Positions 1-35,130 of a stretch of 35,130 nucleotides of DNA are shown piece after piece. Position numbers and translations under genes: made by a program. Numbering within the stretch: position 1 is the first letter of the stretch; each line of letters opens with the position of its first letter. The DNA comes from Oscillospiraceae bacterium (GTDB lineage Bacteria > Bacillota > Clostridia > Oscillospirales > Oscillospiraceae), in the NCBI GenBank assembly GCA_021205095.1, contig JAJPYE010000040.1, positions 16,149-51,278 of the forward strand, read 5' to 3'. The notes under the pieces are model-generated. The model was given only the letters and a program-made list of their open reading frames with translations. It ran no database searches and was not told the DNA's origin.

Positions 1-1
1 C

Positions 2-1111
2 ACCGGCACCATCAGCGGCAGCGGCGTGCGGGTTCGCTCCGGCCCCTCCACCTCGGACAGTATTTTGGCCACCCTGGATTCCGGGGAGACCATGTCCGTC
101 ACCGGCGTTTCCGGCGAGTGGTATCAGGTCAGCTATAACGGCGCAACAGGCTATGTAAACAGCGCCTACATGACTCTCTCCTATGGCAGCAGCGCCTCGT
201 CTACATCTACGTCCACGTCCTCCAACATTACGGAGGAGGCCCCCCTGGCGGTAGCCACCACAGGCACCGGCACCATCAACGGCACCTATGTGCGGATGCG
301 CTCCGGCCCCTCCACCTCGTATTCCATTCTGGGGACGTATAACACCGGCACCACCATGGCTGTCACCGGCACCTCCGGCGACTGGTACGAGGTCAGCTAT
401 AACGGTACCACCGGCTACGTTTACAGCCTTTATCTGACGCTGGACAGCGGCACAAGCTCCAGTTCCTCCAGCACGGACAGCAGCAGCTTCACCGTCACAG
501 AGATGAGCGATACCGCCGCCACGGTGACAAGTGCGGTCAATATGCGCACCGGCCCCTCCACGTCCTATGCAAGCCTTCAGGTGCTGTCCGCCGGGACAAG
601 CGTTACCATCACCGGCTATTCCGGGAGCTGGTACCGCATCAGCTATAACGGCTCCACCGGCTATGTTTACAGCAGCTATGTCACCACTGGCACAAGCAGC
701 AGCTCCACGGCTTCCAGCCTGTCCAGCAGCTCCACCAGCGCCGGTGAGGCCATCGTCACGGAAGCCAAGAAATATCTGGGCGTCAGCTATGTATACGGCG
801 GCACCTCCCCCTCCGGCTTCGACTGCTCCGGCCTTGTGTATTACGTCTACAAGCAGTGCGGCTATTCCATCACCCGCACCGCCAGTTCTCAAAACTCTGA
901 CGGCACATACGTTTCCCGTGATAACCTGCAGCCCGGAGACATCATCGTGTTCTACAACAGCGCCATGACCGCCATCGGTCATGTGGGCATCTACATCGGA
1001 GACGGCCAGTTCATTCACGCCTCCTCCGGCTCCGGCAAGGTGGTAATTTCCGACCTGTCCTCTACCTACTATAATTCCCATTATTACAGCGCCCGCCGGA
1101 TCGTGAGCTGA
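2..1111 (+). CDS. Secreted SH3b-NlpC/P60 cell-wall hydrolase (5' partial)
   Basis: The frame is open from the left edge, so the N-terminus and signal peptide are missing. The visible part holds three bacterial SH3 (SH3b) repeats at about 2-172, 267-432 and 526-681. Each contains an R-S/T-G-P-S-T-S motif and a W-Y-x-(V/I)-S-Y-N-G motif. Ser/Thr-rich linkers separate them, and a C-terminal NlpC/P60 peptidase domain follows from about 745. The predicted catalytic Cys lies in F-D-C-S-G-L (codon 824-826), with His in G-H-V-G-I-Y (980-982) and a third His in F-I-H-A (1016-1018). By family knowledge such enzymes cut the gamma-D-Glu to diamino-acid bond of peptidoglycan stem peptides, and SH3b repeats bind the wall. 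The first two repeats are almost identical at DNA level, suggesting recent duplication. A terminator follows directly, so this is the last gene of its transcript. The exact substrate bond is inference. Confidence 0.93.
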   Translation, partial: TGTISGSGVRVRSGPSTSDSILATLDSGETMSVTGVSGEWYQVSYNGATGYVNSAYMTLSYGSSASSTSTSTSSNITEEAPLAVATTGTGTINGTYVRMRSGPSTSYSILGTYNTGTTMAVTGTSGDWYEVSYNGTTGYVYSLYLTLDSGTSSSSSSTDSSSFTVTEMSDTAATVTSAVNMRTGPSTSYASLQVLSAGTSVTITGYSGSWYRISYNGSTGYVYSSYVTTGTSSSSTASSLSSSSTSAGEAIVTEAKKYLGVSYVYGGTSPSGFDCSGLVYYVYKQCGYSITRTASSQNSDGTYVSRDNLQPGDIIVFYNSAMTAIGHVGIYIGDGQFIHASSGSGKVVISDLSSTYYNSHYYSARRIVS

Positions 1112-1140
1112 ACAAACAAAAAATAAACAAAACGCCAACG

Positions 1141-1171
1141 CGGCGGAGGAAAATTCCTCCGCCGTATTTTT
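1141..1171 (+). terminator. Rho-independent terminator of the NlpC/P60 gene
   Basis: An 11-bp GC-rich perfect stem (1141-1151 with 1154-1164) is followed by TATTTTT. It starts 29 nt after the stop codon of the wall hydrolase. Confidence 0.88.
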
Positions 1172-1269
1172 GTGCGGCAAGGCAGAGAACTCTTCTGCTC
1201 CGGCGCTGATGGGCTTTGGAGCATATTGCATACAGCCGGTGAAACGCGCCTTATAATCCCAACGGCCTC

Positions 1270-1306
1270 AAAAAAAGCCAAACCAGGGCAATGTCCTGGT
1301 TTGGCT
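1270..1306 (-). terminator. Terminator of the secreted beta-helix protein gene
   Basis: A perfect 12-bp stem (1276-1287 with 1295-1306) has a 7-nt loop. On the minus strand it is followed by a U run (A run at 1270-1276 on the plus strand). A second hairpin (1331-1339 with 1345-1353) lies between it and the stop codon of the leftward gene. Confidence 0.85.
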
Positions 1307-1372
1307 CAAAAAGGGGAGGGGATTTATAGGAAAGGCGAGGCTGGCTCGCCTTTTCTATCGTTTATTAGAATG

Positions 1373-3787
1373 TCAGTCAGGGGTCAGGTTGGGGTCAAAG
1401 GCGGGAATCTCATAGACACCGCCCGCAGCCACGAACTCATCATAGGTCATGGCGGCATAGCCCCACCAGGTCGCGTCGAACATCATGTCGGCAGGCATGG
1501 TGGTGTAGTCGGAGGCGTCGATCAGAGCCTCGAACTCCAGATACTGCTCATCGGTGACGGCGGGGCAGGCGGCCACGAACTCCTTCAGATAGGCGTGGTA
1601 GGCTTCCTCGCTGGTGTCCCCGGCGGCAGCGGTCTCAACAGCGGCCTCGGCAGTTGCTTCGCCGGAGGCTTCGGCGCTGGCCTCGCCCTCAGCAGGGGTG
1701 ACGACGATCTCGCCGGTGTAGGTGACGCCGGCCTCGATCTCCACAGCCTCACCGTCGATGGTGACGGTGCCGTTGATAGCAGAGGTCTCATCCACATACA
1801 GGCGGGTGATGTAGCATGTGTCATCAGGCGTCCAGACGGTGCCGTTGGTCAGGGTGACCCAAACGCCGTTGTTCACGGTGGGGCTGGTGTAGTTGGTCAG
1901 GTTGCCGAGATAGGTGGCGTTGTCGGAGGTGATACGACCTTCGACCGCGCCGGCGGCAATGGCCTCGTCGATGGAGTCGGCCTCGACCTCGTTGCCCTCT
2001 GCGTCATAGTAGCCGCTGTAGGCGTTGTGCAGAGCGCTGGAGGAGGAGATGGCGCCGTTGATCTCGCAGTTGTCGAAGGAAAGGATCAGGTTCTGGCCCC
2101 ACCAGGTCATGCCCTCGCCGGTGGTGGAGACGGAGATGGAGTTATAGAAGTCGCCGTTCAGAGCGGTGTCGCCAGTGCAGTCGGTGAACTCGATCTGTAC
2201 GTCGTTGATCATGCCCTCGATCTCGAAATCGAAGATGGTCTGATCCTTGGTGTTGTAGTCATAGGGGTCATAGTCCGGGTCTGCCTCCACCTCGGCGGTC
2301 AGATCCAGCACCTCGGAGAAGTACTCGCTGCCCATGCCGGGGTCGTCGCAGGTCATAAGCTGGACGATAACGCCGTCGTTGGCAACAAACTCTGTGTTCT
2401 CCACATAGATGGCAGGGGTGCAGGCCTTCACCAGGATGGCCGCGCCGTTGGTGTAGAAGGTGGAGTCCTTGATCAGGGTATAGCCGCCGGCATAGTCCTC
2501 ATCGGTGTAGATGTCAGAGGTGTTGTCGGTGTCGCCGGGGACGTAGCGGACGTTGTTGGTCTTGTGGTACATAACGCCGTACTCGCCGGTGTAGAGGACG
2601 TTGTCGAAGGTGCCGCCGGAGGTCTCGTTCGCGACGATCAGGGCATAGGTGGTGTTGTAGGCCCGGCCATCCTCGGCGATCTCCACGGTGGATTCATACT
2701 CCAGGTCATAGTCGTAATCGGTCTTGACGGACTCGATGACTTCGTCCAGCACGCCGGAGTTGATGGCGTTGCCGATAACGCAGCCCGTGAAGGTGTTATG
2801 CGCCGCGCCGATGGCGTAGGACACATAGCCGCTGTAGCCCGTGAAGTCCAGGACGCAGTCGGTCAGGTTCATCTGGACGGTGTATTCACCCCACTCGGCA
2901 GGGCTGTCCACCGCGTCGGAGGAGACAATGCCCCAGCCGGAGGAGGTGATAACGCAGTTATTATAGTTCGCGATGCCGGTGGAGGCGATGAGCTGAGTGC
3001 GAACCTCCGGGGTGGCGATGATGCCAAGCATCCAGGGGCTGGAGGCCATGCTCATGTTGGAGTTGGACTCATACATATAATTGCCGTCCTCATCCTCCGG
3101 GTTGCCGGCCAGGATGATGCCGTCATTGATAGTCAGCTCAGGGGGATTGTCCACATCATCGCCGCCGACGAACATACCGTAACGGATGACGCCGTGAGCC
3201 AGATATACATAGTCGTTCAGGGTGACACGCGCGTCGCCGCCGACGGCAATGCCCACGCCGTAACCAGCAAAGTCGTCCTCGCCGTTGCCCTCAGCAATCA
3301 TGGTCAGGCCGTCGATGGTGTACTCACCGGAGACAACGATAACGCCGTCAAACAGGTCGTTCTGGGAGTTGATGTACAGGTCGGAAGCGCCCTCGTCGTC
3401 ATACTCGCCCTCGATGATGGCGGCGGTGACAGAGAGGTCTTCATTGACGCCGTTCTCGTCCACATACAGAGCGGTGCGATAGTCCTCCTCAATGCCGTCC
3501 ACAAAGGCGGGAATCTGGGCAGTGACGGTGAAGACCACGTCCTCATACTCACCCTCCAGATCGGCGGGGTCAACCTCTACGCCGCCCACGGTGACGGTCA
3601 GGTTGCCCTCCGTCGCGCCGTAGGTGCTGCCGTCGAAGGTATAGGTGTCGTAGGCGACGGTCTCGTCTATGTAGTTGTCATAGACGACGGCCTCTGCCTC
3701 GCCGCTGGCCTCGCTGGAAGCAAAGCCAGAAACGCCAAGGCTGAGTACCAGCGCCAGCGCACATACCAGTGCCAATAATTTCTTCAT
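1373..3787 (-). CDS. Large acidic secreted protein, probable right-handed beta-helix
   Basis: 804 residues. The N-terminus is a clear signal peptide: M-K-K, a Leu/Ala/Val-rich core, then G-F-A-S with a likely cut after Ala. The mature protein begins with an E-A-S-G-E-A low-complexity run and is very rich in Asp, Glu, Asn and Thr. The middle (about residues 60-650) has many short strand-turn segments of the type 'T-x-x-N-C-x-I-x-x-S' and G-G-T-F-D-N-V, typical of parallel beta-helix or adhesin-like proteins. A second Ala/Glu/Ser linker precedes an aromatic C-terminal region of about 80 residues. I see no LPxTG motif or wall-binding repeat, so it may be released or held non-covalently. The ATG at 3787 is preferred; an in-frame TTG at 3790 sits closer to the AAAGGAG site and cannot be excluded. 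It has its own promoter and terminator. Function unknown; adhesin or glycan-binding is only a guess. Confidence 0.82.
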   Translation of the reverse strand: MKKLLALVCALALVLSLGVSGFASSEASGEAEAVVYDNYIDETVAYDTYTFDGSTYGATEGNLTVTVGGVEVDPADLEGEYEDVVFTVTAQIPAFVDGIEEDYRTALYVDENGVNEDLSVTAAIIEGEYDDEGASDLYINSQNDLFDGVIVVSGEYTIDGLTMIAEGNGEDDFAGYGVGIAVGGDARVTLNDYVYLAHGVIRYGMFVGGDDVDNPPELTINDGIILAGNPEDEDGNYMYESNSNMSMASSPWMLGIIATPEVRTQLIASTGIANYNNCVITSSGWGIVSSDAVDSPAEWGEYTVQMNLTDCVLDFTGYSGYVSYAIGAAHNTFTGCVIGNAINSGVLDEVIESVKTDYDYDLEYESTVEIAEDGRAYNTTYALIVANETSGGTFDNVLYTGEYGVMYHKTNNVRYVPGDTDNTSDIYTDEDYAGGYTLIKDSTFYTNGAAILVKACTPAIYVENTEFVANDGVIVQLMTCDDPGMGSEYFSEVLDLTAEVEADPDYDPYDYNTKDQTIFDFEIEGMINDVQIEFTDCTGDTALNGDFYNSISVSTTGEGMTWWGQNLILSFDNCEINGAISSSSALHNAYSGYYDAEGNEVEADSIDEAIAAGAVEGRITSDNATYLGNLTNYTSPTVNNGVWVTLTNGTVWTPDDTCYITRLYVDETSAINGTVTIDGEAVEIEAGVTYTGEIVVTPAEGEASAEASGEATAEAAVETAAAGDTSEEAYHAYLKEFVAACPAVTDEQYLEFEALIDASDYTTMPADMMFDATWWGYAAMTYDEFVAAGGVYEIPAFDPNLTPD

Positions 3788-3826
3788 CAAATGTTGTGAC
3801 TCCTTTCACATTAAAATACATTAATC

Positions 3827-3855
3827 ATTATAGCGCGTCACCAAACATTTCACAA
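3827..3855 (-). promoter_or_regulatory. Sigma-A-type promoter for the secreted protein gene
   Basis: Minus strand: -35 TTGTGA (3855-3850), 17-nt spacer, -10 TATAAT (3832-3827). It is back to back with the thiolase promoter. Confidence 0.75.
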
Positions 3856-3896
3856 GTATTTTTTTCACGAATAACGTTTTTTTCAGAAACCCCACC

Positions 3897-3925
3897 TTGA
3901 TTTTTAATTAAAGGTGTACTATACT
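3897..3925 (+). promoter_or_regulatory. Sigma-A-type promoter for the thiolase gene
   Basis: TTGATT (3897-3902), 17-nt spacer, TATACT (3920-3925). The leader to the ATG is about 65 nt and ends with AAAGGAGG. Confidence 0.75.
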
Positions 3926-3998
3926 GGAAATCAGCATTAAGCTATGCTTATACATTACGCTCCTCTGGAGGAGCACAATATTAAAGGAGGAACCCCCG

Positions 3999-5258
3999 AT
4001 GAAAGATATTTATTTGGTTTCCTGCTGCCGCACGGCAGTGGGAAAATTCCAGGGCAGCCTGTCCAACACCCCCGCCTCTGACCTGGGCGCCGTCGTGGTG
4101 AAGGAGGCCCTGAAGCGTGGCAACATCGCCCCTGAGAACGTGGACGAGCTGATGTTCGGCTGCATTCTGACCGCCGGTCAGGGCCAGAACCCCGCCCGTC
4201 AGGTGGGCATCAAGGCCGGTCTTCCCTTCTCCGTTCCCGCCTATACCGTGGGCATGGTCTGCGGCTCCGGCATGAAGAGCGTTATCGAGGCAGCCCGCGC
4301 CATCGCCTGCGGCGATGCCGACATCATCGTGGCCGGCGGCGCTGAGAACATGACTATGGCCCCCTATGCCGTTCCCTCCGCCCGTGGCGGCGCCCGTATG
4401 TTCAACACCACCATGGTGGACACCATGGTAAACGACGGCCTGTGGGACGCTTACAACAACTATCACATGGGTACCACCGCCGAGAATATCTGCGACATCT
4501 GGGGCATCACCCGCGAGGATCTGGACGCCTTCGCTCTGTCCAGCCAGCAGAAGTGCGCCGCGGCCCAGGCCTCTGGCCGCTTCGACGATGAGATCGTCCC
4601 CGTCATGGTGAAGAAGAAAAAAGAGATGGTAGAGTTCAAGGTGGACGAGTTCCCCAAGAACGACACCACCGCCGAGAGCCTCGCCAAGCTGCGCGGCGCG
4701 TTCCCCGTCAGCCAGGACAACACGCCTGACAAGATCGTTGACACCTTCGAGGCTCACGCCCGCAAGGAGCCCCAGGCCGATTACGGCAAGCAGCGCGTCA
4801 CCGCCGGCAACGCCTCCGGCATCAACGACGGCGCGGCCTGCGTTATCCTGGCCAGCGCTGAGGCCGTGGAGAAATACGGCCTGAAGCCCATGGCAAAGCT
4901 TGTCAGCTACGGCCAGGGCGGCGTAGATCCCAAGGTCATGGGCACCGGCCCCGTTCCCGCTACCCGCAATGCTCTGGCCAAGGCCGGCCTGACCATCGAC
5001 GACATCGACCTGATCGAGGCCAACGAGGCTTTCGCCGCCCAGTCCATCGCCGTGGCCCGTGAGCTGGGCTTCGACATGAGCAAGGTGAACGTCAACGGCG
5101 GCGCTCTGTCCATCGGCCACCCCGTCGGCGCTTCCGGCGCTCGTATCATCGTCACCCTGGTGCATGAGATGCTCAAGCGTCCCGATGCCAAGCGCGGCCT
5201 CGCCACCCTCTGCATCGGCGGCGGCATGGGCGTTGCTACCATCTGGGAGAAGTGCTGA
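3999..5258 (+). CDS. thlA: Acetyl-CoA acetyltransferase (thiolase)
   Basis: 419 residues, thiolase family. By family knowledge it condenses two acetyl-CoA to acetoacetyl-CoA in the cytoplasm, the first step of clostridial butyrate formation, or the reverse. Seen: acyl-accepting Cys88 in V-C-G-S-G-M; N-E-A-F at 342-345; His374 in S-I-G-H-P-V-G-A-S-G; and the second active-site Cys405 in L-C-I-G-G-G-M-G. All catalytic residues are present. The protein is about 25 residues longer than the usual ~392. The extra stretch lies at about 237-265, just before V-T-A-G-N-A-S-G-I-N-D-G. The ATG is set by a strong AAAGGAGG. It is monocistronic with its own promoter and terminator; no other butyrate-pathway gene is in the window. 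A longer-chain 3-ketoacyl-CoA thiolase is a less likely alternative. Confidence 0.95.
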   Translation: MKDIYLVSCCRTAVGKFQGSLSNTPASDLGAVVVKEALKRGNIAPENVDELMFGCILTAGQGQNPARQVGIKAGLPFSVPAYTVGMVCGSGMKSVIEAARAIACGDADIIVAGGAENMTMAPYAVPSARGGARMFNTTMVDTMVNDGLWDAYNNYHMGTTAENICDIWGITREDLDAFALSSQQKCAAAQASGRFDDEIVPVMVKKKKEMVEFKVDEFPKNDTTAESLAKLRGAFPVSQDNTPDKIVDTFEAHARKEPQADYGKQRVTAGNASGINDGAACVILASAEAVEKYGLKPMAKLVSYGQGGVDPKVMGTGPVPATRNALAKAGLTIDDIDLIEANEAFAAQSIAVARELGFDMSKVNVNGGALSIGHPVGASGARIIVTLVHEMLKRPDAKRGLATLCIGGGMGVATIWEKC

Positions 5259-5303
5259 AAATAACCTCCGCGCCCCTGTGGGCGAGAGGAAAATAACCCT
5301 CAT

Positions 5304-5341
5304 ACCCAGGCAGGTTCTGTTTGACCTGCCTGGGTTTTTTC
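5304..5341 (+). terminator. Rho-independent terminator of the thiolase gene
   Basis: A perfect 12-bp stem (5304-5315 with 5324-5335) has an 8-nt loop and is followed by TTTTTT. Confidence 0.93.
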
Positions 5342-5373
5342 ATGCCGCTGTTCGCGGCGCGCCGGGCCTGGCC

Positions 5374-5434
5374 AAAAAACAAGAACCTGTACTCACCCCC
5401 GGCGTCGCCGTCTGCGAATACAGGTTCTCTTTTT
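5374..5434. terminator. Bidirectional terminator between thlA and the MBL-fold gene
   Basis: A 10-bp stem (5382-5391 with 5419-5428) encloses 27 nt. It has an A run on the left (5374-5379) and a T run on the right (5429-5433). It ends the leftward MBL-fold gene and backs up the thiolase terminator. Confidence 0.7.
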
Positions 5435-5440
5435 AGATCT

Positions 5441-6196
5441 TTATATCTCTATCACGGCCCCGGTGCGGATGCGCTCCACATTTTCCGGGGCAGCCTCTTT
5501 TAAAATCGCAAAGGCGGGGCCGCCGGTGCAATGGCCGGTGAATATCTTTTGCACCCCCAGCTCATCGGCGAGACAGCGCGCCAAGGCGCGAACCGCGTCC
5601 GGCGATGGGCCCAGGGTGGTCACGCCTCCCGGCCCCATAAGATGCAGACCCCCTATCAGGGCATACACCGCCTTGCCGGGAAACCGGCCCAGAATGTCCC
5701 GGACGATGTTTTCCGCCCCGGCGTGGCAGCAGCTATTCATCACCACCAGCCCCTGGGCCGTCTCCGCCACCAGAGACTGCTCGTGAGGGACGCTGTCGGG
5801 AATCAGCCACAGGCCGGGGAGAAGCTGCCGGGCCTCATCGGACAGCTCGAACCGTTCGGCATATTGGCCCCGCAGGGCCTCACGCAGTCCAATATACCGC
5901 CCGTCAGGGCCTACTTGGGGCGACATCACCTCCGGGCGGGCACATACCATGAAAGTGGAATTATTTTCCAGCAGCGCCAGCAGGCCGTCGGCGTGGTCAT
6001 AGTGGCCGTGGGAGAGAACCACGGCGTCCAACGTCTCCAAATCGCAGCCCAGCCGAACCGCATTGTCCGCAAACCGCCCGGACTGGCCCCCGTCCAGCAG
6101 CACTGTGCCGCCCTGGTGCTGAATATACAGACTCAGCCCATGCTCCGCATACAGGCCCTCCGGCCCGTCGTTTTCTATTAAAACCGTAATACGCAT
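5441..6196 (-). CDS. Metallo-beta-lactamase-fold hydrolase (COG1237-like)
   Basis: 251 residues starting at M-R-I-T-V-L-I-E-N; this ATG has AAAGGA upstream. The frame stays open for 26 more codons without a good start. The metal-binding motif S-H-G-H-Y-D-H-A-D-G is present, with later ligands in N-S-C-C-H-A-G, G-G-L-H-L and T-G-H-C-T-G. These are typical of the COG1237 subgroup, some members of which are annotated as a pterin-ribofuranosyl-aminobenzene phosphate synthase. That activity is not established for bacterial members, so I call it only an MBL-fold hydrolase. No signal peptide, so cytoplasmic. It is the last gene of a leftward group, 81 nt after the acyltransferase, and is closed by a terminator. 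Confidence 0.85.
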   Translation of the reverse strand: MRITVLIENDGPEGLYAEHGLSLYIQHQGGTVLLDGGQSGRFADNAVRLGCDLETLDAVVLSHGHYDHADGLLALLENNSTFMVCARPEVMSPQVGPDGRYIGLREALRGQYAERFELSDEARQLLPGLWLIPDSVPHEQSLVAETAQGLVVMNSCCHAGAENIVRDILGRFPGKAVYALIGGLHLMGPGGVTTLGPSPDAVRALARCLADELGVQKIFTGHCTGGPAFAILKEAAPENVERIRTGAVIEI

Positions 6197-6277
6197 AAAC
6201 AATCGCGTCCTTTCTAATGGCAAAGCCCCTTTTACCGTCTGACGAGGCGTCGGCCAAGGACGGGCGCCTCGCATCCT

Positions 6278-7348
6278 TTATGCCGCAGATGGGCGGTTTT
6301 TTTGGCGTTCCTTTCTCCGCCCCGGCAGAAGGTCTACCAGAGCTGTGGTTATCACAGACAGGACAAAGCAGGCGGGGACGCATATAAGACACGCCTGATT
6401 CAGGGTTATATCCGGGAACAGGTACAGGCAGGGATAGACTACCACCAGGTTATTGAGGTAATAGGCGTAGCTCTGCTTTCCAAGCCAGGCGGACAGTTTG
6501 TTGTCAAACAGGCGGGAAAACAGGCTCTTCCCCCGGAACACGCTGATGACAAAGGCGAAAAACAGCACCACAAACAGAAAATCTATGGCTCCGCCATGTT
6601 TATACATCCAAAACCAGGAGGCGGCCATGACGGCAAGCTCCAGCACTGTTGCGAGGACTGGCTCACCGGGTATTTCCACGTCCTCCATCCACTCATACAC
6701 CCGGTACGCGATACAGCCCACGGTAATGTCCGCCACCGCCCGGTAGAACCCCAGGAAGGGGGCGTACTGAGTGAACAGGATGGTGTTGGAAAGGCTCCCC
6801 TTGCGGTCAAACAGCGTGCCGTACAGCATGACCAGCAGGATGGGCGCGATAATTTTCAGAAAGGCGTCCTCGTTTTTCAGCAGCAGATAATATATCCCAA
6901 GGCTTGCGAACAGCAGGGCGCTGAGGTACCAGCAGACGATATTGATGGACACCCCCCGGACGAAGCCGAAGATGTTCACCAGCAGCAGCTCTGTCCAGCC
7001 GATCTGTATCAGATCCAGCAGGTGCATTTCCTTGGTGACGAACACCAGCACCAGGGCCACCAGAATCCAGGACAGCAGATGATGGGGATACAGGGCCAGC
7101 CACCGGCGCTTCATATAGTGGACGGTGGTGTTCACCGCGTCCTGCCGGAGCTGGGGCGTCACATGGGTGCGGATGGAGCGGAGCATCAAAAAGCCGCTCA
7201 GAATGAAATACAGCTCCACGAACAGGTAAAACCCAACGAAGGTGGCATCCTCCTGCCCCCGGAAGCCGAAAAAGTAGCAGTGGTAGCACAGTATCAGCAC
7301 CGCGCATACGAAGCGGTACAGCTCCATGGCCCGATTTTTCTCTCTCAT
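6278..7348 (-). CDS. Membrane acyltransferase, family 3 (OafA/WecH-like)
   Basis: 356 residues with about ten hydrophobic segments. The N-terminus has E-L-Y-R-F followed by a first membrane helix with L-C-Y-H, matching the conserved Arg and the catalytic His placement of acyltransferase family 3. A second motif, E-L-Y-F-I-L-S-G-F-L, is also typical. These integral membrane enzymes transfer acetyl or other acyl groups to surface glycans or other extracytoplasmic acceptors; the acceptor here is unknown. An AAGGAGGG site precedes the ATG. It sits between the dehydrogenase and the MBL-fold gene in a tight leftward run, but no shared pathway is obvious. Confidence 0.86.
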   Translation of the reverse strand: MREKNRAMELYRFVCAVLILCYHCYFFGFRGQEDATFVGFYLFVELYFILSGFLMLRSIRTHVTPQLRQDAVNTTVHYMKRRWLALYPHHLLSWILVALVLVFVTKEMHLLDLIQIGWTELLLVNIFGFVRGVSINIVCWYLSALLFASLGIYYLLLKNEDAFLKIIAPILLVMLYGTLFDRKGSLSNTILFTQYAPFLGFYRAVADITVGCIAYRVYEWMEDVEIPGEPVLATVLELAVMAASWFWMYKHGGAIDFLFVVLFFAFVISVFRGKSLFSRLFDNKLSAWLGKQSYAYYLNNLVVVYPCLYLFPDITLNQACLICVPACFVLSVITTALVDLLPGRRKERQKNRPSAA

Positions 7349-7399
7349 CTCGTCCCTCCTTCGGCTGTATCTTTTGTATCGCTGACCACAGGCCCGCTG

Positions 7400-8314
7400 T
7401 TATCGCAGGCCCAGGATGGGCGAGGACAGAAGGTTTCGGTTCATCACCTCAATAATGCGGCGGTGATTGTTCTCCGCCCCGTAGCTGGTGTGGGGCGTTA
7501 CGATGACGTTTTCCATGTCCCACAGGGGGCTTTGCGACGGCAGCGGCTCCGTCTCAAATACATCCAGCACCGCCCCGGCCAGCCGCCCACCCTGGAGGGC
7601 CTCCACAAGTGCAGGCTCGTCCACCACCGCGCCCCGGCAGATGTTCACCAGAATGGCCTCCGGCTTCATCAGGGCCAGACGGCGCTCGTTGATAATGTGA
7701 TGGGTCTCCTGGTTGTTGGGCAGGGCCAGCACCAGGATGTCCGCGTCCTTCAGGCAGCTATCCAGCCGATCCATGGCATAGACCCGGTCAAAGCCGTCCC
7801 GCTCCCCCGCCGTCCGGGCCAGGCCCGTAACATGGCAGTCAAAGCCCCGGAACCGCTTGGCAAAGGCCCCGCCGATGCTTCCGGCCCCGGCGATCAGCAC
7901 CTGCTTGCCGTAAAGCTCCCCCAGATACCGGCGGACATTCCACTGCCGGGTGCGCTGCTCCCGGTCAAAGTCCCGGAATTTCTTATACAGTGCCAGCACC
8001 CCGCCAATGGCGAACTCCGCGATGGGGATGCTGTACACGTCCCGCGCATTGTGAAATTCTATCCCATGCTCATGGATGTAATCCATGGGCACATGGTCAA
8101 AGCCTGCCATATAGATCTGTATGTATTTCAGGGAGGTGAAACGCTCGATGGGCGTGTAGCTGAATAAGAATTTGCAGGCCACAAGCTCAAACTGGGAGGC
8201 GTCTCCCTCATACAGCGCATCATCCGGGCAGATCTCCACCTCTATTCCATGCTCCAGAAGCCAGTCCCGCTCCTGGCCGGTCAGCTCCCATGTGTCGGTG
8301 ACAAGCATTTTCAT
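7400..8314 (-). CDS. D-isomer-specific 2-hydroxyacid dehydrogenase
   Basis: 304 residues. The NAD-binding motif is G-A-G-S-I-G-G at 143-149. The family's catalytic triad is visible: Arg227 in I-C-R-G-A-V-V-D-E, Glu254 in D-V-F-E-T-E-P-L-P and His275 in T-P-H-T-S-Y-G. By family knowledge it interconverts a 2-oxoacid and a D-2-hydroxyacid with NAD(P)H. The substrate-binding N-terminal domain is not diagnostic, so glyoxylate/hydroxypyruvate, D-lactate or other acids are all possible. The ATG is preceded by AAGGAGGA. It begins 21 nt after the nucleoside phosphorylase stop codon, implying cotranscription. Confidence 0.9.
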   Translation of the reverse strand: MKMLVTDTWELTGQERDWLLEHGIEVEICPDDALYEGDASQFELVACKFLFSYTPIERFTSLKYIQIYMAGFDHVPMDYIHEHGIEFHNARDVYSIPIAEFAIGGVLALYKKFRDFDREQRTRQWNVRRYLGELYGKQVLIAGAGSIGGAFAKRFRGFDCHVTGLARTAGERDGFDRVYAMDRLDSCLKDADILVLALPNNQETHHIINERRLALMKPEAILVNICRGAVVDEPALVEALQGGRLAGAVLDVFETEPLPSQSPLWDMENVIVTPHTSYGAENNHRRIIEVMNRNLLSSPILGLR

Positions 8315-8335
8315 GGTCGTGTTCCTCCTTCTCTT

Positions 8336-9640
8336 TTATGTGACGACGCCCTTGATGAAGGGCGGTCTCTCCGTCTTTTCCGGGGTCAGGGTATAGCACC
8401 GCGCAAGCTGCTCCGCCCCGGCGCGGGCCTCCGCCTCCGTGCGGGCGTAAACCGTGCCAAGGCTCTCCCCCGGCTGCACCGGGTCGCCCACCTTTTTGTG
8501 AAGCACCACGCCCACGGAAAGGTCGATCTCGCTGTCCTTCGTCACCCGACCGCCGCCCAGGCGCATACTGACAAGACCCACGCCCTCGGCCTCTATCCGG
8601 GCCACATAGCCCCCCGCCGGGGCCAGGGCCTCCCGCCGCGCCGGAGCGCAGGGCAGAAGGGACGGGTCGTATACGCCCCTGTCGTCGCCCCCCTGGGCGC
8701 GGATAAAGGCGGCAAAGCGTTCCAGGGCCGCGCCGCTGGCAATGGTCTGCTCCAGCATGCCGCGGGCGGAAGGCTCGTCCGGGGCCAGGCCGCCACCAAT
8801 AAGAATCTGGCTGCCAAGCGTCAGACAAAGCTCCATCAGATCCCCGGCGTATTCGCCCCTGAGGGCGGCCAGGGCCTCCTTTACCTCCAGGGCGTTGCCC
8901 ACGGCGTTTCCAAGCGGCTCGTCCATGTCCGTCACCACGGCGACCACCTTTTTCCCCGCCATGCGGCCTACGGCGGTCAAATCGCGGGCCAGGGCGAAAG
9001 CGTCCTCCTCCGTGCGCATAAAGGCCCCGGAGCCGGTCTTTACGTCCAGGACGATGATGTCCGCCCCGGCGGCCAGCTTTTTGGAGAGAATACTGCTGAC
9101 GATAAGGGGCCGGGAGCCGACCGTGGCGGTGACATCCCGCAGGGCGTACAGCTTTTTATCCGCCGGGCAAAGCTCCGCCGTCTGACCGGCGATGGCAAAG
9201 CCGTTTTCGTTGACGCTGCGGATAAATTCCTCCTCCGTCATGTCCGACGAGAAGCCGGGAAAGCTCTCCAGCTTGTCGAGGGTTCCGCCGGTATGGCCCA
9301 GCCCCCGGCCAGAGAGCTTCGCCAGCTTCACCCCGCAGGCCGCCAGCATGGGACACAGCACCAGACTTGTCTTATCCCCCACCCCGCCGGTGGAGTGCTT
9401 GTCGGCCTTCAGGCCCTTGATACCGCTCAGGTCAACGCGGTCGCCGGAATCCACCATGGCCATGGTCAGCTCATAGGTCTCCTCCAGGGTCATACCCTGG
9501 AAGTAGATGGCCATGCACATGGCGCTCATCTGGTAATCCGGGATGTCCCCCTTGGTGTACCCCTCTATCATGAAACGGATGGCCTCCCGGTCAAGGACGC
9601 CCCCGTCCCGCTTTTTCTCTATCAGGTCTGTCATATTCAT
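8336..9640 (-). CDS. pdp: Pyrimidine-nucleoside phosphorylase
   Basis: 434 residues. It splits uridine, thymidine or deoxyuridine with phosphate to the base and (deoxy)ribose-1-phosphate in pyrimidine salvage. The phosphate-binding motif K-x-D-K-H-S-T-G-G-V-G-D-K lies at 78-90. The family signature S-G-R-G-L-G-H-T-G-G-T-L-D-K-L-E lies at 110-125. The N-terminal helical domain, central phosphate-binding domain and C-terminal domain are all complete. Telling Pdp (broad) from DeoA (thymidine-specific) needs a phylogeny; Firmicute members are mostly Pdp. The first ATG at 9640 has GAGAGGTGA at good spacing; a second Met lies two codons in. It is the first gene of a four-gene leftward run. Confidence 0.93.
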   Translation of the reverse strand: MNMTDLIEKKRDGGVLDREAIRFMIEGYTKGDIPDYQMSAMCMAIYFQGMTLEETYELTMAMVDSGDRVDLSGIKGLKADKHSTGGVGDKTSLVLCPMLAACGVKLAKLSGRGLGHTGGTLDKLESFPGFSSDMTEEEFIRSVNENGFAIAGQTAELCPADKKLYALRDVTATVGSRPLIVSSILSKKLAAGADIIVLDVKTGSGAFMRTEEDAFALARDLTAVGRMAGKKVVAVVTDMDEPLGNAVGNALEVKEALAALRGEYAGDLMELCLTLGSQILIGGGLAPDEPSARGMLEQTIASGAALERFAAFIRAQGGDDRGVYDPSLLPCAPARREALAPAGGYVARIEAEGVGLVSMRLGGGRVTKDSEIDLSVGVVLHKKVGDPVQPGESLGTVYARTEAEARAGAEQLARCYTLTPEKTERPPFIKGVVT

Positions 9641-9686
9641 ACGCTGTCACCTCTCGCCCTCCGGGGCAATAGCATTAATTATTAAT

Positions 9687-9695
9687 AGTATAACA
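9687..9695 (-). promoter_or_regulatory. Extended -10 promoter for the pdp group
   Basis: Minus strand: TGTTATACT, that is TGn plus -10 TATACT (9692-9687), 46 nt before the pdp start. No good -35 is visible at 16-18 nt, which is tolerable for an extended -10 promoter. Confidence 0.5.
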
Positions 9696-9748
9696 CACCT
9701 TCCTGAATTTTCATAGCCCTGTTCTGTCTCTGGAATCTCATACCGGCG

Positions 9749-10126
9749 TCAGAAATAATAGGGCTTTCCGCCCTGCCACAAAACGTGGCGGGGGGCGGGC
9801 TTTGTCTCTATTTTTGGCTCCGGGTCTGGTTCCGGCTCCGTTTCCGGGTCTTTCCGGGGCTGTATTCTGCTCTCGGCGGCATATTGAGGGAAGGCCGGGA
9901 AGCGGCGCAGCTCCAAGGGAGAAACCCGTTTTATCAGCCGCAGGCGGCCCTCCTTCGGCTCCGGGACGCCGAGATACCCCTCCCCGTCCCCGAACAGGCG
10001 CAGGCGCACCACACGGCCCACATCCCGCAGGGACGCGTCCAGCACCGTCGCCGGCCCCTCATGGGAGATGCGCACCGTCCCCTCCTGCTGACCGTCTATA
10101 TAGATAGGTATTTCCATGTCCTGCAT
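9749..10126 (-). CDS. Small hypothetical protein with Pro/Glu-rich tail
   Basis: Up to 125 residues, no family recognised with confidence. The first ~85 residues look like a compact beta-rich domain: I-P-I-Y-I-D-G-Q-Q-E-G-T-V near the start and L-G-V-P-E-P-K-E-G-R later. A low-complexity tail of E-P-E-P-D-P type and a C-terminal G-K-P-Y-Y-F follow. The charge pattern is that of a real protein. The opposite-strand frame over the same bases is Arg/His/Pro-rich and looks like a shadow. The start is uncertain: the ATG at 10126 has only a G run upstream, inside a hairpin, while Met4 (10117) has a weak AGGA. It lies 70 nt after mazF. Confidence 0.6.
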   Translation of the reverse strand: MQDMEIPIYIDGQQEGTVRISHEGPATVLDASLRDVGRVVRLRLFGDGEGYLGVPEPKEGRLRLIKRVSPLELRRFPAFPQYAAESRIQPRKDPETEPEPDPEPKIETKPAPRHVLWQGGKPYYF

Positions 10127-10134
10127 ATAGATAC

Positions 10135-10169
10135 CCCCCGTTCATTCTATCATAAGATATGAACGGGGG
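10135..10169 (-). repeat. Hairpin between mazF and the small hypothetical gene
   Basis: An 11-bp perfect inverted repeat (10135-10145 with 10159-10169) has a 13-nt loop. On the minus strand its 3' arm ends in the G run that is the only Shine-Dalgarno-like sequence for the ATG at 10126. There is no U run, so it is not a typical terminator. Confidence 0.6.
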
Positions 10170-10196
10170 CCGTGTTTTACCACAGAGACTTCACGC

Positions 10197-10559
10197 CTAC
10201 GTCATGTTCTGATTCAGGCCAAAGCTGACAGCGATGGCATCGTCCACCTTGTTCATGGTCTCGCCGCTGAGCTTTCCCATGCGCTCCCGCAGGCGGGATT
10301 TGTCCAGCGTCCGCACCTGCTCCAGCAGAATGACGCTGTCACGGGTCAGGCCGCTGTCAGGGGCCTGGATCTCGATATGGGTCGGCAGCCGGGCTTTTCC
10401 CACCTGGGAGGTTATGGCTGCGGCAATAACCGTAGGGCTGTGGCGGTTGCCGGTGTTGTTCTGAATAATCAGCACAGGCCGCAGACCGCCCTGCTCTGAG
10501 CCAACGACCGGGCTCAGGTCGGCATAGTAAATGTCTCCGCGTCGAACGGGATTTGTCAT
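10197..10559 (-). CDS. mazF: MazF/PemK-family endoribonuclease toxin
   Basis: 120 residues, full length for the family. The start [20 protein letters not shown] is typical of the MazF fold. Arg27 (L-R-P-V-L) and Thr50 (A-I-T-S-Q) fit the active-site Arg and Thr of Bacillus MazF (EndoA). By family knowledge it cleaves single-stranded mRNA, at UACAU in Bacillus and Staphylococcus. It follows alr by 91 nt as in Bacillus (alr-ndoAI-ndoA), but the antitoxin gene that normally lies between is absent: 91 nt cannot hold one. The ribosome binding site is weak (GTGGTG). The leader contains one UACAU (minus strand, 10604-10600) while the coding sequence shows none. The antitoxin may be elsewhere or the enzyme may be controlled otherwise. 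Confidence 0.93.
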
Positions 10560-10650
10560 GTGAGCACCACTTCCGTGAGATAGTCGCCCGATACATTCTA
10601 TGTACGGACACGCTATTATTTTCCCACGGAAGGGAAATTTTTATACCGGG

Positions 10651-11772
10651 TCAGTCCACATATACGCGGGGTACGCGGGGGCTGACGGCGCATGTCAGCT
10701 CATAATGGATGGTTCCGGCCAGATCCGCCACGTCGCCCACGGGCATGGTGCGGCCAAAAATCTCCACCTCGTCCCCCGGCTTCACATCCAGGTCGGTCAC
10801 GTCCGCCATGCACATATCCATGCAGATGCGGCCCACCTGGCGGGCCTTCTGGCCGTTTATGCTCACCGTCAGCTTGTTGGACAGCACCCGATGGAGGCCG
10901 TCGGCATAGCCGATGGGCAGCACCGCCATCTTGCTGGGCCGCTCCACCGTGAAGGTGCGGCCATAGCTGATGGTGTCCCCCGGCTGATGCGCCTCCACAT
11001 AGGCCACGCGGGTTTTCAGCTCCATGGCGGGAATCAGGTCGATGCCGCCCTTATCCGGGCCGGGATACAAGCCGTACAGAGCGACGCCGGGACGCACCAT
11101 GTCCATATACGTCTCCGGGAAGGACAGCATGGCCCCGGAATTGGTGCAGTGGCGAATCTGGAATTTCCGGCCCGTCTCCCCCTCCACAGAGGAAACGGCG
11201 TCCTTGAAGCGCTGAAACTGGACGTGGGTGAAGTCCCGGACGCCCTCGTCCCCGTCGGAGACGCAGAAGTGGGTAAAGATTCCCTCCGCCTCCAGATTGG
11301 GCAGCAGGACGGCCTTTGCGGGGGCGGACAGGTCGGCCTCACCATAGGCTCGGAACCCTGTCCGGCCCATGCCGGTCTCCAGCTTGAGATGCACCTTCAG
11401 GGTCTTGCCCGTTCCGGCCAGCGCCGCGCTGAACGCCTGGGCCGCCTCCAGGCTTCCCACCGCCTGGGTAATGTCATGATCCGCCAGCGTTTCCGCGTAT
11501 TCCGGCGGGGTATAGCCCAAAATCAGGATGGGCAGCTTTATCCCCTGACGGCGGAGGGCCACCGCCTCGTCCAGGCAGGCCACGGCCAGATACTCGCAGC
11601 CGAGGCCCTCCAGCAGATGAGACACCTGTTCCGCTCCGTGGCCGTAGGAATTGGCCTTCACCACGCCCAGAAACCGGCAGCCGGGCTGTAATCTGGCCCG
11701 CATGGCCCGATAGTTGTGTTCAATAGCTCCCAGGCTCACCTCCGCCCAGGTGCGTTTTTTCATGTCGTCCAT
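10651..11772 (-). CDS. alr: Alanine racemase
   Basis: 373 residues, full length. This PLP enzyme interconverts L- and D-alanine for peptidoglycan synthesis in the cytoplasm. The PLP lysine is Lys39 in V-V-K-A-N-S-Y-G-H-G (Ser where most have Ala). The catalytic Tyr lies in I-S-Y-G-R-T-F, and the R-P-G-V-A-L-Y-G and P-I-G-Y-A-D-G motifs are present. The start at 11772 is favoured by AAAGGAG at 8 nt. It sits between a lipoprotein gene (44 nt upstream) and mazF, the conserved Firmicute order. Confidence 0.96.
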   Translation of the reverse strand: MDDMKKRTWAEVSLGAIEHNYRAMRARLQPGCRFLGVVKANSYGHGAEQVSHLLEGLGCEYLAVACLDEAVALRRQGIKLPILILGYTPPEYAETLADHDITQAVGSLEAAQAFSAALAGTGKTLKVHLKLETGMGRTGFRAYGEADLSAPAKAVLLPNLEAEGIFTHFCVSDGDEGVRDFTHVQFQRFKDAVSSVEGETGRKFQIRHCTNSGAMLSFPETYMDMVRPGVALYGLYPGPDKGGIDLIPAMELKTRVAYVEAHQPGDTISYGRTFTVERPSKMAVLPIGYADGLHRVLSNKLTVSINGQKARQVGRICMDMCMADVTDLDVKPGDEVEIFGRTMPVGDVADLAGTIHYELTCAVSPRVPRVYVD

Positions 11773-11815
11773 TTTTTTCTCTCCTTTGCGGACATTATAG
11801 CTTTTGCATGGTTTA

Positions 11816-12376
11816 TTATGTTATCGACCATTGGGTAAATGAGCAGGCAATGACCGTCTCCCCCGCCGTGGCGATTTCGCTGGAAATGGGGGCCAGGCTG
11901 TCCTGATCCAGCCACAGGGTCAGCACGGACTGCTCCCCTACATACAGGCGGGCCACGATGTAGTCCCCCTCCCACCAGAGAAGCTCTGTGTAGCCGCTGG
12001 CCATGGCGTCCAGCATCACCGGGATGGCGGACACCGGGGTCAGCCCCTCCTCGTCCACGGCCCCGGCCCCCAGCAGGACGTTTTCATAGGAGACGGTGGT
12101 CTCCCCCCGCAGAACCGTGGCCTTGACCCCGGCAATTATATCGGGGGACAGAACCTCTATCTCCGTCTGCTGGCCGTCATAGACGGCGGACAGGGTATAG
12201 GTTGCCGCCGTGCCGCCGTAATTGGCGGTCAGCTCCGCCTCCAGGGTTATCTCCTGAGCCAGGGTCACGTCCTCCCGGAACTGGCTGAAGCTCTTTTCCA
12301 ACCGTTCCTCCCGCTCCCCGCAGCCGGGAAGAAGCAGAAGGGTTATCATCAGTGCGGAAAGTATAGCTCTCCGCAT
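11816..12376 (-). CDS. Lipoprotein, YdcC/LolA-like position
   Basis: 187 residues. The ATG at 12376 has AAAGGAG 10 nt upstream; the frame could start at a TTG at 12397, but that overlaps the binding site. The N-terminus M-R-R, a Leu-rich core and the lipobox L-P-G-C (Cys19) indicate a lipid-anchored extracytoplasmic protein. The mature part is predicted beta-rich (for example L-E-A-E-L-T-A-N-Y and T-Y-T-L-S-A-V-Y), compatible with a LolA/LppX-like half-barrel, but I see no definite signature. In Bacillus a lipoprotein gene (ydcC) lies at the same place before alr, which suggests orthology by position. Start 24 nt after the nnr stop. Confidence 0.75.
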   Translation of the reverse strand: MRRAILSALMITLLLLPGCGEREERLEKSFSQFREDVTLAQEITLEAELTANYGGTAATYTLSAVYDGQQTEIEVLSPDIIAGVKATVLRGETTVSYENVLLGAGAVDEEGLTPVSAIPVMLDAMASGYTELLWWEGDYIVARLYVGEQSVLTLWLDQDSLAPISSEIATAGETVIACSFTQWSIT

Positions 12377-12400
12377 GGATTCTACGCTCCTTTGCAATGA

Positions 12401-14272
12401 TTATTGCTGTATGATCTCCTGTTCCACCGAAGGCAGCCAGTGGATGATACTGCTGGCGGTGACGGCGTACTCCCCCCTCTCGGCGGCGGCCATATCTCCC
12501 GCCCTGGCGTGGAGCCAGCAGGCGGTAAGGATGGCCTGGCGGGGCGTCATCTGCCCCATAAGGCCCCCGATAATACCGGCCAGCACGTCCCCCGTGCCGC
12601 CGGAGGCCATACCGGGGTTGCCAGCCACAATAACGGCTCCCCGTCCGTCCGGGAAGGTACAGACCGTGCGGTGGCCCTTCAGCACAACGGCGCAATGATG
12701 GGCCTTGGAAAACTCCATAGCGTCCGCCAGCCGATCCTTCACCTCTCGGCCCAGGAGCCGGGCAAACTCCCCCTCATGGGGGGTGATGACCACAGGGGCC
12801 TTGGCCTCGTCCAGCAGAGACAGATCCTGACTGATAGCCCAAAGGGCGTCCGCGTCCGCCACCACAGGAATGGTGGTCTCCCGCAGCACATCCGCCACCA
12901 CGGCAGCCGTCCCCTCGCCCCGGCCAAGACCGGGGCCGATGACGCAGACGTTGCACTTGGTCAGCCGCTCCTCTATCACCGGCAGTGACCGGGGGCTTAC
13001 CCGGCCCCGTCCGTCGCTGGCCAGGGGGAAGGGCATGGCCTCGTCGTTTTTCATGGCGGTTATTTCATATATATCCGACGGCACGCCCAAATATACCAGG
13101 CCCACGCCGGCGGTAACGGCGGCCCTGGCGCAAAGGGTAGGCGCGCCGGTATAGCCCACGCAGCCGCCCACGATCAGCAGCTTTCCATAGTCTCCTTTAT
13201 GGGTCAGCGGGGCGCGCTTCGGCAGCGTCAGATCGCCGAGCTGCACCGTTTGAATCCCGCAGGACGCCTTTTCCAGCACATCCTGGGGTATGCCGATGTC
13301 CTCCACCTGAAGGTGTCCCGCGCACTCGCTCCCCGGCTCGATGAAGTGGCCGGGCTTTGCCATGGAAAAGGTGACGGTGCAGGCAGCCTTGACCGCCTCG
13401 CCCAATATGGCCCCCGTGTCGGCGCTGACGCCGCTGGCAATGTCCGCGGACACCACAGGTTTGCCGGAGCGGTTCATCAGCCGCACTGCCTCCAGGGCGT
13501 CCCCAGTCACAGGACGGCTCAGCCCCACGCCGAACAGGGCGTCTATCAGCACGTCCGCATCCTTCGTAGCGGCCTCAATGTCCGCATCCCCTGGCACAAA
13601 CGGCTCCAGCGCGCCGCCCGCCTCCGTCAGGCGCTGCTCCATAGCCAGGGAGTCCGGGGTCATTTTTCCCCGCTCTCCCACCAGGAAGGCACGCACAATA
13701 AATCCCCGCTTCCGCAGGTACACTGCCGCGCCTATGCCGTCCCCGCCATTGTTGCCGGGGCCGGAAAAAATCACCGCCCGCTTTGCTTCCTTCTCCGGCG
13801 CGTCCTGGGAGACGGGCGCTTCCAGCTCGTCCAGAATATCCGGCTCCGTCGCCGGTTCCTCCTCTATGGCGATCGGCTCCGTCTGCTGCGCGGGTTCCGA
13901 TTCCAAAATCGGTTCCGCCGCCGACGGCTTCGGCGGCTCCGGCGGACAGAAGAGACGTCGCCACAGGCTTTTCTTCCTGGCCGGAACCGGCGGATTCGGC
14001 TCTGGCGCGGACTCCGGCTCCGATGTTGGTTCCTGCTCCAACGCCTGCGCTGGTTCCGCTTCCGGCACTGGGTCTGCTTCCGGCTCCGGCACTGGCTCCG
14101 AAATATCCGGCGTTTCCTCCTCCAGCGCCTCCGCCGAAACACCTGCAAGGAGTGCGGCAGCCTGTCCCACAAGGGCAGAGGCACGTTCCATCAGCAGCAG
14201 AGAGGGAATTTTCCGCTCTTCGATGGCCTCTCTGTCCGCTTCCTTCATCCTTTTGGCATCGGAAAGCTCCAT
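12401..14272 (-). CDS. nnr: Bifunctional NAD(P)H-hydrate epimerase/dehydratase with a large acidic insert
   Basis: 623 residues. It repairs hydrated NADH/NADPH: the N-terminal NnrE-like domain epimerises NAD(P)HX and the C-terminal NnrD-like domain dehydrates it using ADP or ATP. NnrE: M-E-R-A at 28-31, G-P-G-N-N-G-G-D-G at 171-179, D-A-L-F-G-V-G-L and D-I-A-S-G-V. NnrD: H-K-G-D-Y-G-K-L, G-P-G-L-G-R, D-A-D-A-L-W, T-P-H-E-G-E-F and G-N-P-G-M-A-S-G-G-T-G-D-V-L-A-G. Both domains look complete. Odd: residues ~46-163 are a Pro/Glu-rich low-complexity insert splitting the NnrE domain between its first helices and the Rossmann core. The ATG at 14272 has AGGAGG; the frame is open upstream. First gene of the leftward alr/mazF group. 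Confidence 0.9.
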   Translation of the reverse strand: MELSDAKRMKEADREAIEERKIPSLLLMERASALVGQAAALLAGVSAEALEEETPDISEPVPEPEADPVPEAEPAQALEQEPTSEPESAPEPNPPVPARKKSLWRRLFCPPEPPKPSAAEPILESEPAQQTEPIAIEEEPATEPDILDELEAPVSQDAPEKEAKRAVIFSGPGNNGGDGIGAAVYLRKRGFIVRAFLVGERGKMTPDSLAMEQRLTEAGGALEPFVPGDADIEAATKDADVLIDALFGVGLSRPVTGDALEAVRLMNRSGKPVVSADIASGVSADTGAILGEAVKAACTVTFSMAKPGHFIEPGSECAGHLQVEDIGIPQDVLEKASCGIQTVQLGDLTLPKRAPLTHKGDYGKLLIVGGCVGYTGAPTLCARAAVTAGVGLVYLGVPSDIYEITAMKNDEAMPFPLASDGRGRVSPRSLPVIEERLTKCNVCVIGPGLGRGEGTAAVVADVLRETTIPVVADADALWAISQDLSLLDEAKAPVVITPHEGEFARLLGREVKDRLADAMEFSKAHHCAVVLKGHRTVCTFPDGRGAVIVAGNPGMASGGTGDVLAGIIGGLMGQMTPRQAILTACWLHARAGDMAAAERGEYAVTASSIIHWLPSVEQEIIQQ

Positions 14273-14341
14273 GTCCGTCCTCCTGTTCCGTATTTTGGGG
14301 ATATATCTCTCCACAAATTGAGATAACTGTAATCAACAACT

Positions 14342-14370
14342 ATTATAACCCCTGACGAAAGGCCCGTCAA
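14342..14370 (-). promoter_or_regulatory. Promoter of the nnr-lipoprotein-alr-mazF operon
   Basis: Minus strand: -35 TTGACG (14370-14365), 17-nt spacer, -10 TATAAT (14347-14342). Close to consensus, about 63 nt before the predicted transcript reaches the nnr start. Confidence 0.8.
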
Positions 14371-14382
14371 TTTTTATTATAG

Positions 14383-14411
14383 TTGCGAAACGGACAAGTT
14401 TGTGCTATAAA
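14383..14411 (+). promoter_or_regulatory. Promoter of pheST
   Basis: TTGCGA (14383-14388), 17-nt spacer, TATAAA (14406-14411). The predicted start lies about 35 nt before the pheS ATG. That leaves no room for a T-box leader, which many Firmicute pheST operons carry. Confidence 0.7.
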
Positions 14412-14452
14412 TACTATAGTTTTATATTGTGGTACACATGCGAGGAGAAGCT

Positions 14453-15478
14453 ATGGAAAACAAACTGCGTCAATTAAAGGAGGAGTCTCTCCAGGCCATC
14501 CGCCAGGCGGATACGCTGGAGGAGCTGGAGAGTATCCGGGTCAAGTATTTAGGAAAAAAGGGCGAGCTAACCGCCATATTGAAGCAAATGGGTTCCCTGT
14601 CCCCCCAGGAACGCCCTGTCATGGGCCAACTGGCAAACGAGGTACGGGAAGCCGTGACCGAAGCCCTGGAGTCCAGCCGCCAGGCTCTGGCGGAAAAGGC
14701 CCTGGAAAAGAAGCTGGAGGACGAGCGGGAGGATGTAACTCTCCCTGGCCGGACGTTCTCCGTGGGACACACTCACCCGCTGACAAAGGTTATCAGCGAG
14801 GCCAAGGAAATTTTTATCGGCATGGGCTTCACGATCGCCGAAGGGCCGGAGGTGGAGCTGTCTGACTATAACTTCACCCGGCTGAACACCGCCGCCGGGC
14901 ATCCCGCCCGCGACCGGCAGGACACCTTCTATTTTGACGATGACGACGAGGTGCTGCTGCGCACCCAGACCAGTCCCGTGCAGGTGCGGGTCATGGAGAC
15001 CCAGCCCCTGCCCATCCGCATCATCTCCCCTGGCCGGGTATACCGCAAGGACGAGGTGGACGCCACCCACAGCCCCATGTTCCACCAGATCGAGGGCCTT
15101 GTGGTAGACGAGGGCATCACCTTCGGCGACCTGAAGGGAACGCTGAACGAGCTGGTATGGCGGCTTTACGGGCCGGAGACAAAGACCCGCTTCCGTCCCC
15201 ACCACTTCCCCTTCACAGAGCCGAGCTGCGAAGTGGACATTCAGTGCTTTGAATGTCACGGCGCAGGCTGCCGGGTGTGCAAGGGCGAGGGCTGGATAGA
15301 GCTTCTGGGCGCGGGAATGGTGCATCCCAAGGTGCTGGAGGGCTGCGGCATAGACACGGAGAAATACTCCGGCTTCGCCTTTGGCGTGGGCGCGGAGCGG
15401 ATGGCCATGTTCCGCTTCGGCATCAGCGATCTGCGGCTGCTGTTTGAAAACGACGCCCGGTTCCTGGAGCAGTTTTAA
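14453..15478 (+). CDS. pheS: Phenylalanyl-tRNA synthetase alpha subunit
   Basis: 341 residues, normal length. It is the class II catalytic subunit of the alpha2-beta2 enzyme that charges tRNA-Phe. An N-terminal coiled-coil region (about 1-85, rich in Lys/Glu/Leu) is the tRNA-binding arm. The catalytic core has G-F-T-I-A-E-G-P-E-V-E, the motif-2 region S-P-G-R-V-Y-R and motif 3 G-V-G-A-E-R-M-A-M near the end. The Cys-rich E-C-H-G-A-G-C-R-V-C-K-G segment is usual for Firmicute PheS. The ATG at 14453 has GAGGAG; the frame extends upstream without a better start. Confidence 0.97.
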   Translation: MENKLRQLKEESLQAIRQADTLEELESIRVKYLGKKGELTAILKQMGSLSPQERPVMGQLANEVREAVTEALESSRQALAEKALEKKLEDEREDVTLPGRTFSVGHTHPLTKVISEAKEIFIGMGFTIAEGPEVELSDYNFTRLNTAAGHPARDRQDTFYFDDDDEVLLRTQTSPVQVRVMETQPLPIRIISPGRVYRKDEVDATHSPMFHQIEGLVVDEGITFGDLKGTLNELVWRLYGPETKTRFRPHHFPFTEPSCEVDIQCFECHGAGCRVCKGEGWIELLGAGMVHPKVLEGCGIDTEKYSGFAFGVGAERMAMFRFGISDLRLLFENDARFLEQF

Positions 15479-15492
15479 AGGAGGGGGAAGCA

Positions 15493-17871
15493 ATGGATCT
15501 TTCAAGAGAATGGCTGAACGACTATACAACGATAACCGTCTCGGACAAGGAATTCTGCGACGGCATGACCATGTCCGGCTCCAAGGTAGAATCTCTTTCC
15601 CACACGGGAGACGGTATCTCTAACGTGGTAGCGGGGCGCGTCACCTTTATGAATCCCCACCCGGATTCCGACCATATGTGGGTCTGCAAGGTGGACGCGG
15701 GCCAGCCCCACGAGCTGAACATCGTCACCGGGGCGCAAAACGTCTCCGAGGGGGACATGGTACCCGTGGCTCTGGACGGAGCCACCCTTCCCGGCGGCAA
15801 GGAGATACACACCAGCAAGCTGCGTGGCGTGCTTTCAGAGGGTATGCTTTGCTCCCTCGGCGAGCTGGGACTGGACGCCCACGACTACCCCTACGCCATC
15901 GAGGACGGCATTTTCATCATGCTGGAGCCCTGCGAGCCGGGGGACGACATCAACAAGGTGCTGGGTCTGGGAGACAGCGTGGTGGAGTTTGAGATCACCA
16001 ACAACCGCCCAGACTGTTTGAGCGTCATCGGCCTGGCGAGAGAGGCCGCCGCCACCTTCGGCACCGAACTGAACATCCCGGAGCCTCAGGTAGAGGGTTC
16101 GGGGGACAACATCGCAAACTACCTCTCCATAGAAATCGAAGACCCGGAGCTTTGCCCCCGGTATACGGCCCGGATGGTGAAGAACATCCGCATAGAGCCG
16201 TCCCCCGCCTGGCTGCGGCGGCGGCTACGGGCCTCCGGCATCCGGCCTATCAACAACATTGTGGACATCACAAACTACGTCATGCAGGAATACGGCCAGC
16301 CCATGCACGCCTTTGATTTTTCCTGCGTAGGCGGCAGCAAGATCGTCGTCCGCAAGGCCCGCCCCGGCGAGAGCATCATGACTCTGGACGGGAACAACCG
16401 CACCCTGACCCCCAATATGCTGGTGATTGCCGACGCGGAAAAGCCCATCGGCGTAGCCGGCGTTATGGGCGGCGCAAACTCCGAGATTGTGGACGACACC
16501 CACACCATCGTGTTTGAGTCCGCAAACTTCAACGGCACCTCTGTCCGCAAGACCGCCATCGGTCTGGGTATGCGAACGGACGCCTCCGGCAAGTTTGAAA
16601 AGGGCCTTGACCCGGAGGGAACCGTCCCCGCCGTGCAGCGGGCCTGCGAGCTGGTGGAGCTTCTCTGCGCCGGCGATGTGATTGACGGCATGATTGACGT
16701 GGTGGCAAAGCCCGCCCAGGTCAAGACCGTGCGTCTGGAGCCGGAGAAGATAAACGCCCTGCTGGGAACGAATCTGTCCAGGGACTACATGGTCTCCGTA
16801 CTGGAAAAGATCGGTTTTGAGATGCGGGGCGACCAGATCGTCGTTCCCTCCTGGCGCAGCGACATCGAGCATTACGCCGACATCGCGGAGGAGGTGGCCC
16901 GGTTCTATGGCTACGATGTGATAGAGCCGACCATGTTCCGCGGAAAGACCGCCCAGGGCGGCTGGAGCGACAAGCAGCGGTTTGAAAACCGGCTGGCAAG
17001 CCTGTCCCGCGCCATGGGCTTCAGCGAGATACTGACCTATTCCTTTGGTAGCCGCACGGCCTGGGACAAAATACGTCTGCCGGAGGATTCCCCCCTGCGG
17101 AAAGCCTTTGTGATACAGAACCCTCTGGGAGAGGATCGCAGCGTTATGCGCACCACCCCCATGCCCTCCATGCTGGACGTGCTGAGTCTGAACGCGGCCC
17201 GGCGCAACCCGGTTGTGCGGTTCTATGAACTGGCCACCGTCTATCGCCCGGAGGAGAACGGTTCCCTGGCGGACGAGAACCCCTGGCTGACCCTTGGGGA
17301 ATATGGCGGAGACGTGGACTTCTTCCAGCTCAAGGGCTGCATTGAGGCCATTCTGAAGGATATGCGCGTTGAAAACGTCTCCTATGTTCAGGAGAGCGGC
17401 AACGCCGCCTTCCATCCCGGTCGCTGCGCCCGCGTCCTTTCCGGGGAGCGGGAGATCGGCATTTTCGGCCAGCTTCATCCCGCCGTATGCGCTGCCTATG
17501 AGCTGGAGGAAAACACCTTCTTCGCCCAGCTTGACACGCGGGCCATGCGCGCCTGCCAGGGGCCGGAAAAGACCTTCGCCCCTCTGCCCCGCTATCCCGC
17601 CGTCAGCCGGGACATCGCCCTGGTCTGCCGGGCGGACATCCCCGCCGCCGCGCTGGAGGCCACCATCAAGGCCGCCGGCGGGCCTTATCTCGAAAGCGTA
17701 ACCCTGTTCGACGTCTACACTGGCGCACCCATCCCCGACGGCTTCAGAAGCCTGGCCTTCGCCCTGACCCTGCGGGCCTCCGACCAGACTCTGACCGAGG
17801 AGCAGACCTCCGCCACCATAAACGGCGTTCTGGCCGCCTTAAAAGCGGAGCATGGGGCAACCATTCGCTAA
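15493..17871 (+). CDS. pheT: Phenylalanyl-tRNA synthetase beta subunit
   Basis: 792 residues, full length. Domains in order: N-terminal region; an EMAP/tRNA-binding OB fold (about 40-150, with H-P-x-x-D-H-M-W-V-C); the B3/4 editing domain; the B5 domain (about 400-475, with R-S-D-I-E-H-Y-A-D-I-A-E-E-V-A-R); a catalytic-like domain; and a C-terminal FDX anticodon-binding domain (about 700-792, with R-Y-P-A-V-S-R-D-I-A). It is 14 nt after pheS with AAAGGAGGGGG, so translated from the same message. It provides structure, tRNA binding and editing of misacylated Tyr-tRNA. Confidence 0.97.
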   Translation: MDLSREWLNDYTTITVSDKEFCDGMTMSGSKVESLSHTGDGISNVVAGRVTFMNPHPDSDHMWVCKVDAGQPHELNIVTGAQNVSEGDMVPVALDGATLPGGKEIHTSKLRGVLSEGMLCSLGELGLDAHDYPYAIEDGIFIMLEPCEPGDDINKVLGLGDSVVEFEITNNRPDCLSVIGLAREAAATFGTELNIPEPQVEGSGDNIANYLSIEIEDPELCPRYTARMVKNIRIEPSPAWLRRRLRASGIRPINNIVDITNYVMQEYGQPMHAFDFSCVGGSKIVVRKARPGESIMTLDGNNRTLTPNMLVIADAEKPIGVAGVMGGANSEIVDDTHTIVFESANFNGTSVRKTAIGLGMRTDASGKFEKGLDPEGTVPAVQRACELVELLCAGDVIDGMIDVVAKPAQVKTVRLEPEKINALLGTNLSRDYMVSVLEKIGFEMRGDQIVVPSWRSDIEHYADIAEEVARFYGYDVIEPTMFRGKTAQGGWSDKQRFENRLASLSRAMGFSEILTYSFGSRTAWDKIRLPEDSPLRKAFVIQNPLGEDRSVMRTTPMPSMLDVLSLNAARRNPVVRFYELATVYRPEENGSLADENPWLTLGEYGGDVDFFQLKGCIEAILKDMRVENVSYVQESGNAAFHPGRCARVLSGEREIGIFGQLHPAVCAAYELEENTFFAQLDTRAMRACQGPEKTFAPLPRYPAVSRDIALVCRADIPAAALEATIKAAGGPYLESVTLFDVYTGAPIPDGFRSLAFALTLRASDQTLTEEQTSATINGVLAALKAEHGATIR

Positions 17872-17921
17872 AGACGGCGCTCCTGACGAAAGGCATCTGA
17901 AAAGGGCGCAACAATTTATTG

Positions 17922-17965
17922 AGAACAGCAGCAAGGCCGAAAAAACCTTGCTGCTGTTCTTTTTA
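17922..17965. terminator. Convergent terminator for pheST and the lysR gene
   Basis: A perfect 15-bp stem (17922-17936 with 17946-17960) has a 9-nt loop and TTTTT on the right. The A run in the loop (17940-17945) is on the wrong side for strong leftward action, but the gene on the other strand stops at 17970, so both may use it. Confidence 0.9.
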
Positions 17966-17969
17966 CGGC

Positions 17970-18845
17970 TTAGTTTAGTTTTCTTTTTATCTCGTCTATA
18001 AGTAATCCGGCGATAGGTGTAAACACCTGATGCTTTTTCCATATCACATACATTTTTGTATCGAGCGGCGGGCTGAGCGGTCGAAAGGTAAGCGGGCTGT
18101 CAACGCCTGTGTCAATCAGATGATCAAAGGACAGCATATATCCCACCCCTTCCCTTACAAAGACCGAACCATTATAAGCAAGGTTAATGGTGCCTGACAG
18201 ATCCAGCATATCCGCCTTTTCTCCACACCACCTTGGAATATCCACTTGCATTGCCTGAGCCGAGCAGATAATGGGCCGTCCGATTAGATCGTCGATTTCT
18301 ATGCGGCTCTTGGAGGCTAACGGATCGTTCTTTTTCATCACAAGTCCCCAGGTATTTGTCTCAGGAACCTCAATATAGTTATACTTCGACAGATTGGGCG
18401 GCTCTACAATCACCGCAAAGTCAATCAGTCCCCTGTCAAGGCGTTCTGTCACCTGCTCTGTGTTTCCGCTGGTCAGATGATACCGAAACAGCGGATATTT
18501 CTCTCGAAATTCCTTAATGATTTGCGCCAAATATTTGATTTGGTGAGATTCGGCGCATCCAATATACACTTCGCCGCCCATCACCACATCCAGCGCGTGA
18601 AATTCATCGGTGGTTTTATCCACCATCTCCACAATATCTTCGGCTCTTTTCCTCAGCAACATACCCTCGTCAGTCAGCGTAATTCCCACGCTCCCACGAC
18701 GAAACAATTTTCTTCCCAGCTCTTCCTCTAATTCCTTCATTTGTTTGGAAAGCGTTGGCTGTGACACATGAAGCGTCTCAGCCGCTCTTGACATATTCCC
18801 TGCTCTTGCAATTTCCAGAAAATAACGAAGCACGCGAATCTCCAC
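17970..18845 (-). CDS. LysR-family transcriptional regulator
   Basis: 291 residues. The N-terminal winged HTH (about 1-60) has the family pattern F-L-E-I-A-R-A-G-N-M-S-R-A-A, H-V-S-Q-P-T-L-S-K-Q-M-K-E-L-E and L-F-R-R. The C-terminal periplasmic-binding-protein-like effector domain follows, with G-C-A-E-S-H-Q near residue 100. The start is a GTG at 18845 with AGGAGG 9 nt upstream. It is divergent from the flavodoxin-aldo/keto reductase gene across a 128-nt region that carries two LysR-box-like palindromes, so that gene is the likely target. Effector unknown. Confidence 0.93.
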   Translation of the reverse strand: MEIRVLRYFLEIARAGNMSRAAETLHVSQPTLSKQMKELEEELGRKLFRRGSVGITLTDEGMLLRKRAEDIVEMVDKTTDEFHALDVVMGGEVYIGCAESHQIKYLAQIIKEFREKYPLFRYHLTSGNTEQVTERLDRGLIDFAVIVEPPNLSKYNYIEVPETNTWGLVMKKNDPLASKSRIEIDDLIGRPIICSAQAMQVDIPRWCGEKADMLDLSGTINLAYNGSVFVREGVGYMLSFDHLIDTGVDSPLTFRPLSPPLDTKMYVIWKKHQVFTPIAGLLIDEIKRKLN

Positions 18846-18881
18846 GACAGATCGCCTCCTGTACGGTATTATATCCAGTCC

Positions 18882-18903
18882 ATATTATTCCTGTCAAGAA
18901 TAT
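18882..18903. promoter_or_regulatory. Candidate LysR recognition site
   Basis: Inverted repeat ATATT-N12-AATAT. Its centre lies about 67 nt upstream of the transcription start predicted for the flavodoxin-AKR gene, the usual place for the high-affinity LysR site. Confidence 0.5.
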
Positions 18904-18924
18904 CTTTGTATTATTTATAAATAT

Positions 18925-18953
18925 TAGACATATCTCAAATTCATGGATATAAT
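18925..18953 (+). promoter_or_regulatory. Promoter of the flavodoxin-AKR gene with overlapping palindrome
   Basis: TAGACA (18925-18930), 17-nt spacer, TATAAT (18948-18953); the predicted start is at the Shine-Dalgarno sequence, so the leader is very short. A second palindrome ATATC-N11-GATAT (18930-18950), with the T-N11-A spacing of LysR boxes, lies between the -35 and -10. Confidence 0.55.
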
Positions 18954-18973
18954 AAAATATAGGAGGTGGCACT

Positions 18974-20482
18974 ATGATAAAATGGTTTACATTGCTTTTT
19001 TTAACGCCTGTTCTGCTGTTGAGCCTCACAGCGTGCAACAGCGATCCAGTGCAGTCCAGCTTATCTTCTGAAATACAAACCTCTTCAAACAACGAATCGG
19101 AACCGTCAGACATATCTTCTGAAACGAAGAGCCCTTCAAACGAGGAAGGAAGTGATATAGTGAAAAACAACATTCTGGTGGCGTATTTTTCAGCCACAGG
19201 GACAACGAAGGCTCTTGCAGAATATGCGGCAGATGCTTTAGGCGCAGACATTTATGAAATTGTGCCGGAGGAACCTTATACGGAGGAGGACTTGGCTTAT
19301 TATACCGGCGGACGCGCCGACCGTGAACAGAACGACGCTTCCGCTCGCCCTGCAATTTCCGGCAGTGTAGAGAATATGGAGCAGTACGACATCATTCTGC
19401 TCGGTTATCCCATCTGGCACGGACAAGCGCCCAGAATTATCAGCACCTTCCTCGAAAGCTATGATTTCTCCGGCAAGACGATTTTGCCGTTCTGCAGCTC
19501 GCATAGCAGCGGCATCGGCTCTTCTGCAACAGATTTGCAGTCTCTGACTGACAATACAAATTGGCTCAGCGGCGAACGCTTCGCTGCCGATACATCAAAA
19601 GAGGACATTGCCGCCTGGCTGGAAAGCATCGGACTTCAAAAGACCGCGTCTTCAAATGCAAATATAGGCGAATTTGATTTCGAAACAAAGACTGTGCTAC
19701 TGAACAGCGGCTATGAAATGCCGATCATGGGACTTGGTACTTATAGTCTGAGTGACAATGAGTGCGCTGCTTCCATTGCCGCCTTGTTGGAAGCTGGGGG
19801 CAGGCTGATCGATACCGCCTATATGTATGGAAATGAGGCTGCAGTCGGGCAGGCAATCCGGGACTCCGACGTGCCGAGAGAAGAAATTTTTGTGATCACA
19901 AAGCTCTACCCAAGCCAATATGACAACGCCGCCGAGGCGATTGACGAGGCATTGGAAACAATGGGCTTGGATTACATCGACATGATCCTCCTGCACCATC
20001 CGGGGGACGGCGATGTGGAAGCATATCTTGCACTGGAACAGGCGGTTGCTGATGGAAAAGTTCATTCTATCGGCTTGTCCAACTGGTATGTGGAAGAGTT
20101 AGAGGAATTTCTGCCGCAGGTAAACATTACGCCAGCACTTGTGCAAAACGAGATTCATCCGTATTATCAGGAAAACGATGTGATTGCTTATATTCAGTCT
20201 CTCGGAATCGTGGTGCAGGGTTGGTATCCATTCGGCGGTCGGGGTTATACGTCGGAGCTGCTGGGCGACGAAACCATCACTGCCATCGCCGAGGCGCACA
20301 GCGTTTCTTCCGCGCAGGTGATTTTGCGATGGAATTTGCAGAAAGGAGTCGTAGTCATCCCCGGCTCCAGCGATCCTGACCACATCCGGGAAAACCTCGA
20401 CCTGTTCGGCTTTGAGCTCACCGATGAGGAAATGGAACAAATCAATGCCCTCGATCGCAATGAAAAACACGATTGGTATTAA
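18974..20482 (+). CDS. Lipoprotein fusing a flavodoxin domain to an aldo/keto reductase
   Basis: 502 residues. The N-terminus is a lipoprotein signal with lipobox L-T-A-C (Cys21), then a Ser/Glu-rich spacer. A flavodoxin-like domain (about 65-220) carries the FMN-phosphate loop F-S-A-T-G-T-T-K and G-Y-P-I-W-H-G. A short linker leads to an aldo/keto reductase barrel (about 235-502). Its tetrad is visible: Asp280 and Tyr285 in D-T-A-Y-M-Y-G-N-E, Lys310 in I-T-K-L-Y-P and His341 in L-L-H-H-P-G. The NADPH-site region V-I-P-G-S-S is also present. Both domains look intact. AGGAGG precedes the ATG. From knowledge of related anaerobes, flavodoxin and AKR lipoproteins tend to be separate genes near a LysR regulator; here they form one chain. 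A membrane-anchored, probably extracellular AKR is puzzling because NADPH is cytoplasmic; electrons might come through the flavodoxin half. That is inference. Confidence 0.9.
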   Translation: MIKWFTLLFLTPVLLLSLTACNSDPVQSSLSSEIQTSSNNESEPSDISSETKSPSNEEGSDIVKNNILVAYFSATGTTKALAEYAADALGADIYEIVPEEPYTEEDLAYYTGGRADREQNDASARPAISGSVENMEQYDIILLGYPIWHGQAPRIISTFLESYDFSGKTILPFCSSHSSGIGSSATDLQSLTDNTNWLSGERFAADTSKEDIAAWLESIGLQKTASSNANIGEFDFETKTVLLNSGYEMPIMGLGTYSLSDNECAASIAALLEAGGRLIDTAYMYGNEAAVGQAIRDSDVPREEIFVITKLYPSQYDNAAEAIDEALETMGLDYIDMILLHHPGDGDVEAYLALEQAVADGKVHSIGLSNWYVEELEEFLPQVNITPALVQNEIHPYYQENDVIAYIQSLGIVVQGWYPFGGRGYTSELLGDETITAIAEAHSVSSAQVILRWNLQKGVVVIPGSSDPDHIRENLDLFGFELTDEEMEQINALDRNEKHDWY

Positions 20483-20678
20483 ACACAGTTGCCAAAATCA
20501 AAAGACACCCTTCTCTGTCCTTAAAGAAAAGACACAGAACTATCCCGTTTTTGGCGGTTACACGGTACCTTATACATTAAAACACCCTGTTGGGCCGGCC
20601 ATTCCACCATCATTTGCCTCTTTCCTTTTTCGGAAAATCTGATATAATATCACACGGTACATTTTTAATAGCCCTGAT

Positions 20679-20715
20679 GCGCCCCCGTCATCCATCTCTT
20701 CGCCGACGGGGGCGC
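20679..20715 (+). repeat. GC-rich hairpin, possible structured leader or small RNA
   Basis: An 11-bp perfect stem (20679-20689 with 20705-20715) is extended by an outer stem (20670-20674 with 20718-20722) across a bulge. No T run follows, so it is not a normal terminator. It lies about 25 nt after the start predicted from the TATAAT at 20643-20648. Confidence 0.5.
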
Positions 20716-20781
20716 TTGGGCTTATTGCTTCGAAAAATTTATAGTTTCGTAACACTTGCCCCTTTATTTTTTCGAATTATA

Positions 20782-20790
20782 TGTTATAAT
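20782..20790 (+). promoter_or_regulatory. Extended -10 promoter of ireB
   Basis: TGTTATAAT, a TGn extension plus a consensus -10 (20785-20790). There is no clear -35 at 16-18 nt. The leader to ireB is about 75 nt. Confidence 0.6.
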
Positions 20791-20871
20791 GAATGAAAGT
20801 ATATGTTTTTCTCGGTTCGGTGGGTTTTGGAAAGAGGCTCATTCGGGCCGCGGCGCAAAGGAGGGGTAGGA

Positions 20872-21114
20872 ATGGAGGAATCCACCCGAAAGTTTAAGGT
20901 CGTTGACCACAGCACAGAGATACACGAGGTCTTGACCAGCGTATATAATTCCCTGATCGTAAAGGGATATAACCCCATCAACCAAATCGTGGGCTACATT
21001 TTGTCAGAGGATCCCACCTATATCACCAACTATAACAATGCCCGTGCGCTGATATGCCGGTTAGACAGAGATGATATTCTGCAGGAGCTTGTTTCCTTCT
21101 ATTTACAGCAATAA
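20872..21114 (+). CDS. ireB: IreB-family regulatory phosphoprotein (UPF0297)
   Basis: 80 residues beginning [12 protein letters not shown], after an AAAGGAGG site. The frame is open upstream but the family starts here. The conserved [17 protein letters not shown]-x-Y-I-T core is complete. In Enterococcus, IreB is a small dimeric target of the Ser/Thr kinase IreK and phosphatase IreP and lowers cephalosporin resistance; its phosphorylated threonines are near the N-terminus, where Thr5 lies here. The usual neighbours (alaS upstream, ruvX downstream) are absent; a tRNA gene follows instead. A weak hairpin (21114-21121 with 21130-21137) follows the stop. Confidence 0.93.
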
Positions 21115-21142
21115 AATCCCGTCCTCTGGCGGGATTTCACGC

Positions 21143-21170
21143 TTGACTTTCTGTAAATTTGATGTATAAT
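21143..21170 (+). promoter_or_regulatory. Promoter of tRNA-Gln
   Basis: TTGACT (21143-21148), 16-nt spacer, TATAAT (21165-21170), placed 19 nt before the first base of the tRNA. Confidence 0.8.
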
Positions 21171-21189
21171 AACTTTTGTTCGGCAACAT

Positions 21190-21263
21190 AGCGGGATTGT
21201 GTAAAGGTAGCACAGCGGACTCTGACTCCGTATGTGAGGGTTCGAATCCTTCTCCCGCTGCCA
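21190..21263 (+). tRNA. tRNA-Gln (anticodon CUG)
   Basis: 74 nt with CCA encoded. The 7-bp acceptor stem is AGCGGGA (21190-21196) with TCCCGCT (21253-21259), discriminator G. The D arm contains AAAGGTAG, the anticodon loop reads CTCTGAC (anticodon CTG), and the T loop is TTCGAAT. The cloverleaf was folded by eye and all arms pair. It decodes CAG. Confidence 0.95.
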
Positions 21264-21266
21264 GTG

Positions 21267-21300
21267 AAAACCCTGGAGTCATTGAGACTCCAGGGTTTTT
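21267..21300 (+). terminator. Terminator of tRNA-Gln
   Basis: A 14-bp stem (21267-21280 with 21286-21299) has a 5-nt loop and ends in TTTTT, starting 4 nt after the CCA end. Confidence 0.92.
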
Positions 21301-21466
21301 AGATTTTTAGTGGATTCCTTTCCGCCGTTTTGCATGGATTATCCCTGAAGCACACAAGCTATCCCCGCAGGCAATCGCCTTGACCGGCGAAAAATCTCCC
21401 GCCGTCAGTCATATCGTTTTTTCAACCAAACCCCGTATCCGATTCATCCAGGAAAGGAGGTTCCTC

Positions 21467-22975
21467 TTGTCAGACCGATCCTATATTGCCATTGACCTGA
21501 AATCCTTCTACGCCTCTGTGGAGTGTGCAGAACGAGGGCTTGACCCGCTGACCACCAACCTTGTGGTAGCGGACAAAAGCCGCACGGAAAAAACTATATG
21601 TCTTGCGGTGTCGCCGTCTCTGAAATCCTTTGGCATCTCCGGGCGGGCGCGGCTGTTTGAAGTCGTCCAGCGGGTAAAGGAAGTCAACCGAGACCGGCAG
21701 CGCCGTGCGCCGGGGCATACCTTTTCCGGTTCCTCCTGCGACCTCAACAGGCTGAACGCCGACCCAGCGCTGTCGCTGGACTATATCGTAGCCACACCGC
21801 AGATGGCCCATTATATTCAGCGTAGCACGGAAATTTATCAAATCTACCTTCGATTCATCGCCCCGGAGGACATCCATGTTTACAGCATCGACGAGGTATT
21901 CATGGACGTAACCGACTACTTGCAGACCTATCAGCTCACCCCCCATGAGCTGGCCATGAAAATAATTCAGACCGTCCTGGAAGAGACTGGCATCACGGCT
22001 ACCGCCGGGATCGGCACAAACCTATATCTCTGCAAAATCGCCATGGACATCGTAGCGAAGCGCATCCCCCCTGATAAAGACGGGGTTCGCATTGCAGAGC
22101 TGGACGAGACGAGCTACCGGCGGCAGCTTTGGGCGCATCAGCCCATCACAGACTTCTGGCGGGTAGGACGCGGCTACGCCAGGCGGTTGGAGAAGCTGGG
22201 ACTTTACACCATGGGCGATATTGCGCGGTATAGTCTGAACAGCTACGGTGAAAGCCGACTGTACAAGGAGTTCGGCATCAACGCCGAGCTTCTGATTGAC
22301 CACGCCTGGGGCTGGGAGCCCTGCCGCATTTCCGACATCAAAGCATATAAGCCGGAGAATAACAGCATCAGCTCCGGGCAGGTGCTGCAATCGCCCTATG
22401 AATTTGAAAAGGCCAAGCTGGTCGTCCGGGAAATGGCCGACGCTCTTTCTCTCGACCTGGTGGACAAGGGGCTGGTGGCCGATCAGATTGTGCTTACGAT
22501 TGGGTATGACATTGAAAACCTGACCGATTCAAAGCGGCAGAAAGCATATAAGGGCGAAGTCACGCTTGACCACTACGGCAGGAAAATTCCGAAGCAGGCC
22601 CACGGCTCCATCAACCTGGGGCGGCAGACAGCCTCTACCATGCTGATCACCAACGCTGCAATGGAGCTGTTCGACCGCATCGTTGACGAAAATCTGCTGG
22701 TGCGCCGGATGTATGTGGTCGCCAATCATGTGGTCGGCGAGGATATGGTCAGGCCATTGGAGCCAGAGCAGCTTGACCTGTTCACGGACTATGCCGCCCT
22801 GGAGCTGCAGCGGAAATCGGAACAGGAGGCGCTGGAAAAGGAAAGACGTCGGCAAAAAGCCGTTCTTTCCATTCAGAAAAAGTATGGAAAAAACGCCCTC
22901 CTCAAGGGTATGAATCTGGAGGAAGGCGCCACCGGCAAAGACCGAAATGCGCAAATCGGAGGACACAAAAAATAA
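21467..22975 (+). CDS. Y-family DNA polymerase (UmuC/DinB-like, mobile-element type)
   Basis: 502 residues from a TTG start at 21467, chosen because AAAGGAGG lies 6 nt upstream and the Y-family domain begins right after (Y-I-A-I-D-L-K-S-F-Y-A-S-V-E). The frame is open upstream with no good start. The metal-binding acidic residues are in A-I-D and in Y-S-I-D-E-V-F-M-D. T-A-G-I-G-T-N-L-Y-L and a little-finger region follow. The C-terminal ~60 residues are a charged Lys/Glu helix. By family knowledge these are error-prone translesion polymerases. This long variant, together with a YolD-like gene just downstream, is common as cargo on conjugative transposons and phages of gut Clostridia. I see no LexA-like operator with confidence. 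Confidence 0.92.
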   Translation: MSDRSYIAIDLKSFYASVECAERGLDPLTTNLVVADKSRTEKTICLAVSPSLKSFGISGRARLFEVVQRVKEVNRDRQRRAPGHTFSGSSCDLNRLNADPALSLDYIVATPQMAHYIQRSTEIYQIYLRFIAPEDIHVYSIDEVFMDVTDYLQTYQLTPHELAMKIIQTVLEETGITATAGIGTNLYLCKIAMDIVAKRIPPDKDGVRIAELDETSYRRQLWAHQPITDFWRVGRGYARRLEKLGLYTMGDIARYSLNSYGESRLYKEFGINAELLIDHAWGWEPCRISDIKAYKPENNSISSGQVLQSPYEFEKAKLVVREMADALSLDLVDKGLVADQIVLTIGYDIENLTDSKRQKAYKGEVTLDHYGRKIPKQAHGSINLGRQTASTMLITNAAMELFDRIVDENLLVRRMYVVANHVVGEDMVRPLEPEQLDLFTDYAALELQRKSEQEALEKERRRQKAVLSIQKKYGKNALLKGMNLEEGATGKDRNAQIGGHKK

Positions 22976-22988
22976 AGGGGGCAATTCA

Positions 22989-23429
22989 ATGGCCGACAGA
23001 AAAATGGAAGACTATCAGAGCATCATTCATCTGCCCCATCACGTTTCAGAGACCCGGCCTCATATGTCCATACGCGACCGGGCGGCGCAGTTTTCGCCGT
23101 TCGCAGCGCTGACCGGCTATGATGCCGCCGTGAGGGAAACGGCCCGATTAACCGACCAGCGGGCGGAACTGGATGAGGACATGAAGCAGAACCTGTCGGA
23201 GCGGCTGAATTGGATTCAGGAGAATCTGGCGACGGCCCCTTTGATTAAAATCACCTACTTTGTCCCCGACGAGCGCAAGGAGGGCGGGGCTTACCGCACT
23301 GTCACCGGCACGGCGAAGCGGATCGACACGCATCAACGAGCCGTCATGCTGGCAGACGGAACGACCATCCCGATTGACGAAATCATAGAAATCGACGGGG
23401 CGATGTTCCGCTCAGAACCCGCGACATGA
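22989..23429 (+). CDS. YolD-like protein, partner of the Y-family polymerase
   Basis: 146 residues, starting 13 nt after the polymerase stop with AAAGGGGG upstream, so cotranscribed. It contains H-M-S-I-R-D-R-A-A-Q-F-S-P-F-A-A-L-T-G-Y and a second half with T-I-P-I-D-E-I-I-E-I, as in YolD-like proteins. In Bacillus, YolD-type proteins act with the Y-family polymerase UvrX/YqjW and are thought to play a UmuD-like role; that function here is by analogy. Complete, no signal peptide. Confidence 0.82.
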   Translation: MADRKMEDYQSIIHLPHHVSETRPHMSIRDRAAQFSPFAALTGYDAAVRETARLTDQRAELDEDMKQNLSERLNWIQENLATAPLIKITYFVPDERKEGGAYRTVTGTAKRIDTHQRAVMLADGTTIPIDEIIEIDGAMFRSEPAT

Positions 23430-23477
23430 CGGCTGTATCCGCGCGGTTAAATGCACAAGCACTATTTATATAAAACA

Positions 23478-23509
23478 ATCTGGCCGCCCACTTTGCTGGG
23501 CGGCCAGAT
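23478..23509 (-). terminator. Terminator between the YolD-like and nitroreductase genes
   Basis: A perfect 13-bp stem (23478-23490 with 23497-23509) has a 6-nt loop. On the minus strand it is followed by TGTTTTATAT, serving the leftward nitroreductase. The plus-strand side (GTCTTATT) is weaker but may also stop the polymerase operon. Confidence 0.75.
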
Positions 23510-23555
23510 GTCTTATTATGGAGTATTGCTCCTGCGGTGCATGTCTGGAAGAATT

Positions 23556-24158
23556 TTAATTAAGATATACGACAGCACCCTGTCGGCGCGGAACGCGCGG
23601 TTTCCGAAAGCCGTCCGGGGCAGGATAACCGAAGGCAATGGCTCCAACCAAAACATTCCCCTCCGGCACAAGGCTTTTCAGAAGAGGATCACCGTCTGCG
23701 GCTCCCTGTGCGGGCGCGATCAGGTTGGCGGTTACTGCGCCAAGCCAACAGGAAGCTATACCGAGGGACTGCGCGGCAATCATCATGTTCTCACAGGCCA
23801 ATGCAGAGGAAATGATCGGCGTACGCTGATGCGGAGCCTCGGAAACCACGATCAATAGAGGCGCGAAGTCCGCTCCGCAAAGAATGTGACCGCGCGTACC
23901 ATGGTTGTCCACAATCTTGCCTGGCTGGAAGCCCGGCACATGAGCTGCCAAATCCGCCGTCATCAGTTCTCCAAAATGAGCCAGCTTTTCCTTGTTGGAC
24001 AAAACGGTAATCGTCCACGGCTGTCCGCCGCCCGCGCTGGGCGCATAGGTTCCGGCTGTAACAATCGCCTCAACGATTTCCGGGTCAATGGATTTTGCAA
24101 GGTATTTTCGGCAGGATTGGCGGTTAATCAGACATTCTATCGTTTCATTTGTGGTCAT
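23556..24158 (-). CDS. Nitroreductase-family FMN oxidoreductase
   Basis: 200 residues. The N-terminal R-Q-S-C-R-K-Y motif and A-P-S-A-G-G-G-Q-P-W place it in the nitroreductase family; the FMN-phosphate Arg and the region after it are present. The C-terminal A-I-A-F-G-Y-P motif is also typical. These are usually homodimers that reduce nitro compounds, quinones or other acceptors with NAD(P)H. The physiological substrate cannot be told. The ATG has AAAGGAA upstream. It has its own promoter 130 nt upstream, but no terminator is visible after oppF, so readthrough from that operon is possible. Confidence 0.9.
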   Translation of the reverse strand: MTTNETIECLINRQSCRKYLAKSIDPEIVEAIVTAGTYAPSAGGGQPWTITVLSNKEKLAHFGELMTADLAAHVPGFQPGKIVDNHGTRGHILCGADFAPLLIVVSEAPHQRTPIISSALACENMMIAAQSLGIASCWLGAVTANLIAPAQGAADGDPLLKSLVPEGNVLVGAIAFGYPAPDGFRKPRVPRRQGAVVYLN

Positions 24159-24291
24159 AAGACGGATATTCCTTTCTAAAGAATATGCTCGGCAATGGAC
24201 GAACCATATGCGATAACACCTCCGCGCCGCAGCACATGATCTTTGCCACCTGGCTGCCCCGGCAGCGGCGCATCAGCTTCCCAAATAACAT
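24145..24291 (-). CDS. Possible leaderless 48-codon leader ORF of the nitroreductase gene
   Basis: Begins with M-L-F-G-K-L-M-R-R-C. Its ATG falls exactly at the transcription start predicted from the near-perfect promoter just upstream. It ends 14 nt inside the nitroreductase gene. Cys- and Arg-containing; no homology recognised. It could be a coupling peptide or chance. Confidence 0.2.
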   Translation of the reverse strand: MLFGKLMRRCRGSQVAKIMCCGAEVLSHMVRPLPSIFFRKEYPSYDHK

Positions 24292-24297
24292 TTGTCT

Positions 24298-24326
24298 ATT
24301 GTACCTCAGGCAAATGAATCTGTCAA
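24298..24326 (-). promoter_or_regulatory. Promoter of the nitroreductase gene
   Basis: Minus strand: TTGACA (24326-24321), 17-nt spacer, TACAAT (24303-24298), one mismatch to consensus. It lies in the gap downstream of oppF. Confidence 0.8.
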
Positions 24327-24351
24327 TCAACGGCTTTCTGCGGCAGCGTAT

Positions 24352-25314
24352 TTATCCGTCAGTGTGCATAGAATTCAGATTATGACACGCGACAAAATGC
24401 TGTGGTTCTACCTCGCTCAGCGCAACATCCTCATGCCGACATCTTTCTGTAGCATACATGCAGCGATTGACAAATCTGCATCCCGGAGCCGGCTCTATTG
24501 GAGACCCGATCTCCCCCTGCATGATGATTCGCTCTCTTTTTTTATGGATTGTCGGAACAGGTATAGCAGACAGAAGTCCCTTGGTATAAGGGTGCAGCGG
24601 ATTATCAAATAGCATTTTCGATGGGGATTTTTCAATCACCACGCCTAAATACATAACCAAGATCTCATCTGATATATGTCGAACGACGGAAAGATCGTGG
24701 GTAATAAATACATAAGTTAGTTTTTTCTCATCCTGTAAGTCCTGCAGGAGATTTAAAATCTGCGCCTGAATCGAAACATCCAATGCCGAAACCGGCTCAT
24801 CACATACTATAAATCCAGGATCAAGCGCCAGCGCCCTGGCAATTCCAATCCGCTGACGCCGCCCTCCATCAAGTTCGTGAGGATAGCTGTAAATCAGGCG
24901 TTCCGATAATCCCACCGTTTCCATCAGCTCCGATACGCGATTTTCCAATTCATTTCCGCGTGCAACATGAAAAATTCTCAAGGGTTCGGCAATTAAATCA
25001 AATACATTCATCCTTGGATTCAGTGACGAATATGGATCCTGGAATATTAACTGCATATCTTTCTTCAGCAGCTTTTTCTTGCGTTCGGATAAGTTTGTAA
25101 TATCCTTTCCGTCAAAAATTATCTGACCATCCGTAGCGTCTAAAATCCCCAAAATCGTTCTGCCAAGAGTGGACTTACCACAGCCCGATTCCCCTACCAC
25201 CCCCAATGTTTTTCCTTGTTCAATACTAAAACTAACGTCATCAACAGCATGCAGCATACCTGCGGGCGTCTTAAAATATTTCTTCAGATTTTTGACTTCC
25301 AGATAGTTACCCAT
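24352..25314 (-). CDS. oppF: Oligopeptide/dipeptide ABC transporter ATP-binding protein (OppF-like)
   Basis: 320 residues from the ATG at 25314 (GGGAGGA upstream); it overlaps the oppD end by 8 nt, so translation is coupled. Walker A is G-E-S-G-C-G-K-S-T at 41-49. The Q-loop region is I-F-Q-D-P-Y-S-S-L-N-P. Walker B ends in F-I-V-C-D-E-P-V-S-A-L-D. A C-terminal Opp/Dpp extension has a Cys-rich C-x6-C-x6-C pattern. The signature motif reads L-D-G-G-R instead of L-S-G-G-Q. With OppD it powers import through OppB-OppC. The second Cys-containing C-terminal domain is typical of F subunits. The exact substrate is unknown. Confidence 0.93.
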   Translation of the reverse strand: MGNYLEVKNLKKYFKTPAGMLHAVDDVSFSIEQGKTLGVVGESGCGKSTLGRTILGILDATDGQIIFDGKDITNLSERKKKLLKKDMQLIFQDPYSSLNPRMNVFDLIAEPLRIFHVARGNELENRVSELMETVGLSERLIYSYPHELDGGRRQRIGIARALALDPGFIVCDEPVSALDVSIQAQILNLLQDLQDEKKLTYVFITHDLSVVRHISDEILVMYLGVVIEKSPSKMLFDNPLHPYTKGLLSAIPVPTIHKKRERIIMQGEIGSPIEPAPGCRFVNRCMYATERCRHEDVALSEVEPQHFVACHNLNSMHTDG

Positions 25315-26296
25315 TATCTTCCCTCCTGCCGCAAACATCCTTTAGAGGCATACAACACTTAACATAATGAGTGCTTGATAATTGTAAACACCCCGGATCC
25401 GAAAGGCTGCATTTTTCCTGATGGTATGCACATCTTGGCGCAAATCGACATCCATCAGGCAGATTTGTTGGATCCGGCATTAGGCCGGGTATTTGCTTAA
25501 GCCTTTTCACATCCTTATCCAGCGAAGGCAACGAATCAAAAAGCCCTTGCGTATAAGGATGGGCCGTATGTAAAAAAATTTCCTCAAGAGTTCCAAATTC
25601 AACAATTTGCCCCGCGTACATAATCGCAACCTTATCGCAGCAATCGGCCACAACGCCAAGGTCATGAGTTATCAGAATCATTGAGCTTCCAAGATCTTTC
25701 TTCAGATCATTCATCATGTCCAAAACCTGGGCCTGTATCGTAACATCCAAAGCTGTAGTCGGTTCGTCGGCAATCAGAAGCTCAGGATTGCACGCCAGCG
25801 ACATAGCAATAACCACTCGTTGCTTCATGCCGCCGGAGAATTGATGCGGAAAATCCCGGCAACGGTCTGCGCGAATACCAACCCGCACCAACATATCAAT
25901 CGCCTGCTGCATGGCTGATTTCATTGTACACTTGGAATGTAAACGGATTACCTCCGCTATTTGCTCGTCCACGCGTATAACTGGATTCAACGCAGTCATA
26001 GGATCCTGAAAAATCATAGAAATGCGATTCCCGCGAACCTTTCGCATTTCCGATTCCGAGGCGTTCACTAAGTCCTTTCCGTCAAATATAATCTCTCCGT
26101 TCAAAATTTTACCGGGCGGAGATGGAATCAACTGTAAAATTCCAAGGGCTGCCGTAGTTTTTCCTGCGCCCGTCTCTCCCACCAATCCAACCGTTTCTCC
26201 TCGCTCGACGCTCAGATCTATACCGCTTACAGCCTCCACGACGCCTTCATCCGTAAAGAAGCTGATAGACAAATTTCTAATGTCCAACAAGGCCAT
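25307..26296 (-). CDS. oppD: Oligopeptide/dipeptide ABC transporter ATP-binding protein (OppD-like)
   Basis: 329 residues. Walker A is G-E-T-G-A-G-K-T at 40-47, the Q-loop is I-F-Q-D-P-M-T-A-L-N-P, the signature F-S-G-G-M-K-Q-R is standard, and Walker B is L-L-I-A-D-E-P-T-T-A-L-D. The C-terminal Opp/Dpp region with G-C-R-F-A-P-R-C is present. AGGAGG precedes the ATG. It starts 14 nt after the oppC stop and overlaps oppF. Confidence 0.95.
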   Translation of the reverse strand: MALLDIRNLSISFFTDEGVVEAVSGIDLSVERGETVGLVGETGAGKTTAALGILQLIPSPPGKILNGEIIFDGKDLVNASESEMRKVRGNRISMIFQDPMTALNPVIRVDEQIAEVIRLHSKCTMKSAMQQAIDMLVRVGIRADRCRDFPHQFSGGMKQRVVIAMSLACNPELLIADEPTTALDVTIQAQVLDMMNDLKKDLGSSMILITHDLGVVADCCDKVAIMYAGQIVEFGTLEEIFLHTAHPYTQGLFDSLPSLDKDVKRLKQIPGLMPDPTNLPDGCRFAPRCAYHQEKCSLSDPGCLQLSSTHYVKCCMPLKDVCGRREDNG

Positions 26297-26310
26297 TTCT
26301 CAATCCCTCC

Positions 26311-27195
26311 TCATCTTTTCAATCTTGGGTCAAGCGCGTCCCGTAAGCCGTCTCCAAAAAGATTAAACCCAAAAATAGTAACCATAATTGCAATTCCCGG
26401 AAAAGTTACCATTGGCCAAAAATCACGTATGTATACACGACCAGCCGAAAGCATGCTGCCCCATTCGGGAGTCGGAGGCTGCACTCCCAAACCGATAAAG
26501 CTAAGACTGGAGATAATCATAATGCAGGCGCCAATACGCAGTGTCGAATCTACAATAATCGTGGAAAGCGTATTAGGAACAATATGCCGAATCATGATGC
26601 GGAGATGGCTGGCGCCATTCATATACGCAGCTTCAACAAATTCCTGATTTTTTATTCCAAGCACCTGCGCCCGCATCAATCTTGCATAACTTGGTATACA
26701 TCCAACAGCAATGGCAATGGCTGTGTTTCGCACGCCAGATCCAAGCGCCGCCGATATGCAGATGGCCAGCAAAAAGGACGGAATCGCCATAATAACATCC
26801 ATAATTCGCATTAACAATCCGTCTATTTTTCCTCCAAAATAGCCGGAACAAACTCCGATAAAGCATCCACATATTAGCGCGATTATGATAGCGGTAACGG
26901 ATACTAAAAGAGAAATTCTCCCGCCATACAACACGCGGGTAAAAATATCCCGTCCATAATTATCAGTTCCAAATAAGTGTTCCGTGCTGGGGTATTGAAA
27001 CGTATTCGATAGATCCTGTTGCGCATAATCATATGGTGATATAACATTAGCAAACAACGAGGAAAAAACAACAACGAACACAAAAATCATACCGACGATA
27101 GCAAGCTTGTTCCGCAGTAATCGCTTCCATACAAGTGTCCATTTACTTGTATGCTTTTTCTCGTGAATAGAATTTAAGTCAGATTTTCTTTTCAT
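26311..27195 (-). CDS. oppC: ABC transporter permease (OppC-like)
   Basis: 294 residues from the ATG at 27195 (AGAGG at 8 nt); the frame could begin at a TTG six codons earlier, but that overlaps the oppB stop. It has an N-terminal cytoplasmic tail, a first membrane helix, then the C-subunit motif H-L-F-G-T-D-N-Y-G-R-D-I-F-T-R. The EAA-loop region (E-A-A-Y-M-N-G-A-S) contacts the ATPases. About six membrane helices. It lies 14 nt after oppB. Confidence 0.95.
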   Translation of the reverse strand: MKRKSDLNSIHEKKHTSKWTLVWKRLLRNKLAIVGMIFVFVVVFSSLFANVISPYDYAQQDLSNTFQYPSTEHLFGTDNYGRDIFTRVLYGGRISLLVSVTAIIIALICGCFIGVCSGYFGGKIDGLLMRIMDVIMAIPSFLLAICISAALGSGVRNTAIAIAVGCIPSYARLMRAQVLGIKNQEFVEAAYMNGASHLRIMIRHIVPNTLSTIIVDSTLRIGACIMIISSLSFIGLGVQPPTPEWGSMLSAGRVYIRDFWPMVTFPGIAIMVTIFGFNLFGDGLRDALDPRLKR

Positions 27196-27209
27196 GTAAT
27201 GAACCTCTT

Positions 27210-28172
27210 TCAATTCACCTTATTTTTCCTCTTTCGTTTGCCGCCGGAAAATTCTGCCTGAATCCGCGGATCAATAAAGCCGTAAAGAATGTCAATGATT
27301 AAATTCAATACACAAACAACCGCTGCCAGTACTAATACGCATCCCTGAATTAAATCATAGTCCTGATTGCTGACTGCCGTAGTAATAAGGGTGCCAAGTC
27401 CAGGAATACTGAATATACTTTCAACTACCACGGAACCCGCAATCATGGTCCCAAGCTGAAAGCCAATGGTCGTAACGATTGGAATAATTCCATTTCTCAA
27501 GGCATGTTTAACAACAATTTTAGGTTCAGACTGTCCTTTAGCTCTTGCCGTTCGGATGTAATCCTGGCGAATAACATCAAGCATACTGGATCGCGTAAGT
27601 CTTGTAATCGTTGCAATAGACGATATTCCAACTGCAATAGCAGGCATAATCCAGCTTTTCCAGCTCTGCAATCCAGATGCCGGCAGCCAGCGCAAATTTA
27701 GCGCGAAAAGCAAAATCATCATCAACCCAAGCCAAAAACCGGGCATCGAGGCAAAAATCAGTGAAAAAATCGTAACTATGTAATCGGCAATGGAGTATTG
27801 CTTGGTAGCGCTGATTACTCCGCAAGGTATTCCTATACAAATCGTAATTGCGCAGCCTATCAAAGCCAGCTTCAACGTAACAGGAAATCGATCTTTGATT
27901 TCTTCAGCTACCGGACGCTTAGTTTTGTAAGAGGTTCCCAAATCGAATTCAGTTACGATGCCCTTCAGATATTCATAAAACTGCGCAAAAAACGGTTTAT
28001 CCAATCCCATTTCCGCTTCGACTCTGTCATATTGTTCCTGTGTATAATTTGCTCCTAGCGATGCAGCAACTGGATCTCCTGGAGAAAGACGATTAATGGA
28101 AAACACGATAAACACCGCCCCAAACAACACCGGTATCATCCATAGGATTCGTTTAAGCACATATTTGAACAT
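27210..28172 (-). CDS. oppB: ABC transporter permease (OppB-like)
   Basis: 320 residues. N-terminal R-I-L-W-M-I-P-V-L-F-G helix, then the B-subunit motif R-L-S-P-G-D-P-V. The later Y-I-R-T-A-R-A-K-G coupling loop and the H-A-L-R-N-G-I-I-P-I-V-T motif are conserved. About six membrane helices. AGGAGGG precedes the ATG. An 84-nt gap with a 13-bp hairpin separates it from oppA. Confidence 0.95.
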   Translation of the reverse strand: MFKYVLKRILWMIPVLFGAVFIVFSINRLSPGDPVAASLGANYTQEQYDRVEAEMGLDKPFFAQFYEYLKGIVTEFDLGTSYKTKRPVAEEIKDRFPVTLKLALIGCAITICIGIPCGVISATKQYSIADYIVTIFSLIFASMPGFWLGLMMILLFALNLRWLPASGLQSWKSWIMPAIAVGISSIATITRLTRSSMLDVIRQDYIRTARAKGQSEPKIVVKHALRNGIIPIVTTIGFQLGTMIAGSVVVESIFSIPGLGTLITTAVSNQDYDLIQGCVLVLAAVVCVLNLIIDILYGFIDPRIQAEFSGGKRKRKNKVN

Positions 28173-28201
28173 GATGTACCCTCCTATAAATTATCTCTAT
28201 A

Positions 28202-28232
28202 GACCTGGAACTGTATAAAACAGTTCCAGGTC
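28202..28232 (-). repeat. Intercistronic hairpin between oppA and oppB
   Basis: A perfect 13-bp stem (28202-28214 with 28220-28232) has a 5-nt ATAAA loop. No U run on the minus strand, so it is more likely an attenuating or 3'-protecting element that raises oppA over the membrane genes than a full terminator. Confidence 0.65.
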
Positions 28233-28256
28233 GTGTTAGGATTCATTACCCGCATT

Positions 28257-29846
28257 TTAATCATTGAACGTTATGTACATAACGTACGGAGCGTTATAGA
28301 TATATGTCGGAATTTCCGCAATATCTTCTGAATAGGCCATACAACTCATTGGATTGCAAATTGGCAGCCAACGATAATTGTCATGATCCCATTCCTGCAC
28401 ACCGGCATACGCTTCAGCGCGCACATCGCTATCGGTTGTGCTTTTTCCTGCCTCCAAGAGAGCATTAAGGTCGGGATCCTCGCTCTTATTAGCTGCATTG
28501 GAGCTTGTGCTTCCATGCGTTTTGTAATTGTCCGCCGCATCGGAAACGCCGCCATTCAAACTGCCGGTGCAAATTTCGGCCTCCATGTTTTGAAGCATTG
28601 GGATTGCTGTTGCGAAGTCATAAATTTCAATTTTGATTTGTATGCCAATTTCATTCATATAAGCCTGGAAAATCTCGCTTAACGATTCATTTACAGGCGT
28701 GGACGGCGCAATGAGTCGGAGCGATATATCTCCCGCTTCGTAACCGGCTTCAGACAACAGCTCTATGGACTTTTCAGGATCATATTCATATATGCCCTGA
28801 GATTCATAATAATCCAGTCCCTTAATCAACGTGGAGTCCGCCACTTCGGCCAGGTCGCCGTAAATCGCGGCTGTCATTGCCTCAGTATCCATTCCATACG
28901 CTATGGCCTCACGTACGCGTATATCGTCAAAAAGCTCTATATATTCGGGAAGCGCGATAAAAATCAGATCATAAGTCGGCACCAACTGGTATGTTATACC
29001 CTCACTCTCGCCATTCATAACACGCTCCGCATCTGTTACTGCTATGTCAACAGCAATATCTAATGCGCCGGTCTCCAAATCAACGTACATTGTGGATGCT
29101 TCATTGTAATAATTAATTGTTACCTCATTTGCCTCAGGCAAGCTGCCCCAGTATTCGTCATTGCGAACATACGAGCTGTGCGAACCGGCCACATTTTCGA
29201 CCAGTGTATACGGGCCTGAACCAACCGGCTCATCCCAAAACGCCTCATCGCTGGTACTCTCTACATAGGACTTGCACAACACACATGCCCATCGGGCCGC
29301 AAGATGAATTAAAGCGGCTGCATTGACCTGTTTATATACCAAAACAAGGGAATTACCATCAATATAAGACGCATCAAAATCAATGTCCGCGAAGCTCAAG
29401 GATGACGTAAAGCTGTCATTCACATAAACCGTCCGCCAGAGGGAATAGTAAACATCCTCTGGAGTCAGTTTTTCTCCGTTGGAAAAGTATATATCATCGC
29501 GGATGTCCAATTTCAGCGTAGTATCATCCAGCCATGTCCAGTCCTCTGCCACACACGGAGCCAATTCCATGGTTTCAGGATCCCGTGTCAGTATTGTATC
29601 GTACACCATAAAGCACGCAATATCCAATTCGCTGCTGAGCGGATCAAAAGAATCCGCGGATTGCAGCGTTCCAATGCTTAAATCATGGTATACCGCTTCT
29701 TCTGTATCTGCATCATTTGACGTCTCCTGTGTGGAAGCAGCGGTTTCGTTGCTGGTTTTCGTCTCTGATGTCCCGCAAGCGCTTAAAAGGGCGAGAGACA
29801 TTGCAAGAGCAAGGATTATACACAGGAATTTAGCATATTTACTCAT
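28257..29846 (-). CDS. oppA: ABC transporter substrate-binding lipoprotein (OppA/DppA-like, SBP family 5)
   Basis: 529 residues. Signal with lipobox L-S-A-C (Cys24), then a Thr/Ser/Glu linker. The mature part has the family-5 layout, including D-S-F-D-P-L near the start of domain I and L-R-L-I-A-P-S-T-P-V-N in the C-terminal lobe. Family-5 proteins bind peptides, but also nickel, opines, heme and sugar derivatives, so the ligand is open. GGAGG precedes the ATG, 34 nt after the reductase gene: no promoter fits there, so it is part of the operon. Confidence 0.93.
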   Translation of the reverse strand: MSKYAKFLCIILALAMSLALLSACGTSETKTSNETAASTQETSNDADTEEAVYHDLSIGTLQSADSFDPLSSELDIACFMVYDTILTRDPETMELAPCVAEDWTWLDDTTLKLDIRDDIYFSNGEKLTPEDVYYSLWRTVYVNDSFTSSLSFADIDFDASYIDGNSLVLVYKQVNAAALIHLAARWACVLCKSYVESTSDEAFWDEPVGSGPYTLVENVAGSHSSYVRNDEYWGSLPEANEVTINYYNEASTMYVDLETGALDIAVDIAVTDAERVMNGESEGITYQLVPTYDLIFIALPEYIELFDDIRVREAIAYGMDTEAMTAAIYGDLAEVADSTLIKGLDYYESQGIYEYDPEKSIELLSEAGYEAGDISLRLIAPSTPVNESLSEIFQAYMNEIGIQIKIEIYDFATAIPMLQNMEAEICTGSLNGGVSDAADNYKTHGSTSSNAANKSEDPDLNALLEAGKSTTDSDVRAEAYAGVQEWDHDNYRWLPICNPMSCMAYSEDIAEIPTYIYNAPYVMYITFND

Positions 29847-29880
29847 CTTTTACCTCCAATTATTGTTGCATACTGTGTAC

Positions 29881-30939
29881 TTATGTAAGCTCACATAATT
29901 CCACTAAATTATTTCTTTCCGCTAGCCGTGTTCCATTAGAGATTTCCAATACCATAGACATAATCTTTTTATTGTATGGCATCCTTAGTTCATTTTCTTC
30001 CCCCTTTCGTATCACATATCCGTTAATGTAACCGATTTCCAACTCACGTCCTCTCTTTATGTCTCCCGTATAAGCATCCGTCAGAGTCAACTTCCCCGTT
30101 CCAGAATCATCTGACTTCTTTTGACGTTTGGCCTCCGTTGCCGCTAAAAATTTATCCTGAAGCTCCGGGACATCTCCGTTGGCCAACTGATTCCATTCAT
30201 CAGCAGAAAGTCCCATAATATATCCGTGTGGAAAACCACATGCGCTTTGTACATTTAAAACCTCAACAGCTGATTTCCCGAACACACGTTGTACAAGCGA
30301 ATCATCGAAGTGTGAAAAAAGACTGTAGCCACTGACGCACGCGACTGGAACAGTTAGGCACACTTCCGCCATTTTTCTCCATCTTGCGGCCATTATATTA
30401 TCCGAAATCTCAACACGTTTAACGCACCCCAGAATATTCGCAAGCTCCTTCAGTCGATCACTCGTACTTCCATCAATTTCCCCAATGATAAAATACCCGT
30501 CATGTGTTATAACATACCCGGTCTGCCGACTTTGTCCACCAGTAAAGCATATACAAGGGATAACAGAATTTCTTCCAACAATCCGCCCTATCGTCTCATC
30601 GTTCAGGCCATTTTGCAAGGAACAAACAATTCCATTTTGCGCTAAATAAGGTTTGACCGCCTCCATGACCGACTCGGTTTCGTTAGAGCGAACAGTTACG
30701 AACATTAAATCGAACCGTTCTTCCGGCAAAATTTCGTCAATAAAAATGCTGCGCACGGAGGCCGAAATCGTCTGATCAGCCTGTTGAATGGTAATACCTT
30801 GCTGTCTGATTGTATTTACAACGTCTTTTCGGAACATGGATATAACCGTTATATCATATCCCGCATTGGCCAAAAGTCCGCCCAACATCATTCCAATCGT
30901 GCCAGTGCCAATTACCGCGATATGCTTTGTACTCTTCAT
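29881..30939 (-). CDS. Ketopantoate-reductase-like oxidoreductase (ApbA/PanE family)
   Basis: 352 residues. N-terminal Rossmann motif G-T-G-T-I-G at about 11-16; S-L-Q-N-G-L-N as in the family; a Lys in R-W-R-K-M-A at the catalytic-Lys position; and the C-terminal helical-domain motif G-D-I-K-R-G-R-E-L-E-I-G-Y-I-N-G. PanE makes pantoate with NADPH, but many paralogues in catabolic clusters reduce or oxidise other 2-oxo/2-hydroxy acids. With no pan genes nearby, a role in the operon's pathway is more likely. AGGAGAGG precedes the ATG, 9 nt after the dehydratase gene. Confidence 0.85.
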   Translation of the reverse strand: MKSTKHIAVIGTGTIGMMLGGLLANAGYDITVISMFRKDVVNTIRQQGITIQQADQTISASVRSIFIDEILPEERFDLMFVTVRSNETESVMEAVKPYLAQNGIVCSLQNGLNDETIGRIVGRNSVIPCICFTGGQSRQTGYVITHDGYFIIGEIDGSTSDRLKELANILGCVKRVEISDNIMAARWRKMAEVCLTVPVACVSGYSLFSHFDDSLVQRVFGKSAVEVLNVQSACGFPHGYIMGLSADEWNQLANGDVPELQDKFLAATEAKRQKKSDDSGTGKLTLTDAYTGDIKRGRELEIGYINGYVIRKGEENELRMPYNKKIMSMVLEISNGTRLAERNNLVELCELT

Positions 30940-30948
30940 GATCCTCTC

Positions 30949-32220
30949 CTATATATCATTGCGACTTGGAAGCACCGCCTCGGTCGGACAAACTTGTATA
31001 ATATCCCCATCCAATGTCTCCGCCCAGAGGGCAAATTCAACTACATGTTCACCTTCCGCATTTATGTACTTTCCGATAACGACCGCCCGGCCAATAACGG
31101 TGTCTCCCTCCGCGCCGTGCCGGTTACAATATCGCCCTTCCATTCCCGGAACTCTATTAAACATTTCTATCCCCAGTTTTTCAATGCGAAGTTTTTCAAA
31201 GAAGGGATATAACATCCATCCAAACCGGCTAATTCTTCCTTGATTACCAATATAGTTCGTAATCGTGCGCGCAATAAGGAAAGCTGCATCCGTATTATAA
31301 AATACAGCGCATCCGTTGGGATAGTTCTCGCCCCCAAAATGCTTAGCCGTCTCATCAAGATACGCGCCGTTTTTATCTCTATAAACGAATTGAAGATATT
31401 CCGGGTCAGACAATTCCTCTCTTGTAAAAAGATACTCTGGTGGGATCGGTTCCCAAGCGACAATGTGCATGTATGTTACGGGTCCATCGGAACACGTTTT
31501 GGGAACTTCCGTTCCAATTTCTACATCCTCCCAATATAACGGTTTCTCTCCCCGGATTTCCTCCTGCTTCCATAATTCCCGAATTTTTTCATAATCCTCA
31601 TCCGTGGTATAGTGCGGCTGTGGAAAGTAATCTCTCCACTCTGACATGTTCTGATTGTAATCCTGAGGGATCCTACCGTCTGTAAATTTTTGATAGCCCT
31701 CCCGCGTTTTGTATACCGATCTGTCTATGACCTGTCCCGCCTTATTATACGTCTGCGTCGCCGTTTCGAACTCCCAAACGCGCACATCCGAATGTTCCTT
31801 TGTAAGTTCATATAAATGCGGCGTGATCTGGCATTTGATCAGTTCATCTCCGCTGCACACGCGTTTATAATAATACTGGTCTCCGCCCAGTGCCGTATAG
31901 TAGAAATTGCTTCCTATATCTCTCCTAAAGTGTGGCATGCTCTCGTCTATTGGGTCAAGTCGTCTATGAATAAATCCGGGCATTACCGGCACGCCCGTTA
32001 GCCCCTGACTGCGTGCATATTCCAAGTCGTTATACAGTCTGTCATATGGATTCCAACGTTTATTAAATTCAAGTACCTCCTGGTCGCTTATAATATCATA
32101 GCTGTCATCCTCTGTGGGCATATGGGGTTTAAAATCTTCTATAAATTTAAGTCTTTCTTCAATTTGTCCTTTTTCCCAGTCGAAATATTCACCGCACTTG
32201 AACACTTGATTATCACTCAT
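30949..32220 (-). CDS. MaoC/FAS1-like dehydratase-domain protein (double hot-dog)
   Basis: 423 residues; the ATG at 32220 fits AAGGA at 8 nt, whereas the ATG three codons earlier is too close to it. The protein has the size and layout of a two-hot-dog acyl dehydratase: an N-terminal half with G-V-P-V-M-P-G-F-I-H, a middle stretch P-L-Y-W-E-D-V-E-I-G-T-E-V-P that opens the second half in MaoC-like proteins, and a C-terminal G-D-T-V-I-G-R-A-V-V strand. The usual hydratase-2 Asp/His motif is not obvious. By family knowledge such proteins hydrate or dehydrate enoyl-CoA-type substrates. Function in this operon unknown. Confidence 0.72.
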   Translation of the reverse strand: MSDNQVFKCGEYFDWEKGQIEERLKFIEDFKPHMPTEDDSYDIISDQEVLEFNKRWNPYDRLYNDLEYARSQGLTGVPVMPGFIHRRLDPIDESMPHFRRDIGSNFYYTALGGDQYYYKRVCSGDELIKCQITPHLYELTKEHSDVRVWEFETATQTYNKAGQVIDRSVYKTREGYQKFTDGRIPQDYNQNMSEWRDYFPQPHYTTDEDYEKIRELWKQEEIRGEKPLYWEDVEIGTEVPKTCSDGPVTYMHIVAWEPIPPEYLFTREELSDPEYLQFVYRDKNGAYLDETAKHFGGENYPNGCAVFYNTDAAFLIARTITNYIGNQGRISRFGWMLYPFFEKLRIEKLGIEMFNRVPGMEGRYCNRHGAEGDTVIGRAVVIGKYINAEGEHVVEFALWAETLDGDIIQVCPTEAVLPSRNDI

Positions 32221-32289
32221 AGATTTCATCCTTTTTGAATTTATTAGCCTTAAATACTAAGGTTTAAGTCTGAACTTTATGATTTATAT

Positions 32290-33216
32290 TCAACTGATGC
32301 ATGTATAAACTGAATAAGGGGGCCGCGGATCTCCGGTTTCTGTAAGAAAATAATCCTCTATAATCTCCGCAATGAAAATTTTTGCTTTTGTAATATCTCG
32401 CTGCGTCGGACGATGATTATAGTCATAATGCCACATTCTGCTTCCAGGCTTCCCGCATCCCAATGGATCATTATCCGCCGTCATGCTCATCGAAAAGCTT
32501 TCCTCGTCGTTGGCACTGCTGAGTTTTTTAATATATGCTACTTCCTCCGGCGTATACTTCTGAAACTCCTCTGCATCAGGATTTTCCTTGTATCTCTGCA
32601 TAAGCGCCTGCGCATCATCAATAACCAGCTTAAAACGCGTTGATATTTTTTCCACGGAGTTATGCCGTACTTCCTTCCCTGGGCAGGCAAACTTCCCTAC
32701 CATTCGCACGTTATTGACGCGCAGAAGCTCTCGAATCACCTCCAAGGTTCCGTAACATTCATCCGGACCGCAGCCGCTTCCCCCATATGTGCAAAAGGCA
32801 ATGCCATAATGCGTTTTACTGAATTCACCTTTTGTTCCTGGCGTACCTGTCCCTACGGCGGGTGCAACTACGCCCGGAATACCCTTTCCATTGCTGATGC
32901 TTCCAAACGTACTATTTATCCGGGCCTCGCGATCTTTCATGTACTGTTTGTAGCCGTATAAATATTTCTTTCCCTGCAGACCGCAAACCGTGTAGACTTC
33001 TTTATAAGGGAGTCCGGCAATCACGGGACTTCCCAGCGCAACCAAATCATAATTTTCCGTATGAACCGGATTTTCATCCCAGTCATGGTTCGGCGCAATT
33101 TTTATCATGTCAACCGCAAAATTATACTCGGCCAGCACCTCCGCAAAAGCGTCCGCAATCTGTTTTGTGTTCCCTGTTAATGATCCATATAGAATACAAG
33201 CGCTTCTTTTTTCCAT
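32290..33216 (-). CDS. Long flavodoxin-family protein
   Basis: 308 residues, about twice the size of a classical flavodoxin. An N-terminal FMN loop G-S-L-T-G-N-T-K is followed by A-L-G-S-P-V-I-A-G and F-C-T-Y-G-G-S-G-C-G, all as in flavodoxins. The C-terminal ~110 residues include H-R-P-T-Q-R-D-I-T-K-A-K, an end motif also seen in anaerobe flavodoxin-like proteins. No lipobox or signal, so cytoplasmic. Probably an electron carrier or FMN oxidoreductase for the pathway. First gene of the leftward operon, with GAGGGAG before the ATG and its own promoter in the divergent region. Confidence 0.85.
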   Translation of the reverse strand: MEKRSACILYGSLTGNTKQIADAFAEVLAEYNFAVDMIKIAPNHDWDENPVHTENYDLVALGSPVIAGLPYKEVYTVCGLQGKKYLYGYKQYMKDREARINSTFGSISNGKGIPGVVAPAVGTGTPGTKGEFSKTHYGIAFCTYGGSGCGPDECYGTLEVIRELLRVNNVRMVGKFACPGKEVRHNSVEKISTRFKLVIDDAQALMQRYKENPDAEEFQKYTPEEVAYIKKLSSANDEESFSMSMTADNDPLGCGKPGSRMWHYDYNHRPTQRDITKAKIFIAEIIEDYFLTETGDPRPPYSVYTCIS

Positions 33217-33318
33217 AATACGTCTCCCTCACATTTCATCAATAATATTTTTTATTTCAAAGAAAACTTCGGTCACAACTCATCCATCGTTAAGTTGCAA
33301 ACAAGCCTTTCTGCTATC

Positions 33319-33347
33319 ATTATACATACCAGCAACACCCTTTTAAA
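33319..33347 (-). promoter_or_regulatory. Promoter of the flavodoxin-dehydratase-reductase-opp operon
   Basis: Minus strand: TTTAAA (33347-33342), 17-nt spacer, TATAAT (33324-33319). Consensus -10, weak -35, as expected of an activator-dependent promoter. The leader is about 95 nt. Confidence 0.65.
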
Positions 33348-33355
33348 TGGATTAT

Positions 33356-33402
33356 TTTGTGATTCTCTTGACATCGTTTTGTAGAAATGTTACAATCACA
33401 AA
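33356..33402. promoter_or_regulatory. Candidate operator pair of the divergent region
   Basis: A 9-bp inverted repeat, TTTGTGATT (33356-33364) and AATCACAAA (33394-33402). One arm lies just upstream of the operon -35; the other overlaps the -10 of the regulator promoter. Confidence 0.5.
33368..33396 (+). promoter_or_regulatory. Promoter of the PucR/CdaR-type regulator
   Basis: TTGACA (33368-33373), 17-nt spacer, TACAAT (33391-33396) preceded by TGT (extended -10). The predicted leader is about 25 nt. Confidence 0.82.
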
Positions 33403-33428
33403 GAATCTTAAGGAGGTATATTTCTCTT

Positions 33429-34874
33429 ATGGTATTGAATCTGTGGCTCGTTTCAGATTGGTTTGAACATCGGGGGTATAATCTTGAACGAGAGGAAATT
33501 GACAACGATAATTGCCTTGTAGAATACCTCCATTTCTCGTCAGCGCCTGTGGATCACTCGCCCTCCGGCCTTTGTCAATCCTGCGGGAAAGATTGCCGCA
33601 TCTATGCCGGAAAGGGTTATCTTACAATTAAGGACAGAACACAAGATCAGGTTGCTTCAGAATTTTCGGCAATGCAGACTGTTTTCTCTCAATGGGAACG
33701 AGACTGCTTTGATTCATTGATTCATGTGAGAGAACTTCAACACTTAGTTGATATTACCGCCAAAGTTCTTCCGCATCCGTTTTGCATTAAAAATAGCGAG
33801 GAAATAATATTTGCTCAAACAAAAGGTTTTGACTCGCTCACAGCCAATATGCAAAAACACGCATTTGATAAAGCTGGGCGATTTGAGTATTCCTATGCAA
33901 AAGCACAGGAGTCAAAGGAACCAATTTTTTACTATTCCCCTGTTTATGGTTCAAATATTGCCCAGGTAAACCTCTGGCAAAAAGGACGAAATGTGGGAAA
34001 TGCTATTTTCTTGGAAAACTCCCTTCCCTTCACGAAAGGCGATTTGTTCCTCCTGAAAAGACTAGGCGATTTTCTGAACACCTTTGTAGCCTATGACAGA
34101 AGCAGTTTATTTTCTGGGACAGGCATTTCCACTGTTCTTGTGAATTTGCTCCGAGATCGACAGACCTCTGAGGATAACATTTCATCAATTTATCGGATAA
34201 AAAACTGGTCGTATGAAGATGATTTTATCATTCTTTGCTTTCAAGATGCCTTCGATGGTGAAACGCCGCTTCGCCGTTCCCTTCGAACGATCCTTAGTAC
34301 GCACTTTGAACACTGCCAGTTGATTTTCTATTGGGACGTGCTGGGTATCATAAACGTCACGAAAAGCGGCGGGTATCCCCTCGTGATAAAACAACTGAAG
34401 AAGCTTCTCTCTGAGGACGGTGCTTTATGGGGATCCAGCTATCCCTTCAAAGGCCTTGAACGGTTGAGCGATTTTTATCACCAGGCGCAAATCGCCATGC
34501 GCTATGCCAAGCAGGTCGGCCAGCCCTATGGAAACACCTTTGGTTGCGCACTGCCTTATATGACCAACGCCATCCGCGAAAGTGAGTACGGAGAGTATAT
34601 GCTTCATCCCGATGTAGGCAGACTTCTCTCCATCGATCTGGCAGAGGGGACAGAGCATGCCCGCACACTGTTGAATTATCTCCTCTCCGGCTGCAATTAC
34701 ACAGACACCGCCCAGAAGCTGGGCGTACACCGCAACACGGTCATCTATCGGATCGAAAAAATATCCCACCTGATGCTTACAGATTTGAACGACGCCGCAA
34801 ACCAAAAGCTCCTAATCTTTTCCTGTCTTGCTATGGAAAGCTCCTTTCCCACAAGGCAGGACAAAAAGGTCTGA
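33429..34874 (+). CDS. PucR/CdaR-type transcriptional regulator
   Basis: 481 residues from the ATG at 33429; AGGAGG lies 12 nt upstream, slightly long. The C-terminal HTH (about 425-475) has Y-T-D-T-A-Q-K-L-G-V-H-R-N-T-V-I-Y-R-I-E-K, the PucR C-terminal DNA-binding pattern. The preceding part (about 220-400) resembles the GGDEF-like domain of CdaR regulators. The N-terminal part (about 60-210) is a likely sensor domain. Near the start, Cys49, Cys52 and Cys56 form C-x2-C-x3-C, with Cys29 further up, a possible metal or redox centre. It is divergent from the flavodoxin/opp operon and very likely its regulator (inference from position). GC content is low, as in the operon. Confidence 0.86.
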   Translation: MVLNLWLVSDWFEHRGYNLEREEIDNDNCLVEYLHFSSAPVDHSPSGLCQSCGKDCRIYAGKGYLTIKDRTQDQVASEFSAMQTVFSQWERDCFDSLIHVRELQHLVDITAKVLPHPFCIKNSEEIIFAQTKGFDSLTANMQKHAFDKAGRFEYSYAKAQESKEPIFYYSPVYGSNIAQVNLWQKGRNVGNAIFLENSLPFTKGDLFLLKRLGDFLNTFVAYDRSSLFSGTGISTVLVNLLRDRQTSEDNISSIYRIKNWSYEDDFIILCFQDAFDGETPLRRSLRTILSTHFEHCQLIFYWDVLGIINVTKSGGYPLVIKQLKKLLSEDGALWGSSYPFKGLERLSDFYHQAQIAMRYAKQVGQPYGNTFGCALPYMTNAIRESEYGEYMLHPDVGRLLSIDLAEGTEHARTLLNYLLSGCNYTDTAQKLGVHRNTVIYRIEKISHLMLTDLNDAANQKLLIFSCLAMESSFPTRQDKKV

Positions 34875-35006
34875 CGACATCGCTGGGAGCCCTTCTCGCC
34901 GTTCTTTCATGCTTCCTTCCACCGTTATAGTCTGCACAGCACATTATCACCGCCGATGGCAAACGGTATGCATCACCCCCGGATAGACCGCCTTTCTTAT
35001 AGTTCT

Positions 35007-35044
35007 AAAAAAGCCCTTGAAAGCTCAGAGCTTTCAAGGGCTTT
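35007..35044 (-). terminator. Terminator downstream of a leftward gene at the right edge
   Basis: A perfect 16-bp stem (35010-35025 with 35029-35044) has a 3-nt loop. An A run at 35007-35012 gives a U run on the minus strand. It may also stop the rightward regulator gene. Confidence 0.82.
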
Positions 35045-35077
35045 AACGCTGTGCGCGAGTCTGGCGGAATCGACATA

Positions 35078-35130
35078 TCACACAATATCCATGGCGGCGA
35101 ACATTCCGTCCCTGGTGGCCTGCAAAATCC
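35078..35130 (-). CDS. C-terminal end of a leftward gene, possibly an enoate-reductase-type flavoenzyme
   Basis: The last 17 codons read I-L-Q-A-T-R-D-G-M-F-A-A-M-D-I-V then stop (35078-35080), 33 nt before a strong leftward terminator. An A-T-R-D-G-x-x-A-A ending is compatible with the FAD domain of old-yellow/2-enoate reductase-type enzymes. With so few residues this is a tentative guess; the existence of a coding end is better supported than its identity. Confidence 0.4.
   Translation of the reverse strand, partial: ILQATRDGMFAAMDIV

What the first reader, a model, noticed from the sequence alone, without database searches (positions are those of the whole stretch)
24352..34874. Uncharacterised import-and-conversion locus under a divergent PucR/CdaR-type regulator
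Seen: eight genes in one leftward run with small gaps or overlaps (long flavodoxin, MaoC/FAS1-like dehydratase, ketopantoate-reductase-like enzyme, OppA, B, C, D, F), divergent from a PucR/CdaR-type regulator. Known: family-5 importers carry many ligands besides peptides; MaoC-like proteins act on acyl thioesters; PanE paralogues act on 2-oxoacids. Inference: the three enzymes and the importer handle one imported compound, with reduction driven by a flavodoxin. I know of no described pathway with this combination. A nitroreductase downstream, and a possible enoate reductase at the right edge, could belong to the same chemistry.
Basis: partly seen in the sequence, partly recalled or inferred. 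Interest (0 to 1): 0.7.

Follow-up and report, generated by a model that had tools for sequence, protein, structure and literature searches.

The report
Regulated import-and-reduction operon, ligand unknown
A bacterium of the Oscillospiraceae group carries an apparently acquired, self-regulated set of genes that imports an unknown small molecule and probably reduces it, and parts of this set recur with different transporters in its relatives.

Summary
Eight genes run leftward (flavodoxin-like FLD, double-hotdog FAS1/MaoC-like DH, PanE-like, OppA-B-C-D-F), divergent from a PucR-type regulator. The full set was not found elsewhere, but part of it recurs: FLD and DH share 8 of 400 family genomes, and 10 of 22 FLD genes lie within 6 kb of a same-strand DH, 7 of 19 without the profile's seeds. 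Enoate reductases (8 of 22) and large binding proteins (16 of 22) are frequent neighbours; transporters vary.

Same-genus G004 has the regulator (74%) and DH (64%), no FLD, a TRAP importer and a VdcC/UbiX/LpdD-like decarboxylase set. Its divergent promoter region keeps the window's spacing, with a 20-bp block found once per genome. The operon is AT-rich (0.44 against 0.61).

Best reading: an acquired, PucR-controlled module that imports and reduces a carboxylic, perhaps aromatic, compound. 'Dehydratase' is unproven: the canonical Asp-His motif is missing from both halves. The nitroreductase has its own promoter-like site; the enoate-reductase tail at the right edge looks real but lies behind a hairpin, convergent with the regulator. 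Substrate and reactions are inferred.

The parts
32290..33216 (-). FLD: long flavodoxin-like protein, 308 aa, with the SLTGNT loop (typical FMN loop, recalled) and an FACPGKE stretch whose FAC-GKE is invariant in three aligned homologues
   Evidence: PF12641 E 6.6e-9; alignment
30949..32229 (-). DH: two-domain hotdog protein, N-half FAS1_DH-like, C-half MaoC-like, 426 aa
   Evidence: 20 of 23 family members hit PF13452; C-half profile against a MaoC subunit prob 97.7
29881..30939 (-). PanE/ApbA-like reductase, 352 aa
   Evidence: PF02558 4e-25, PF08546 1.2e-12; TIGR00745 138.2 against cut-off 141.35
28257..29846 (-). OppA-like family-5 solute-binding protein, 529 aa
   Evidence: PF00496 5.7e-66
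28173..28256 (-). oppA-oppB gap with 13-pair RNA hairpin, no run of T after it
   Evidence: -30 kcal/mol, z -5.5
27210..28172 (-). OppB-like permease
   Evidence: PF00528, PF19300
26311..27213 (-). OppC-like permease
   Evidence: PF00528, PF12911
25307..26296 (-). OppD-like ATPase
   Evidence: PF00005, PF08352
24352..25338 (-). OppF-like ATPase
   Evidence: PF00005, PF08352
33319..33347 (-). leftward promoter-like site TTTAAA-17-TATAAT
   Evidence: ATTATA at the same spacing in G004
33350..33364 (.). GATTATTTTGTGATT, identical in G004, between the two promoters
33368..33396 (+). regulator promoter-like site TTGACA-17-TACAAT; 33377-33396 is a 20-base block identical in G004
   Evidence: one match per genome at up to 3 mismatches in G000 and G004
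33429..34874 (+). PucR-type regulator, revised start (481 aa)
   Evidence: HTH_30 1e-14; 74% identical to the G004 regulator
35010..35044 (.). 16-pair hairpin between regulator and the convergent reductase tail
   Evidence: z -4.8
35078..35128 (-). last 16 residues and stop of an enoate-reductase-type protein, cut by the contig end

Best explanation
It is a horizontally acquired, self-regulated uptake-and-reduction operon. A PucR-type regulator acts on the conserved sites between the two promoters and turns on the leftward operon when its ligand is present (conserved architecture shown, binding and activation inferred). A complete family-5 ABC importer brings in one small compound (importer shown by its parts, ligand unknown). 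Inside the cell the PanE-like reductase, the two-domain hotdog protein and the long flavodoxin take part in its reductive conversion, with electrons passed to an enoate-reductase-type flavoenzyme such as the one whose tail lies at the window edge (inferred from recurring neighbours). The compound is probably a carboxylic acid, possibly hydroxyaromatic, because the same kind of regulator in G004 stands between a TRAP importer with DH and a decarboxylase set nearest to hydroxyaryl-acid decarboxylases (inference).
For: Tight leftward gene run and complete importer. FLD and DH share 8 of 400 family genomes: strong hits 9 and 10, p 2.7e-14; all hits at E 0.001, 24 and 18, p 1.5e-6; by genus, which allows for relatedness, 3 shared of 106, p 2e-4. 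10 of 22 FLD genes have DH within 6 kb, same strand; without the three profile seeds 7 of 19, p 8e-7 at an assumed 3% chance and 0.002 at 10%. Opp genes beside FLD or DH in L013, L014, L135. Enoate reductases in the stretch of 8 of 22 FLD genes, large binding proteins of 16 of 22. Regulator 74%, DH 64% identical in G004, with identically spaced promoter elements. VdcC-like UbiD, VdcB-like UbiX and a PAC_bac protein in G004. GC 0.443 in the operon against 0.607 to the left; a serine recombinase near the G004 locus.
Against: The exact gene set was found once. G004 has DH and the regulator but no FLD, and G005 has DH without FLD. PanE in 1 of 42 loci. 12 of 22 FLD genes have no DH within 6 kb, some on short contigs. 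Loci were collected through DH or FLD hits, and the FLD profile was built from three genes that lie beside or near DH. The chance figures rest on an assumed 6 DH per 2.4 Mb, and the strong-hit limits were set after seeing the lists. Related loci elsewhere are not AT-rich (twelve measured, 0.50-0.62). The reductase tail belongs to a convergent transcript. No expression or binding data.
Confidence: 0.45

Rival explanations
1. A reductive amino-acid or 2-oxoacid branch: imported peptides yield 2-oxoacids, the PanE-like enzyme reduces them to 2-hydroxyacids, DH dehydrates these and the flavin enzymes reduce the enoate, as in Stickland-type reduction.
For: PanE-like PDB hits include 3wfi/5x20, recalled as D-mandelate dehydrogenases (one search names them 2-dehydropantoate 2-reductase, E 8.7e-9); oligo_HPY ATPases are typical of peptide importers (recalled); enoate reductases near 8 of 22 FLD genes.
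Against: PanE found in 1 of 42 loci; no aminotransferase among the operon's genes; no CoA-transferase III in 9 of 9 genomes searched, though other CoA-transferase families were not searched.
Confidence: 0.2
2. The importer carries a metal complex or opine, unrelated to the enzymes.
For: Permeases score just under the nickel-type Opp2 cut-offs (345.5 of 350; 299.6 of 300, though Opp4C scores higher at 304.6 of 350); a NikA model is the best NCBIfam hit of the binding protein.
Against: Binding protein scores 137.4 of 600 for that NikA model and 67.7 of 800 for CntA; FLD or DH sits beside Opp genes in three other loci.
Confidence: 0.12
3. The genes are neighbours by chance on an acquired island, with no common pathway.
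For: Gene content differs between loci; PanE only here; AT-rich stretch.
Against: FLD-DH same-strand pairing, shared regulator and promoter, tight spacing.
Confidence: 0.15
4. DH is a non-catalytic acyl- or ligand-binding protein, and FLD plus an enoate reductase do the chemistry.
For: Canonical motif missing from both halves; candidate His kept in 18 of 23.
Against: The split relative in L143 also lacks His in its FAS1_DH half but keeps the full motif in its MaoC half, so an active enzyme can look like the N-half; many other residues are invariant in 23 members.
Confidence: 0.15

Closest known systems
BilR-BilS bilirubin reductase operon (PMC10769871, passages seen)
   Same: Old-yellow-enzyme-family reductase beside a flavodoxin-like protein in a small operon, in some strains with a MarR-type regulator
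   Different: FLD scores 23.8 against the BilS cut-off of 155; the four neighbouring reductases scanned score 239-376 against 750 for the long form; DH and importer are extra
Bai bile-acid 7-dehydroxylation genes (pathway recalled)
   Same: BaiCD-type reductase relatives, and SnoaL-like proteins near some FLD or DH genes
   Different: The four reductases scanned reach 215-405 bits of the 825-bit BaiCD cut-off; no CoA-transferase III in 9 of 9 genomes searched
FAS1_DH plus MaoC gene pair next to two CoA-transferases III and an HpcH/HpaI lyase in G796 (L143), resembling itaconate-type degradation (recalled)
   Same: The pair matches the two halves of DH
   Different: The L143 MaoC keeps GDYNPIH, DH does not; no CoA-transferase III in the nine DH genomes searched
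VdcBCD/LpdBCD hydroxyaryl-acid decarboxylases
   Same: A relative stands beside the G004 regulator
   Different: UbiD scores 432.9 of the 650-bit VdcC cut-off; none in the window locus

Membership tests
FAS1/MaoC hydratase | N-terminal FAS1_DH_region domain | tested here: met
   20 of 23 family members at E 0.01; the window protein alone E 0.0044, under the curated cut-off
FAS1/MaoC hydratase | C-terminal MaoC-type domain | tested here: met
   hhalign prob 97.7, E 2e-12 against the L143 MaoC subunit; against a general set of 27 hotdog proteins only prob 19.8, E 0.0012, three shuffled controls 0.1-0.2
FAS1/MaoC hydratase | D-x-N-P-x-H catalytic motif (recalled) | tested here: not met
   N-half: Tyr or Phe for His in 23 of 23 (also in the L143 FAS1_DH subunit); C-half: motif absent, one His kept in 18 of 23
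FAS1/MaoC hydratase | CoA activation genes nearby | tested here: not met
   CoA_transf_3 in 0 of 9 genomes; AMP-binding matches 2-12 per genome, none inside the fetched stretches of those genomes; other CoA-transferase families not tested
BilRS | BilS equivalog score | tested here: not met
   23.8 of 155 bits
Ketopantoate reductase PanE | ApbA and ApbA_C domains | tested here: met
Ketopantoate reductase PanE | TIGR00745 cut-off | tested here: not met
   138.2 of 141.35
Family-5 (Opp/Dpp/Nik) ABC importer | SBP_bac_5, two permeases, two ATPases with oligo_HPY | tested here: met
Family-5 (Opp/Dpp/Nik) ABC importer | A named ligand class | tested here: inconclusive
   No cut-off reached among the NCBIfam hits shown for the five proteins (best 25 shown for the ATPases)
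PucR/CdaR regulators | PucR C-terminal HTH | tested here: met
   HTH_30 1e-14; GGDEF_2 only E 0.077

The most novel reading that the evidence does not exclude
An undescribed modular system of Oscillospiraceae-type bacteria: a long flavodoxin and a two-domain hotdog protein form an interchangeable core for reducing imported compounds without CoA activation, plugged into different importers (Opp, TRAP, SNF, large binding proteins) and coupled to an unusually large set of enoate reductases (28-51 Oxidored_FMN matches per genome in five genomes of the family).
Probability: 0.3. Interest if true: 0.65.

Novelty: new variant of a known kind. Interest (0 to 1): 0.45.

Why it matters
If right, it gives a marker pair (FLD plus DH) for a group of anaerobic reductive conversions whose substrates are unknown, and a regulator with a defined, conserved promoter region that makes the ligand directly testable. 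The transporter swap between two same-genus genomes shows how such modules are re-plumbed.

Tried and rejected
Considered and rejected: nitroreductase as part of the operon (193-nt gap and its own promoter-like site); BilS, BaiCD and strict PanE membership (under cut-offs); a wider regulon in G000 or G004 (one operator match each at up to 3 mismatches). No relatives of DH or FLD in the plasmid collection and none of DH in viral contigs. The scan of named genomes gave one relative of DH, L008, whose contig has the length of G004:C36. The general MaoC comparison of the C-half was weak; the L143 subunit settled it. Gene calls in high-GC loci chose wrong strands at first and were redone with homology support. 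The tail was first scored without an offset and did not stand out. An earlier count gave 15 FLD genes with a large binding protein; the recount is 16. Literature: nine searches, seen as listings with starts of abstracts; no listed title described this gene combination. The library is limited to open licences. Of papers, only passages of PMC10769871 and PMC10865409 were seen. Limits: the 400-genome searches scored at most 4 candidates per genome, so DH and FLD counts are lower bounds; one search scored at most 13.
Full report
Observation. The window is G000:C50:16149-51278 and its right end is the contig end. Eight genes lie on the minus strand between 24352 and 33216, divergent from a PucR-type regulator. 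DH is the weakest: no match at E 0.001, and E 0.0044 to FAS1_DH_region at a looser limit. As a family the match is clear: 20 of 23 aligned members, window protein included, hit FAS1_DH_region at E 0.01, and the profile of the 23 finds MaoC-like structures (3exz, E 3.2e-6).

Transcription. Gaps are -32, 14, -4, 84, 34, 9 and 60 nt. The 84-nt gap between oppA and oppB holds a 13-pair hairpin without a T-run after it (read from the sequence); such stems after binding-protein genes often adjust expression (recalled). Promoter-like sites as such are near chance number in the region (27 found, 23.6 expected). Two are credible by conservation: TTTAAA-17-TATAAT leftward and TTGACA-17-TACAAT rightward stand back to back at 33319-33396, and in G004 the elements keep the spacing, ATTATA to GATTATTTTGTGATT 31 bases and to TTGTAGAAATGTTACAA 60 bases. 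The longest shared block is 20 bases, against at most 11 in 300 single-base shuffles, and it occurs once in each of the two genomes at up to 3 mismatches, with no match of the reversed control. The rightward site overlaps the start codon that the ORF listing gave, so the regulator probably begins at 33429; the G004 protein aligns with that start from residue 1.

Conservation of the set. DH was found in 5 of 60 relatives, own genome included, and in 18 of 400 family genomes at E 0.001, ten of them below 1e-30. Of 398 phylum genomes 46 matched, mostly over the N-half only; besides the window's genome only G754 and G654 matched over most of the length. FLD matched 4 of 60 relatives, one of them weakly, and 24 of 400 family genomes, nine below 1e-20. 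Eight family genomes have both. The hypergeometric p is 2.7e-14 on strong hits and 1.5e-6 on all hits; genomes of one genus are not independent, so the genus-level figure is fairer: DH in 5, FLD in 4, both in 3 of 106 genera, p 2e-4. Against this, G004 and G005 have DH without an FLD hit. In the fetched loci 22 FLD genes were labelled: 10 have DH within 6 kb, all on the same strand, in nine loci; 16 have a large binding protein and 8 an enoate reductase in the fetched stretch, three and one of these on the other strand. Three of the ten (window, L053, L066) were the seeds of the FLD profile; without them it is 7 of 19. Opp genes stand beside FLD or DH in L013, L014 and L135, all from the window's genus, and on the opposite strand in L058 from another genus. 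PanE was labelled in 1 of 42 loci.

The G004 comparison. G004 carries DH (64%) and the regulator (74%), but a TRAP importer instead of FLD, PanE and Opp, and downstream of the regulator UbiD, UbiX and a small PAC_bac protein. The UbiD is nearest to VdcC (432.9 of 650 bits), the UbiX to VdcB (232.8 of 290; above the UbiX subfamily cut-offs). LpdD is described as a prFMNH2-binding chaperone with structural similarity to Pba3/4 (PMC10865409, abstract and passages), which fits the PAC_bac name; that the G004 protein is an LpdD is my inference. Since regulator and promoter are shared, the inducer may be similar, hence the guess of a hydroxyaromatic acid.

What DH is. In G796 (L143) two adjacent genes, FAS1_DH (154 aa) and MaoC (159 aa, with GDYNPIH), match the two halves of DH and lie beside two CoA-transferases III, with an HpcH/HpaI lyase further along. 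The DH C-half profile matches that MaoC subunit at prob 97.7, so DH looks like a fusion of such a pair. The N-half has Tyr or Phe where a catalytic His would be in 23 of 23, as has the L143 FAS1_DH subunit, so this is no sign of decay; the C-half has lost the motif and keeps one His (297 in the window) in 18 of 23. MAFFT sets that His opposite the L143 motif's His, hhalign leaves the stretch unaligned. CoA-transferase III is absent from nine genomes searched (it rang in 5 of 14 controls), and no AMP-binding match falls inside the stretches fetched from them. Hydratase activity and a CoA ester as substrate are open.

Reductases. Four enoate-reductase-type neighbours of DH or FLD match BaiCD, bilirubin reductase and mycofactocin OYE models well under their cut-offs. 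Oxidored_FMN matches per genome, fragments included: G090 51, G118 42, G241 35, G180 29, G289 28, G028 14, G017 13, G000 11, G004 10. In a sample of 150 family genomes 105 had a match, many of them one to five; that search scored at most 13 candidates per genome, so it cannot rank the rich ones. The tail at the window edge is of this type and convergent with the regulator; a 16-pair hairpin (z -4.8) lies between, so it should belong to another transcript.

Origin. GC is 0.607 up to 17.9 kb and 0.443 in the operon; the G004 locus is also lower than its left flank (0.50-0.56 against 0.61), with a serine recombinase on that side. A tRNA-Gln at 21190 and a DinB-type polymerase lie in the window's AT-richer part. 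No element boundary was found, and twelve related loci measured 0.50-0.62, so the donor is unknown.

Verdict. A cluster of ordinary parts with a recurring pair that the searches made here did not find described. Operon layout and regulator are well supported; the chemistry is inference.

Noticed in passing
window 18974-20482 (+): Protein with a lipoprotein-like start (read by eye) that fuses a flavodoxin (Flavodoxin_4, E 1e-47) to an aldo/keto reductase (E 1.1e-49), next to a LysR regulator; an exported aldo/keto reductase would be odd.
   Followed up: partly
G090, G118, G241, G180, G289: 28 to 51 Oxidored_FMN (old yellow enzyme) matches in genomes of 2.4-3.1 Mb.
   Followed up: partly
L143:8319-15148: FAS1_DH plus MaoC pair with two CoA-transferases III and an HpcH/HpaI lyase, like an itaconate- or mesaconate-type pathway (recalled).
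   Followed up: partly
L136:6926-10922: In a distant family DH lies near a flavodoxin-ferredoxin fusion and an MFS transporter.
   Followed up: partly
L137:9232-12211: In another distant family DH lies between an enoyl-CoA hydratase (ECH_1) and a Pyr_redox_2 protein.
   Followed up: partly
L057:1202-3897 and L059:8963-11662: Two different DH genes in tandem, followed by an enoate reductase or a piece of one: possible heteromer.
   Followed up: no
L126:9711-11929 and L128:8853-10697: Two different FLD genes in tandem.
   Followed up: no
window 23478-23509: 13-pair terminator-like hairpin on both strands between the polymerase gene's short neighbour (22947-23429) and the nitroreductase.
   Followed up: no
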